A stretch of 64,000 nucleotides of DNA from an uncultured Candidatus Altimarinota bacterium. GTDB taxonomy: Bacteria; Patescibacteriota; Gracilibacteria; BD1-5; UBA6164. The stretch is from positions 62,001 through 126,000 of the forward strand of contig CALDZK010000001.1 of the NCBI GenBank assembly GCA_937944145.1, written 5' to 3'. The translations under genes and the position numbers were made by a program. Shown in pieces: positions 1 through 64,000 of the stretch. Numbering within the stretch: the first letter of the stretch is position 1; each line of letters opens with the position of its first letter. A model generated the notes under the pieces. The model made no database searches. It worked only from the letters and a program-made list of their open reading frames with translations, and was not told where the DNA came from.

Positions 1-117
1 TACATTGATATTTGGTTCAGCAGCGAGTTCTATTGCATTTTTACAGCTACAAAACATCTTGGTCTCTGACTTGATACGTACGTGTATCTCGAGTCAGATT
101 ACTTTTTCATAGGTCAT
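1..117 (-). CDS. gatB: GatB, Asp/Glu-tRNA amidotransferase subunit B (N-terminal fragment)
   Basis: Only the first 39 codons lie in the window; the gene runs off the left edge. The protein begins MTYEKVIGLEIHVRIKSETK and continues KMFCSC, which is the GatB N-terminus (VIGLEIHVQL...TKMFC). The Gly of VIGLEIHV is a TGA codon, so this fragment already shows UGA=Gly. GatB is the tRNA-binding subunit of GatCAB, which converts Glu-tRNA(Gln) or Asp-tRNA(Asn) to the amidated form. The ATG at 117 has no clear Shine-Dalgarno sequence. Confidence 0.85.
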
Positions 118-202
118 TTCTCTCTAAAATATAAACAAGATAATATATATAAAAATATATAGACTTTTATGTTTTTTACAACGTAAAATTCTGTATTTTT
201 TG

Positions 203-230
203 TTTTGATTTTACCTCGAGATATGATAAT
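203..230 (+). promoter_or_regulatory. Candidate promoter of the hibernation factor gene
   Basis: TTTTGA (203-208) and an extended TATGATAAT box ending at 230 are about 16 bases apart, 50 bases before the ATG at 280. Motif match by eye only. Confidence 0.4.
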
Positions 231-279
231 ATATATACATCTCGAAAGAGTCATACTATATACATAATTTAAAAAAGAT

Positions 280-585
280 ATGCAATTACAAACTATCTGT
301 CATGTGGGAAAAGATCTCGAAGTATCAAAAGAAGTCGTAGAAAGAATCGTAGAAGAAAATGTAGGGACAAAACTGGATCACTACCTCAATAAATTCAAAA
401 AAGAAGACGCAACAGGAATGATTGAAGTAAAAGTAGATAAGAATAAAAAGGGAATATTTGACGGTTCTATCCAGGCAAATCTCGATGGAAGTAAATTTCA
501 CTTTTCAAGAGAAGACTACAAGAATATGGATGACCTCATAAACCATCTCTTTGATCATTTCAAAGAAGCACTCAGTGATATGTAA
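280..585 (+). CDS. hpf: Ribosome hibernation promoting factor, short form (HPF/YfiA family)
   Basis: A 101-residue protein with the S30AE/sigma-54 modulation fold pattern: an N-terminal strand, a helix (VSKEVVERIVEENV), the conserved KLDHYLNKF segment, alternating strands, and a final amphipathic helix DDLINHLFDHFKEAL. Length fits the short HPF/RaiA class without the C-terminal dimerisation domain. Family members bind the 30S decoding centre and silence ribosomes during stress. Monocistronic: a promoter precedes it and an intrinsic terminator follows. No Shine-Dalgarno sequence before ATG. It happens to contain no TGA codon. Confidence 0.85.
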   Translation: MQLQTICHVGKDLEVSKEVVERIVEENVGTKLDHYLNKFKKEDATGMIEVKVDKNKKGIFDGSIQANLDGSKFHFSREDYKNMDDLINHLFDHFKEALSDM

Positions 586-607
586 TACTGGAAAACAAAA
601 TAAAAAG

Positions 608-630
608 TCCTAGAAATAGGATTTTTTATT
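608..630 (+). terminator. Intrinsic terminator of hpf
   Basis: TCCTA-GAAA-TAGGA hairpin followed by a T tract, 22 bases after the hpf stop. Confidence 0.7.
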
Positions 631-640
631 TTGACAGTTT

Positions 641-669
641 TTGATTATAGAGTAGTATCATCCTATAAT
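641..669 (+). promoter_or_regulatory. Promoter of the secreted protein gene
   Basis: TTGATT (641-646), a 17-base spacer and a perfect TATAAT (664-669), 19 bases before the ATG at 688. The short leader leaves little room for a Shine-Dalgarno site. Confidence 0.65.
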
Positions 670-687
670 ATATATAATTGTAAAACT

Positions 688-1134
688 ATGAAAAATCTCC
701 CTGAAATAGCACTCGCAACGGTAATATCCCTATGAAGTACTATCCCGTGAAATGCTCAGGAAGTATCTAAAAATACTTCTGATATATCCCATACAACTCA
801 AAGAATCCTTAAAAAAGACTGGTGTAGTAATCTCACAGGACAAGAGCCATGATATAGCGAAGATGTAGCAGCATATCATCAAACTGGAAGGATAGGAACA
901 GCAAAAGATCTAGATGTAGATCCAAAGTACTGTATAAAAGTTCCTGTAGATCTGCGAGGCTCTCAGTGACCGAGACAATGTCATAGGGATAAGGTAGATC
1001 CAAACTCTATGTGGAAATGATTTTATGAAGAAGACCAAAAAAATATATCCTATAGTCTCACTCCAGAAATGCAGGTACAAGAAAAATGTCTCAAAGTAAG
1101 ATACTCTGTTGAGTGACTAATAGGTACTCAGTAA
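688..1134 (+). CDS. Secreted hypothetical protein, 148 aa
   Basis: With TGA=Gly this is one frame from ATG 688 to TAA 1132-1134. It starts with a signal peptide (MKNLPEIALATVISLGSTIP, cleavage plausibly after GNA-Q). The mature part holds four cysteines spread over its length, suggesting disulfides in an exported protein. I do not recognise the family. Seven TGA codons interrupt it under the standard code. It has its own promoter and a shared terminator downstream, so it looks monocistronic. Confidence 0.7.
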
Positions 1135-1142
1135 AAAAACTA

Positions 1143-1172
1143 AAAAAGAATCCTAATTAGGATTCTTTTTTA
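1143..1172. terminator. Bidirectional terminator
   Basis: AAAAAGAATCCTAATTAGGATTCTTTTTT is a near-perfect palindrome with A and T tracts on both sides, between two convergent genes. It overlaps the stop codon of the minus-strand gene. Confidence 0.75.
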
Positions 1173-1560
1173 ATATTTCCATCACCTGCTTGGTTGCTTC
1201 TATAACATTTTTGAATCTATCTGCATGGAGCTGTACTCCTCAGAAGTAACGAGTTACAATCACTATTCCTCACAGAAACTCAACTCGTTTGAGCTCGCGA
1301 AGTATGCACATGCCAGCTCCCTGTTCTCCATCATCGTTTTTTCATTCTACTATCAGTCCATTGGTATCTTTGTATCTATAACTATAGCTATTATGAGTAG
1401 CTTTTCGAAAATAGGGATCTTTTATGAGTTGTTTTATAAATGGCTTGATATCATCTTTTCATCAGATTTTTCATACCACAACGGTATATCTCGACCCTCT
1501 ATCAACGATGATATTTTTCCAGATTTGTATATTTTTTCCTGGAGAGACTCAACTTCACAT
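1153..1560 (-). CDS. IMPACT/YigZ-family protein (UPF0029 domain), 135 aa
   Basis: The frame MGSGVSPGKN... to EILKKNPN-TAG holds the UPF0029 signatures IVDRGSRYTVVV, KATHNSYSYRY, NDDGEQGAGMCILREL and the hallmark VTRYFGGVQLHADRF. Both Gly of DGEQG-like and TRYFGG segments include TGA-coded residues. The family is linked to translation control (IMPACT binds GCN1 in eukaryotes); the role of small bacterial members is unclear. It has only the N-terminal domain, without the C-terminal EF-G-like domain of YigZ. Alone on its strand; stop codon lies inside the shared terminator. Confidence 0.8.
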
Positions 1561-1846
1561 ATCTAGGGAGAATTGATTATCGTTTTGCATTATTTTTAAG
1601 TTATTATGCTTTAGAATGTATCAGTGGGTTTTTTAAGGGGGAGATGAGCCAAACATAAGCTTATAAAACGTTTCCTTTAAATCAGCGAAGTTCGAAACCC
1701 TCGAATTCTTTTGTTACTTTTTGAATAAAAAGTAAATAAAAGTAGTAACTCATTTTAATACAAAGAACTATTTCTTCTCTATATAGAATATTCTCTTTAA
1801 GTGACTTCTAAAGATCCCTCAATAAATACGGGATAACACAATCCCC
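1561..1846. other. Intergenic gap without a supported gene
   Basis: No convincing frame. It contains a palindrome TTACTTTTT-GAAT-AAAAAGTAA (1714-1735). The flanking bases on the minus strand can be read as a short degenerate peptide, but there is no start and stops interrupt it. Confidence 0.5.
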
Positions 1847-2872
1847 CTATTTAAAGAATTTATTCCAAATAACTTTGAGAAGTATACTAATTGCATTGCT
1901 TGATTTTTGACCTTTTCAGAGAGAGTACTCACTATAGCGAATAGTGACGGGAACTTCTCTATAGCTGATTTTTTTCTTGGAAATAATATCAACTATCTCA
2001 CTGGCATGTCCCATACCATCAAGAGTTATTTTTATATGCTCAAGAGAATTACGTGACAGTATACGAAATCCATTGTGCGCATCCGTCAGAGGAATATGAC
2101 TCACAAAAAAAGTAAATACTATTCCGAGTTTCAATATAATCTTCCTGATAAACGGGACTTCCCTAGCTCCTGACTCTCCCAAGAATCTGGAACCCAAAAG
2201 CGCATCTACAGATCCGTCTAGGTATTTCTCAAACTGTTCTATATCAGCTATGTCATGCTGTCCATCTGCGTCAAAACATACTATAAACTCAGATTTCGTA
2301 TATCTACGGACATACTCAAATCCTGTTTCTAGAGCTGCTCACTGACCTCTGTTTTTATAGTGATGGATAACTATTATTTTTTCTCCAAAAGAACTCAGTA
2401 TCTCTCTACTATTGTCATCTGAGCCATCATTTACGACTATGATATTTTTGTATCCTACATCCAGAATAGTCTGAACCGTATTGGCAATTACCGTTCATTC
2501 ATTATACGCTGGAACGACAAATACAAACTTGCCTTTGAGATCTTTTTTTACTGCATTTTGGAGTGCTATTTCTCTGACAAGTTTCGTTACGTCTTCTCTT
2601 CCTGACTCTACTTTTGAGAGAAGTAGAAGAGAAAAATACAGGAGAAATATAATCGAACTATAGACCAAAACATCAGCTCATCTCTGAATTCAAAAGAGTC
2701 TCCCCACACTATCAAGTACTCCTGGGAAAAATGTGAATACCAAAAGTCCTGCTCCAATAGCAATAAAAACAAAAAAATGAAGCGCATTAAACTTCTCTCT
2801 TCTGGCTACATCAAGTGCCAAAACAAAAATCAACACTCATGATATGATGAAAAATACTTCCAGTAAGTTCAA
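1847..2872 (-). CDS. DUF2304 membrane domain fused to family 2 glycosyltransferase
   Basis: About 341 residues. The first ~110 residues hold three hydrophobic helices and a cytoplasmic coil (KVESGREDVTKLVREIALQ), matching DUF2304. The rest is a GT2 domain: FVFVVPAYNEGTVI at its start, VVNDGSDD, the metal-binding FDADGQHD, ALLGSRF, and C-terminal YSLGKGQKSSNAI. Family members move sugars from nucleotide-sugars or dolichol/undecaprenyl-type donors. DUF2304 is usually encoded as a separate neighbour of GT2 genes; here both are one frame. No ATG is available after the upstream TAA, so TTG at 2872 is my best start; the start is uncertain. Stop is TAG 1847-1849. Confidence 0.75.
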
Positions 2873-2987
2873 AGCTACAAAGAGTTACAAGTTAATGATT
2901 GATTATGATTGTAGGAAAAGAGAGGAAGAAGTAAAGGTCAGAAAAAAGAAAGGTTTCGTCCTTCCTTTTATATTACCAAAACAAATA

Positions 2988-4058
2988 TTATACACTTCCA
3001 AAGACTCATTCCAACTCAGATATTAATACCTCCCATACAACATCATTATCTATATTACGCATCTTTTCTGCTGAGTATAAATCATTTAGATACTGAGAAA
3101 TTTTTTGAGGTTCAGATGATATGATTTTCTTAATATATTCTCTATGGGCAGGTTTTACGTAAGACCTGTAAGAGAAGACCCTATTTACAATATCCCATCC
3201 TATAGGTGACTCTAATAAATTAATAAATTTTATATACGCATCATCATCTGAGTTATTAATAATATCTTCTTTGAAACGCGAGTTACTATTAAATATAATC
3301 TGAGCTATTTTTCTCTCCCCATAAACATGTAATAAGTTATGCTCTATTTTTCATTCTCTTATTTCGTGAACATTTTCATAGACAGAAATTAAATCTAATA
3401 ATTCCTGTAAACGTTTAAGGAAGTGTTTCAAATACTCACTACTCTGAGGCTCCATGAATTCACCAGATCTCTCTACATATACTATCTCCACCTCTCATCC
3501 ATTCTGTTCTGCCATAGTTGGATCATCCACAGCATAAGGATTTATCATATCTATAGGATTTTCGAAGAAGTAATTTATAGTACTTCATAGATCATACTTC
3601 CTAAGCCTTCTTATATATTCTTTTATTTTACTTATTTTCACGTCATAACTAACTCTGTCTGTTTTTTCATAAATAAAATCAAGAAAAGAGCCTAAGAAGT
3701 CCTCATCATATCAAGGCAAGTCATGAAGAGGTCATGAAGTGTAGTGTGTAAATATTTTTGTATTTATAGTCTCTACATAAGATGCTACTATAGTATCTAT
3801 TTCTGTTCTTCAATCTTTTCAAATATACTTATTATATACTTCCTCTAAATCATGATAATTGTATACTTTATATTGAGTTGTTTTTTTTCATTGATTTTCA
3901 GAAATTGTCACTTGGTAATATTTTTGATTTTCTGCATCAGTAGACTCTATTATCTCGGATCATTCTTTCTGAAATTTATTGACTACATCAATAATTCTTT
4001 GAAACATATCAGCTTTTCTTCAAGGTCATGATATGATTTGATCATTTAGCTTATTCAT
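2988..4058 (-). CDS. Hypothetical protein, 356 aa
   Basis: One frame from ATG 4058 (MNKLNDQIISGPGRKADMFQ) to TAA 2988-2990, with about a dozen TGA codons read as Gly. No signal peptide or membrane helix. It is rich in acidic, Lys, Tyr and Asn residues and looks globular and cytosolic. A helical region DLEEVYNKYIGKDGRTEIDT lies near residue 80. I do not recognise a domain. It sits between the glycosyltransferase and recG on the same strand. Confidence 0.65.
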
Positions 4059-4114
4059 ATAAATACTTAAAAGTAAAATTTTAAATAATTTAAGTATTTA
4101 TAGAAAAATGTCAA

Positions 4115-6121
4115 CTACCTCTCTTCAAACATCTCCTCTATATCCTCACGTATCTGACTCACCAACTGGAGATCAGTCATATCTGCAATTTTGAGATCTG
4201 GGAGTCCCGACTGACGGACTCCATAGACTTCCCCTGGACCACGTATCTCGAGATCAATTTCTGAGAGCTCAAATCCATTATTGGTTTGTTCCATCGCTTT
4301 GAGTCTATCAGTTGGCTGACCAGTAGTTGGGAATAGATAACAATAGGACTGATACTCTCCTCTCCCTACACGACCACGGAACTGATGAAGTTGCGAGAGT
4401 CAAAATCTCTCAGCTCACTCTATACACATAATAGTTGCGTTGGGAACATCTACTCCGACTTCTACTACTGAAGTACTCGAGAGAACTTGTATTTTATTTT
4501 CTGAAAAGTCTTTCATTATCTGTTCCTTTTCTTTTGCTTTCATCTTTCAGTGGAGCAATCCTACTTGAAATCACTGAAATATACTCACGAGTGATTCATA
4601 GGTACTCATAGCATTTGCCAGATCTATCTTTTCAGACTCTTCTACGAGAGGAGATATCCAAAAGACTTGTCTTCCCTTCTCTAGCTCATTTCTTACAAAT
4701 CTCTCGATCTCTTGCCTCTGTGTATCGTTTTTTGCGACTTTTGTATATATTTCCTTTCTTCACTTTGGATACTCAGAGATGATAGACAGATCCTGATCTC
4801 CGTAGAGAGTCAGTGCCAGTGTACGAGGAATAGGAGTAGCTGTCATATTGAGGTTATGTGGAACTAGATGGTTCTTATTTCCCCATCCTCACTCCAGTAC
4901 TTCACGTTGCTTCACTCCAAATCTATGCTGTTCATCGATGATCACAAATCCAAGGTTTGAAAAATATACATCCTCCTGTACCAGTGCGTGTGTTCCGATA
5001 ATCACATCTACATGTCCTGCCTTGAGTTCTTGCTTTATGTCTTTTTTTTGTTTTGCCGTCGTGCTCCCAACCAGTAAATGAGAAGTAAGCTGAAACTCGA
5101 TCAGCAGTTTTTGCGTGGATATAAAGTGTTGCCTAGCCAATATCTCTGTTGGGGCCATAATGGCTACTTGGATCTTTTGTCCCAGTTTTTCACTGACCTT
5201 TATGGAATGAATAATCGCAATGAGCGAAACTATAGTCTTCCCTGTACCGACATCTCACTCTAGGAGACGTTGCATCGAGTGAGATTTTTCCATATCTTTG
5301 AGTACTTGAAACAATGCGACTTTTTGTCCTCATGTCAGTTCAAAAGGTATATGAGACATGATCTCTTTTACGAGCTCTGCATCCAGTGGCATAGCAAAAG
5401 ATTTTCACTCAGATTCATCAAATTTTTTATGTTTTGATGATATCGCTTGATAGTTTATATGATAGAGCTCTTCGTATGCGAGTCTGTATTGTGCAAGATC
5501 TATATCATTAGAATTTTTGGGAAAATGAATCTTGTGAAACGCTTCTTTGCGAGAAATAAACTTGTATTTTTTGAGTATTGCTTCTGGAAGTGTTTCTGGA
5601 ATCTCAGAGATATATTTTTCGAGATTTCACATCTTTGACTCTATCCATCTTCCTGGAATATAGTTCATATCAGAGTATATTGGTACTATAGAGCCTCATA
5701 TTTTGGAGAGATCTGTTTCTACCTCTGGGGAGTTAAAAGTAACTTTTCCATAGTTATATTTCACCTTTCCTGAGAGAATAACTTTTTTTGATTTGTATGC
5801 CCCGAGTTGTGATGCGAGGTATTTACGGTTAAACCATACAGCCTCAGCCAGAAATCCATTTTTATCTTCTATAACTGCCTTACTCAGCAGCTTATTTCCA
5901 CTGGTTCTGGTGGTATCTATAGAGAGAAGAGTTACGAGAATTGTATTTTTTTCTTTGAGGTTCACAAGTGAAAAACTATCGAGTACCTCCGTTCTGTCCT
6001 CGAAATCACGTGGAAAAAACAGGAGCATATCAGCAACTGTCTTTATACCTCATTTCTCGAGAGCCTTGATATAATTATCCGTTGTGCGAAGCAGTGATTT
6101 TGTAAGTGGTGTTGTGAGCAA
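4115..6121 (-). CDS. recG: RecG, ATP-dependent DNA branch-migration helicase
   Basis: 668 residues, close to the usual length. The N-terminal wedge/OB region has [19 protein letters not shown]. Walker A is EGDVGTGKT (first Gly from TGA), followed by [11 protein letters not shown], the helicase box [12 protein letters not shown] typical of RecG, and a C-terminal helicase lobe. RecG reverses stalled replication forks and processes Holliday junctions. No ATG fits; I chose TTG at 6121 because GAGGT lies about six bases upstream and the protein then starts directly at the conserved region. Stop TAG 4115-4117. Confidence 0.9.
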
Positions 6122-6462
6122 AATACCTCAGTTACTTGTGTATATGAATAGTATATAGAAAAGATTTTCAATATCAAAAAAGAGCAACTGATAAATATCA
6201 GTTGCTTAGTTGCGGGATACTTTAGTCATCCAAAGGAGACTAAATTAACAGATATGGAAAGAGCGAGCATTATAGCAAACACTATTGTTGTTATGGTCAG
6301 AACAATTATAAAAAAACTGTTCGCAAACATAGAAGACTGTAGATCACTTATATTATAGATTTGCTCATCTCTTTGAGCATCCCTCCTGTTAAGGGTTACA
6401 CCTCCAAAAAAGATAGTTAGAACCATCCATATCCACCACATTTCACCAATAAATTTCATCAC
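6043..6462 (-). CDS. Small two-helix membrane protein with an ambiguous stop
   Basis: ATG 6462 opens a frame MMKFIGEMWWIWMVLTIFFG with two hydrophobic helices (about residues 8-22 and 48-74) and a polar loop NRRDAQRDEQIYN. The first in-frame terminator is TGA at 6223-6225, just before a perfect terminator hairpin. If UGA is Gly, the frame reads on through the hairpin and out of frame over the recG start to TAA at 6043 (139 residues). If that TGA ends the protein it is 78 residues. The second reading fits the terminator; the first fits the code. Confidence 0.5.
6174..6205 (-). terminator. Intrinsic terminator-like hairpin upstream of recG
   Basis: GCAACTGATA-AA-TATCAGTTGC perfect inverted repeat followed, on the minus strand, by TCTTTTTT. 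It would end transcription coming from the small membrane ORF. Confidence 0.65.
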
Positions 6463-6535
6463 AAAACTCCTTTCTAAAGTTTGTCTAAAATATTTTAGGC
6501 AAGATTACAATAATACTTAATTAAAATAAGTCAAC

Positions 6536-7861
6536 TTATACTACCCCCTTCTCAAATTCCCCTCCAAGAGTTTCTGTAATTTCCTTGGCATCAGAGAGAC
6601 CGTTGAATATACAGGTAGTTGCTCATGGTGATGGAGTCACGTTGAACTTTATATTTCCAGCTGAGAGTTTTGCTTCTCAGAGACTGAGTGGTTTTTTTGC
6701 CGATGTATCAACTATCTGTGGTCTGACACCTCCTTGTCATTTTGCGAGTTTTACATCAGAGTACTTGAGTGATGGGATGATCTTTTGAGCCTCTCTCCAA
6801 AAATAATAATTTCCAACTCATGGTATCTGAAATACCACGTTATGTTTAAACGCGTACAGTGCAAACTTGAGATCTGACATGATTTTTAAGTAAGCAATCA
6901 GTGATTTAAAAACTGGTGGAAGAGTCACAAAAAAATCAAAAACTGTTTTGTATCTATGTCTCTCAAGCATAAACACCATTCTTGTAGTTGGTCAAAAGCG
7001 AGTTCTATTTGGATCAAGTATATCTGGGTCTCAGTGTACTGCAGAAAACGGGAGGTCTGGGTCCTGAACCGTATATATCTTTGTGTCTATATACTTTGGA
7101 GTGTAATAAAAATTTCCAGCAACACAGAGAAGAGATAAGTGTTTTGCTTCTTTTACTTCTGCTTTTTTTGCAAAATACATACTATGAGCTCCCGCACATA
7201 CTGATACAAATTTTGCTTTCATCTCACCATCACTAGTTTGCACTCTGTATATTTCCCCATCCTTTGTTATGTCTACTACCTTCGTCCCAAAATGAGTCTC
7301 ATACTCTTTATTTGGATCATTTTTCGCTATACCTTGTCCGTCCTTTACGAGACTCTGAGCTAAGAGACTATAGTTCACAGTAATACCATCTGGGTTATAG
7401 AGTCCCATGATTCTTTCTCACTGCTTTCTATCTTTAAACACATTGGGTTCTTTTTCTCTGAGCGCTTCTCACTCAAGTTTTTCGAGTGTGGGAAAGAGTC
7501 CTCTAAATTCTTCAAACCTCTTTTCTAAAAATTCGCATTCTTGCTGTCCTATTCCCATAACCATCTTTGGTCATTGTAAAAATAGCTTTGGATCTGATTT
7601 CTCTGTGACGTAAGCCCTGGTATAACCTGATTTGAGTTTTACTGACTTTGCTTTTTCTAGATCGTAGTTCGTTTCTATATCTCATTCATGGAGAGTCTGA
7701 GAGTTGTTTGTTGGCATAGAATTTATCATTCCTGCCTGAGATTCTTTTTCTAAAAGAGCGACCCTAGAAAGATCACTATGCTTGGCAAAACTATAAAACT
7801 GAGCAGCACCAGACACCCCTGAACCAATGATTATAACATCATATATCTTACTTGAGTCCAT
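6536..7861 (-). CDS. mqo: Malate:quinone oxidoreductase-like FAD enzyme
   Basis: 441 residues. The N-terminus has the FAD-binding GxGxxG fold YDVIIIGSGVSGAAQFYS, then EKESQAGMINS and NNSQTLHEGDIETNY, a block I know as diagnostic for malate:quinone oxidoreductase (NNSQTLHFGDIETNY in epsilonproteobacterial Mqo). C-terminal blocks GGVRPQIVD and TPSPGATTCIFNGL (Gly from TGA) also fit. The known family oxidises malate to oxaloacetate and passes electrons to quinone at the membrane. It is somewhat shorter than typical Mqo. No TCA-cycle or respiratory neighbours are visible, so the true substrate and acceptor are open. Confidence 0.8.
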
Positions 7862-7943
7862 ATGTTTAAAAAAATTATATAATAATTTACTTATAATATA
7901 TTATTGATAATATAGAAAAAACCTAACCCAAGCTCAAAAAATC

Positions 7944-8681
7944 ATGCAAGATATATTTCAAAAATATAATCTCGAACTCTCTGATTTAGAACTCAAAAAG
8001 TTTGAAAGATTCCTAGAAGTATTTATAGAGAAAAATTCTCAGATAAACCTCTCTGCTATTCGCCAAGAAAACGATATCATAGAAAAACATTTTGTAGATA
8101 GTATTATGCTTTGTGTATTTTTAGATTTTAAAACCCCTCCCAACCTCTCCTTATCAACAGGAGGAGAAGACACATCTCCTACAACAAAAGTAGTCGACAT
8201 GTGAACTGGATGAGGTTTTCCAGGAATTCCTCTGGCAATTGTAAACGCTGATGTAGAGTTTACACTGATAGATTCAGTATGAAAAAAAGTAAAGTGTGTA
8301 TGAGAGTTCGCAGATACTCTATGATTAAAAAATGTATCTATTCTACATGTAAGAGCCGAGGATATAGGACAAGACCCAACTCACAGAGAACAATATGATT
8401 TTGTTACTTCAAGAGCCACAGCGTATTTCCCTACTCTGCTTGAGTACACTATTCCTCTCTTAAAAATAGGAGGAGTATTTGCAGCCTATAAACTGGATGA
8501 CAAAGAAGAACTCAAAACAACCAAAAAAGCACTCCATAGACTCGGAGCAAAGATCCTCAAAGTCAAAAACTATACCCTTGCTGACCAAAAAAGAACTATC
8601 GTTCTCATCGAAAAAACAGCAAAAACACATACAAAATATCCTCGAAAAGTTTGAATACCTCTTAAAGACCCAATAGTATAA
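7944..8681 (+). CDS. rsmG: RsmG (GidB), 16S rRNA m7G527 methyltransferase
   Basis: 245 residues. The SAM-binding loop reads VVDMGTGGGFPGIPLAI, where two glycines are TGA codons, matching DVGTGAGFPGIPL of RsmG. VTSRATAYFPTLLEY and the C-terminal RKVGIPLKDPI are also family signatures; the conserved Arg of the last block is CGA, which argues that CGA still means Arg here. It modifies N7 of G527 in 16S rRNA. No Shine-Dalgarno site. Its TAA overlaps the ATG of tsaC (TAATG), so the two are translationally coupled. Confidence 0.92.
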
Positions 8682-9238
8682 TGATATATATCATCCCCAC
8701 AGATACCTGTTTTGGTATAGCTTGCAAATTTAGCGACAAAAAAAACTATCACAAAATCTATAAAATCAAAAAAAGAGACACAAAAAAACCTCTTGCTATA
8801 CTCGTCCAAGATATAAAGTGGTTAGAAGATAATACAGAACTCACTCCTAATCAGATCCAGTATCTAAAAAAATATGAGAGACCTTTTACTGTTTTAACTC
8901 AGTGTCCTCATATACAAGTGTATCTCGGTTTTGAAGATGAAGAAGGTATGTATGAAAACAATGAAATATATAAACAAATAGGTTTTCGTGTAGCTCACAA
9001 TGATATCCAAGATGATCTCGTAAGATCCAATGGCCCTCTCTGGCTCACCTCTGCAAATCTCAGTGGAAAACCCGAACTCTATAACAACGATCACATACAA
9101 GAACAATTTCAATACTATATAGACAATAACATTATCGAAGTCCTCTGACACGAAGAACTTGATTCAGATATACAACCCAGTGATGTATTTGGTTTTGAGT
9201 GAGAAACTACCAAGCAGATTTTTGTCAGACAGAATTAA
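8681..9238 (+). CDS. tsaC: TsaC/YrdC-family threonylcarbamoyl-AMP synthase
   Basis: 185 residues starting MIYIIPTDTCFGIACKF, the YrdC/Sua5 start with the conserved PTDT-GL element. KKRDTKKPLAILV and LWLTSANLSG match the substrate-binding KxR and SANxSG motifs. The enzyme makes threonylcarbamoyl-AMP from Thr, bicarbonate and ATP for the t6A37 tRNA modification. It has only the TsaC domain, no Sua5 C-terminal domain. Start overlaps the rsmG stop. Stop TAA 9236-9238, directly before a bidirectional terminator. Confidence 0.88.
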
Positions 9239-9239
9239 T

Positions 9240-9265
9240 AAAAAGAACTCATATGAGTTCTTTTT
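9240..9265. terminator. Bidirectional terminator
   Basis: AAAAAGAACTCATATGAGTTCTTTTT palindrome between the convergent tsaC and the 582-residue gene. Confidence 0.75.
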
Positions 9266-11012
9266 ATTTTGTTTGAGTATTATTTCCCCAGAGATTTTCT
9301 CTTACTTTTGCTATATTAAAACTTCCTGTATTTGTAATAATATTTCTCTTCTCTAGTTCTGCTCGAATAACTACAGGATCTGCGACAGATCTGTTAGTTG
9401 CATAAGAAGTAACATCTGGGAGTAATGAATCTTCTCCTGTACTTTCTCATGTAACCATTTTATTAAAGAGTCTCACAAGTACTTCTTTTTCTCTATCAGA
9501 GTTTCACTCGATACTATCAGTAAATCCATAGACTCCTTCTGCGAGATCTATATCCGTATTGGTACGGATACCATCTCCGAGATCTATTCTCTCTTTGAGA
9601 TTGATCTCTGCTATAAGTTGCTCTAGATCTCATTGGGGAATTAGATCCATTCACATTTGTTTCATGAGTCTGAGAGTATTACGAGTTGTCTCATCTTTTT
9701 CTTTGAGCTTTCTGGAATACTCAGCGACATGTTGCTTGAGGGCGAGTTTGTACTTTGTTTCTTTTTCTTTTATCTGATCCTCGAGTTGCTTTTTACGAGA
9801 CGCGATACCTCAACTCATCACAAAGTTTTTGATATCTTCTTTACTGGTAAAACTCTTCCCACATACGTCTTCTAGAGTCATACCAGCAGAGAGTCCAATC
9901 ATACTGCTCAGTATTGCTTTTACTCATGAGAGCGTTGCCTGCTCAAAGTCACTACTTTGTAAAAACTCTTGTACTTCGGGAGAACCGAGTTTATCAAGAG
10001 CTTCGAGTTTCGGAGTATTTTCTGCTTGTTTTTTTTCATGTTCGAGACCTTCGTTTGATATAGCACTATAAAAGTCTCCTATAGGCACATCTGTCTCCAA
10101 ACTATAGTTGCTTCCTTCTATAGCAACATAACGTGTTGGTGGGACTTCTGATATATCCATCCTCGTCACATCCTGACCATTTTTTGCTTCAACTATATTC
10201 CCATGTTTTTGGAAATCTTTCGTCCCGAGTCATCCAACTATTTGAGCCTGATGAATAGGCTCTTTCACAGTTTCTTGGATTGGTTTATTGTAGCTTACTT
10301 CAAAAGCAATAAATCTAGAACCAAGTGTTGAATCAATAGATGTTGCATAGGTCTTAAACTGTTCGTAAGCTTGTTCATCACCTGAGTCTTTTATCTTTTT
10401 GGATATTTTTTCGAGGTTTCAGGTTCCAGAGTTTGAGAGAAAATCACGTATATCTTTATTTAGTCTTGTTATTTCTTGTTCGCTTTTACCATCTAGTGAA
10501 CGAGCTCGTTCAAGTAATTTTTGGAATTCGGGAATATCAGAAAAGTTTTGATTATTTCAAGCGAAAATTTCTACAAAACTTGTTGCTTGTTTTAAAGAGT
10601 CATTATACGAGATATGAGTTTCTATATTTTTCTTCTGCTCAGCAATAATTTGTGTTTGACCTTTTGGTCAATACTTAGATATAAAACTATCAAATGTAGC
10701 TTTTTCTATAATATAGCCATTCTGTTTTATATATTTTGAAAGTGCTCTAGGAGTAATATTTGATAATGCTGATACTAAAATTTGTTGCTGTTGATTATCT
10801 AAAGATAGAGTATATTTCAGAAATTTGTCGTATTCTTCTTGTTTATTTCAGTTAGTCTCATCCCATCTTGCTTTCTCAAGTTTCTTTTGAAGGTTCGGAG
10901 AAATAACGGATAGCTCTTTTTCTGTGGTTTCTGTTCATAGTATAATATCCTCTTTACTACCAAGAGGTTTATTTTGAACTCCATCATAACTATGTCAAAG
11001 CACTTCTGACAT
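9264..11012 (-). CDS. Large hypothetical protein, 582 aa, end of a five-gene cluster
   Basis: One frame from ATG 11012 (MSEVLGHSYDGVQN) to TAA 9264-9266, with TGA as Gly throughout. No signal peptide or membrane segment. Much of it is helical and charged; a segment near residues 280-300 reads RMDISEVPPTRYVAIEGSNY, and residues ~430-480 form a coiled-coil-like stretch (KKQLEDQIKEKETKYKLALKQ). I do not recognise a family. It is last in a same-strand cluster (9264-14778) whose first gene carries wall-lysis-like domains, so a shared role is possible. Confidence 0.6.
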
Positions 11013-11045
11013 AAAAATAAGATATTAGTTAGTCTCTAATATCTT
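11013..11045 (-). terminator. Hairpin with T tract abutting the next start codon
   Basis: On the minus strand AAGATATTAG-AGACTAA-CTAATATCTT is followed by ATTTTT and then the ATG at 11012. It sits between two co-oriented genes. Confidence 0.6.
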
Positions 11046-11074
11046 ATCATATTTAGCATAATGATGTCAATAAT

Positions 11075-11596
11075 CTAGTTATTACCTGAAAGAGTACTGG
11101 CAAGTTCATCCAAAGCCTCCGTCTTTTTTCTTATAACAGCTGTATTTATTGGTGTATATACTCTTGAATCAAATTTTCCAGGATTATCAGATATAAACTC
11201 CGCAAATTTTGGAGCAAAAGTCAGAATTTCCTCTACAGCTCCTCCATCACTACCGTTAAGTATATTACTCATTGTACCTTGAGCATATTCTCTAGCATCT
11301 TCTTCTGATTCTCCGTCAGTGATAAATCACTTTGTAAGCTCCTGAAGGCCCAGAGATATCTTTTCTTGATCAGATGATGTTAGAGCTTCTTTTCAAGTGT
11401 AATTCGCTAACTCCATCTTCCCACTTGCATCTGCTACCTGAACTGTTTTTTGTTCCTCTGCCTGGGCTGTACTTACTTGAAAGGCTAGTATAGCCGCTGC
11501 TGCTGTTGCTACGATACTCGTATTTTGCTTCAAGAATTCCATAGCTCAACCCGACTCTATAGGTTCAGGAGATTGTTGTATTTTATCTACAGCCAT
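11075..11596 (-). CDS. Hypothetical protein with N-terminal membrane segment, 173 aa
   Basis: ATG 11596 to TAG 11075-11077. A hydrophobic Ala-rich stretch (IVATAAAAILAFQVSTAQA, about residues 27-45) ends in an AQA-like signal cleavage site, so the rest (EEQKTVQVADASGKM...) is probably outside the membrane. The C-terminal part is helical (GGAVEEILTFAPKFAEFI). No known domain. Its size and plan resemble the upstream 186-residue gene (short N-terminus, one hydrophobic segment, acidic helical tail). Confidence 0.6.
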
Positions 11597-11736
11597 AGTA
11601 TATATTTTAAGTACTATTATATTCTACATTATAGTCCTCTACAACATCATTGTCAAATAATTTGAGGCTTAAAAAACCCTAATTGTGAAAAACCTTGTAC
11701 AAAAAATGAGGACAAAGATATTAGAAAAAATAGGTT

Positions 11737-12297
11737 TTACCTGCGAGAAAAATCATCTGGTAGCATATCGACATATTCCATAGGGATGCTATAATCCTGG
11801 ACAAGACTCATTCTGAGACTCTCTACATCAGAAAGAAGTAATTTATATTCCTCAGTAGGTAGGCTCTGATTAACCTGAGTATCAACAACTAATTGATCAA
11901 AAAGTAAGAACCATTCCAAGACTATTTCGAGTGTTTCTTCAGTACTATACTGTCCTGAGTTCTGGATTACATGTACAAGAGTATCAGACAACCTCTGAGC
12001 AATATCAGGATGGGAGATACTATCTATAGACTCTCCTGGGAATAGATCTGGATCAAATTGTTGTAGTATATAACTAAAGGAGTTGGTAGAATCTCTATCA
12101 TTGAAGCTATTTTTTTTCTCGTCTAGACGAGATATTTCTTGTTCCTGTGATCAAAGTCCGTATTGACCTGAAGCAGTCAAAGTACCTGGAGAAGATAGTA
12201 CGAGAGATAAAGCTAAAGCAACAGAATAAACAGCTTGTTTTACATGAGGTGTCTCTCATGATTCCAAATCTAAGTGAGGAGTATCTAAAGATCTCAT
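11737..12297 (-). CDS. Hypothetical protein with N-terminal membrane segment, 186 aa
   Basis: ATG 12297 to TAA 11737-11739. A hydrophobic segment AVYSVALALSLVLSSPGTLTA (residues ~22-42) follows a short charged start; the remaining 140 residues are acidic and helical (ETLEIVLEWFLLFDQLVV). Probably exported or membrane-anchored. No recognised domain. Third gene of the five-gene cluster, 15 bases after the previous one. Confidence 0.6.
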
Positions 12298-12311
12298 AAA
12301 GTTTTTTAAGG

Positions 12312-12791
12312 TTATACTTTTGGATTTTCAGGAAGCATCTCCTCTACTTTTGGCACACGTCTCACGAGAATATTTTTAAGCTTATTATAAGCCTTTTTTT
12401 CTATTTGAGAGAGTTTGCTTATTCTCGGAGAATGATAAAACACCAGTATCGTATCCATGATAAACTGGGGTCCTATTCTTTCTTCCTTTTCAGCCTTTTC
12501 AAAACACTGGAGAAGTCCACATATATCATGTTTTTTGGAGGTTTTCATTTCACAGAGGAACTCTAGTATGTCTGTATTTTCTGTCCCATCAACAAAAGAT
12601 ATAAAGTGTTGTAGTCTTTTTTCTTGCTCCAGAGAAAGTTCACATTTCTTTGTAACTTTTTTGAGTTTTTGGAGGATTGTATTGTGTGAAAATGCGTGAG
12701 TGTAGAACCATAATTTGGTTTTCTCGAGTCTTTCCTTTCCTAGAGTTAGGAAAGTCTGTTTAGGTCAGTCTGAACTATCAGAAGTAATCAT
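12312..12791 (-). CDS. Hypothetical protein, 159 aa
   Basis: ATG 12791 (MITSDSSDGPKQTFLTLGKERL) to TAA 12312-12314. Entirely helical and charged, with no export signal. It contains two Cys in KHDICGLLQCFEKA. Family unknown. It follows the 640-residue gene across a terminator-like hairpin and ends 15 bases before the 186-residue gene. Confidence 0.6.
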
Positions 12792-12802
12792 AATTTCATA
12801 TT

Positions 12803-12834
12803 AAAAAACTATACTGATATAGTATAGTTTTTTT
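12803..12834. terminator. Terminator-like palindrome between cluster genes
   Basis: AAAAAACTATACTGATATAGTATAGTTTTTTT, a palindrome with runs of A and T, 11 bases before the ATG at 12791 and 22 bases after the stop at 12856. Confidence 0.7.
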
Positions 12835-12855
12835 GGTATTTAGCAAGTCTTAATA

Positions 12856-14778
12856 CTAATGATTTACAACTCCATTATACTTTCTTCCTACACTTGCAAG
12901 ATAACTCTTATACTGATTAAAGGGGATCGGATTGTGGCTATATTTTCATCCAACAACTGGAAGATATGGATCAAGTATATATGCTTGTCCATTCCTCACA
13001 AAACCTGTAGCCACATGACCATACTGAGGGAATCTCTTACTACGAGAAAACGCCTGAAATACTGTTCCCGTTGGCTCAGATCTACTCAATCTCCCTTGTC
13101 ATGAAAAGTGATCCTCTAGAGCACGTGCACTTTCAAGTTGAGGGACTTTGACTCAGAGTTTTGCTGCATTGAGTCTCGCTGTTCTCGCACAGTATGTCAT
13201 TTTGACACTCCCATCAGGATTTCTAACTACTTCCTTTTGTATCGAACGAATACTTCCAGATGGAAGAATTCCTTGTGATTTAAGTTGTAAAACAGCAAGT
13301 TTAAATTCTTTCTTATATCTATCCATTGTAGCATTTTTCTTTTCAGCTCTGAGTTCATATATGTTTTTTATGAGCTGTAATTCTGAATTTTTATCTCCGG
13401 GAGTAAAACCAGGGGTCTTTTGTACTGCATTACGGATAACATCTGTTGCAGCTCAGTGTTGTACTGCAGAGCTCCATATAACATTCTTCAGTACAATACT
13501 TGCTTTACTCACATCAAATCCAGCTTTTGTGACAGCAGGGTCATAATGTGTTTCTTTTATGTAATTATGTTCGAGCTCTTTGAACTTTTTTGCTCCTATC
13601 TCTTCTATTTTTGCTATCCAGTTTTTTGCAAACTCACTCTCAGATCACTTAGTAAATGTCTCGTTATGATCCCCAATTATACCATTATCTTCCGCAAATG
13701 CTTTTAGATGATCTGCCCTCAATTGATACGTTCAAAAAGAAGGTTTTCAAACATCATTCCCATTGATAGCCATCGGTCACCTCTCACCACTCTCAAAAAA
13801 TTCTGAGAGGGAACCAAGTCTGTTTATATCTCCTCCAGGAACAGTAATATTATTTACAGCATCTCTCCCTCATTGATAAGAATTAAACCTATCACTATTT
13901 GCTTCGATTCAAAATAAATTCTTCAAAAACACAAGGACTTTTCCCATAAGTGTATTGGGTGGGATATCTGGATTTTTTCTTTGTATTATTCTCTCGGTAT
14001 GATCAACCAAATTTGCTCACCCATCCTGCTGTAGAGTCATCAGCTCTGCTATATCAGTATCTCCATCTAGTAGCTTTGAACTCTTTGCAAATTCCGCATT
14101 TCTCTTGTACTCTGCTATGAGTTGGTTTATCTCCTCTGCAAAGTTTTCTGTATTACTGAGAAATGCTTCTGCAATTTCTTTTTCCTGCTGTCCATCAATA
14201 ACTCATGAGTAGTTATATTTGGAAGACAACATAGTCGAGATACTCCCTTTTGGAAGTTCTGCTTGTTTTTCCCTTTGGCTTACATAGTCCTGAAATTTTT
14301 GAAGTATCTCAGGATTTATCTCAAAGTTTTTCGTAGCTTCTCCGTCTTCTTTTAGTTTTCAATTGTACTCTCACAAATCACTTTTCAGAATAGCAATTTC
14401 TTGTCATATATCTCCTTGGGCTGATGTAGCTTCTGAAAGTCTTTTTTTATACATTGCTAACTTTTCTAATGTTGGCTTTGCATCAGGGTCTTGTTTATCT
14501 GACTCATCCAATGCTCACTCTATCTTTTCTGCTCCAGCCTTATTTATCTTTTCTCATGCCTGTTCTCACTGAAGTCTTGATTCTAAAATCGTAATCTGCA
14601 GCTGTACCTCAGCAGCTTGCTTCTTCTGTTCGGGACTAAGATTACTAGCCAGCTGTTCATTTTCCTGCTTCTTCTCCTCAGGTTTCGGTCAAAAGCGACT
14701 CGCATCGAACTTCTCACCATCAAATTTTTGAGTTATAGTAGATCAAATCAGAAACTGTAATTGCTCAAGAGTATACAT
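12856..14778 (-). CDS. Putative cell-wall lytic protein: coiled coil + lysozyme-like region + cysteine-peptidase-like tail, 640 aa
   Basis: ATG 14778 to TAG 12856-12858. Residues ~25-200 are Glu/Lys/Gln-rich coiled coil. Residues ~320-450 carry EFFESGERGPMAING then GKPSFGTYQLRAD, KNWIAKIEEIG, HNYIKETHYDPAV and VIWSSAVQHGAATDVI, the block order of the lysozyme-like domain found in phage tail and VgrG-type spike proteins (ESGxRG...SYGxYQ...HYDP...LWSTAVQHG). The last ~120 residues have MTYCARTARLNA, PQYGHVATGFVRNGQAYILDPY: a Cys, a His and an Asp in CHAP/NlpC-like order. No signal peptide, so export would need another route. Domain calls are by motif only. Confidence 0.6.
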
Positions 14779-14844
14779 GAGTAACAATAATTATATAATA
14801 CCTACTAAGGGTATCATATATATCTAGTGAACGCAAAAAACTGA

Positions 14845-16884
14845 CTACTGAGAAATAACAAGCTCGAAATCGAGCCTGAGAGTTTCTTCGTCCACGCGAA
14901 CGAGAGTCACTACTACATCATCTCAAAAAGTAAGTTCTACTCCCGAAATAGGACTAAAAATACTGAAATTTTCAGCATCGTATCATAAATTAGAGAGTCA
15001 AAACTCTACAAATCACTCAATAGTATTTGGGAGTTCTACAAAAAATCATTTTTCTATCATACCTGACACTTTTGCCTGAAATTCCTGTCACACCTTGTCC
15101 TTCATATACTGAACTGCCATATAGTCTCGTACCTTGTACTCGATACGTTCACTCAGTACTTCTCTCTCACTGCTTCGAAGTGCTACTTTTGGAAGTATTT
15201 CTTGGTAATGAGACTTTCTCTCTGGAGTGATATCTTTATGAATAACTTCTTTTATAATTCTGTGTATCTGTAAGTCAGGGTACCTACGTATAGGTGAGGT
15301 AAAGTGACTATAGAACTTGGAAGCAAGTCAAAAATGTCCGAAGTTTCTCTCACTATATTTCGCTTTCATCAGGGTTCTTAGAAGCATTTTTTGGAGTGCT
15401 CATTGTTTTTTATTTCACTCTATGGTATTTAGTATTTTCTGGAATGATTTTGGAGATATATCTGGTACTTCGATGTCTATCTCAAACTTTTTTAGAAGAG
15501 CAATATACTTCTCTACATCTTCTTCATCTGGAGTCTCATGAACACGATACAAAAACGGGTATTTTTGAAACTGCTGAGCTATTGCTTCATTTGCGAGTAT
15601 CATACACTCTTCTATGATTTTGTGTGACTCATATCTCTCATACTCATAGAATCTGATCGGAAAATCATTTTCATCTACCTCTATCTTTGTCTCAGGAAAA
15701 TCAAAGTGCAGCACTCATTTTGAGTCTTTATACGCTGAAAGAATCTTTTTGAGATCTGAGAGTTGTTTCAGAGCTGTTATCAGCTCAAAAGAAGAAGTTC
15801 ATCAAAACTGGAGTTGTATTTCTGAATTTGTAGCCTCTCCTTCTCCTTTTAGGAGAGGGTTGGGGTGAGGTCAGTCAATACTATCAAGTATCTCCTGTAC
15901 TTCCGAGTAGGTCAGTCTATAGTCAGACTCGATAATACTCTCGTACACTTTTGACTCTTGTATATGACCTGAGTTATTTACCAGTATCTCACAGGTCAAA
16001 GTCCTCTTGGATTCTCAAGGATGGAGGCTACAGAGCCCATTAGAGAGACTCTCTGGAAGCATTGGAACGACTTTATTCACCATATATATACTCGTACCTC
16101 TTTTTCTTGCTTCTCTATCGAGTTCACTATTTTCTGTGACGTAGTGGGTGACATCTGCTATATGTACATAGAGACGGATACCTCCATCTTTCTCTTTCTG
16201 TATACTTAGAGCATCATCCAGATCCTTGCTATCAGCTCCATCTATCGTAAACGTGAGCATATTCCTGAGATCCTTTCTCTGAGACTCTTTGTGTATATCT
16301 ATATCTCCTGAATGATTTTTTGCTTCCTCTAGGACCTTTCCTGGAAATGTTATCCTCGCTCATCACTCGAGAGCGAGTCAGAGAATCCTTCCTCATTTCT
16401 CTGTAATCGCTGGAAGTATCTCTACGACTCTTCCTTCTGGGTTTTTTCCCTTCCATTTTATCACCTGTACTCCTACCCTCTGACCGTCAGTTGCTCCGTT
16501 TAGGAACTTGCCTGGAACAAATATATCAGCAGGCATATACTGACTCTCTGGAATGACAAATCCAAATGTTTTTTGCATTTGGAGCCTCCCAATGACCAAT
16601 GTCTCAGCTCGTTGTTTTACCTCCGTGATAACAGCTTCTTCCTTGTTCCTATATACTTTGGTATAGAAATACACTTCATCTCCTGGAAACGCATCTGCTT
16701 TTTTTGTTTCGTGTACATAGAATCATTTTTTGACTCCCTCCTCCACGATATCTACAAAACCAAAATTTCCTTTTCCTTGGTTATAAATACCGACCTGTTG
16801 TTTGTCTCTTGGTGGTTGTTTTTTTTCTCCGTAAAATTTCTTTTCTTTTTTAAATCCGTATGATTTTTGCTTTTTTTGAGGCAT
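14845..16884 (-). CDS. rnr: Ribonuclease R (RNase II family 3'-5' exoribonuclease)
   Basis: 679 residues. A basic N-terminal tail (MPQKKQKSYGFKKEKK) leads to cold-shock-like domains (GNFGFVDI, KTFGFVIP), then the RNB catalytic signature DGADSKDLDDALS with the four metal-binding Asp, followed by RLYVHIADVTHYV and PMLPESLSNGLCSL. The C-terminus is an S1-like domain ending VRVDEETLRLDFELVIS. It degrades structured RNA and helps rRNA/tmRNA quality control. The ATG at 16884 directly follows the T tract of a hairpin. Confidence 0.92.
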
Positions 16885-16914
16885 AAAAATAATCTCTAAG
16901 TATTATAGAGATTA
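16885..16914 (-). terminator. Hairpin with T tract abutting the rnr start codon
   Basis: Minus strand ATAATCTCTA-TAATACT-TAGAGATTAT then TTTT and ATG. It follows gloA on the same strand; the loop contains TATAAT overlap, a possible -10 element for rnr. Confidence 0.6.
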
Positions 16915-16947
16915 TATAAGTATTTCTCAAAGGAACTAATCAAATTT

Positions 16948-17367
16948 CTACCACTCTCCTATACTCTCCATATCTTTCCATGGACTCATAGGTTCGAGAG
17001 CGTCTCACTCCTGGAGTATTTCTATAGAAACATTATCAGGAGATTTGATAAATGCCATTTTTCCATCTCTAGGTGGTCTATTTAGAATAACTCATTTACT
17101 CTGTAGCATACTGCAGTACTCATAGATATTGTCGACACTATAAGCCAGATGTCACCATGATCTCCCTGTTTCATAGACTTCCTGACTTCCCCAATTATAG
17201 GTCAGTTCTATCTCGGGTTCTCAGGGATCAGTTGCGAGAAATACAAGAGTAAACTTCCCTGCTGGAACTTCTTTTCTACGTGTTTCCACGAGACCAAGGG
17301 TATTACAATAAAACTCGAGTGATTCATCTAGATCTCTCACTCTGACCATAGTGTGTTTGTATTTCAT
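16948..17367 (-). CDS. gloA: Lactoylglutathione lyase (glyoxalase I)
   Basis: 139 residues, the normal single-domain length. All four metal ligands are visible: His in KYKHTMVRV, Glu in EIELTYNW, His in GHLAYSVDN and Glu in [16 protein letters not shown] and ESPWKDM-like C-terminal blocks fit too. It isomerises the methylglyoxal-thiol hemithioacetal to lactoyl-thiol. gloB begins upstream on the same strand and ends 10 bases before this start, giving a complete glyoxalase pair in one operon. Confidence 0.9.
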
Positions 17368-17377
17368 ATGTTTTTTA

Positions 17378-18088
17378 TTACCAAGTATTTCTCAGTTCAC
17401 GGGTAGATATAAATTGTTCTCGAGAAGTTCCAAAAAATGGATTTACTTCTCTCTCTTCTCAGAGACTCGTAAAATATACATTATCTCCTTTTTTTGCAAG
17501 TATATCATCAGCGTAGGAAGTATTTTCAGGAAAATGTGTTTTTATAAAATTCATATTTGTCTCCAGATAGTCATGTCATGAGTATATCATCACATCATCA
17601 CTGTAGCGATCAAATAATTGTACCGAATCATAGAGTATGCTACTATTTCCCGAATAAGTATTTCCTACTCCTCCAGAGAATAATACATCTCCTACCAATA
17701 TGTCCGTTACAATGTCATCGTTACTTATTTCAAACATCATATGTCCACTAGCATGCCCCGGAGCAAATACTGCTGTGATCTTTGTGCTCTCATACTCAAA
17801 TACTATCTCTCCATCCTGAAATATATGTGATACTTGTACTGGTATAGCATCAGCCGTGATCTGACCAGCATATATTTCCGAGCAGTCCAGTCCCTCTACT
17901 CACTCATAGTGGTCATGATGCTCATGAGTGATGAGTATTTTCTCCAGTTTTAAATCGTGGGTATCAAGAAAGTCCTGAGCAAGTGTGCTATCACTTGGAT
18001 CCACAACAATTGCTTGCTTATCTCCATATTCTAAAATGTAGAAAATATTTTCAAGCTCATTATGAGTAATAATTGGGTGTATTTTCAT
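17378..18088 (-). CDS. gloB: Hydroxyacylglutathione hydrolase (glyoxalase II), metallo-beta-lactamase fold
   Basis: 236 residues. Metal site [10 protein letters not shown] (THxHxDH; final Gly from TGA), then [23 protein letters not shown] and the late IYSGHDYLETN match glyoxalase II. The C-terminus has NPFF..SREQF as in GloB substrate binding. It hydrolyses lactoyl-thiol to lactate and free thiol. Located between yjjX and gloA with gaps of 3 and 10 bases, so co-transcribed. Confidence 0.88.
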
Positions 18089-18091
18089 GGT

Positions 18092-18628
18092 TTAATTTTT
18101 ATGATATATAGCTGTATTTTTGTGTGGAATAAGTGCGAGCATAGTTGGTTCTATATAATAGTCTGTCCTCGTTATTACATCTCATGTGAGTTTCCCTACA
18201 GTTCAAGATTTTTGTTTTGAATTTATAGTTCCAAAAACCATATCATCTGCGTCTCATAACTCTATTCACTGATCCAGTAGTTGGACCAAAGATGGTGGAA
18301 GAAAGAAAGTAGAACTCTTGGCTTTTCAAGCATATGTTTTAGAAGCCACTACTACCCAAGCAAAGCACTCCATATCATTTCATATCTTTTCTACTCCTCA
18401 CTCGATACCAACATAATAATCTGCATCTATATATAAGTTTTTAATATTTTCTGCTCTATTTTTTGCTCAATTAAATGTTTCTGAGTTTGTCATAGGCTGT
18501 TCACTCACTCATGATGCAACTGAAACTCACTCAAAAGAAAAATCTAGCTCTGGAAACATCCTCTCAAAAGCTACTTTTACAGAGTGAATCTTTACAGGAT
18601 TTTTTGAAGCAATAATGACTTTTTTCAT
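18092..18628 (-). CDS. yjjX: Inosine/xanthosine triphosphatase (YjjX family)
   Basis: 178 residues. The start KKVIIASKNPVKIHSVK is the nucleoside-triphosphatase nucleotide-binding element, followed by EGVSVASGVSEQPM and NGAKNRAENI, then IEGGVEK, SGTVGKLTGDVITR near the end. These are diagnostic for YjjX rather than RdgB. It removes damaged ITP/XTP. Many of the glycines are TGA. First gene of a likely yjjX-gloB-gloA operon. Confidence 0.88.
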
Positions 18629-18633
18629 ACTAC

Positions 18634-19071
18634 CTATTTAATTTTTTGTATATACTTCTTTGCTCGAGATACAACATCTCCATAAAAATACTCTGGCTTC
18701 CTATGATTATTTTCATCACAGAATTGTTCTAATGGTACTTGTAAAACAACTGTATCAAAATCCCACCCAGTATGTTGAGCTCTGTAATCATTTGTAAAAA
18801 TACTTAAAAGCTCTTCTTCCCTTGTCCATCATGAAAAATCAAAGGCATATTCTCATTTACGCACATACACGTGGTTTCCTACATCATAGGGAGGTTTTGG
18901 TTTGATAAAAACTATTTCATCAACTCGTTCTGGATGTAGTTCCTGAAATGTATATGCTAAAATATGACAGGCTCATGAAGCAAAAAAAGCAATATCATCT
19001 CTTATCCAAGACGCAAGTTCGCTTTCTGTCTCAGCTTTGGTTCTCTCATAATTTATAGAAGACTTATACAT
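18634..19071 (-). CDS. Hypothetical protein, 145 aa
   Basis: ATG 19071 (MYKSSINYERTKAETESEL) to TAG 18634-18636. Soluble, with Cys pair ASCACHIL, a Pro-rich strand IKPKPPYDVGNHVYV, and many aromatic residues. Family unknown. It ends five bases before yjjX and may lead that operon. Confidence 0.6.
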
Positions 19072-19120
19072 AACACCTATATTACAAAAAGAATCTCCTT
19101 GTTCAAGTTCTTACAACTAA

Positions 19121-19154
19121 AAATATCTCCTTGATATTTATCGAGGAGATATTT
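19121..19154 (-). terminator. Terminator after tRNA-Leu
   Basis: AAATATCTCC...GGAGATATTT stem; on the minus strand followed by a TTTTTAG tract, 10 bases past the tRNA 3' end. Confidence 0.65.
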
Positions 19155-19163
19155 AAATCTTTT

Positions 19164-19247
19164 TGGTACCTGGAGAGAGACTCGAACTCTCACGACCGAA
19201 GCCGGGGGATTTTGAGTCCCCTGTGTCTACCATTCCACCACCCAGGC
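19164..19247 (-). tRNA. tRNA-Leu(CAA)
   Basis: 84 bases including encoded CCA. Acceptor GCCTGGG pairs with TCCAGGT (G-U ends); anticodon stem GGGGA/TCCCC encloses loop CTCAAAA with anticodon CAA; a long variable arm (CGGCTTCGGTCG) marks class II; T-loop GTTCGAGTC. Decodes UUG. Confidence 0.9.
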
Positions 19248-19297
19248 TTATGTATTTCTATTTTGGGTAATTATATATCATGTCTCTTTTTTATAAA

Positions 19298-19375
19298 GGA
19301 CACAGGAACTGTGTACCCCACTCGCTTCGCTTCGGGGGTATCGCTACGCAGATCTACCATTTCACCTTCTCAGGC
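19298..19375 (-). pseudogene. Decayed tRNA-like copy next to tRNA-Leu
   Basis: The minus strand starts GCCTGAGAAGGTGAAATGGTAGA, closely matching the first 23 bases of the neighbouring tRNA-Leu, then has a C/G-rich stretch with GAAGCGAAGCGAG repeats and ACACAG-TTC-CTGTGT at the end. There is no anticodon stem and no matching acceptor or CCA, so it cannot fold as a normal tRNA. It could be a relic or a tRNA-derived structured RNA. Confidence 0.4.
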
Positions 19376-19421
19376 TTATAGCCTCAGTATTATAGTGAAA
19401 AAAATAGAAACTCAAGACAGA

Positions 19422-20264
19422 CTATGATGTAAGAGCTCGTATAACTTCCTGTACTGACCTTGAAAGTTCTCCACCAAGATTAGGATGTTCGACGCGTATA
19501 GTAACTTGCCTTGGAGAAAAAATAAAGCTTATTTTTTCATATTTTCAATCAATTAGAGGATCTATTTGAGCTAATTGTTTTGGAGTAAAACAACTTATAT
19601 CTTTATCTCTTATGCTAAAGTGAAGAGAATCATTCTCTATCATAGTTTTTTCAGATTCTTCTCCTAAGGTTTTATATATTATATGTACAAGTAAATCTTG
19701 TTGGATATAAAACTCAGCATTATATATATCTATAACCTTTCAATTAACTTCACAAGTAGATATTCATACGAGCTTAATATTATAATCAAATCAAAAGTAC
19801 TTAAAACTATAATTCGTCATAGATGTATTCATCTCTAAATCACTTATATAGGCATTATCATTTAAAAATCATCTAATATATTTCGTTGACTCTTTTATAT
19901 ATCTTAAATGAAATAAAGCTTCTTCTCTTTGTATTGCTTCAAAAGTTTCATCAACTGAGTCTCAAAACTCTCTCGCACTATCCGTAGTATGAGGAGTATG
20001 AATGTTAGGATCTCTAATAATTTGTTGCATCCTTCCTTTAGTTTCCTCCAAAGGTATAGAAAAAGATACAGGACTATATTCACTCCATTTGTTTTCATCC
20101 ATTCCTCATTCCGTAATAGCCTGTATTTGTTCTGAAACTATGTGAGATTGAGCTACTTTTTTTCCATTTTCTGTATCTGGGGTAACTACTGCTGCTTTAT
20201 AATCAGGATCTCGAAGGACTTTTTGTACATCTACATCTCCAGGATTTTTTATGACATCATTCAT
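19422..20264 (-). CDS. Hypothetical protein, 280 aa
   Basis: ATG 20264 (MNDVIKNPGDVDVQKVLRDP) to TAG 19422-19424. An upstream in-frame TTG at 20294 would add ten residues; neither start has a Shine-Dalgarno sequence. Soluble, no signal peptide, mixed alpha/beta composition with a C-terminal strand-rich region SFSPRQVTIRVEHP. Family unknown. Divergent from radA. Confidence 0.6.
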
Positions 20265-20419
20265 ATCTATATAATTATTTTTGTAATTCGTCAATTATTG
20301 CAAAAAACTTGTGTTTTGCAAATTTTTATTTGTAAATTATAACACAAGGTACATGAAAATACTTGTTTTTGTATATATTCTGTATATACTCTTTTTATAT
20401 TCACTAAAGAAAATATCTC

Positions 20420-21742
20420 ATGTATATCTGTAGCGACTGTGGAAACGAATCCGTAACCTGGAAAGGTCAATGTGATTATTGTAAGGCTTGGAATACCCTC
20501 AAAGAATTCAAAGAAGCAAAACTCAATAAATGATCGAGTAATGGAATAGCTGGAGAACTCAGAGGAATAGAAAAAACAACCGAAGAGCAACAGCAAACTC
20601 GCTACTCTACCTCCTCACATGAACTCAATAATTTACTAGGTGGGGGAATCATACAGTGAAGTATCATACTTCTCTCTGGAGAACCAGGAATCGGGAAATC
20701 CACTCTCACACTCCAGCTCGGAAAATGGATCTCTGAGGAGATCATATATATCAGTGGAGAAGAAACTGAGTACCAGATAAGTGATAGAGCCGAGAGACTC
20801 TGAGTTTCATGAAAAAACATAAAAATACTCTCAGAAAATAATCTCGAAAATATTCTCGCAACACTCGCAAAAAACTCAACAGAAGTGGTAATTATAGACT
20901 CTATCAGTGTTATGCAAAGTGATGAAATCACGGGAACATCAGGGAGTATATCTCAGGTCAGATATATCACCGAAAAACTTGTCGAATATGGAAAAAAGAC
21001 CAATACTACTTTTTTCATAATAGGCCACGTCACCAAAGATGGGGCTCTGGCAGGACCAAAAACCCTCGAACATATGGTGGACGTTGTGTTATTTTTCGAG
21101 GGGGACAAGTTCGATAACCTCAGAATGCTTCGTGGACTCAAAAACAGATTTGGAGCTACCAGTGAAATCGCACTGTTCAAGATGGAACAAAATGGACTCA
21201 ATGATGTAGAAAATCCTGGAATAGAATTTATCAGTGAAAAATCAAATACTATCGGCTCCAGTCTCTCGATCACCATCGAGTGACGTAGGCCCCTAATTAT
21301 AGAGACCGAAGCCCTCACAACCTATACAAAATTTGGATATCCAAAGAGATCAGCCAGAGGGATAAATAGTTCTAAGCTCGATCTGATTATCGCAGTTCTA
21401 GGAAAATATACTTCTATAAAACTCGAGAGTCATGATGTCTATGCAAACATCGCTCGTGGTTTAAGTCTGCAAGAACCAGGTATAGACCTCGCGATTGCAG
21501 CATCTATCATCTCTAGTAAATCAAACAAAGCTCTGAAAAAAACAGAGATATTTATCGGAGAGATCTCTCTCACAGGAAAAGTAAAAAACGTGATCCATCT
21601 CCAAGACCGTATCAAAGAAGCTGAAAAAATGTGATTTGAAACTGTGTATATTCCTGATGTGGATATAAAAATTTCGAAGAAAATTAAAATAGTGAAGGTG
21701 AAGGACATAAAAGAAATGGTGAAATTTCTTGGGGAGATATAA
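20420..21742 (+). CDS. radA: RadA/Sms DNA repair ATPase
   Basis: 440 residues. N-terminal zinc ribbon CSDCG...CDYC, Walker [11 protein letters not shown], Walker [11 protein letters not shown], the RadA-specific KNRFG motif, and a C-terminal Lon-like domain ([20 protein letters not shown]). All domains are intact. RadA promotes branch migration in recombination. No promoter consensus stands out; the start ATG has no Shine-Dalgarno site. Followed 76 bases later by htrA on the same strand. Confidence 0.95.
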
Positions 21743-21818
21743 AATATTTATATAATTATACATAAGAGTTTCTCTAAATAATTACCAGGAAAATAATACA
21801 TTTATATAGACACGATTT

Positions 21819-22976
21819 ATGAAAAAACATCTTCTTCCCTTCTGACTTATCCTGTGTTCCCTTATCTCTGGAATGCTCGGAGCATACATACTCCTAAACT
21901 ACTCATCTTCAGAATCCCCCAAGAATAAAATACAAAATACTCCTGTAATAGCAGAAAAAAAACAAGTAGAACAAGAGTTTGCTTCTATGAGAACAGTGGA
22001 AAATACCATCATAGAAAAGATAGCAGAGATAGGACCAAGTGTTGTCAGTATCATCATAAAAAAAGACCTCGTAATCTATAGAAGTGATCCATTTGGATTC
22101 TTTGAGCAGCCTCTGGGAAGTGTGCAGAGACAAGTCGGATGAGGAACTGGGTTTTTCGTACGTGATGATGGTACTATCATCACTAATAAACATGTCATAT
22201 CTGATACAGATGCTGAATACACTGTGATAACCAGTGATGGGAATGAGTATGATGCAAGTGTAGTTGCAACTGATCCTCTCAGTGATATAGCAATCATAAA
22301 AATAGATCAAGACACTCCAACACCAGTGCTTGATTTCGTAGAGTCAACGACAGATATACAAGTGTGACAATTTGCAATCGCTATCTGAAACGCTCTTGCT
22401 GAGTTCCAAAACTCTGTTTCCCTGGGAATAGTCAGTGGAAAAGAAAGATCTATAGAAACAGGAAGCCAAAAACTCTCTGGTCTCATCCAGACAGATACAG
22501 CTATCAATCCAGGAAATAGTGGATGACCTCTGGTTGATCTCGATGGAAAAGTTATCGGAATCAATACAGCAATCATAAATAATTCTCAGGGAATCGGATT
22601 CTCGATTGCTATGACACAAGCTCGTATAGACTATATCCTCGAAAGTATCAAGAAAACCGGAAAGATACAGAGACCATTTATCGGGATAAACTATATATTG
22701 AGTTCTCCAGGAATACAAGAACAACTGGAATTACAAGCAGATTATGGAGCCTATGTACTCGACGAAGCAGGAAGTGTAATCCCTGGAAGCAGTGCAGACA
22801 TAGCTGGTGTAGAACCCGGGGATATAGTTCTCGAGATAGATGGTGTTCCTATCACGGTCAAAAATGATCTCGGAAGTATCATCCAAAACAAGGTTCCAGG
22901 TGAAATCCTAAAACTCAAAGTCATGAAAAAATCAGGACAAGAACAAGAGATAGAACTCAAACTTGGGGAACTCTAA
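21819..22976 (+). CDS. degP: HtrA/DegP-type serine protease with PDZ domain
   Basis: 385 residues. An N-terminal membrane anchor (LLPFGLILCSLISGMLGAYI), trypsin-like domain with His in TNKHVI, Asp in DPLSDIAII, Ser in INPGNSGGPLVD (second Gly of GNSGG is TGA), and one C-terminal PDZ domain (GSSADIAGVEPGDIVLEIDG). It should act on the outer face of the membrane in protein quality control. One PDZ domain, as in HhoB/DegS-like members. Stop TAA at 22974-22976. Confidence 0.92.
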
Positions 22977-23032
22977 GATATAAAAAAAAGACAACTTTTC
23001 ATTGCCCCAAATTCACTACTTCAGAAAAAATA

Positions 23033-23248
23033 CTAGACCTTCTCTTTTTCAAAAACTACTACCATAGCCTCTCTTCTGAAAAGCAAGAGCATTCTACGTA
23101 TCTCTCTTTCTATCGTAACCACTCTATATCACTGTTCAGCATGGAGATTCAAAAAAGCAGAAAACTTGATAGGATTTACTTTTGCTGCACCGAGAAATAG
23201 GCTCCCCAGAATTCCTTCTTGGTATATTCCGACTTTATATTCTTTCAT
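23033..23248 (-). CDS. Small protein, possibly DUF4177-like, 71 aa
   Basis: ATG 23248 (MKEYKVGIYQEG) to TAG 23033-23035. A short strand-helix-strand protein: EYKVGIYQEGILG, then a helix region, then YRVVTIEREIRRM and REAMVVVFEKEK at the end. The layout recalls DUF4177 (a short protein beginning with YKV and ending in hydrophobic strands), but the match is weak. Last of three co-oriented small genes. Confidence 0.5.
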
Positions 23249-23263
23249 ATATCTAAGAGGTTA

Positions 23264-23479
23264 TTATCATAAAAAATCTCCATCTTTGAGTTCTTTGTTT
23301 TCTTTTATCGCGTAGAGTACACCAACTACAAGAAGTTGCACTCATACTATAGCAGCAACTGTGAGTGATAGTTTCAAAAATACTTCAGCTCACAAAAATC
23401 ATGTCCATATCTGGAGTATAAACACCAAGCCATATCATACAATCACACATCCCAGGGATATAAGAATTTTTTGTATCAT
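23264..23479 (-). CDS. Small membrane protein, 71 aa
   Basis: ATG 23479 to TAA 23264-23266. Two hydrophobic helices (ILISLGCVIVGYGLVFILQI and LSLTVAAIVGVQLLVVGVLYA) and a short polar tail KENKELKDGDFLG. The ATG lies two bases before the stop codon end of the upstream PAP2-like gene, indicating coupling. Family unknown. Confidence 0.6.
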
Positions 23480-23480
23480 A

Positions 23481-23885
23481 TTAAACGTAGTACAAAATTA
23501 CTGCAACAATTATCCCAAGCAAACTCCCAGCAAATGCTTCACTTGGAAGATGTCCAAGGGATTCTTTGAATCGTTTTTCTCAGATAGCCTGATTGATAGC
23601 CTCAGCGTGAAGTCCTGCTTCAAATCTGACATTTATAGCATCATAGATGATGATCACTGTAAAAGCCATCACTACAGCAAACATATCTGACCCAACTCCA
23701 TACTTGAGAGCGAGTGCCGTAGCGAGAGCGACAACTACAGAAGTATGTACTGAAGGCATTCCTCCACTTCCAAGAGCACGTGCAAGATCCCACTTTCCTG
23801 ATTGTTTTTTTACGATAAGCCCTTTGATACATACAGCCGCAATAAACGACATAGCAGGAACCAAAATAATAATATCGTAAAACAT
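23481..23885 (-). CDS. Divergent PAP2 family membrane protein (DUF212)
   Basis: 134 residues. KGLIVKKQSGKWDLARALGSGGMPSVHTSVVVAL carries the SGGMPSxHT signature of the divergent PAP2 family, with VIIIYDAINVRFEAG and HLPSEAFAGSLLG later. Four membrane helices are predicted by eye. The family resembles lipid phosphatases of the PAP2 fold, but its substrate is unknown. Confidence 0.85.
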
Positions 23886-23989
23886 ATTTTTATCTCTGAA
23901 AAAAGTATATAAAAACGTACTTTTCTATCCTACTCAGACTCAAGTGAATAGCAAATCAAATACTTAACTCCTATCCTCAGAAACAGAGA

Positions 23990-24487
23990 CTATTTAAAAG
24001 ACTTTATCTTATACTCATGCACTACTCCAGAAGGAGCTTTTATCTTGACATTATCTCATTTTTTCTTTCATAGTATAGCCTGACCTACGGGAGACTCATT
24101 TGAGATACTTGGAGTTTCTGGATCAAGGATACTTGCTTCTGTTGTACCAACGATTTTATATACTTCGTCTTCTTTTGACTCTATATTTGTCATGGTGACT
24201 ATCGTCCCCATAGAAACTTTGTTTGCTGTTTTTGATCCTCATTCTTTGATGATTTCTACTCTTTTGAGCTGATCTTCTAGATCGGTAATTCTAAGCTCTA
24301 CTTGTGCTTGTTCACTTCTTGCATCTTCGTATTCTGAGTTTTCACTGAGATCTCAAAAACTAATTGCTTCTTTGAGTTTCTCAGCTATCTCTACTCTCTT
24401 TGTTTCTTTGAGATCTACGAGTTCTTGCTGGAGTTTTTTGAGTCCTTCCTCCGTGAGGTAGATCACATTTTCTTTTATATCTGTCAT
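23990..24487 (-). CDS. greA: Transcription elongation factor GreA
   Basis: 165 residues. Coiled-coil N-terminal domain with YLTEEGLKKLQQELVDLK, EKLKEAISFGDLSENSEYEDAR and the two acidic residues at the coil tip, then a C-terminal FKBP-like domain ending PVGQAILGKKKGDNVKIKAPSG. GreA rescues backtracked RNA polymerase by RNA cleavage. Downstream of secE-nusG and a 231-residue gene on the same strand. Confidence 0.93.
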
Positions 24488-24514
24488 GTTTTATATATTT
24501 ATATAAGTAAAAAA

Positions 24515-25210
24515 TTATTTTTTTGCCTTGAGTGGATCAATTATATCCTTGATATCATCATATACGTTACGATGTATTTTGAGACCAAATGCTTTTGACT
24601 GATACTGTACTACGAGACGTATAAACTCGTCAGTATAGACTTCTTTGAGGTTGATATAAAACGACGATTGTCAAAAGTTATTTACCTCGTTGAGATCATA
24701 GGGCAGGTCAAACGACAACACCTCAAATACATCAAACACTTCACTATAACTCTTGGTAGAAAAGAAATACACTACCAGATCTTTGCTAAAATACTCAAAA
24801 TAATCATCAGGATACTCAGTACTTATATCAAAAAGACTTGCGTGCTTTTTGAGTTCTTTGAGATCATACTCGGAGAAGATATCGAGGATCTCTTGCTCTG
24901 TACTACTGAGAATTATTTCCTCCTGTTTATCAAGTGTTGTTTCTATATCTGAGAGAAACTGGAGCCCATCTGTATCAACTTCTTCTGTTTCTTCTTCAGG
25001 TGTCAGAGACACTGGAGGCAATTCTTTGAGATCGATATCACTCAGACTAGTATCCTCATCGTTTATACTGAGCTTACTCTCGTAAATAACACTATCTGAG
25101 TATTTTATCTTCTTTATAAAAAAACGATAATCCTCGCTCATAATGTAAAATACAATATTTACAAAGAACAGAATCGTTACAACAAAGATGATGAATACCA
25201 GTTTTCTCAT
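24515..25210 (-). CDS. Membrane-anchored hypothetical protein, 231 aa
   Basis: ATG 25210 (MRKLVFIIFVVTILFFVNIVF) to TAA 24515-24517. One N-terminal membrane helix, then an acidic, helix-rich domain with repeated Asp/Glu and Ser (EDTSLSDIDLKELPPVSLTP). No known family. It lies between nusG and greA in the same orientation and probably shares their transcript. Its second helical region (EQEILDIFSEYDLKELKKHA) could be a protein-binding surface. Confidence 0.65.
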
Positions 25211-25225
25211 AATTATGAAAAATTG

Positions 25226-25762
25226 TTACTTAGTCGCTACTTGAGAAAAATCAAGTTCTATCGGTGTATCTCTTCCGAGAAGATTTACATTTACCTTAAG
25301 AAGTCCCTTCTTCTCATTTATATCTGTAATATTTCCCTCATTCCCTTCAAATGGTCCTTTGGTAATAAGTGCTATATCCCCTACTTGGAACTTTGTGGTA
25401 AAAGTCTCTTCGTTTTGGTCTATCTTCCCTCTCAGTTTATCGAGCTCTTCTCCAGAAACAGGTACTGGTACATTTCCAGCTCCAAGAAACCCTGTAACAT
25501 TTGGAGTGTTTCTTACTATATACCAACTCTCATTACTTACTACCATCTCCACGAGAATATATCCTGGGAGAATATTTTTTTTCTTTTTCACTTTTGTCCC
25601 ACCAGCACGAACAGAAACTACATCATGCGTCGGAACAAATACATCAAGGATGTATTTTTCGAGTCAAAAACTCTCTCTCCTCTGAAACAAAGATTGTTTT
25701 ACGTTTTCCTCAGTACCAGAGATCACTTGGATCACATACCATCTTGGTGTTGTATCTACCAT
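25226..25762 (-). CDS. nusG: Transcription termination/antitermination factor NusG
   Basis: 178 residues. NGN domain starts RWYVIQVISGTEENVKQSL, includes KKNILPGYILVEM and TPNVTGFLG; the C-terminal KOW domain has FQVGDIALITKGPFEGNEG. NusG links RNA polymerase with Rho and ribosomes and controls pausing. Immediately downstream of secE, the classic bacterial order secE-nusG. Confidence 0.95.
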
Positions 25763-25780
25763 AAATCGCTATATATTATA

Positions 25781-25963
25781 TTATTGAACTAAACCCTTGA
25801 GTGCCAAAACAAACTCAGAGAAAATATTGCTAAAAAGGAACAAGTATAACCCAAACAAAATCAGTACACTCAGTACCATAACAAAATAACTTCTCGTCTC
25901 CTTTTGTGTCGGCCGTACTACATGCTGAAACTCACGAAGAGAGCTCTTAATAAACTGTATCAT
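25781..25963 (-). CDS. secE: Preprotein translocase subunit SecE
   Basis: 60 residues: FIKSSLREFQHVVRPTQKET precedes a single membrane helix (FVMVLSVLILFGLYLFLFSNI), the short bacterial SecE layout with the conserved amphipathic helix and V-P/T-E element. It clamps SecY in the translocon. No TGA codon. nusG starts 18 bases downstream. Confidence 0.92.
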   Translation of the reverse strand: MIQFIKSSLREFQHVVRPTQKETRSYFVMVLSVLILFGLYLFLFSNIFSEFVLALKGLVQ

Positions 25964-25987
25964 ACAAAAAAATTAGACAAAATAAAA

Positions 25988-26017
25988 ATGCTACAATAAT
26001 CTTGTAACACCTGTCAA
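25988..26017 (-). promoter_or_regulatory. Promoter of secE-nusG operon
   Basis: Minus strand TTGACA (26017-26012), 18-base spacer, TAGCAT (25993-25988). The predicted transcript starts about 18 bases before the secE ATG. Confidence 0.5.
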
Positions 26018-26057
26018 GCACTAGTATATACTTTTTTAGAGAAAGTCAAAGGTATTT

Positions 26058-26087
26058 TTGCGCGAAGTAGTCTATATATGATACAAT
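26058..26087 (+). promoter_or_regulatory. Candidate promoter of the PcfJ-like gene
   Basis: TTGCGC (26058-26063), 18-base spacer, TACAAT (26082-26087) in the extended form TGATACAAT. The same TGATACAAT occurs before the LemA-like gene. Confidence 0.45.
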
Positions 26088-26117
26088 AAAAGAGAATATT
26101 TTTCTGACAATATTTTG

Positions 26118-28286
26118 GTGAAAAACTCCAAAACAAGAAATCTCCTGAAACCATGAGATAAAGAGACTATACTGGGTCTCCACCAAGACGTAGTATCTAC
26201 TTCGTCTGGCATAGCAATAGATATATCTACATGTCTAGAAACTTTGCATCCGATGACAAGAGTTATTCGTAGCGAAATAGATGGAGGTATATCGGCTTTT
26301 TTACTAATAGAAGAAGGAGAAACAGAAAAGGAATTATCCATTGTATCTCTTTATTCTGATGGAAGGTGTTTAGAGTTTTTCTCAAAAGAAGTTCAAAAAC
26401 TCATCACAAAAGCACAAAAACAAAACTACAAAATTATCACGTACCATTGAGGAAATACGAGAATAAACAACATACTTGAAAAACGCTATGGCTTCATAGC
26501 TGATGATACCTGAAAATACACAAAAGATATCTCAACAGATCTGTCACGAGCGATAAACTACCTCCAGACAGATCGTAATGCTAGTCAAGTATGGAAGTCT
26601 CTCTCACCCAAAGAACAAAACCACATTACTTGACTCCTAAAAAAAGCCCATGATCAAAAAACTCCTCTCCAAGAGTTCAGACTCTACGGGGCAATACAAA
26701 ATCTAAAAAAGCAATTCGTAGACCTAGAAAGTATATCGTCACTCACGTCCCTCTTGAAACGCAGTGATAACATCAATATTCAAAACGACAGAGATAATAC
26801 ACTGCAACAATACTTTGAAGACTTTCAATCTTTTTTACATATCCATTGTAACGCTAAGCTCCAAATACAGCAAAAACAAGAACTAAAAGACATACTCAGA
26901 GAACCATGAAGATGATGACTTAGTAATGCTATCAAGCAATTCCTCACAAAGCACCAGATACCTCTGTCAGTGGAATATCAAAACCAAGAGTTTGGGAAGA
27001 CATTTTTATCATGACTCAGCACAAAAGAACCCACAAAACTCATAGCCTCTCTCGACTCAAAAGAGTTTCCCTACGACATAGTGTCTCTCCAAAACAAGGC
27101 TGAACTAAAAAAAGAATCTAGTGTACTCTGACACTGTATCGGAAACAGTGATTACTATATGGAAAAAATTCGCCATGATGAGATACTCGCACTCTCTCTC
27201 AGGGACGATACGTGAAAACCCTACTGGACTATAGAGTATAATATACAAAAAAAGAGTATAGAGCAGTTCAAGTGATGATGAGATGTCTCTGTAAATAGTC
27301 TTCCAGAGAATAGAGAACTCTTGTTTTCTACACTGAAGGCACTAGATAAAAATAATTATGAGGTGAACTCTATCAGTGAGAATTTCGACTATAGCATCAT
27401 ACATACTGGAAAGACATACGAAAGTACAAGCGAAGAATCAAAACTCAGAGAGTTTTCTCGAGATAAAGAGAGTACAGTCCTCAAATGAGAGCTCACACTC
27501 GACAATACCTACTCGCTCCAGGAAATACAAGAACTGTGTAAGGAACCTGGACTCACACTCGATATGACAGATGTGTCTGCCGAATTCAAAGATAAAATAA
27601 CTACTATCGCAGGAAATCTCACAGACAATAGCTTCGGAGATATATCTTACTCGCAACTACAATCTAACGGATGAGGTTTTTATGCCAGAAATGCAGCCTC
27701 TATACATCTACCTCAGTTACAATACAATGGAGGAGACTTTGATGTAGAAAGTGCAATATCTATACATCTCCCTCAGCTGCAATACAATGGAGGGTACTTT
27801 GATGCAACAAATGTAACTTCCATACATCTACCAAAACTACAATCTAATAGAGGGGACTTTTATGCAGGAAATGCAACTTCTATACACCTACCAAAACTAC
27901 AATCTAATAGAGGGGACTTTTATGCAGGAAATGCAACTTCTATACATCTACCTCAGCTGCAATACAATAGAGGGGACTTTTATGCAGGAAATGCAACTTC
28001 TATACATCTACCTCAGCTGCAATACAATGGAGCGTACTTTGATGCAGAAAATGCAAACTCTATACATCTACCTCAGCTGCAATACAATGGAGCGTACTTT
28101 GATGCAGGAAATGCAAACTCTATACATCTACCAAAACTACAATCTAATAGATGGGACTTTTATGCAACAAATGTAACTTCCATACATCTACCTCTTGACG
28201 TTATGATAAACAATCAAACACTACAAGAATATAATAGCGAACTCTACGAAAAAGTACTCCAAAGCAAGGAAGGCAAAAACAGGTAA
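26118..28286 (+). CDS. PcfJ-like protein with C-terminal 20-residue repeats, 722 aa
   Basis: GTG 26118 (or TTG 26115) to TAA 28284-28286. Residues ~335-400 read VLGHCIGNSDYYMEKI, ILALSLRDDTGKPYWTIEYN and IEQFKGGGDVSVN, the CVG...Y...I...FLR...TIE...QxxGxxN order of the PcfJ domain known from conjugative plasmids and phages. Residues ~515-694 are nine tandem 20-residue units such as FDAGNANSIHLPQLQYNGAY, which should stack as a beta-solenoid or leucine-rich-like surface. No signal peptide. PcfJ function is unknown; the repeat arm suggests ligand or surface binding. Starts lack Shine-Dalgarno sites. Confidence 0.7.
27661..28200 (+). repeat. Nine in-frame 60-bp tandem repeats
   Basis: Each unit begins AATMTAATRGAGS, contains GAYTTTKATGCA and ends TATACATCTACC plus TCAGCTGC or AAAACTAC. 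Adjacent units are nearly identical (the fifth and sixth differ at only a few sites), while outer units diverge. Two unit types alternate at the boundary (CTGCAATACAATG and CTACAATCTAATA), suggesting recent duplication and recombination. Confidence 0.95.
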
Positions 28287-28300
28287 TTCTTCACAATATT

Positions 28301-28329
28301 TTGACCTCACTCTAAGCATATGATACAAT
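28301..28329 (+). promoter_or_regulatory. Promoter of the LemA-like gene
   Basis: TTGACC (28301-28306), 17-base spacer, TACAAT (28324-28329), 25 bases before the ATG at 28354. Confidence 0.65.
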
Positions 28330-28353
28330 AGATATAACTTCTGATTTTTATAT

Positions 28354-28866
28354 ATGAATATATTTATACCTCTGATACTTGGTCTCCTCGTATTTCTCTG
28401 TGGAGCATACGTTCTTTTACTCATATTTCACAAAAAACTCTGTACTCTCGAGTCACGTCTCTTGCAGGTATTTCGTTCGAGAACTGATACGATTCCGAGT
28501 GTTTATGAGATATCAAAACCCTATCTCACAAAACACAAAGAGATATTTGACGAAGCACTGAGACTGAAAAAGACAGAGTTTTCTCTCTTAGAAGGTTCTG
28601 AAAAAGTATATGACGTCATAGAAACTGAGTGACTGATACACCATGAGATCAACTTCATCTTCAAAGTATGTAACAAGCATCCAAAACTCCTCAAAGATGG
28701 AAATTTCATATACATACGTGATATCGTGATACAGAGAAGCAAAAAACTCTGAGATATGATACAGTTCTACAAAACTATGGTAAAGAGATACAATCGTTTC
28801 ATCCAACTCAAAAACTATAGTATCCTCTGACTCCTGCTCCCTATATCCAAAAAAACAGAAATCTAA
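28354..28866 (+). CDS. LemA-family-like membrane protein, 170 aa
   Basis: An N-terminal helix MNIFIPLILGLLVFLCGAYV anchors the protein; then a helical domain with DTIPSVYEISKPYLTKHKEIFDEA, HHEINFIFKVCNKHPKLLKD and IQFYKTMVKRYNRFIQLK, close to LemA's D-L-I-P-N-L and R-x-x-Y-N-x-x-V motifs. The tail LLLPISKKTEI is short. LemA function is unclear. Own promoter and a bidirectional terminator downstream. Confidence 0.6.
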
Positions 28867-28900
28867 AAAAAGACTCTGACTGATTAGTCAGAGTCTTTTT
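28867..28900. terminator. Bidirectional terminator
   Basis: AAAAAGACTCTGACT-GATT-AGTCAGAGTCTTTTT perfect palindrome between convergent genes. Confidence 0.85.
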
Positions 28901-28916
28901 GATAAGTTTATATAAT

Positions 28917-29897
28917 TTATGAGTTCTTTCTCGATCCAAAATAGCTAAATACTCCAAACCCGAGAATAAGAGCAAGTATCAATAGCAGAATATGTTCTGC
29001 TCCTGTTTGAGGGAGTTCTTCTGTTTTTTTTGCAGCTACTTCTACATTTTTTTCTATATCATCTGTCGATACAAGGGTAACAGAGTTTCCTCCAGTCGTT
29101 GCTGCCTCTTGAGAAACAGGTTCTGGCTCAGATTGTGTCTGGGACTCTATAGGACCTGGTTCTATAGGAAGTGATTCTGGTACGTCACCAGCAGATGCAA
29201 GAACAGGTTCAGGTGTCTCAAAAACAGTAGGAACCTGAAAGTTAGTAATAGCATCTATTCCTGATTCTATGTTTCTCCCCTCAGCATCTACTATAGAAAT
29301 AGTAGTAAAGTCATAGTTATCTCCTAGAATCAAGTCTCTATCAAGAATGATATCTAGTTTTGATCCGTCGTTTTCATCCACAGTCGAAGCTGTTACAAAT
29401 ACTTCTTCTCCAGTGATACCGTTAAGTATCAAAAACTCTCTGTCGGAGTCAGAAGAATCGTCTACAACAGAGTTAAACGTCAATGTCAGGGTATCTATAG
29501 CAGTAGCCTCTACACTCTCAAGAGCAAAGAGCTCTCAGTTAGATTCTCAACCAGCAGTTTTGAGGATAGCTTCTGGAGAAAAGAGTGACTCTTCCCCATC
29601 TATGTTGATAGCCGTGAGAGCTACATAATAGTCAGTGTCTTCTGTGAGTCATTCTATCGTATACTCTGTTCCATCGATGAGTTCAGCTGATTCGTTTTCA
29701 TATCCAGCAGTTTCTCCAGTAGTAGTATCATAATATACATAATACCCCAGAGCATCTTCTGCCTCTTGCCATTCTATCGTAAGGGTTGTCGAGGTATTTG
29801 ACTTGAGGGTTGGAGCTGTATTTATCTCTACTGCGTGAGCTATAAGTCAAAGAGAAGAAAACAAGAGAGTAATCAAACTTGCAATAATCTTTTTCAT
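28917..29897 (-). CDS. Surface protein with fibronectin-III-like domain and LPQTG anchor, 326 aa
   Basis: Signal peptide MKKIIASLITLLFSSLGLIA-HA; a fibronectin III-like domain (TSTTLTIEWQEAEDALGYYVYY ... YYVALTAINIDG); a second Ig-like region; a Pro/Glu/Ser/Thr-rich linker; then EELPQTGAEHILLLILALIL and the charged tail SRKNS. LPQTG plus helix plus charged tail is the complete sortase sorting signal, so the protein should be exported and linked to the cell envelope by a sortase, which is not in this window. It may mediate contact with a host cell. Confidence 0.8.
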
Positions 29898-29989
29898 AAA
29901 AGTGTCAATTAAAAAATATTTTAGTTTGGACGTTTTTTGGTACAATTTCAAAGATTATAGCAAGTTTTAGTTAGTTTACAAAGTTTTTT

Positions 29990-30541
29990 ATGAGAAGCTC
30001 AGAGAGTGGTTTTACCATAATAGAGATTATTGTCGTTGTAGCACTCCTAGCTATCTTTACATTGACAGCTACTTCTATAGATTTTTCGCGACTTTCTGTG
30101 AGACAAGAACAAGAGATATTTACAAATCAAGTAATAGGAACAATACAGACTCTCAAAAACTTTTCATTTCAATGAAAATGAGTTGGAACAAGTCTCGAAA
30201 CTCCAAATACATGGACTCTAAACATCTCTCAAAATGGAAATGGAGAAATACAATCGAGTTACAATACAAACACTGCAAGTAGTGTTCCCTATCCGAGTCT
30301 AGATATAGACGAGAGAGATGACTATAATATCTCTGATATCGTCTGTAAGAGTTTTGATGGGAGTTTATCAGATGATGCTCCCCTGTCCGACAGTGTAACA
30401 CTCAGTTTTACTGGTGATCGTATCACTCTCTCTGGATGTCCATCTCCGAGATATACTATCCTAGAGTTCACGACATCACATGCAGGATATAGTGACACTG
30501 TACAGATACACACGGTTAGTACGGTGATCCAAAAATTATAG
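29990..30541 (+). CDS. Type IV pilin-like protein with prepilin cleavage motif, 183 aa
   Basis: The start MRSSESGFTIIEIIVVVALLAIFTLT contains the prepilin peptidase site G-FTIIE followed by the hydrophobic pilin helix, with Glu at +5. The mature part is a Ser/Thr/Asn-rich globular domain with two Cys (VCKSFDG and LSGCPSP). Likely a minor pilin or pseudopilin of a type IV pilus, machinery often kept by CPR bacteria for attachment and DNA uptake. Stop TAG 30539-30541 overlaps the convergent flippase stop. Confidence 0.75.
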
Positions 30542-32014
30542 TGTTTTCCTGAGAAGCCAAAAATACATTGCTCCCAAAAATCAGAGCCCTCCTAGTACTC
30601 CATAAACAATAACATCTAGATATAATCCTAGGGAGAAATATCTTAGCAGATATCAAATACTCAGAAAAACAGCCAAAGAAACACTCAAAAGTTTCAGATA
30701 ATACATCGTGTCTATAGGGATCTTATAGTATTTTTTCACCGTTACATACCCTAGAGTCATCAAAAGCAACTGACTCAAAACAGTCACGATCGCAGCTCAC
30801 AAAAAAGAATACTGTGGAATAAGGATAATATTTCCAAGTATATTAAAAATAGTTACAAATAGATTTATCTTGAGGAGCTCTCACTGACGTTTTGCAGCGA
30901 TAAGCATATAGATAAACACCAGCGATATAAAGTGTAAAAACAACACTCAAAGAACTACCCCAAAAACATCGCTCGAACTATAAAGATGAACACTCGAGCT
31001 CAAGTACTCATCATTTGCAATAATACGGATGACATGATCCCTGAGAAGTGTCCCAAAAACAAAAATACACATTCCTCCAAGTACAAGAACTTTGAGAGAT
31101 ATGTCTATGAGTTTCTGGAGAGTTTGGGTATTTTTTGATGTATATGCTGAACTGAGAGATGGGAGAAGTGAGTTCAGGTAAAATCCTCAGAGCACCATCA
31201 GTACCTCAACTATTTTCATAGGGAGACTGTAGAGGGCTATAGATATATCTGCTGCTGCTTGAGGTTCTAGGAGCGACAAGAGCACTACATCTACTTTGAA
31301 ATATACAACTCAAAGAAAAAGAGCAATCCCATAAGGCAATGATATACGAAATATATGTGTCATATACTCTCTATCAAAACCAAGTCCAATAGGATGAACA
31401 TATCTAGAAGCATATACATAGTTCATCACTGTTGTCAGAATAATCCCTAAAAGTCCAGCAGCAAATATATATAAAAGTGAAACCCCATAATCAATACCTC
31501 CACCTTCTGGGAAAAGTATGAAAACTATATAGGAAACAAGTCCTATGTTCAGGATCTTTCCTAAAACTACCGACACAAAAGAAAACTCCATTTTCATATA
31601 TGCTTGCATGAGAGCAAGGACTGATGAGTTTATAAGACTCACGAGCGTAAATACCCCTATAATCGCAATACCACTTAGTCAGATAAAAGAGTTGTATCAC
31701 GGGAGAAAGACTGCCAATAGTAAAGCAATAAAAAATATAATAATACCCAAAAGTATTCTCAGAGAGACGATGTTGGATATAATGGATTTTGTATTGTTTT
31801 TATTTTCCGTTATCTCACGAATCGCTATCGTATAGAGTCCGAGATCTGCTAAAAATGCAAATATCCCTAGATAATTATAGACTTTGTTATACATTCCAAA
31901 GACCTCCAAAGGCAGGTATTTGGTCAATATACTGAGGAGAAATATAGAAATAAATGCCGTAGAAAACTTGGAAAGGACCTGATACAGTGTATTGCTCGCT
32001 ATTTTTTGAAACAC
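30536..32014 (-). CDS. Polysaccharide flippase (MATE/Wzx-type oligosaccharide exporter)
   Basis: 492 residues with about 14 hydrophobic helices. The start NTLYQVLSKFSTAFISIFLLSILTKYLP...FGMYNKVYNYLG matches Wzx/RfbX flippases. Continuous frame with TGA=Gly from ATG 32014 to TAA 30536-30538. It should flip lipid-linked oligosaccharides over the membrane for surface glycan assembly, consistent with the GT2 gene and galU in the window. Ends tail-to-tail with the pilin gene, overlapping by six bases. Confidence 0.85.
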
Positions 32015-32142
32015 AGGCCAAGATTTATATAGTGGAAATAATTTGAATTACGCTCTAATCTAACTATATTTCTCTAAAAGTACAGATTTTCTCTCGAGCG
32101 AAAAACTGTCTCTACTACAACTCATAAAAACCTAAAAAATAC

Positions 32143-33642
32143 ATGAGCTCTACATGACGAAACACATTTCTCATCATCGTGATCACAGTAGGAATCATAG
32201 CTATTTGAACTCTATGATTTTCCGCATACAACACGAGTAATTCTTCGTCAGAAAAAAACAAAAAACAAGAAAACGATACAGCTCCAGAAGAATTCATCGT
32301 AGAAAAAACTAAACAAGAAATAAGCGAAGAAGTGGTTCGTAGTAAAATAGAAAAAATAAAAAATAGACTCGCACTCAAATGACTCATAACTCAGGGAGAT
32401 GAGTATTTTCGAAACAAAGAACTCTGATGAGCTCTCAAGAGCTATCTCCAAGCGTACAAAAAAAATCCAAAAGACGAAAAAATCACCAAGAAACTCTGAG
32501 ATACATACTTTGAACTCAGTCGTTTTCAGGCAGCACAAAAATACTATGAAAATATTCGTAGTTACTCATGATTTGACCCAGATACTCTCGCTCTGACCTA
32601 TATCTACGCAACAGACTTTTCCTGATCAGGTTCTATAGATACCCTAGAACAACAAATACGTGATATACAACTCCCAGAGCAAGATACTTTTTATTATACA
32701 ACAAGTCTTTCATGTCTCAGGGATTTTCACGAATGTAAAAAAAGCTTTGAGGCTTATACTACACAAACAGATAAACTCGGAGAAGAGTCAGAGATAGAAA
32801 TACAAAGCGACCTCCTAGGTGAAGTACTTCAAGCAATAGAAAATTTTAAAAATTTTCAGGTAGAAGAACTCTATTTCAAAGACGCACTTATCACCTGAGC
32901 ATTTTATAAAAACAGAAACTACCCCGTAGCTATAGAACTCGGGAAACAAATACTTCTCGAAAAACCAGACTATCGTCCTATTATGAAGATACTCGCAGAT
33001 AGTTATTACGCACTTGGAGATCTCGATGCAGCCAAAACTTATCTCGCAAATTTCTACAAGCTCGATGATAGTGATCCAGGTGTCGCTTATCTACTATGAG
33101 TTATTCATGGAAATGAAAACGACCAAGTTCTCAGTAATATCTATCTCAACAAAGCGCTCCAAAATGGTTACAGCCCAACGATAAACATACGTCGTCAACT
33201 CGTGCATAACTTCTTCATACTTGATAGTGAAGAAAATATTATCAATGCATTTTATGACCTAATAGAACAAGAAAATGATTATGACAAATCTGATTTAGAG
33301 CTTGCGATATATTATTATATTCTCTACGCACAGTATGATCAAGCAAAGATCTGGATAGAGCAATGATTTGAGCAATATCCTACTGAGGAAAATTTTCACT
33401 GATATCTCGGATGGATACAAAGAGAAACATGACAAACAGACAAAGCTCAGGAAGAATTTCAAAAAGGTCTTGATATCAACCCAAAAAACCCGTTTCTCCT
33501 CTACAACATAGCACTTTTAGAAAAAGAAACTTGAAATTCTCAAACAGCACTCATATACTTGAAACAAATCAAAAAATTTGCACCAGAATCAGAGTTCGCA
33601 AAACAGGCAGAAATACAAATACAAAATCTCTCAAAAAAATAA
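32143..33642 (+). CDS. Membrane-anchored TPR repeat protein, 499 aa
   Basis: ATG 32143 to TAA 33640-33642. One N-terminal helix (TFLIIVITVGIIAIGTLGFSAY) then a Lys/Glu-rich linker and several tetratricopeptide-like helix pairs: GALKSYLQAYKKNPKD, RFQAAQKYYENIRS, YRPIMKILADSYYALGDLDAAKTYL, GQTDKAQEEFQKGLDINPKNPF and NSQTALIYLKQIKKFAP. TPR arrays serve as protein-binding scaffolds. It precedes a 186-residue gene on the same strand. Confidence 0.75.
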
Positions 33643-33664
33643 TATTTCTGACCATAAAAGCAGC

Positions 33665-34225
33665 ATGGCACTACAGCAAAAAAACTCTCCTGAGTACAAC
33701 ACAAATACTCCAAATATACAGGAAAATACGAAAAATCTTCTCGAAAACCTCGCCCAACAAATATCAACAGAGTACGGTATAGATGAAGCTCAAGTTCGTG
33801 AGTTTATAAACTCAGAAACTGATGACGAACTATCGACCCTCAAGTCTCTCATCAACCACAACACAGGGAAAGAAATAGATCTCTCCAAGCTCAAATGATC
33901 TATAGACCATGCTAGAACAACCATAGAAGCATCAAGTAAACAAGAAATACAAGCTCTCAAATGATCGATAAATACAAACCCTCTTACTCCAAGAAGTGAG
34001 TTCTTCCTCAGTCAAAAAACCATTCCTCATAGTTTCCTTCAAAGAGCTCAAAACCCAAAAAAAATCTCAGATAATATTATCTGAGGAACTCTCTGAGTTC
34101 TAAATTCTCTCGAAGCAAGTGTCCAACTCGCCTCCAAACTCGCGACGGGAATCATAAAAACTCCTTATGATCTATATCTCATAGCTTCAGGGAAATGAAA
34201 GTATAAAAATATAAGGAGGATATAA
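33665..34225 (+). CDS. Hypothetical protein, 186 aa
   Basis: ATG 33665 (MALQQKNSPEYNTNTPNIQE) to TAA 34223-34225. The first half is helical and acidic (EYGIDEAQVREFINSETDDEL), the second half contains a basic region and GGTLGVLNSLEASVQLASKLATGI, a possibly membrane-associating helix. The TPR gene stop is 22 bases upstream, so likely co-transcribed. AGGAGGATATAA at the end contains a Shine-Dalgarno-like string within the coding sequence, with no gene after it on this strand. Confidence 0.6.
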
Positions 34226-34226
34226 A

Positions 34227-35720
34227 CTATACCGATTCTAAAACATAGTCCTCTAATCAGACTTTTTTCACCTTGGCAGCAATTCATGTTTTTTGAAACT
34301 TATTGTTCAATGAAGCTACTATAGGCTCAATACTCACAGACTCTTTTATACGTTTTTTGGGATGGACGTTATGTATACGTCTATACATAAAAACTCCTGA
34401 AAAAGACGGAGTACTAGCATCCTTGGTAATCATATCTAGTAGTTTAAATTCTTTTTTATCAAGGTATAACTTAGTATCATTAACCAGAACTGATGTATCA
34501 CTAAATCAGACTATTTTCAGTCCTTTAAAGCTCTTATTAAACTCCTTCTTGATAGCAAGTTTTTTCTCTGGTCTTACTTTATTCTGAACTGCTGCAACAC
34601 TCCTAGAAGACATAGATCCCACTGAAGAAGTACTACGAGTAGCATCGGAGTGACCATGTTTTGGGATAGGCATGTTATCAAGAGAAAATAAATAACTCTC
34701 TACGTCAGCTTTAGACGCATCTGGTGATGGCTTCGATTTGGTTGATCTTTGAGTTTTTTCCAGCTTGTATCATTTCCCATAAACTAAAGAGACACAATAT
34801 CAAAGCTCCTCTAGTTTTTCGTTGAGAGGAGAAACACAAGTACGTAAATAGTTATCTTGCATTCAGATATCTCTAAATTGTTGTTTTTCAACAAGAGCAT
34901 CAAAGTTATTAACTAGTATATTCCAAAAACTCATACGAGGGTCAGAATAATATCATAGATCTTGTGCTGTAGGTATGTCTGAATGTGGTAGTTCAAGGAG
35001 TGGCACTTTGCACTGACTATAAAATACATTAGTGAGCTCTACATTTCTTTCTTCTGTATCAAACCCATTAACACATGAAACTTTTTTACCATAGGTTTCT
35101 AATGCTTGTCTAGTGGCTATGTTTAAATCTGACTCATCACAGTCTAATATTAAAATCGTCTGTACACTCGCCATAATATGAGATCATAACTGATCCAATT
35201 TCGAAAAAATATCCTCCCCATCTAGAACAACCACAAGGTGAGATCACAGCTCTGGATCCTCGTTCAATTTAAAGTTACTCTCTCCATTATTAGGAGCTTC
35301 TGGGACAGAGTTTTCATCAGGATTATATACGCGTACGAGTATTTTTGAAGTAGTTGTTTTTGAAGTAGCTTCTATAGTACTTACTCCCTCTGCAATATCC
35401 TTTCAAGCACTTGTTACTTCTTCGTGAGCCATTAGCTGGTATGCTACTACCCTACCTTTTTCCTTTATAGATTGTATTTCAAATATAGTATCTTTGAGTT
35501 TGTCTCTATTAATCTCGCTGATAACCGATCTCAGATATATACTCCCGAGACCTGAAATACTTTCTAAAAGTCCTTGTCTTGAAGCAATTTTATTTTCACT
35601 ATTTCTCAGCATATCCCATATCTGTAGTTTAATTCCTGATATTCAAAGTTCTTGGGATGTAGGAAGTGTCGTAAAAATATCAAGAGGGTTCTCAGTACTA
35701 GGGAGTCAATAGTTTTCCAT
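34227..35720 (-). CDS. Unusual multi-domain regulator with winged-helix and receiver-like segments, 497 aa
   Basis: ATG 35720 (MENYGLPSTENPLDIFTTLP) to TAG 34227-34229. Residues ~30-105 look like a helix-turn-helix module. Residues ~180-255 have a receiver-like order (SVQTILILDCDESDLNIATRQ, then CKVPLLELP). Residues ~270-320 end RTCVSPLNEKLEELG...SLVYGKGYKLEK and the last ~100 residues contain DKKEFKLLDMI ... VSIEPIVASLNNKFQKTG ... VGLEDYVL, both resembling the OmpR-type winged helix (hydrophobic L-R-x-K-L then G-x-G-Y-x-L). Classic receiver acidic residues are not all evident. Probably a transcription factor. Promoter TTGACA-17-TTATAT upstream. Confidence 0.5.
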
Positions 35721-35751
35721 CGTAAGTATGTAATTATATAGTTATATGTAT

Positions 35752-35780
35752 ATATAATACATATATAATAATTTTGTCAA
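35752..35780 (-). promoter_or_regulatory. Promoter of the multi-domain regulator
   Basis: Minus strand TTGACA (35780-35775), 17-base spacer, TTATAT (35757-35752), 31 bases before the ATG at 35720. It lies just after the yvcK stop. The region has many ATATAT repeats, so the -10 position is uncertain. Confidence 0.6.
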
Positions 35781-35785
35781 TAAAA

Positions 35786-36928
35786 TTACATCACTCTTTC
35801 TAGTACCTCTACGAGTTTTTTTGTATCGTGTTTATACATACTAATATTATCTAGCATATCAGACTCTATGTAGTGTATTTTTCTACGTTTTAGTTCTGCT
35901 TTTTCTCCTTCAGAGAGATACAAAAAATCTCATCATTTGATACTGATATGACTCTTGAACTTCTCCCTATCCTGTGGACTTAGTTCTAATTTCTCATTAT
36001 TACAAACAAATATATCTATCCTACGACCGAGAAACCTCTCTATTTTATTGATAAAATCTAGATGTGTAAGACCTCGCGTCTCTCAGCTCGTGGCTCATCA
36101 TTTATTGGTAGTATTTCCTATATATATTATCTTTGCGTCTGTGTCTCGAATCACTTCTTTGACCCCTCCGATTACAAAGTTTGAAATAATTGATGTAAAT
36201 AAATCTCCTGGAGCGATGACCACATAATCAGCTCGTTTGATAGCCTGAAACACGTCTTTGTGTCAGCCTGCATCTTTTGAGTCTTCCATCAGTTCTAGGT
36301 CAGCAATCCCAGAAGTGTAGGACGCAAAGTCGCTAATTCTATCTTGTGTTTCTATAACTTCTCCGTTTCATAAGATAGCTTTTATATATGCTTTTTTTGT
36401 GGTAACGGGGATGATATGTCCCTTTACATCCAGGATTTTATGCATAAATTCAAGCATTTTATTATAATCCTGATCTAGATTATAATAGAGGTTTGCCATG
36501 AGCATATTTCCGACTTTATGTCACTTTATAGATGAGCTCAGTGGAAGTCTAAACTGAAGAAACATATTATCTAGCTGAGATATGTCAGAAAGAAACATAT
36601 CTGTAGCTCACACTAAAGAAAAGTATTGTGATATAGAAAGAGCTTCAATAGCAATATCTTGTTCTATCACTGTCTCCAAATACTGCTGAAATTCATCTCT
36701 TCTTGGTGATCCTGACATCATAAACAAACATCTCCTAAGATCTCCTGGTGGTGGGAGATGGAGTCATAGTTCGTCTTTAAACTTTCTCATAAGCTCGCCT
36801 GTCGTACGTCCATCATCACTCATAGAGACTATCGATGATATTTCTAACTCCTCTGATCCATACTGATACAGAGCATCGAGCAGATTGGATTGTCCATTTC
36901 CCCCTCAGATAGTTACTATTTTTTTCAT
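35786..36928 (-). CDS. yvcK: YvcK/CofD-like nucleotide-sugar-binding protein
   Basis: 380 residues. Start MKKIVTIGGGNGQSNLLDAL is the GGGxG nucleotide loop; SSIVSMSDDGRTTGELMRKF and PPPGDLRRCL are YvcK/CofD signatures; VVIAPGDLFTSIISNFVIGGV and TRGLTHLDFINKIERFLG follow. YvcK proteins bind UDP-GlcNAc and regulate cell-wall precursor supply. Ends upstream of the promoter of the regulator. galU is downstream, starting from its own ATG at 37807 upstream on this strand. Confidence 0.88.
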
Positions 36929-36934
36929 AAGTAT

Positions 36935-37807
36935 TTACTGAAATGTCTTTATAAACTCAAGTATATCATCTCGTAAGTAGTCTCGTTTCATAGCATAATT
37001 TATACATGCCTTGAGATAGCCTATATGACTCCCATTATCATACCACTCTCCCTCAATCCTCACACCATGTATATTTTTATCTTTTCTCATCAGTTCAAAA
37101 GCATCTGCAAGTCTTGTTTCTCCATCTCATCATATGGGAGAAGATTCTTCCAAGTACTCAAATATATCTGGAGTCAAGATATACTTTCCCACAATTGCAT
37201 TGCGAGACTGCGTTTCTTGAACTTTTGGCTTTTCCAAAAATCTCTCTACTTGAAACGTTTGACTAGAACTATCAGAAGTTTCTAATATTCCATAATTTGA
37301 GACTTTACTATCTGCAACAGTATAAGAACATATGACTGATGATTGTGTGTCTTGATGAGCTTTTACGAGTTGTTGTGCTGCCGTAGCTCAGTCCTGATTA
37401 TCTATGATATCATCTCAAAATAGTACGAGAAATGGCTCATCTCCTATCAGATTTTTTGTCCTGAGAATCGCGTCTCCATCTCCTTTTGGATATGGTTGAC
37501 GGACATAGACAATATTTGCCATCTCATTGAGTCATTTTACTTTTTTGAGATAGTCAAACTTTCCAGAGTCATCCAGTCTCTGTTCGAGTTCAGGGTTGCT
37601 ATCAAAATGATCTTCTATCGCTCTCTTACTACGTCCCGTTACGATAATGATCTCCGTACATCCAGCTGAGATAGCTTCTTCGACGAGATATTGCATCACT
37701 GGTTTATCCACTATTGGAAACATCTCTTTGGGAAGTGCTTTGGTTGCTGGAAGAAACCTCGTACCCATACCTGCGGCTGGGATAACACACTTTGTTATTT
37801 TCTTCAT
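36935..37807 (-). CDS. galU: UTP-glucose-1-phosphate uridylyltransferase
   Basis: 290 residues. [29 protein letters not shown] is the sugar-phosphate nucleotidyltransferase signature (GxGTRxLPxTKxxPKEM); [18 protein letters not shown] and [16 protein letters not shown] complete the GalU pattern. Makes UDP-glucose for surface glycans. Its stop is six bases before the yvcK start, so the two are co-transcribed. Confidence 0.93.
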
Positions 37808-37943
37808 AGATAATTCTAGAAATATATTGTCCCATATAATAAGTAAAAAAACAGAGTATCAAATAGTTTCTTTTAGTATAATATTTGACTTTTATATTAA
37901 TTTAATTATAAATAGTAATTATTAGTTGTAAATATAGCGCATT

Positions 37944-38696
37944 ATGCATGTACCTGATGTAGAACATATTCTAGACTTTTCTTCTTCTGAGAGCATCAAC
38001 TGGGCAGAGCTAGAATCAGATATAATTGCTCGAGACCACGAACAATTATATAGTAACACTACTCCCAAAAAAACTCACAAGAAAACACAAAAAAACCCAG
38101 GGATAGAAATCGTAAAAATGAAACTCTTTATAGTTCAAAGTCTTCTCAGGGCATGTATTCTCGGATGAGGGGCTCAGAGTATACTTTCCCCAAAGTCATG
38201 ATACCAAGAACAAGTGAAACATGGTATGAACTTCCCTATCGATGTCACTCATCAAATAGTACAAATAGCCTCTCTCACAAAAAATACACTTTCTGAGATA
38301 CCACAAGATGCAGGAGTATTTGAAAAAATAGGAATTCACTATCAAAATACCAAGGAACTCGGGTCCTATATAACTTCACAGGTACGAGAAATACTTGACT
38401 CTCTTTCTCATGGGAAAACAAATATCACTGAAAGTCCTCTAGAGACTCTTCATGCAGCTATCGGTGTTGCTGCTTTGTACTTCGTTTTATCAGAGATTAT
38501 TGGATTTATACGTCTATGAGATGCTGACACGTTAATTGCAAGAGTCAGAAAAAGGACCTGGAGAACAGTGACTTGAAGTAATTGAAATAAAAAAATCACA
38601 CAAGAAGATATTATATCTACTTTTGAAAACCCTGATATTCCTATGCATAAAAAAACAAAGCTACTGGAACTATTTTTACAAAAATCTCAAAACTAA
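37944..38696 (+). CDS. Hypothetical protein with membrane segments, 250 aa
   Basis: ATG 37944 (MHVPDVEHILDFSSSESINWAE) to TAA 38694-38696. A hydrophilic start with a Lys-rich stretch (PKKTHKKTQKNPG), then a hydrophobic segment MKLFIVQSLLRACILGGGAQ (~residues 58-78), a helical middle, another membrane helix LHAAIGVAALYFVLSEIIGFI near residue 180, and a basic tail. Unrecognised family. Its stop overlaps the convergent neighbour stop (CTAA). Confidence 0.6.
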
Positions 38697-39307
38697 GGCC
38701 TCTTTATATCTTCTTCTATTTCTGGGAGTCTTGCCTCCTTATAAAAGTGTCCCTTATCTGTGAATTCACGAAAAGTTGCGTTAGGGAAATACTCAAAAAG
38801 TTCCTCTGAATCAGCCATAGGAACTAGATCATCATCACTACTATGATATATATATATCTGTTCTGCAATATCTGAAATTTTTGCGATATCTTCAAGATCA
38901 AAGCTAAAAGTCCCTAGTAACTCATGCTCTGTATCATGAAGTGCTGGAGCTAAGAAAAAGAATTTAGAAATATTAAGTTTTTGAGTTTTTGGAAATCCTG
39001 TTTCAATCATATACTTCAATATAAATGTCGATCCAAGTGATGTACTCACAAATACGCAGTCATCTCTAAAGTATGAGAGCATCTTTTCAAACATAATTTT
39101 CCATGCTTCATAATCAGCAAACTTTATATTTCCATACGGAGCCCTAAGGTATTCAAAGTTCTCTCATAACCTCTCTCACAGAGTTTTGTTCCAATTATAA
39201 AATACTTCTTCATATGGATTGTATTCCTGATCTTGGAGAAAATCATAATAAGAATCCCGATTTTCTTTTGGAACAGCTCCGTTGAGAAAAATTACTTGTT
39301 GTTTCAT
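38693..39307 (-). CDS. RBBP9/YdeN-family alpha/beta hydrolase, 204 aa
   Basis: Start MKQQVIFLNGAVPKENRDSYYD, nucleophile elbow FVSTSLGSTFIL (Ser within S-x-S-L-G), APALHD, later YIYHSSDDDLVPMADSEEL with catalytic Asp, and FTDKGHFYKEA with catalytic His. This is the fold and order of RBBP9-like serine hydrolases. Substrate unknown. Stop TAG 38693-38695, overlapping the neighbouring stop. Confidence 0.75.
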
Positions 39308-39319
39308 AACCTCATATAC

Positions 39320-39352
39320 AAAAAATACTTACAAGTATTATAAGTATTTTTT
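39320..39352. terminator. Terminator-like palindrome
   Basis: AAAAAATACTTACAAGTATTATAAGTATTTTTT, between the 122-residue gene and the hydrolase gene on the minus strand, with T tracts both ways. Confidence 0.65.
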
Positions 39353-39370
39353 ATGATTTTTCGAGAGCTT

Positions 39371-39739
39371 CTATTTCCTATTTAGAAAATAGAAACGTAT
39401 GATCATTCTAAGAGCTTCTTCGTGTGATCTTGGGAATCATTTACAGTCCTCATCTATTTCTGGTATCCATCACATAATTTCACTATATCATGGGAATCTA
39501 TTCCTATTCTCAAAGACTTTCTCGCTTATCTCTGCTCAAAACATAATCGCATGAACTTCTCTATATTTACTTATTTCTTTAATTACTTCGTTATTAATTC
39601 ACGGGAATTCTCTTTTAATTCATCTTGACTCAATGAAGTCCAATAATTTCTTTTTGAAATCTTTTTCTGTTGAGAACTCATCTACAGACCTTGCTACAAA
39701 TTCAAGGTCATTTAATCATAATTGATCTAAAACTCACAT
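39371..39739 (-). CDS. Hypothetical protein, 122 aa
   Basis: ATG 39739 (MGVLDQLGLNDLEFVARSVDEF; the second codon is TGA) to TAG 39371-39373. Helical, soluble, rich in Phe, Glu, Lys and Arg; a central EVHAIMFGAEISEKV and a C-terminal basic strand ALRMIIRFYFLNRK. Family unknown. It uses nine TGA codons in 122 residues. Confidence 0.65.
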
Positions 39740-39806
39740 ATACTATTTTCTATGATTAGAAGTTATCTTAAATAATATATTATATATAATTTAAGTAATG
39801 TCAATA

Positions 39807-40562
39807 CTAACTCCTAATCCCATATCCCTTTTTCAAAAGATGTAATATGATGATTACTAGGACCGTAATAAAAAAAACAAGTATCCCAAAAGAGACATAT
39901 ATGCTTATATCTGATTGTCCGATAAACGCGTATCTGAGACCTCCTATCATATATAGAAGAGGATTAAACTGGCTCACTATCTGCCAAAATGGTGGAAGTA
40001 TCGAGATAGGATAAAACACCCCTCCCAAATAAATAAGGGGAGTTATTATAAAAGTTGGGATAAGAGATATATCATCAAAGCTCTTGGCATATAGTGCGTT
40101 ATAGAGACCTAAAAGGGAAAAAAGAGTTGCAGAGAGAAATACAAAAACAATAGCAAGACCTATGTTTTGTATATGAATATCAGTCATAAAAGTAGCTGTT
40201 ACAAAAACCAAACCTGCAACCATCAAAGATCTCAAAATAGCACCAGAACAAAAACCAACGAGTATTTTCCAGTAAGCCATAGGGGAAACAAAGAGTTCTT
40301 CTATAGATTTCTGGAATTTGCTCCCAAAAAAACTACTCGAGGTATTTTGGTACGCAGCCATGATAACAGCCATCATCAGAAGTCCTGGAAATATAAAATC
40401 TATATAACTCACTCCTTCTACAACAGAGATCCTATCTCCTATAAATTTTCAAAATATTCAGAGATATAAGACAATTGTAATAACTGGAGGAACAAGTGTC
40501 TGCCTCCATACTCGCATAAAACGTGATACTTCTTTGCGAGTGAGTGTGTATAGATCTGTCAT
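39807..40562 (-). CDS. ABC-2 type transporter permease
   Basis: 251 residues, six hydrophobic helices. Begins MTDLYTLTRKEVSRFM, contains FIFPGLLMMAVIMAAYQNTSSSFF, EELFVSPMAYWKILVGF, and the conserved late LGGVFYPISILPPFWQIVSQFNPL block of ABC-2 permeases. Exports an unknown substrate (polysaccharide, drug or lipid). The ATPase gene is immediately upstream, ending two bases before this start. Confidence 0.9.
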
Positions 40563-40563
40563 A

Positions 40564-41478
40564 TTACTTTTGTGTTAGTCCTATAAATAATTGTTCGAGT
40601 CTGTTTGATTTATTTCTCATAGAGAGAACCTCTACTCACTTTTCAGATAGTACTTGAAAAATTTCATTGAGGCTCTCAGAAGCCTTGATAGTAAGTTCCA
40701 AGGTATGATCATCTACGAGCTCTGGATTATACTGAGAAAACCTTTTGGGTATTTTTTTGAGCGTATTTTTTAGATCGAGAACAAATACTTCTCTGTCTAG
40801 AGTTTTTAGGAGACTTTTTACAGGAGAGTTTTTGATGATTTTTCACTCAGAGAGTATCGCTACATTTCTACAGAGTTGTTCTACTTCTTCGAGATAATGA
40901 GTAGTGAGAATGATAGTTGTTCATGAACTATTGAGATCATTTATAAACTCCCACATAGTTTTTCTCAGCTCGACATCTACTCCTGCAGTTGGTTCATCTA
41001 GAACAAGTATCTTTGGTTCATGCACTAGAGCACGAGCGATCATCAAACGACGTTTCATCCCTCATGACAGTTCACGAGCCTTGCTATCGCGTTTATCCCA
41101 GAGCTCGAGTTTCCTCAGATATCTCTCTATACGTTCATGTGCTATCTTGGGTGGTATTCCATAAAAACCTGCCTGATAAAAACAGATATCATATACTTTC
41201 ATAAATATATCGAAGTTGAATTCTTGAGGAACCACTCCTATATGTGTCCTAGCAAGAGAAAAATCCTCATCTATATCTACTCCATTTATTTTTACACTTC
41301 CAGAAGTTTTATTGACGAGACTCGTCATAATACCTATAGTGGTAGTTTTCCCTGCTCCATTATGTCACAATAGGGCAAAAAAATCACCTTCTCGCACTTC
41401 CAAATCTACTGATTTTAGTACTTGCAAATCTCCATAACTCTTGGTGAGTTCATGGATTTCTAAAACATTTTTTTTCAT
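40564..41478 (-). CDS. ABC transporter ATP-binding protein
   Basis: 304 residues. Walker [18 protein letters not shown]-loop VPQEFNFD, signature [14 protein letters not shown] (the Gly before GM from TGA), Walker [13 protein letters not shown], and switch His in [11 protein letters not shown]. The C-terminal extension is the usual ABC-2 regulatory tail. Co-transcribed with the permease. Confidence 0.93.
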
Positions 41479-41504
41479 CTATATTATATGTTTGATAAAT
41501 ACTC

Positions 41505-42311
41505 TTAATACCAATCTCAAAGCACTACTTCTACATCGGGATTTTTCTCTGCAAGCATTTGTTCAAATGATTCTAGGTCACTCAAACCATCTTTTCCCCT
41601 ATAGTGGTATGGAAATACATACTCAGGTCCAAACTCTGCCACAGCATCAGCCGCACTATCTACACTCATCGTAAACGGAAGATTCATAGACACAAATGCA
41701 ACATCTATTCATGAGAGAGCTCTCATCTCAGGGGTATCTTCGCTATCTCCTGAGAAATACATCCTAAAACCATCACGTTCAAATATGTATCCATTCCCTC
41801 TTCACTTTGGATGAAAATGAAGTGCGTCCTCACGTATATTGTACGCTCAGATGGCTGTTACGTTGAAACCATTAGTATTGAAACCATCTCCATTATTCAT
41901 AACTACTGTGTTTTCTTGTAGTTGTGGAGAGAGAGAATCATATACAAATTGTGAACTGAGAAATACCACATTTGTATCTCTCTCAAGAATTTCTGCAAGA
42001 ACTTCCTCATTATAATGATCTCCATGCTCATGAGACACAAAAACTACATCAGGTATTTTATTTCATTCTAGAGACTGTGCAGGATCAGCATATATAACCT
42101 TGTCTCACCATTCAACAATTGCTGTTGCATGCGAGATAGGTTTTACTACTATTTTTTCTCATCACTGTGATTCAAATACATGTACACTTCATCCTCCCTC
42201 AGATGAGTGCTCATGTGAATGTTCTTCTTTTGGGTCTGTAGTGTCTATGTGTTGGCAAGCTGAGAGAAAAAATATTCCAAACAGTATAACTATAAAAGAA
42301 AGGATCTTCAT
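41505..42311 (-). CDS. Lipoprotein with metallo-beta-lactamase (UlaG-like) fold, 268 aa
   Basis: Start MKILSFIVILFGIFFLSAC is a lipobox (LSA-C), so the protein should be lipid-anchored outside the membrane. A His-rich linker (EEHSHEHSSEGG) follows. The domain has SHATAIVEWGDKVIYADPA, the metal site VSHEHGDHYNEE, MYFSGDSEDTPEM and PYHYRGKDG, matching UlaG-like hydrolases. Substrate unknown; extracellular placement is unusual for UlaG relatives. Stop TAA 41505-41507. Confidence 0.8.
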
Positions 42312-42425
42312 ACTACGATACAGGTTACAAAATACTATACCCCTATATCATATCCGTTTTTTGGATAATCTAAAGATTTTTATATATAAAATTATTTAAT
42401 TAACCAAGAGCTCTAATACTCAAAC

Positions 42426-42983
42426 CTACTTACTACAAAAACAAGCAGCGATATGATCGTCCACCACTCAAACAGCTTGTAGGTACGCGTACATAATAGT
42501 CGTACCTACAAAACTCATACCTCTTTTCTTGAGATCTTTACTGATAGCATCTGAGAGTTCAGTCGATACTGGTACATCATGGGAATCTTTTGGAGTATTT
42601 ACTATTTGTTTTCCATCTACATACCCCCAGAGATAATCAGAGAAGCTCCCGTACTCATTTCGAATCTCTATAAATGCTTTTGCGTTTTTTATCGCTGAAT
42701 TGATTTTGAGTTTATTTCTTATAATTCCTTCGTTTTCAAGTAACTCTGTTATTTTTTTCTCGCCGTACTGAGCAATCTTCTCGTAGTCAAATCCGTCAAA
42801 AGCTGTTCTATAATTCTCTCTTTTTTTCAAAACTGTTTCCCAGCTCAGTCCTGCTTGAGCTCACTCGAGAATGAGAAATTCAAATAATACTCTATCATCA
42901 TGTACCGGAACTCCCCACTCCTTATCATGGTATTGTATATATAATTCATTATTTGGATTGGCCCGATTGCAGCGTGTTTTCAT
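42426..42983 (-). CDS. tag: DNA-3-methyladenine glycosylase I
   Basis: 185 residues. MKTRCNRANPNNELYIQYHDKEWG-VP, then HDDRVLFEFLILEGAQAGLSWETVLKKRENYRTAF are strongly conserved in TagI; SFVGTTIMYAYLQAVGVVDDH is the C-terminal zinc-site block. It excises 3-methyladenine from DNA. Followed two bases on by the EamA gene upstream on the same strand. Confidence 0.95.
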
Positions 42984-42984
42984 A

Positions 42985-43851
42985 CTAAATAAACAACAAA
43001 ATAGAAATAATAGAAAGTGCTATCACGATTCCCTTTTTCAGATTAAAATGTTCTCCATAGAATATTATAGAGAGAATAATAGGAATGAGAATAGAAAATG
43101 AATTAATAGTAAATGCTACAGCAAAGTTTCATGTAACTGCATGTACAAAAAAGAAGAAAGAAAGAGTATGAAATATTCCAGAAATAAGGCTAAACTTATG
43201 TATCCCAGTAAAATTATATACCTTATGTGACTTCTTAGAGTGTAGGTAATATGACATAAGAGACATAATAGTTCACATAAAAACTCCTATAAACATAAAT
43301 AATTCCAAACTTAGAGATTCTACACTAACCATTTTTGCAGAAGCTGCGGATATAGACGTCAAAATAGCTGTCACAATAACCAAAAATACACCAAAGTATA
43401 AATTTTTCTGTATAGTATTTTCTGATTTTGTAATTAGTAATAAAGGTATCATTATACCTATAACAATTCACAGAATTTCTCTAATAGACAGAGATTCTTG
43501 AAAGAAAAAATACCCAATACATGTAACTATAATTGGCCCAAAAGTCTTGTAGAGAGGAAAGAATACAATTGTATCAATATTCCTCATGCTCTCAATCCTA
43601 GATACTATAGATAAATAAAAGAAAAACGTATTTATCAAGGAAAAAATAGTAATGTACAGGAATGCATCAAATCAAGTATTGAAAGCTCATGTATATATAC
43701 AATATAATCAAAAGACTATCGTTGAAAATGCATACGTGTATATATTTACTACATGCGTATCATAATTTCTTTGTGTTATAACTTTATATGTAAAGTTATA
43801 CAGTCCGGCTGCTATTGCTGAGAGTATCGCATATACTATCCAAAGTTCCAT
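42985..43851 (-). CDS. EamA/DMT-type transporter
   Basis: 288 residues, ten hydrophobic helices in two halves, beginning ELWIVYAILSAIAAGLYNFTYK. FFPLYKTFGPIIV and ITINSFSILIPIILSIIFYGE mark the EamA repeats. Probable metabolite exporter of unknown substrate. The TAG shares bases just before the tag ATG, so it is transcriptionally linked with tag. Confidence 0.8.
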
Positions 43852-43864
43852 TTATAGTTCCAAT

Positions 43865-44383
43865 TTAAGAAATACTTGCCCCATTCTCTTTCAACCACTT
43901 CTCTTGTTTTTTATACTCTGGCATAATAGCCCTCACTTCATCCCAGAACTTACTACTATGATTCATCTGCCTGAGATGACAGAGTTCATGAACGATGACG
44001 TAGTCTATAACTTCTTGTGGTGCAAGAGCCAATCTATAGGTAAAATTTAGATTTTTCTGACTCGTGCAACTCCCCCATCTGGTAGTAGCACTGGTTATCT
44101 TCACCGTATTGTAAGAAAAACCATACTTTTGAGCAAACTGAGAAACTCTTGAGGGGATAACTTGTTTTGCGAGTTTTTTGTACTCTACCACTTTAGATGG
44201 ATCGAGAATTGAGTTTTGTTTTTTTGCTTGTTGTTTTTCTATCCAGCCCCTATTTTTATCGATAAAACTCTGTATCTGTCACTTCGTAGCAAACACAGGA
44301 GCTTTTACTTGGAGGATTCCTTTTCTATCAAATCTCATAGAGAGGGATTTACGGAATGATTTTTTTATAACGATTTCTGGCAT
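43865..44383 (-). CDS. YgjP-like zinc metallopeptidase (DUF45), 172 aa
   Basis: RWGSCTSQKNLNFTYRLALAP is followed by VIDYVIVHELCHLRQMNHSSKFWDEV, the HExxH...H zinc site of YgjP/M48-like peptidases. The N-terminal half starts MPEIVIKKSFRKSLSMRF. Length is shorter than E. coli YgjP but the active site is complete. Role unknown. 14 bases separate it from the EamA start. Confidence 0.88.
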
Positions 44384-44385
44384 TA

Positions 44386-44745
44386 TTACCTGAATTTTGG
44401 ATTATAAATAATCCCAAAAAAGTTTCAAAATGGATCTTCAAAATCTCCCATAAGGACTTCTCCTCATACATCAATTATATCTGAAAGTGGTTTTGCTCAG
44501 AGTCCTTTGATTCTATCATACTCTGATTCTATATCTTCTACTCACCAATACACGGTAATATTTTTTCAAGTAGGAACATCTTCCCCTGAAAATATCCCAA
44601 ACACTCCAAACTCAAAACCTGCTACTTCAAATCAGATATAATTCTCACTCTCAAAGTACGATTCTTTCCCAAAAACCTGAGCGTACCAATCTGCTACTTT
44701 TTTTATATCATGAGCGCGAACTATATGACTACGAAGTCAGAGCAT
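44386..44745 (-). CDS. Glyoxalase/VOC-fold protein, 119 aa
   Basis: MLGLRSHIVRAHDIKKVADWYAQVFG, GIFSGEDVPTGKNITVYWGVEDIE and LMGDFEDPFGNFFGIIYNP match the VOC superfamily (GNFFGIIYNP strand at the end). Metal ligands: His at the start and Glu in the last block are not all clear. Function unassigned. Its stop codon overlaps the YgjP start by three bases minus strand neighbours. Confidence 0.75.
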
Positions 44746-44774
44746 AGGTATCCTTTTATCAAGTAAATAATATC

Positions 44775-45350
44775 CTATTTAGAAAGTTGAGCGAGTATAT
44801 CTTTTCTCTGCTTATCTGTTTTTTTTCTCAGCCCTCCGATGGCCATATACTGTTTCACTTTTACTCCACATGCTCAGAGTATAGCAGCACTGATATATCT
44901 TTTTATATGAATCCCGAGTACTGGGATTTTATATACGATAGCAGGAGCATCACCATGACAAAAAACTCTTGCAGTTCTCGGAGCGAGAAGACCTTCTGGT
45001 TGAAGTTTTCATTTTACAAATTTAAACGCATATCACGCAGAAAAATTGAGATCAAAGAAGTTTTTTAAAATTGCTGGCATATTTCCCCACCATATAGGAA
45101 AGAAAAATACCATCTCATCAGACCAAGTAATCTTTTCTTGCACCTGTTTCATCTTTACTTCTCCTCCGTTAAAGTCATTTTTCTTTAAGTGATCCATGTC
45201 TTTGAAGTACATTATATCCTGACCTACATCGTACAAGTCGAGTACTTGTATCTCTTCACCTCTTTTTTCAGCTCATTGTTGATACGCTTGAGCCATAGCA
45301 TGAGAAAAACTATTTTTACAAGGATTGGCAATGATAATAAGTGTCTTCAT
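44775..45350 (-). CDS. NAD(P)H dehydrogenase (quinone)/flavodoxin-fold oxidoreductase, 191 aa
   Basis: MKTLIIIANPCKNSFSHAMAQAY is the FMN-phosphate loop; WSDEMVFFFPIWWGNMPAILKNFFDL is the signature of the Kef/NQO1-like quinone reductase family, followed by GLLAPRTARVFCHGDAPA. Two-electron reduction of quinones or aldehydes is typical. No TGA problem in the FMN site. Adjacent to the MGMT-like gene. Confidence 0.85.
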
Positions 45351-45359
45351 AACGAGTAA

Positions 45360-45653
45360 TTATATAATATATTCTTTAGGAACTTTTCCATCCACTACTT
45401 CTATCCCATCAGCTTCTAGTTTCTCTATTTTCGTCTTTTGTCCTTCTTCAGCATTGTAGCCAGAGACTTTTCCTGAGTGAGCTATGACTTTGTAGCATGG
45501 ATACACTCATGGAGAGTCATTGTACTTCATGGTCATTGCAACCTTGCGTGGATGCACTCAAAAAACATCAGCAAGAGTCTTATAAGTCATCACCTTGCCT
45601 CTGGGTATCCCGATCAGGTATTCAAGTATGTCTTGTTTTATATCTATAATAAT
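45360..45653 (-). CDS. O6-alkylguanine-DNA alkyltransferase-like protein, 97 aa
   Basis: PRGKVMTYKTLADVFGVHPRKVAM and GVYPCYKVIAHSGKVSGYN are MGMT/Ogt catalytic-domain blocks; the PC-Y-K-V Cys acceptor is present, so it is not an Atl (Trp) protein. Only the catalytic domain remains. There is no ATG, GTG or TTG between the upstream in-frame TAA and the conserved region; an ATT at 45653 best fits homologous length. An internal ATG at 45590 would cut the helix start. Transfer of alkyl groups from DNA to Cys is expected. Confidence 0.7.
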
Positions 45654-45663
45654 TTAATAATAA

Positions 45664-45849
45664 CTAATGATTCTCAGTAATATCATCATCCTCAATAATA
45701 TCATGGTCTATTTCATTAATTGCATATTCCACGGCACTCATTGACCATACAAGAGTATTCAGAGTTTTCTTATCCAAAAAATGCTTATCTGGATTAAGTT
45801 TCATGATAGTTTTTTGTTGTGAGGTAAGTCAGTTTTTAGAAAATCACAT
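45664..45849 (-). CDS. Small hypothetical protein, 61 aa
   Basis: ATG 45849 followed at once by a TGA (Gly) codon: MGFSKNGLTSQQKTIMKLNP, ending IEDDDITENH-TAG. An acidic C-terminus and a helix LDKKTLNTLVWSMSAVEYAIN. It directly precedes the MGMT-like gene on the same strand with a 10-base gap, so the MGMT-like protein may be translated by coupling to it. Family unknown. Confidence 0.55.
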
Positions 45850-45988
45850 AATTAAATAGCTGAATTATTATAAATAAATGTGTCTTATGATATATACTAA
45901 AATATCTAAGAAAAGCAAACATATAAGTAAAACTTGGACTATACGCATATATTCGTAATATTCTAAATACATATATAAAAAGCAAAAT

Positions 45989-46609
45989 ATGCTCAATCAC
46001 GACTTGTTTCAAAACATACAAAAATCCAAAAAACAGATTCTCACTGTCACAAAATACTGGGATAAGAGTACAACCTTGCAAATCCTCTGAGAAGTACAAA
46101 CAAAATATCCTCAAGTATTTTTTGGTATATGAGAAAATAGAATCCAGTCACTAGAAGAAAAACAAATCCCCAGAGAACATGTCCATTTTATCGGAAATAT
46201 CCAATCAAGAAAAATCTCAGAAATAGTAAAACACTGTAGTGTGATACATTCTCTCGCCTCACTCAAACATGCTCAAAAAATAGAATACCAACAAACACCT
46301 ACCAAAGCGTTTATACAGATACAACTCGATCCCAAAAAACAGATAGGAATTCCCCACAGTGAATTACAAAATTTTCTCAGTGTATGTGCGAGCTACAAAT
46401 ACCTAGATATCATCTGAATATCAGGTATGGGAAGTCTAGAATTCTCTGAAAGCATAAAGAGAAAAGAATTCCAAAAACTCATAAAGCTCCGTAATGACTA
46501 TATCCCAAACTGACTCATATCTGCTGGGACAAGTAGGGATTATATCTTAGCACTAGAAGAGTGAGTAGACATCGTCAGAATTGGTCAAAAGATATTGACT
46601 GACTTGTAG
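45989..46609 (+). CDS. yggS: YggS-family PLP homeostasis protein
   Basis: 206 residues. LTVTKYWDKSTTLQIL contains the PLP-binding Lys; FFGIGENRIQSLEEK, EHVHFIGNIQSRK, SVIHSLASLKHAQ, YLDIIGISGMGSLEF and the end SAGTSRDYILALEEGVDIVRIG are all family signatures. It buffers pyridoxal phosphate. It is a little shorter than usual (about 230). Followed by the Glu-rich lipoprotein gene. Confidence 0.9.
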
Positions 46610-46646
46610 AATTCTCTAGTATAGAGCTACATCCTAATTCCTAGCT

Positions 46647-48170
46647 ATGATCGCAATGAAACCCATCTCTCTGATCATCATACTAATAGTAACTCTCTCT
46701 GCATGTACGGGAGACAAGCCAGAAACAATACCAACTCCCACAGAAAATCAAACAGAAACGACAGCTCCTACAGAGACTCCTACTAGTACAAGCCAAGCTC
46801 CTGAGTCTCCCCAAGAAGAAGAAGAAGAAGAAGAAGAAGAAGAAGAAATAGTAGTAGAGACCGAAGTAACAAATCAAGAGGAAGAAAAAGAAACAGAAGT
46901 AAGTTCAGAAACACAACAAAAAAAATCAATAAAACAACTGATACTCGAGAAGAAACTGGCTCAAGAGTGAAACACAATCCAAGAAGAAAAACTTCCTCCT
47001 ACAAAGCAACAAAGCTCTCCAAAAGCGCAACAAAACACCATAGAAACACTCCCACCTCCTATCAAGCAGACAAATCAAACCCCTACACAACCAAACACCC
47101 CATCGCAGCAGGAAAATCAGAGTAAAACCTGAGGAGTAGAGATACAAGTATCTGACAAACAAGATACTCCTGAATCAGAGCAGCAATCAGAACAACCAGA
47201 GATTCCACTCACTCCAGAAGAACAAGACACAATAGATGAGCCCTCAGACCAAGAGGTAGAACTCATATCTGCTCCAAAAGATGCAGAACTCGTGACTACT
47301 GTAGATGATGAGGTAGTAGCTACGATAGTTACACCACCAACCCAAAAAATAACAGAACCTCAAAAAAGACCTGAGCCAAAATCATCCTCAAAACCAAGTC
47401 CAAAACCAAGCTCAGCAAAAGAAAAAATACTCAAAAACAAGACTCCCAATCCACCATCTCCACCTCAAACACCAAATAACAATTCAGTAGAAGAGGTAGA
47501 ACTAGAAGAAGAAGAAGAAGAAGTAGAAGAAGAAATCATCCCTATAGAAGATAGGTTTGAAGCTATAGAAGAGCCTAATAAAGCTCTGGTAGAACCCGAA
47601 ACAGAACCACAAGAAGAAGCAGAATCAGAAGGAGATCTAGAAACAGAATTTCCTGAAGAACAGATAACTGATCAAGATAATAGTATAGATGCACCCCCAG
47701 AAGAAGAAGTAACACAAACAGAATCCTCAGAAGAAGATACAGTTATAGAAGAACCCGAACAAGAGAATATACTCCCTATAATACAAAAAGTAGATCCTTC
47801 TACAAATTCACTAGAGATCGCTCGTTTCCAACTCAATAATGCCCTCAGTATAAAAAGTGTAGATATACAGATGATTTCAGATCAAGATTTTGATTTTGAG
47901 TGACGCACACTATTTATAGTAGATAGTCTCGGAGACGTTATAGCCCAGAGTAGTGATCATACAAAAGTGTGAGGAAATCTCTATATTATAAAATTTCAGG
48001 ATATAAATCTCCCTGCAGGGATGATACGTTTTATGGTTGGAGCTATAGATATAAATAGTGGAACCACTATAGAAACCAGACTCATAGATATAAACCTAGC
48101 AGTAGACCAAGAATCCCAAAGCCTCACGAACTGAGATATACTCTCAAACAAAAAGTTTATTACTGAGTAA
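46647..48170 (+). CDS. Glu/Pro-rich lipoprotein, 507 aa
   Basis: MIAMKPISLIIILIVTLSAC is a lipobox. Most of the next 370 residues are low complexity: runs of Glu (EEEEEEEEEEEIVVETE around residues 53-70 and again near 290), Pro/Gln/Lys/Thr/Ser linkers. The last ~110 residues form a globular domain (NSLEIARFQLNNALSIKSVDIQM ... GMIRFMVGAIDIN). It should be an extended surface protein with a terminal domain. No TGA in the E-runs. Its end overlaps the convergent pyk gene by 11 bases. Confidence 0.75.
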
Positions 48171-49587
48171 TCTCCATCAACTCTACAACGGGAATCTCTC
48201 TATCTCATTTTTGGATATCATTTACTACCATGATTTTATTACCAGGTACAAGTGATCATTCGCACTTGCAGATATCTATGGCTGTATAGATATTTTCTAC
48301 AAACTTGTTGTCCCAGTTTGCTATGAGGTAGGGATGTACTCCATAGAGTATATTCATATACGCTACTGACTCTAAGTTCATCGTAAAAGCATATATAGGA
48401 AAATTCGGGCGAAAACTCGAAGCCAAACGAGCAAGTTTTCAGGTTTTTGTAAATATAAACAGAGCTTGGACTCAGAGTTCTTCTCCTGCATGAATGGCTG
48501 ATTTTATAAGTGATTTTTTTTCGAGATCACGACTGGTGAGTCATGTATTTGAAAAATCTCTTTGTTGCAAAGCTATATTTTGTTCTGCCTCTCTCACGGT
48601 ATTTGCCATGACTGTAACCGACTTAATTGGGTATTTTCCAGCAGCTGTCTCTCCTGAGAGCATAACTGCATCACTCCTCTGCATCACAGAATTATATATA
48701 TCATTTACCTCAGCACGTGTTGGAAAAGGGTTGTCTATCATCGACTCGAGCAAGTGTGTCGCTATAATCGTAAACTTTCCAGCAGAGAGAGTCTCAGCAA
48801 CCATGTTTGACTGATAAGTTGGGAGTTTTTCTATCGGGACTTCTATCCCCAGATCTCCTCTGGCTACCATAATCCCATCACTAGCTTGGATTATCCCTGT
48901 GAGGTTATCGATTCATTCTTGGTTTTCTATTTTTGAAATAATTTTTATATGTTCTGCTCAGAGTTCTCTCAGATATGCTCTAAGTTCCTGGACATTTTCA
49001 GCAGTTCTAACGAAGCTCATCGCAATAAAATCCATAGACTCTAAAGCTGCAAACTTAATATCCTCCTTATCTTTATCGGTAATTCCTGGCATCTGGAGTC
49101 TCACTCACGGCAAGTTCACATGTCTACGAGATCAGATAGTCGCATCGTTTTGAGCCTGTACTTCTAAGTATGTGTCTTCTATCTTGAGAACTTGCACCTG
49201 AAACAATCAGCTATCTACGTCTATGATTTGTCACTCAAATGCATCCTCTCCCAAAAAAGCATAATCACAAAACAAAGAACTCCCATCCTCTATAAAATCA
49301 TTTTTTGAAATATAAAATTTAAATACATCTCCTTTTTTATAAAGTTGTTTTTCACTCAGATCTCCGGTACGTATTTCGGGTCATTTGGTATCTAGGAGCA
49401 TAGAAATAGCTGTTCTCCCACTACGGTTATTTTTTCTCATTATTTCTAGGACTTCGCGTACTCCCTCGTACTGAGCGTGAGAAAAGTTGAAGCGAAGTAC
49501 ATTGACTCCAGCGTCATAGAGTGCAAGTATATCAGATTCTCACTGTATTGCAGGTCCGTGAGTTGCGATTATTTTTGTGTTTTTCAT
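48160..49587 (-). CDS. pyk: Pyruvate kinase
   Basis: 475 residues. Start [19 protein letters not shown]...[16 protein letters not shown] fits the K-x-x-x-T-x-G-P motif with Asn-Phe-Ser-His; [42 protein letters not shown] and [12 protein letters not shown] are pyruvate kinase signatures. Last step of glycolysis, PEP to pyruvate. Many glycines in these motifs are TGA. Stop TAA 48160-48162 overlaps the lipoprotein end. Confidence 0.95.
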
Positions 49588-49595
49588 ATTGTATT

Positions 49596-50852
49596 CTATA
49601 ATTTTATATCTTGTTTTTCAAATGCTTGAGCGACACTAGGACTCGATTTTGTAAGCTTTTTGATAGAGAGATCGCTCGCTTTATTGTTTGCAAGTCTCAG
49701 ATTATTATCAGATTTCAAGAGGTTGTCTTTTACTTTATTGAGATGATCAATAGTTTTATCTATTCCATCTATTGCTACCAAGAATTGTTTTGATGCTAGA
49801 TCATAATTCCTTGAAAATGCTTGCTTAAAATCATTCATACTCGATTCAAAATTTGCAACATCGATATTTTGATTATTGAGTCTATATATCTCTTGTTGCA
49901 AGTGTTGTGATTTGATACAAGCCTCTCTCAAAAAACCAATAATAGTAATAAAATGCTGTGGTCTTATCGCGTACATCTTTTTGTATTCATGTACTGGAAC
50001 TATATCATCATAGTACTCGTTATCCTTTTCTAGGAGACTTACTAACACTGCGTATTCGCATTTTTTTTCATTTCTATCCTTGTCGAGTTTTTTAAAAAAA
50101 TCACTATTTTTTTTCTTTGTGGCTGTTGTATCGATTTCATTTTTCATCTCAAACATAATAGAGAGAACTTCATCCCCATTTGAGTCATGCTCTCTATAAA
50201 TATAATCCCCTTTACTTCCTCATGAGATGTCATTATCTTTGGAGAATTGTGCACTGGGAAAAGCCATTGATCGTATCCTATTGAATTCGTTTTCACAGTG
50301 TATCTCAAGAGATTCACCAATCATCTTTGTACTCATTTTTGTACGCATTTCTTTATGAAGAACGAGTTCATTTTGGCTCGCTTTTAGTTCGCTTCTGAGT
50401 TTTTCTTCGTTAAACTCTTTTTCATGTTTGAGGTCTTTTATCTCTGCCTCTTTTTGTTTTATCTCTTCTCTAAAATCATCTGCGATTTTTTGTTTTTCTT
50501 TGAGTGATTCTATCTCTGTTTGAGATCGATATTTTGCTTCAGCATTCTTGAGCTCTGATTGCAGTTCAATGACTTCTTTTTCTTTTTTTTCGAGTTCTTG
50601 TTTTGCCCTATCGGCATATTCTTGTTCTTTGATTTTGAGTTTCAGCTCATTTTCCCTTTCGAGTTTTTCAGCTTCTTTTTGTACCTCTTGATGAAACTTA
50701 TCTCGTTTGATAGAATTCACCACGTTTGTGATAGTAGTTTTGTCTATATCCATCTCATGAAGAGACGTAAGATCAACTATATCTCATTGGTTTGCGTTTT
50801 CTAGTAATACGAGTGTATTTTCGTCCTTGATAGATACTTTTATTTTTTTCAT
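49596..50852 (-). CDS. DUF2130 coiled-coil protein, 418 aa
   Basis: MKKIKVSIKDENTLVLLENA, then ~200 residues of coiled coil (HQEVQKEAEKLERENELKLK and further heptads), then MIGESLEIHCENEFNRIRSMAFPSAQF, GDYIYREHDSNGDEVLSIMFEMKNE, a PD-ExK-like pattern of DUF2130 (restriction-endonuclease-like core), and C-terminal helices. DUF2130 proteins are of unknown function and often near DNA-handling genes. The start ATG is directly preceded by a hairpin and T tract. Confidence 0.85.
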
Positions 50853-50853
50853 A

Positions 50854-50883
50854 CAAAAAAGAGTTCAATAGGTATTGAACTCT
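50854..50883 (-). terminator. Hairpin with T tract abutting the DUF2130 start codon
   Basis: Minus strand AGAGTTCAATA-CC-TATTGAACTCT then TTTTTTGT and the ATG at 50852. It follows a gene ending at 50912 on the same strand. Confidence 0.65.
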
Positions 50884-50911
50884 AGTATAAATATTTCTTG
50901 AAAAAATAGAA

Positions 50912-51274
50912 TTATTTCCTAGAGAAAAATCATTTTTTCTTTTCTTTGAGAACCAGAGTCGGGGATTGTGTGACATAATACATCCCCAGAACATGGTACA
51001 CTATAACAAATATAATAGCGTAGAGAAAAACTATAGGACACGAAGGCCCCAAAATTCCAGAGATGATGATCGCTCCAAGAGCTGGGGCCATCCACAGAAA
51101 TCATGAGAACGATCTCAAAAACAGATTTCCTTGTATCTCTTCCCTCCCAAAAAACTCGTACTCGATTTCTTTTCCACACGAGCACACAAAACTCTTCCCT
51201 CCAGAAAATCTATTTTTATGAAGTACTTTATAGAGTTTTACAAAACTCCTATGATTACAACTACTTTTTGCCAT
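50912..51274 (-). CDS. Small membrane protein with Cys motifs, 120 aa
   Basis: ATG 51274 (MAKSSCNHRSFVKLYK) to TAA 50912-50914. Cys-x-His near the start and KSFVCSCGKEIEYEFFG give a possible small zinc ribbon; two hydrophobic helices (FLWMAPALGAIIISGILGP and IVFLYAIIFVIVYHVLGMYY) follow, then a basic tail EKKKGFFSRK. Family unknown. The same strand continues to recJ. Confidence 0.6.
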
Positions 51275-51336
51275 AGATCATTACTTAGTGAATAATACTT
51301 CTATTATCTCCTATTTTTCTAAAAAAGAAAAGATTT

Positions 51337-52980
51337 TTACAAGACTATATCAACTACCTTCATCATAATTCCTCTATTCCCATTCCGGTGGTCTTCTGAG
51401 ATATCAAATACAAGATGAAATGATTTTGTCTTTTTAAGTACGTCAAAATACTCCCCCATCCAAAATCAAAATATCTTGAAACCATATCTATTTTCAAATT
51501 TGAGATGATCTCTTCCCTTTCATAAGAAACTTATAGAATCAGGAGTGAAATCCTCGATAATAAACAGAGGTTTTGGATTTCCTAGACCATAGGGTTTGTA
51601 TCTCTGCATAGACTCTATAAGGCGAAATCCGATCTGATCGAGTTTGACACAACTATCTACTTGTATCTGTTTTTTATATACCGAAAAATCTTGCGTATTT
51701 ATATCTGAGAGAATCTGTTTACGAAACTCTGGAAATTTTTCCTTACTAATAGAGAAACCAGCAGCTTGTTTATGTCCACCAAAACTCAGAAAGAGATCTT
51801 TGTATTTTTCTAAAGTATCTACAATAGAAAAGTAATCAGGACTCCTACAGCTCGCAACGAGCTTGTCTCACTCATCTATCAGAACAATACTCGGTTTATA
51901 GTATTTTTCCGTTATCCTCCCAGCCACAATACCGATAATCCCATGCTCGATATCTGGACAATCATATATCAGGATATTGTCCGATGAATCTATAGACTCG
52001 AGAGCCCTATCTACAAATTCTCCGGTTAGAAGTTTGCGTTTTTCGTTGAGCATCTCTATATCTATCAGAGTTTGATCGAGAGTATCTCCGTTATTGAGGA
52101 GGAGATTTACAGCTTTGTAGGGAGTATCCATACGTCCTGCAGCATTGAGCCTCGGTCCGATCAAAAACCCAAATACATCTGCGTCCAGATCTTCGTGCAT
52201 TTTGTCTTCGATGAGACGACGTATTCATTTGCTACGTGACCTCTTGAGTTGTTTGAGTCACTCTGTCACGATGAGCCTGTTTTCTCAGGTCAGGACCATG
52301 CAATCAGCAACAGTCCCTATTGCTGCGATATCTATACTTTCTTGGAGATATCTCTTGTACTCAGTATCATCCATATACTCTCTTGCCAGAGCCATCATCA
52401 GTTTGTAGGCCACTCCAGCTCAAGAAAGGCCAGAAAAAGGATAGTCACAATCTGGTCTTTTGGGATTTATGAGGGCTATTGCTGACTCGGGAACAATATC
52501 TGGAACAGCATGATGATCTGTGACGATCACGTCTATACCGTGCTGCTTGGCATAGTCTATAACCTCTATATCCTTTGTCCCACAGTCCACAGTGATAATC
52601 AGGGAAACTCCCAGTGGAGCCAACTCATCTATAAACTTGTTTTTCATACCATAGCCATCGTGTACCCTATGAGGCAATCTATAACTCACGTCAAACTCAA
52701 GTTTTTTGAGGAGGTGTATCAGTATCGCTGTACTTGTAGCTCCATCTACATCATAGTCTCAAAATACAATAACACGTTCATTCTCATCTCTGGCTTTTTT
52801 GATCCTGGCAACAGACTCTCTCATCCCTGCTAGGAGATAAGGATCATGAAGATCATCCAGTGTCTTTTCACGCAAGTCTTCCTCAGAAAAACGAGATCTC
52901 AAAATAGTATCTATATTCTGAGAAGATGTCTCAGAATCATAGATAATAGTATTTCACAAGAGACTCTGCAGTTGGGGCAT
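51337..52980 (-). CDS. recJ: Single-stranded-DNA exonuclease RecJ
   Basis: 547 residues. RVIVFGDYDVDGATSTAILI is the DHH phosphoesterase motif I; SLIITVDCGTKD, VIVTDHHAVPD and the DHHA1 region FLIGPRLNAAGRM complete the active core. ARITEKYYKP-PSIVL and SFGGHKQAAGFSI mark the C-terminal domain. It degrades ssDNA 5' to 3' in recombination and mismatch repair. Directly upstream of the small membrane protein gene. Confidence 0.95.
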
Positions 52981-53126
52981 AAAAATACAAAGAAATTACT
53001 TATAGGTATTATGGGTAAATACTTGCTCTAGGCAATGTTATTTTGTACTTTCTCCTGAAACAAAATATACTTTACATTTCTAGTTTTTGTATATACTACT
53101 CAAGCTCAATAGCGTACATAATATAT

Positions 53127-53202
53127 GCACCCGTAGCTCAGTGGAAGAGCACTAGGCCGCGGACCTAGGTTTGCGTGGGTTCGAATCCTGCCGGGTGTAC
53201 CA
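53127..53202 (+). tRNA. tRNA-Arg(GCG), with C33 in the anticodon loop
   Basis: 76 bases with encoded CCA. Acceptor GCACCCG/CGGGTGT, D-arm GCTC-AGTGGAA-GAGC, anticodon stem CTAGG/CCTAG with loop CCGCGGA, T-arm GTGGG-TTCGAAT-CCTGC. Anticodon GCG with A20 and C35 fits arginine. The base before the anticodon is C instead of the near-universal U33. Promoter-like TACATAATATA upstream, terminator after. Confidence 0.8.
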
Positions 53203-53214
53203 TATCCAAAGAAC

Positions 53215-53240
53215 AAAGCACTTTTATCGGTGCTTTTTTT
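53215..53240 (+). terminator. Terminator of tRNA-Arg
   Basis: AAGCAC-TTTTATCG-GTGCTT hairpin then TTTTT, 13 bases after the tRNA. Confidence 0.75.
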
Positions 53241-53243
53241 GAT

Positions 53244-53432
53244 TGTTGTGCTATCTTTGAGTTCGCCCCCATCATTATCGCTATCACTCTTATTAGGGTC
53301 GAACCTAAATAATATATCTACATCATATTCAATTCAGGCATGAAAGCTATCTTAAGGGAAGGTATTATATGATCATAACAACTGAGATATAGTTTCATCT
53401 AATTCATTTTTTTGAGAAATATCTGGATGCAT
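53244..53432 (-). pseudogene. Degraded ORF with a calcium-binding-like repeat
   Basis: ATG 53432 (MHPDISQKNELDETISQLLGSY) runs 26 codons to a TAA, then the same frame stays open and reads DSFHAGIEYDVDILFRFDPNKSDSDNDGGEL, in which DPNKSDSDNDG resembles thrombospondin-type-3/calcium-binding repeats. The in-frame TAA and missing ends indicate a remnant. Weak call. Confidence 0.35.
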
Positions 53433-53438
53433 AAAAAA

Positions 53439-53459
53439 AGGATAATATTTATTATCCTT
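53439..53459 (-). terminator. Hairpin with T tract abutting the degraded ORF
   Basis: Minus strand AAGGATAATA-AATATTATCCTT followed by TTTTT and the ATG at 53432. Confidence 0.5.
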
Positions 53460-53610
53460 CAGGTTATTGACTTGAGATTCCCTTACAACGTTATTTACTC
53501 TGGAAACTTGAAGTAAGATTGCATTTATCTATCTCAAGAGATATTGCATGGAAGCCGAATATTCATATACTGAGAAAGATTATTTTTTACTTTTTTAGTA
53601 ACCTAGTAAC

Positions 53611-56600
53611 ATGCCGGATAATAATTGATTTGTACGTGAAGTTTGAAAATATTTTATGAATTTCTTAGAGACAGATTTTCATAAAACTCGTCTTCCAAAG
53701 AGAAATTCAATGAGTAAAATCTCAAAATGATTCAAGGTCTGAATAGATCTCGATAAATATATATGATTAAAGAGAGATTTTTATTCAATATTTCATAAGG
53801 GATTTGAGAAAAATACTCTTTCAATAAAAAAAGGAACATATACAAGTCCAATACCTGATTCAACTTTCAGACTTATAAACTCAAATATTAAAAAAATTGA
53901 TGAACAACGGCTTGAAAATGCGTTTGATGAAGTAGTAATGAATCTTAAGGTGATTAGAAAAACTCATTTGAAAAATTACCAACTTTATCTTGAAGAATCT
54001 CTCAATACTATCCAAGCTATCTTTACAAAAAGCTTTATTGTTCCTTTTCTTGACACTATACAGGGACCTCTTGAGACGCTTGATTTAGTTGATGATAATT
54101 GACTCTACCAAATAGAATGAGAACTTTCTACATCTCTTTTTTCACTCTTTGAGAGTATGCTCGCGACAATGCTCCAACAATACTTTGAGAGCTATGAGTA
54201 TGAACAATTAGAAAAAGTATCAAAAGATGAGAACAAGAAACAGATATATAATATAAAAAAAGTATTAATAAAGAATATCTCTTTAGACGAGCTTCAGAGT
54301 GATCTTGAGGAATTTTTCAAAAATATTTCTGTGAGTGATGCTTTTGATGATATATATATTCTTTTTAAGAATAATAAAACGCTTGATAAAACAGAGTTGT
54401 ATTTATATATGTATGAAATATCTTCATGAAGTCAGTCGTTTCCTCTTCTGTATATACCTATCAAACTCGAGGAAAAAAAGAGTAGTTTTGATCTCATTTT
54501 TGATACTAAACTCTTTGTTAATACAAAAGCCATAGATTATGTTGTACAGGAACATAATAGAAAATTATGAAGTAATGGAACATTAGCAGGAAACTTTGAA
54601 AGAATAATATATATAAATGATGATGAAAATTTTATCCAGAAGGTTTCATGGATAGTTGATTCATTGCAAAATTTCTTTAAATTTTCTAGAGGAATAGACA
54701 TCTCTACTCATATCCCTGAAAAAGTAGAGCATATGATTTCATGATTTTCAAATAAAAGTTATATCTATCTTTTTGATAAATCTGATGAGTCAGTTATAAA
54801 TGATTATGAGGAAATATTACAAGATAATGAGTGAATTCTTCCAGAATTTACAAAACTTCTTAATGACTTTATACAGTCTAACCCTGTGAACTTCGAGGAA
54901 GAAATAAGTGATGCTTGGCATGAAAAAGACATATGAGATAAACTCGTATTTGAAAGTCCGATTCCACTAAATGATGAGCAGAAACAAGTTGTAAGTGCAC
55001 TTTGAAAAAAAGATTGTAAGGTTGTCACAATTGAAGGGCCTCCTGGGACATGAAAGTCACATACCATTACGGCAATAATATGTAGGGCTTTATTAAATGC
55101 TCAATCTGTACTTGTGTTATCTGATAAAAAAGAAGCGCTTGATGTAGTAGAAGATAAAATTACTCAAACTTTAGACACTATTAGAAAGGATGATGATTTT
55201 TTAAATCCTATCTTGAGGCTTGGAAAATCGTGAAATAAATTCGGAAAAATAGTCCAGGGACAAACAATAAATAAAATAGCAGAACATTACTCAGCATATA
55301 AATATAAAAAGAAGGAACTAGATGAAGATAAGGCCACTCTTTTGGAAAGTATTCACTCTAATATAGATACAAATGTATCCCATTATGAAAATATTTCTCT
55401 TTGAGATATAAAGCTATATTTTTCATTACTTCCAAATTTTGAAGGTATTGATTTTATTTCTTCTCCTGAAGAATTAAGTGTTGATCTTGTCTGATTAAAA
55501 GAATCTATTGAAAATATAGGATTGTGAGAAGAAAACTCTGTTATTTCGTCTAAAACTTTTGCAGAACCTCATTGGAGTAGCTATGTTAAATTTCAAAGTA
55601 TATTAAGAGATTTGAAAGAGAAGAACACTCACTTTCAGGCATCATTCTCTGGTTTGGGTATATGAGATTACGAGAGAGATGTGAAACTAAATAACAAAAA
55701 AATTACTGCTATTGAACAATTTCAAAAAAGTGTTGGTATTATTAGTGATTCGTTAGATGCTAGCCATATATCAGATTATTTTGGATTAACCTCATTTAGA
55801 GATAAATCAGCTTTTGATTTACTAAATAGTCGTGTACGAGAACTATTAGAGCTTATAGAGAAAGCTCAAAAATATAATTGAAATTCGCTACAAAAATCAT
55901 GAACATATTCCCATTTTGAATTAGATTCATTTTCAGAAAAAACATTAGACTCTCTTAACCAATTGAGTTTAGATATATTATGACTCAAAAAACCACTTAT
56001 TGGCTATTTACTAAGCAAAAAGAAACTCGAATCTTTATTCAGGCAAGTAAAAGATATATTTCCGTACTTTAATGCAGAAAAATTACCTTCAGCAACAATT
56101 GATATACAGAAGATTACTGATCTTATAGGCTTTCTCTACAAAGGGTCAGCAGAAGACTTTTTAACTACATGGAACACGCTTGTTTCTTTCATAGAAGAGG
56201 GTTCAACTCTTGAGGATATAGCATCTCACACAACGAAGATTTTAGAACTCTATGAACAATATAATTTTATAGAACAATGATTTGAACCTGAAAGTGAAAT
56301 TGTAAAATGTCATTGGTTTATTGATATTACACCTCATATCTTAGAATTTGATGATATTCGTGACACGATGAAGGTTCTTGGAGATAGATATGACTACAAA
56401 GATTATGATCTTGTTTGTTATACTTGAGATGAAGCTCTTGAATGAGAATTTCATACAGCCAGTATTCTTTTTGAAAGATATGAAGATATAAAGAAAATTG
56501 AATCAATATCTCAAGATTTTCCCGAACTATGTGAAAGAATCTGACTACAGTTTGATCAAAGCAACATACTCGATGTTGATTCTAATCTTAGTAGTTATGA

Positions 56601-59004
56601 GAATCGCTTTCTCGAAGAATATCACACATTTTCAAATCTAGCTATGAAGATACGTTCTCAATTTATGACTCTTCCTGAAGATATATTTTTGGATGGTATT
56701 TCTCAAGTTCAGTCACAAACAACAGCTGAGATGGCTTATTTTTTAGATAAAAGAATTGTAGAGTATACTCGAAATCACGCAAAGGAAGTAAGTACACTTA
56801 AGTGAATAATATCAAAGAAAAAGAAATTCCCAAAGGGGCTCTTTGAAAATCTTAAAAACGCTTTCCCTTGTATACTTGCATGAATTCGTGATTATTCTGA
56901 ATATATACCTCTTGAAAAAGATCTCTTTGATCTTATTATTATCGATGAAGCTTCTCAGGTATCTATTGCGCAATCACTTCCAGCTCTTATCAGAGGAAAG
57001 AAAATTATTATTCTTTGAGATGATAAACAATTCTCGAATGTAAAATCAGATAACGCGAGTAAAATAGTAAACCAAGAATACAAGTCAAAAGTACGAAAAA
57101 CATTTATAGAGGAAAACCTAGAAGGAAAGAATGATGATTTTGGATGGCTTGAGAACGTCTGAAATTTTGATATCAAATACTCTATTCTAAAATTCTCAAA
57201 ATCTATTCAAAATTATAAGTGTCAGCTAAGAAAACATTTCAGATGATACCCTGAACATATTTCATATTCAAATAAGTATTTTTATGGTGGGACTCTTCAA
57301 TGTATGAAAATTAGGGGGAAAGCTATTGATGATATTTTAAAAATTGATGTTATCCCACATGATGGACTTATAGATGTAAGTCGTAATACAAACATGCTTG
57401 AGATAGATTTTATTATAGAGAGATTACGTTCTTTTTACGATGCATGAATAAAACAATCACTTGGTATCATTTCGCCACATAATGATCAAGTAGCATTACT
57501 CCAAGATAAGATATGAGAACTACCATTTAAAGACTACCTCTTTGAAGATTGTAAGCTAAAAATTATGACATTTGATTCATGTCAATGAGAAGAACGTGAT
57601 TATATTTTCTATTCTATGGTTGCTTCAGATCAAAAGGATAGGCTGAAATACATATTTATTAAAGATTTAGCGAGCCAGGATATAGAAGAAGATGGAGGTG
57701 TAAAGGCACAAAGACTTAATGTATGATTCTCCAGAGCAAAAGAAACCATGCATTTCGTTCTATCAAAACCTATAAGTGAATTCTCATGAGAGATTAAAAA
57801 CGCTCTTCTACATTACCAAAATGAGATTGAAGTATGAAGAAAAGTTGTACTTGAAGGAACTGATATAAATTCTCCTATGGAAAAGAAAATTCAGGAGTAT
57901 TTCTTTGATACTCAGTTTTATAAAGATAATCACTGAGATCTTGAACTTATTCCTCAATTCAACTTATGAGCATATTTAAAACAGCTTGATAGAACTTATA
58001 ATCACCCTGCTTACAAAGTTGATTTTCTTGTAATATTCAACGAGGATAAATTAGTGATTGAATATGATGGTTTTAAAGAACACTTTGGAGACCTGAGTAA
58101 TGTTACAGCAGAGAATCATGAGAGATATATGAAAGCTGATGATATATATAGGCAAAAAGTCTTAGAAGGATATGGATATCAATTTCTAAGAATAAATAAA
58201 TTTAATATTTGAGAAGACCCAGTACAAACCCTTAGTGATAGACTTGAGAATGTTTTCAAAAAAAAAAGAGTAGAAAGTAGTTCACTAGACTCACTACATG
58301 ATCAAATAGATAGACTTCAAGACTGAGATCAAAGAGCCTGTCAGAGTTGTGGTAAAATATTAGATAGTGTATATTTTCCGTACAAAACTAAATTTGAGTG
58401 CCTTACGTGTTATGAAAAAGCTAGTTGAAAGACTCTCTGGTCTAAACGTGATGATATTAAAAGATTTGAGAGAGATAAAAATGAAGATTTACAGTTAGGG
58501 GAACCTGGAGATTATTTTGATATGCAATGACTTATAGATCTTTTAGAGGATTGTGAACAAGATAGATTTTTGGAATATACTCTCAAGTACTCGAAATTTA
58601 GAGTTTATTGAGATAGTATGAAAATACTAATTAGTGAAAACAAAAAATATAATAAATTATGCATTAATGAAGATAAGATTCAAAATATGCTCAAGCAACT
58701 AGGAATAAATTCTTTGGAATTTGTAGAATATGATGAGAATAAAACAACTACTTCTAGTCCTTTATCAATTCAAGAAAAAAAGGTCGAAGATAATTTTCAG
58801 CGAGAAAATACTATAGATGAGATACTACAGTATCTAAAAAAGAGAAAAGATTCGAGGCAAGATGTGGGTATATACTACAAAAATAATCAAGAACTTAGCA
58901 CCTTTAATACGTACTATTTTGATGAAACTTATCTTCATGTAAAATATGGGAATTCACCTTACTATATTAAATATCTTATTTCGAAAATTAGAAAGGTAAT
59001 TTAA
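53611..59004 (+). CDS. Giant SF1 (Upf1-like) helicase with DUF559/Vsr-like nuclease and zinc ribbon, 1797 aa
   Basis: One frame from ATG 53611 (MPDNNGFVREVGKYFMNFLE) to TAA 59002-59004. Residues 1-450 are unassigned, with TDFHKTRLPKRN early. Walker A IEGPPGTGKSHTIT at ~476-483 (Gly from TGA), preceded by PLNDEQKQVVSAL, is Upf1/Dna2-type. Walker B IIIDEASQVSIAQSLPAL at ~1111; motif LRKHFRGYPEHIS; motif IMTFDSCQGEERDYIF; motif VI NVGFSRAKETM at ~1370. Residues ~1470-1530 (KVDFLVIF, LVIEYDGFKEHF, RQKVLEGYGYQFLRIN) look like a DUF559/Vsr-type nuclease. Residues ~1576-1604 hold Cys-x2-Cys twice. Likely anti-phage or DNA-processing; target unknown. In-frame ATG at 53656 is a possible shorter start. 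Confidence 0.75.
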
Positions 59005-59091
59005 AATATTTTTCACATTAGAATAACCGAAATAATTAGCTTATAGCAGGTTGATTTCTATATTATTTTTTATATATTCGCTTTGAATAGG

Positions 59092-59265
59092 TTACGCGAT
59101 ACTAAAATCCTTGTTTTCAAGTTTATAGTTAATATTTTGGATATCTGTTTCTGATGGGAGCTTTTTTGATAGGTTTATAATTCTTTGCATTTTTTTAGTT
59201 AGGTATACCATTTCGATATGAGTACTTCATAGTTGATTTCAATTTTTCGATCTCTTCTCATACAT
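59092..59265 (-). CDS. Short overlapping ORF in the +1 frame of the HamA-like gene, 57 aa
   Basis: ATG 59265 gives MYEKRSKNGNQLGSTHIEMVYLTKK... ending ENKDFSIA-TAA at 59092-59094. It overlaps the last 71 bases of the HamA-like ORF. Its sequence reads as coherent protein, so it is more likely the true HamA C-terminus displaced by a frameshift at the T5/A5 run 59243-59247 than an independent gene. Confidence 0.35.
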
Positions 59266-59839
59266 TTCAAGTGATAAAGTCTAGATATCTAAATCTTTTG
59301 CTATCATTTCAGTCTTTATCTCTTTGAATACCATTTTTAAAATCATGAATAGATTGAAGAGCCTTAGCTATTCATGTCTTGATGGATTTAACAGTCTTTG
59401 ATTCTCAAAATATGATTAAGTAATCATCTCATATTTTCTTAAAGTGAACACCATCAGCTCACTTAACATAATCATTTGCCGAAGTTTTTAATTCCAGTTT
59501 ACTGATAATTTTAGGAGCATCCAGATCACTCTCAAGTAGGCAATATAAAAGAATTTCTCACAACTCTCCAGTATTTGATAAATAGTCTCTAAAGCTATTT
59601 CGTGCTTCCTTAGATATTTTCATAGTCTTTCCTCAATTTTCTTTAATTTTTTGCCTTGAAATAGCAAATGATAAAACAGGTTCTAATAAAGCTTCCTTTA
59701 GGCTAAGGTAATCAAAATCTTTTGAATCTATTTGCAACATAAAAAGTTTCAATTGTTTTTCTCAATATTTATCTAAAGAAAATGAGTCAATTTCAGAAAA
59801 GATCGAGAGAAAATCATCACAGTTAATTGTTTTATCCAC
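59195..59839 (-). CDS. HamA-like DUF1837 nuclease (Hachiman-type), 214 aa
   Basis: GTG 59839 (an in-frame TAA precedes it) to TAA 59195-59197. Residues ~91-165 read GELGEILLYCLLESDLDAPK, SKLELKTSANDYVKGADGVHF and DDYLIIFGESKTVKSIKTGIAKALQSIHDF, the DUF1837 core of HamA. Candidate PD-(D/E)xK residues are D129, E146 and K148; the flanking glycines are TGA codons. HamA is the nuclease of the Hachiman defence system. No HamB-like SF2 helicase adjoins it; instead the giant SF1 helicase ends 190 bases away in convergent orientation. The C-terminus may be frameshifted. Confidence 0.7.
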
Positions 59840-59942
59840 TTATATTTTTTTATTTGTAATTTATTTTATTCTATCCATTTGCCCACTTTAAACAAATAAA
59901 GTAATTTATTAATAAAAAATTAATACATGTAAAGAGGGCTTC

Positions 59943-59977
59943 AAAAGCCCCCGAGTTTCCTCGGAGGCTTTCTTTTT
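59943..59977. terminator. G+C-rich terminator downstream of the DapD-like gene
   Basis: AAGCCCCCGAG-TTTC-CTCGGAGGCTT stem with T tracts on both sides. Its G+C-rich stem is unlike the AT-rich terminators elsewhere in the window. Confidence 0.75.
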
Positions 59978-60026
59978 ATTGACTATCTCTGTCATCCTCC
60001 CTTTTAGTGAGAGGTCGGAGAGTTTG

Positions 60027-61103
60027 TCAGTTATTTACATTCAAGTCATCGTTTCGTTCGAAACGAGCTTGATTCTCCTCAGAATTGAAATTGAGGAGAT
60101 ATTCACCAGGATAGACATGAATATTGCCGATACGACGTTTCGACCGATTCACGGTGACCATCGTTTCATTCTCTCCTTGGATTCCTCCATCATATCCGGC
60201 TTTGACATACTTCCCATACGTCGGTGATCCCTTCCTGAGATCTTTCAAGGGGGTCCCTAAAGAGATATCAACTCCTGAACCCCAGAAGTTCCGATCGCCG
60301 ATGACGAGACCAGTGCCAACGCGTGCACGAGTCCCAAAGAAGTTATCATCGCCGATAACAACTGGACGAGCATTGACTGGGGAAAGAACCCCTTCCATCG
60401 AAACAAAGGATCCAATCTTGTTTCGGTCTCCCATCTGAACACAGCTCGCTATGGAGCAGTGACCATCGAGGAGGTTGTCATCGCCGATAGAAACACCGAA
60501 GTTCACAGCTGCTCCCATCATGAGGGTATTGCCTGAACCGAAGCATGCACCGTATCGTGCGAACGATGTTGGAGCGAAACGATTGGTACCAGGATCATTG
60601 AACATGAGCCACGACGGGAACTTGTCATGAGCCTCACGATAATCCTCTGGAATTCCTCCGATTGACATCCAAACGGTCGGTAGACCGGCGAAGACTTTCG
60701 TCAGAGGATTCCGATGCTCCGGATTGAGAGCATTGAATACACCAGCCGAGAAGAGTTCCATGATGAGATAGGACTCTTCAAGGCAAGTCGGTGGTTCGTT
60801 GGTTTCCATGACGCAGATAACAGCGTTTTTACGCTTCTTCTTTTTGAGCTTCATGCCTTCTTCGCAGAAGGCAGCAGCGCCTGAATGTTTCGTTTCGATG
60901 AAAACCTGATGAAGTTCATCAAGGTCAACACCCTTCATGTCGATGACGGTATTCCCATCGTCGTATTCGAAACGTTCCCGTAGGATACGAAGAAAGTCTT
61001 GCACAGGACCGTCGTTACTGTCGGTGTGCGCGAATGCTTTCACATACCAGACAGTTGGACCTTCTTTAATGCCAAGGCCAATGGCAAAGACTCTGGAAGT
61101 CAT
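60027..61103 (-). CDS. dapD: DapD-like acyltransferase (tetrahydrodipicolinate N-succinyltransferase-like), standard-code gene
   Basis: Reads uninterrupted for 358 codons with the standard code from ATG 61103 to TGA 60027-60029; all other long genes here are split by TGA. If UGA is Gly the frame would extend to TAA at 59976. Residues ~190-330 are a left-handed beta-helix (hexapeptide turns such as IGDDNLLDGHCSI, IGSFVSMEGVLSPVNARPVVIGDDNFFGTRA, VIGDRNFWGSGVDIS), matching DapD. G+C content is visibly higher and glycine uses GGx only. A Shine-Dalgarno site (GAGGA) lies seven bases before the ATG, rare in this window. DapD acts in lysine/diaminopimelate synthesis. Confidence 0.7.
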   Translation of the reverse strand: MTSRVFAIGLGIKEGPTVWYVKAFAHTDSNDGPVQDFLRILRERFEYDDGNTVIDMKGVDLDELHQVFIETKHSGAAAFCEEGMKLKKKKRKNAVICVMETNEPPTCLEESYLIMELFSAGVFNALNPEHRNPLTKVFAGLPTVWMSIGGIPEDYREAHDKFPSWLMFNDPGTNRFAPTSFARYGACFGSGNTLMMGAAVNFGVSIGDDNLLDGHCSIASCVQMGDRNKIGSFVSMEGVLSPVNARPVVIGDDNFFGTRARVGTGLVIGDRNFWGSGVDISLGTPLKDLRKGSPTYGKYVKAGYDGGIQGENETMVTVNRSKRRIGNIHVYPGEYLLNFNSEENQARFERNDDLNVNN

Positions 61104-61148
61104 GAGTTTATCCTCTTCTATTTTTATTTTACCGAAATTGGTGGATTA

Positions 61149-61176
61149 TTTATATATATTTAAATAAATATGTCAA
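61149..61176 (-). promoter_or_regulatory. Candidate promoter of the DapD-like gene
   Basis: Minus strand TTGACA (61176-61171), 16-base spacer, TATAAA (61154-61149), 45 bases before the ATG. Confidence 0.55.
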
Positions 61177-61441
61177 TAATTTGAGTTTTTTTATATGTAA
61201 GTCATACATATATAACGTCTGTAAGTCTCTAATACTTCATCAAGTCTTCCTTTTGTTGCCTAAAGTAAAAATTTGGAGTCTCTAATAATTTAAATTCTGA
61301 TATCCATCTCCTTCAACCACGGTACTTACACAGCCCTCCTCGGATAGAAATGTATATGTACCCTTTCCTCTGCTTATTACCATTGATATGAACAATCCTT
61401 CTGAAAAGAAGGATTTTTTTATTTAATAGACAAAACTATAT
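61177..61441. other. Intergenic region with start-less ORF and a terminator
   Basis: On the minus strand a frame without a start codon reads ...GYIYISIRGGLCKYRGGRRWIS... to TAG near 61236, using TGA as Gly, so a gene remnant is possible. On the plus strand AATCCTTC-TGAAAA-GAAGGATTTTTTT (61396-61421) is a good terminator with no plus-strand gene before it. GTAAGT and ACTTAC segments in between could pair, so an unannotated RNA cannot be excluded. Confidence 0.3.
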
Positions 61442-62872
61442 TTAATTTTTTTGTAAGATTTTATTTAATTCTAATAGATTTTCTGTAATAATTTTCTCAT
61501 TCTCTTGTAAAGACTTCATAATCTCGTCAGGGCTTCTGAGTACTTCTTCTTCACCCTTATACGGATTTTTTGCCGATATGTCATAGTCTTTTATATCTTC
61601 TACATTCACTATCCAAGAATTATCTCCTAACTCTCTCTTTTTTAGAAGTTCAGGAATCTGTTGTATCTCTGAATACAGCAGGGGTTTATTTTTTGTAAGT
61701 TTTCTTTCTAAGTTTATTTCATAATACCAGATATCTTTTGTACTTCATGTCCTATCAAAAAATATAACATTTGTTTTTACTCCTGAATACGGGAGAAATA
61801 CTCCAGCTGGAAGACTCACAATACTATGCAAGTTATAATCTTCGAGTATATTTTTCTTTACTTCCTGAAATGCTTTTCCAGTATTAAACAGCACTCCTTC
61901 TGGCACTACAATCGCTGTTTTTCATCCTAGTTTGAGATGTTTATAGATATGCTGTAAAAATAGCATTTCCGTAGCATTTGTTTTGATTGGGAAATTTTGC
62001 TGAATTATTTCTTTTTCTTTTCCACCAAACGGAGGATTTGCAAGTATGACATCGAATCTATCTTTTTCCTGTATTTGTCTGATATCAGTTGTAAGGGTAT
62101 TGGTTTTTACAATATTTGGATTACTAATACCGTGCAAGATCATATTCATAACTCCCATAATATAGGCTAGACCTGTTTTTTCATTTCCGTGAAATGTATC
62201 ATTTACCAAGAAATCTAGCTCTTTTTCAGTCTTATCTTGTTTCATCATATAATCATACGCTTGTATCAAAAAACCTCCACTTCCAACAGATGGATCATAT
62301 ACGGTTTGCCCTACTTTCGGATCAATAGCCTCAACCATCATTTTGATAATAGATCTTGGAGTATAGAACTCCCCACTATTTCCTCAGTCAGATCCCATAC
62401 CTCGCAAGAGATCTTCATATACTTGTGAAAGCTCAAACAGATCCTCAGATTTTTGAAAACTCAGATCATCGATAATATCAAGTATCTCTCTAAGTGTATG
62501 CCCAGAATCGATTTTGTTATCTATAAAATGAAATATCTCCCCAATCTTATATCTCAAGGTATGATAGTCCTCATTCACTCCTCTGAGTGATTTAAAATAC
62601 GGAAACAATTCATGATTCACAAAGTCTTTCAGATCATCACCTGATGTATCTTTATTATCTCCATGAGCCCAATGACTCCATCTATACTTTTTTTCAACCG
62701 TATAGTTATACTCACGTCCATCCAGCAAAGCATTATCTGCTTCTCTACGTTCAAAGTCATCTAAAAACTTCAAAAAGAGTATCCAGCTGATTTGTTCTGT
62801 ATAGTGCATAGCTCCAGAGATTCCATCGTCTCTCCTGAGTATATCTGTGATTCTATTTATTTGTTGTTTCAT
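61442..62872 (-). CDS. hsdM: Type I restriction-modification methyltransferase subunit HsdM
   Basis: 476 residues. MKQQINRITDILRRDDGISGAMHYTEQISWILFLKFLDD is the HsdM N-terminal domain; YDPSVGSGGFLIQAYDY is the SAM-binding motif I, and LANPPFGGKE the NPPF catalytic motif for N6-adenine methylation. Downstream glycines include TGA codons. HsdM methylates recognition sites and is required for restriction with HsdS. hsdR is not in the window. 22 bases separate it from hsdS. Confidence 0.95.
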
Positions 62873-62894
62873 AGTTTTTTATATTTCCAAAATA

Positions 62895-64000
62895 TTAATC
62901 CTTCACCAATCTCCCCTCAAATGCCTCCTTTAGCAAACTCTGTTTCATCTCCTTCAGTCCGTCTATCTTCTCTTTATATAACTCTCTCAACTCTTTATTC
63001 TTCTCAAAGACTCTATCCAAATACTCCACGATTTCTTTTTGTTTTTCGAGTGGTGGGAAATAAGTGTGATATTCATCTAGAATAGTTTTATTTACTCAAG
63101 ATTGTCATGCTGCTCTTTGTGATTTAGAGATAATGTAGTTTTGAATAATAGGGTTTTGTAAAAACCAATATAAATAATCGCTAAAAATTTCATTATCATC
63201 AAATACTGATTTCATTAAAGCAACATTATACGCTCATTCGATTCATCTTAAAATTTGAAAAATAGGTGGTCAATATCTTCACACCATAATATCGCATTTT
63301 CCACAAAATTTCTTGGTTGATTTTTCGTCGACATAAACTAAAAATTTATCTGTTTTGTAATCTCTTATCTGAATTAATCGAACATAACCATCTTTTTTCT
63401 CATAAATAAATGTACTCTTAGGTGGTTGTGATCATCAAATAAATTTTACATAATCTGATAACCTTTCCTTTACTCATATTCATTGAAATGAAGAAAACAC
63501 TTGCTCCAACACACTCTTCTCCATCTCCTCAATCTCCTTCAAACTCTTCTCAGCAAGATCTATACTTGCATCAATCTTTTCAAAAGCACTATCAAGTTTT
63601 TGTACGATTGCTTTTTGGGTTGGGAGAGGTGGGAGTGGGATTTTTTGGTCATAAACATGATTTCTATTTATTCATGGTTTAACTCATTGAGCTAGGCTTG
63701 GTAAATTTAAAAATACAAGAGCATTGAAAATATAATCTAAATCTGCTTTTCATGAAGTAGTAACAAAATATGTGACATCTGATGCCCAAAATTTTCAGCT
63801 TACTCGAGTTAATGCTCATGCACTTCATTTTCTTCAAATAATTATACTTTCTCACTCAAACAAAAATTTATCTGAATTATACATAACTCCATTTGCTCAA
63901 TAGACTTGATATAATCAATTTTTATTTTTATCTTCTTTTAAAACTCACTTTCAGTAATTTAATACAATTATTTCTCAAAGTCTTTTTAGTGGGTATGGCA
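62895..64000 (-). CDS. hsdS: Type I restriction-modification specificity subunit HsdS (partial)
   Basis: The gene enters from the right edge and ends at TAA 62895-62897. Visible residues: a target-recognition domain (ESIIIGRKGSAGALTRVSGKFWASDVTYFV, GVKPGINRNHVYDQKIPLPPLPTQKAIVQKLD), a coiled-coil spacer, and a second TRD/spacer ending PPLEKQKEIVEYLDRVFEKNKELRELYKEKIDGLKEM. HsdS decides the DNA sequence recognised by the HsdMS/HsdMRS complex. Many Gly are TGA. Confidence 0.92.

What the first reader, a model, noticed from the sequence alone, without database searches (positions are those of the whole stretch)
60027..61103. A standard-code, G+C-richer DapD-like gene inside a UGA=Gly genome
The 358-codon frame has no internal TGA, ends in TGA, carries a clear Shine-Dalgarno site and a G+C-rich terminator, unlike its neighbours. 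In this cell its stop should be read as Gly and add 17 residues (GQTLRPLTKREDDRDSQ) before TAA. It is either a very recent transfer, a gene whose TGA tail has not yet been repaired, or a misassembled contaminant. If real, it shows how standard-code genes survive in a recoded host.
Basis: partly seen in the sequence, partly recalled or inferred. Interest (0 to 1): 0.8.

Follow-up and report, generated by a model that had tools for sequence, protein, structure and literature searches.

The report
Foreign standard-code gene in recoded bacterium
A bacterium that reads the stop codon UGA as glycine carries a DapD-like enzyme gene captured from an ordinary-code organism; at least eight relatives carry UGA-free genes of the same general kind, and one unrelated copy shares the same RNA tail beginning at that UGA, so codes need not block gene transfer.

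Summary
Window 60027-61103(-) is a 358-codon DapD-like gene with no internal TGA and 48.5% G+C (host genes 36%). It has the highest G+C of 614 sampled genes, strongly atypical codon usage, a Shine-Dalgarno site (only 10 of 534 host genes have one), a TGA stop, and TAA 17 residues later. The host is recoded: no RF2, and an RF1 gene that itself contains TGA=Gly.

It is not a one-off. Nine genomes of the order carry orphan dapD-type genes of several unrelated types. All have zero TGA among 354 Gly codons and an SD-like site; none of the nine genomes has dapB. The closest copy (62% identity) ends in TAA; three copies have TGA at the homologous stop.

It opens a folded 3' element plus terminator that is 84% identical to the one behind a dapD in another genus, although the coding DNA is only 47% identical. 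That element occurs once in each of these two genomes and in none of the other 75 of the order.

Best reading: repeatedly captured standard-code expression units, tolerated because readthrough adds only a short tail. The element's role is open. No read data were available.

The parts
60027..61103 (-). dapD-like ORF, 358 codons, ATG to TGA; no internal TGA
   Evidence: G+C 0.485, codon usage outlier
59976..60029 (-). readthrough tail in the recoded host: TGA(Gly) plus 16 residues, then TAA
   Evidence: no RF2 in the genome
61111..61115 (-). Shine-Dalgarno site GAGGA, 7 nt before the ATG
   Evidence: sequence; rare in this genome, 10 of 534 genes
61149..61176 (-). promoter-like TTGACA (61171-61176) with TATAAA (61149-61154), 16-nt spacer
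   Evidence: read from the sequence; not tested, and not listed by the consensus scan
59943..60029 (-). 3' element beginning with the TGA: hairpin domain plus terminator; 84% identical to the element behind dapD of G012
59980..60029 (-). first domain of the 3' element: UGAC...GUCA and CUCU...AGAG stems around a hairpin
   Evidence: fold of the 87-nt element, z -6.8
59943..59972 (-). intrinsic terminator: 13-bp G+C-rich stem ending in a T run
53611..59004 (+). neighbour: 1797-aa helicase/nuclease-like protein, 44 in-frame TGA, Mokosh-like PADLOC hits
59195..59839 (-). neighbour: DUF1837/HamA-like protein, 10 in-frame TGA
61442..62872 (-). neighbour: type I methyltransferase HsdM, 3 in-frame TGA
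62895..63998 (-). neighbour: type I specificity subunit HsdS, 23 in-frame TGA; runs off the window
   Evidence: 62898-63884 scanned

Best explanation
The gene was acquired horizontally from a standard-code, Shine-Dalgarno-using bacterium as a unit (SD, ORF, 3' hairpin and terminator) and sits between defence genes. In the recoded host the TGA is read as glycine because there is no RF2 (inferred); translation ends at TAA 17 residues later, just before the terminator, so the product is a DapD-like protein with a short tail (inferred). Related units were captured several times independently in this order (supported by unrelated protein types). They work because a standard-code ORF contains no internal TGA and a second stop lies nearby. 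The 3' element that starts at the TGA is shared between unrelated dapD genes (shown) and is either a cassette end or a conserved 3' regulator (open). The enzyme is an orphan left-handed beta-helix acyltransferase that probably acylates something other than a lysine-pathway intermediate (inferred from the missing dapB and changed active-site residues).
For: Foreign G+C and codon usage, e.g. GGC 26% vs 2% of Gly, AGA 5% vs 55% of Arg. SD present where host genes lack it. RF1 only, with 5 in-frame TGA, no RF2; the same in 10 of 11 order genomes tested. Nine order genomes have dapD-type genes with 0 TGA of 354 Gly codons (7-55% TGA in ribosomal-protein operons, 11-79% in bulk). The types are mostly 16-48% identical outside three closer pairs, and several are as near or nearer to proteins of standard-code bacteria (G012 61% to a Nocardia fragment), so several captures. 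TGA at the homologous stop in G000, G012 and G026; TAA in the closest homologue G022. 3' element 68/81 identical to G012 versus 46.6% for coding DNA; once each in G000 and G012, none in the 75 other genomes at comparable score. No dapB above the cut-off in any of the nine.
Against: No donor found: no close relative among 84,980 species by exact-peptide seeding, nor in viral contigs, plasmids or phages. G018 dapD has host-like codon usage yet no TGA, so recent transfer does not explain every family member. Some highly expressed native genes also avoid TGA. tRNA-Gly(UCA) was not detected in this bin, but neither were Val and Asn tRNAs. No reads or proteome.
Confidence: 0.62

Rival explanations
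1. A single, very recent transfer whose TGA stop simply has not yet been repaired; the resemblance to other genomes is incidental.
For: Strongly foreign composition; TGA exactly at the homologous stop, TAA in the 62% homologue.
Against: TGA-free dapD-type genes in nine genomes; 3' element including the TGA conserved between two genera behind very different coding regions.
Confidence: 0.15
2. TGA avoidance through very high expression: the gene is native or long domesticated and shaped by translational selection.
For: Probable highly expressed genes of G000 (L1, EF-Tu, S1, surface proteins) also have 0-1 TGA; SD sites associate with TGA-poor genes, odds ratio 8.6, p 1.4e-8; three related dapD genes have boxA-like boxes and rRNA-like leaders.
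Against: The G000 gene matches neither bulk nor TGA-poor codon usage; GC3 0.49, above most TGA-poor native genes (about 0.2-0.36); ribosomal-protein operons use 23-55% TGA in eight of the nine genomes.
Confidence: 0.13
3. Dual-code shuttle cassette: the unit is kept TGA-free and SD-led because it moves, on phage or plasmid, between standard-code and recoded hosts.
For: Code-11-compatible phages of Gracilibacteria with TGA-free genes and nearby backup stops are reported (PMC10746230); shared 3' element behind very different genes; location between defence genes.
Against: No phage or plasmid copy found; no attachment site or convincing terminal repeat found at this locus.
Confidence: 0.2
4. Assembly or binning artefact (contaminant sequence joined in).
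For: Abrupt G+C change at both gene edges; no read data.
Against: Mid-contig position, host-like AT-rich flanks, same phenomenon in independent genomes.
Confidence: 0.04

Closest known systems
DapD, tetrahydrodipicolinate N-succinyltransferase (DapD_gpp TIGR03536, PRK11830/NF008808)
   Same: hexapeptide-repeat domain and similarity over residues 158-298; whole protein aligns with the DapD_gpp-type proteins of G018 and G012 at about 30%
   Different: far below the curated cut-offs (88 vs 204 and 78 vs 518 bits); P. aeruginosa Glu221 and Arg223 align with Asp213 and His215; no dapB in the genome
Code-11-compatible phages of Gracilibacteria/Absconditabacteria (PMC10746230)
   Same: no in-frame TGA; where TGA is the stop, another stop follows closely
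   Different: a chromosomal metabolic-type gene, not a phage gene; carries a conserved 3' element starting at the TGA
Horizontal gene transfer into Patescibacteria (PMC12455944)
   Same: metabolic genes gained from distant bacteria
   Different: the recipient here uses another genetic code; that paper does not mention the genetic code

Membership tests
UGA=Gly genome (NCBI code 25, Gracilibacteria/Absconditabacteria) | RF2 absent, RF1 present | tested here: met
   one class-I release factor, PxT motif, best matches to RF1 in the PDB
UGA=Gly genome (NCBI code 25, Gracilibacteria/Absconditabacteria) | TGA at conserved glycines | tested here: met
   three of the five TGA codons of RF1 align with Gly of Thermus RF1; 4411 of 16123 codons read as Gly are TGA
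UGA=Gly genome (NCBI code 25, Gracilibacteria/Absconditabacteria) | tRNA-Gly with UCA anticodon | tested here: inconclusive
   not among the tRNAs found; Val and Asn tRNAs also missing
DapD | left-handed beta-helix hexapeptide repeats | tested here: met
   Pfam PF00132 E 2.9e-9; PDB DapD chains, best E 4.6e-17
DapD | score above a DapD equivalog cut-off | tested here: not met
DapD | succinyl/amino-donor contact residues (P. aeruginosa Glu221, Arg223, Ser241, Asn209) | tested here: not met
   alignment: Glu221 to Asp213, Arg223 to His215; Ser235 and Asn201 kept; positions mapped through G018 (residues from PMC3281039)
DapD | lysine pathway present (dapB) | tested here: not met
   no dapB above the cut-off in any of 9 genomes
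Code-11-compatible gene in a code-25 host | no in-frame TGA, backup stop close to a TGA stop | tested here: met
Code-11-compatible gene in a code-25 host | carried by a phage | tested here: inconclusive
   no viral copy found, but those searches used short exact seeds

The most novel reading that the evidence does not exclude
A gene cassette that functions in two genetic codes: SD-led, TGA-free ORFs of interchangeable dapD-type genes followed by a conserved structured 3' module whose first codon is the code-ambiguous UGA, so that standard-code cells terminate and form the hairpin while recoded cells read through it. The module would be either a recombination end or a code-dependent regulator.
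Probability: 0.2. Interest if true: 0.85.

Novelty: new variant of a known kind. Interest (0 to 1): 0.62.

Why it matters
Changed codes are thought to wall a lineage off from foreign genes. Here standard-code genes appear to enter a UGA=Gly lineage repeatedly, and a simple signature marks them: no in-frame TGA, Shine-Dalgarno site, foreign codon usage, backup stop. That makes the permeability of a code barrier measurable from genomes alone, and the shared 3' element offers a handle on how the genes travel or are controlled.

Tried and rejected
Donor search in genome contigs, IMG/VR, plasmids and phages gave only distant DapDs. The phylum and class samples held no close relative outside the order. 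Integration at tRNA-Arg 53127-53202: no repeat of the tRNA end on the contig. No direct or inverted repeat frames this gene beyond AT-rich noise. No Rfam family at the 3' element. Viral matches to the loop motif lack the stem-loop context and look like chance. Weak model hits in other genomes are only terminators. AlphaFold without an alignment failed, pLDDT 32, so no fold search was made. The early impression that no other gene is TGA-free was corrected with the larger sample. An integron attC was considered from the sequence, but RYYYAAC/GTTRRRY ends were not seen; not tested systematically.

Full report
What is there. The 358-codon frame at 60027-61103(-) is real. It has no internal TGA, ends in TGA, and under TGA=Gly would run 17 residues further to TAA at 59976. 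It encodes a hexapeptide-repeat protein related to DapD. The window lies in the middle of contig C1 (204 kb) of a 1.18-Mb genome, 98% complete.

The host is recoded. A search with the RF2 model finds one release factor, RF1, with five in-frame TGA, three of them aligned with glycines of a solved RF1 structure; RF2 is missing. Ten of eleven further genomes of the order show the same. The exception, G016, is a 2.7-Mb, 500-contig bin with an extra TGA-free RF2 gene, probably contamination. tRNA-Gly(UCA) was not found, but Val and Asn tRNAs were missed as well, so this is inconclusive.

The gene is foreign. Over 838 kb (71%) of the genome it has the highest G+C of 614 genes, 0.482 with its tail, against a mean of 0.363 and sd 0.034. 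By synonymous codons without glycine it ranked most atypical of 259 genes in the first sample; in the larger sample it was second only to an ORF whose 12 glycines are all TGA, likely spurious. It uses GGC for 26% of Gly (host 2%) and AGA for 5% of Arg (host 55%). It has an SD motif that only 10 of 534 host genes have, fewer than in control positions. The neighbours are recoded: 44, 10, 3 and 23 TGA in the helicase-like, HamA-like, HsdM and HsdS genes.

It is one of many. dapD-type genes occur in nine genomes of the order. None of their 354 glycine codons is TGA, while ribosomal-protein operons use TGA at 7-55% and other genes at 11-79% of glycines. All nine have an SD-like motif of 5-8 nt that can pair with the 16S tail seen in relatives. 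The proteins fall into several types: G000 with G022 (62%), G018 with G012 (65%), G016 with G020 (57%), G026, G450, and an E. coli-type in G439. Some are about as near to standard-code bacteria as to their closest partner in the order. This points to several captures, although a deep tree with seven unresolved forks cannot count them. Three genes (G000, G012, G026) have TGA at the homologous stop, and the closest homologue, G022, has TAA there. G026 has high G+C and few TGA codons, so its recoding rests mainly on the missing RF2 and single TGA codons in RF1 and an alaS-like gene (named from its sequence).

The 3' element. The 87 bases that start with the TGA fold into a hairpin domain, in which UGAC pairs with GUCA, followed by a strong terminator (z -6.8). 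The same element follows dapD in G012: 68 of 81 aligned bases agree, against 46.6% of the coding bases. No shuffle of 1000 reached the alignment score. A covariance model finds it once in G000 and once in G012; the hits in four other genomes are more than 60 bits weaker and are only terminators. G439 has a partial relative with the same CAAACTC and TCACTAAAAGG motifs. A non-coding segment conserved better than its gene means that the TGA may be part of a functional or mobile module rather than a leftover.

How it most likely works. Standard-code ORFs contain no internal TGA and are therefore readable in this host. Their TGA stop is read as glycine, and translation ends at the next TAA or TAG: after 17 residues here, 11 in G012, and 66 in G026. 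In P. aeruginosa DapD the last 15 residues are resolved only with CoA bound (PMC3281039), so a flexible C-terminus that tolerates a tail is plausible; this is inference. The enzyme is an orphan: no dapB above the family cut-off in any of the nine genomes, and two succinate-contact residues are changed. It probably acylates another substrate.

Rivals. High expression can remove TGA: native L1, EF-Tu, S1 and surface proteins have 0-1 TGA (names read from their sequences), and SD sites go with TGA-poor genes (odds ratio 8.6; the dapD genes themselves are part of that count). This may explain G018, whose dapD has host-like codons, but not the foreign codon usage here. A cassette that shuttles between codes is possible and resembles the code-11-compatible phages described for these hosts (PMC10746230), but no mobile copy was found. 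An artefact is unlikely but untested by reads.

Limits. ORF sets are mechanical and include spurious frames. The 16S tail of G000 itself is not in the bin. Donor searches used short exact seeds.

Noticed in passing
L038 9730-11262 (G016), L041 780-2163 (G450), L039 9733-11560 (G020): dapD genes lie in rRNA-operon-like units: TTGAC..TATAAAAT promoter, boxA-like GTTCNTTNAAA 103-196 nt upstream of the start (only one other hit among the native ORFs of eight genomes), and inverted-repeat arms enclosing the gene; G016 and G450 leaders are homologous although the proteins are only about 31-36% identical.
   Followed up: partly
L176, L177, L178 (16S of G012, G018, G020): 16S 3' tail reads GGACTATCTCCTTA instead of the usual GGATCACCTCCTTA, so the anti-Shine-Dalgarno is altered; few native genes have SD sites.
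   Followed up: partly
L106 7107-10895 and 12065-13219, L105 15833-17134 (G018): Scattered TGA-free genes with SD-like sites for purine synthesis: PurL-type 0 of 112, AIR-synthetase-type 0 of 37, SAICAR synthetase/AIR carboxylase fusion 0 of 21 Gly as TGA; possible further standard-code captures.
   Followed up: partly
L135 10067-13828 (G000 C4): Cluster of TGA-poor genes, several with SD-like sites and one with G+C 0.45; the three scanned have no Pfam hit; possibly another foreign or highly expressed block.
   Followed up: no
window 53611-59839: Convergent Mokosh-like 1797-aa helicase/nuclease and a HamA (DUF1837) gene without an obvious HamB; next to a type I restriction-modification system.
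   Followed up: no
L043 (G016 C153): A standard RF2 gene without TGA in a recoded bin of 2.7 Mb and 500 contigs; probably contamination.
   Followed up: no
L040 14745-18132 (G026): Low-G+C block (0.33-0.41) with many in-frame TGA in a contig of 0.50 G+C, including a methyltransferase-like gene 3 kb from dapD.
   Followed up: no
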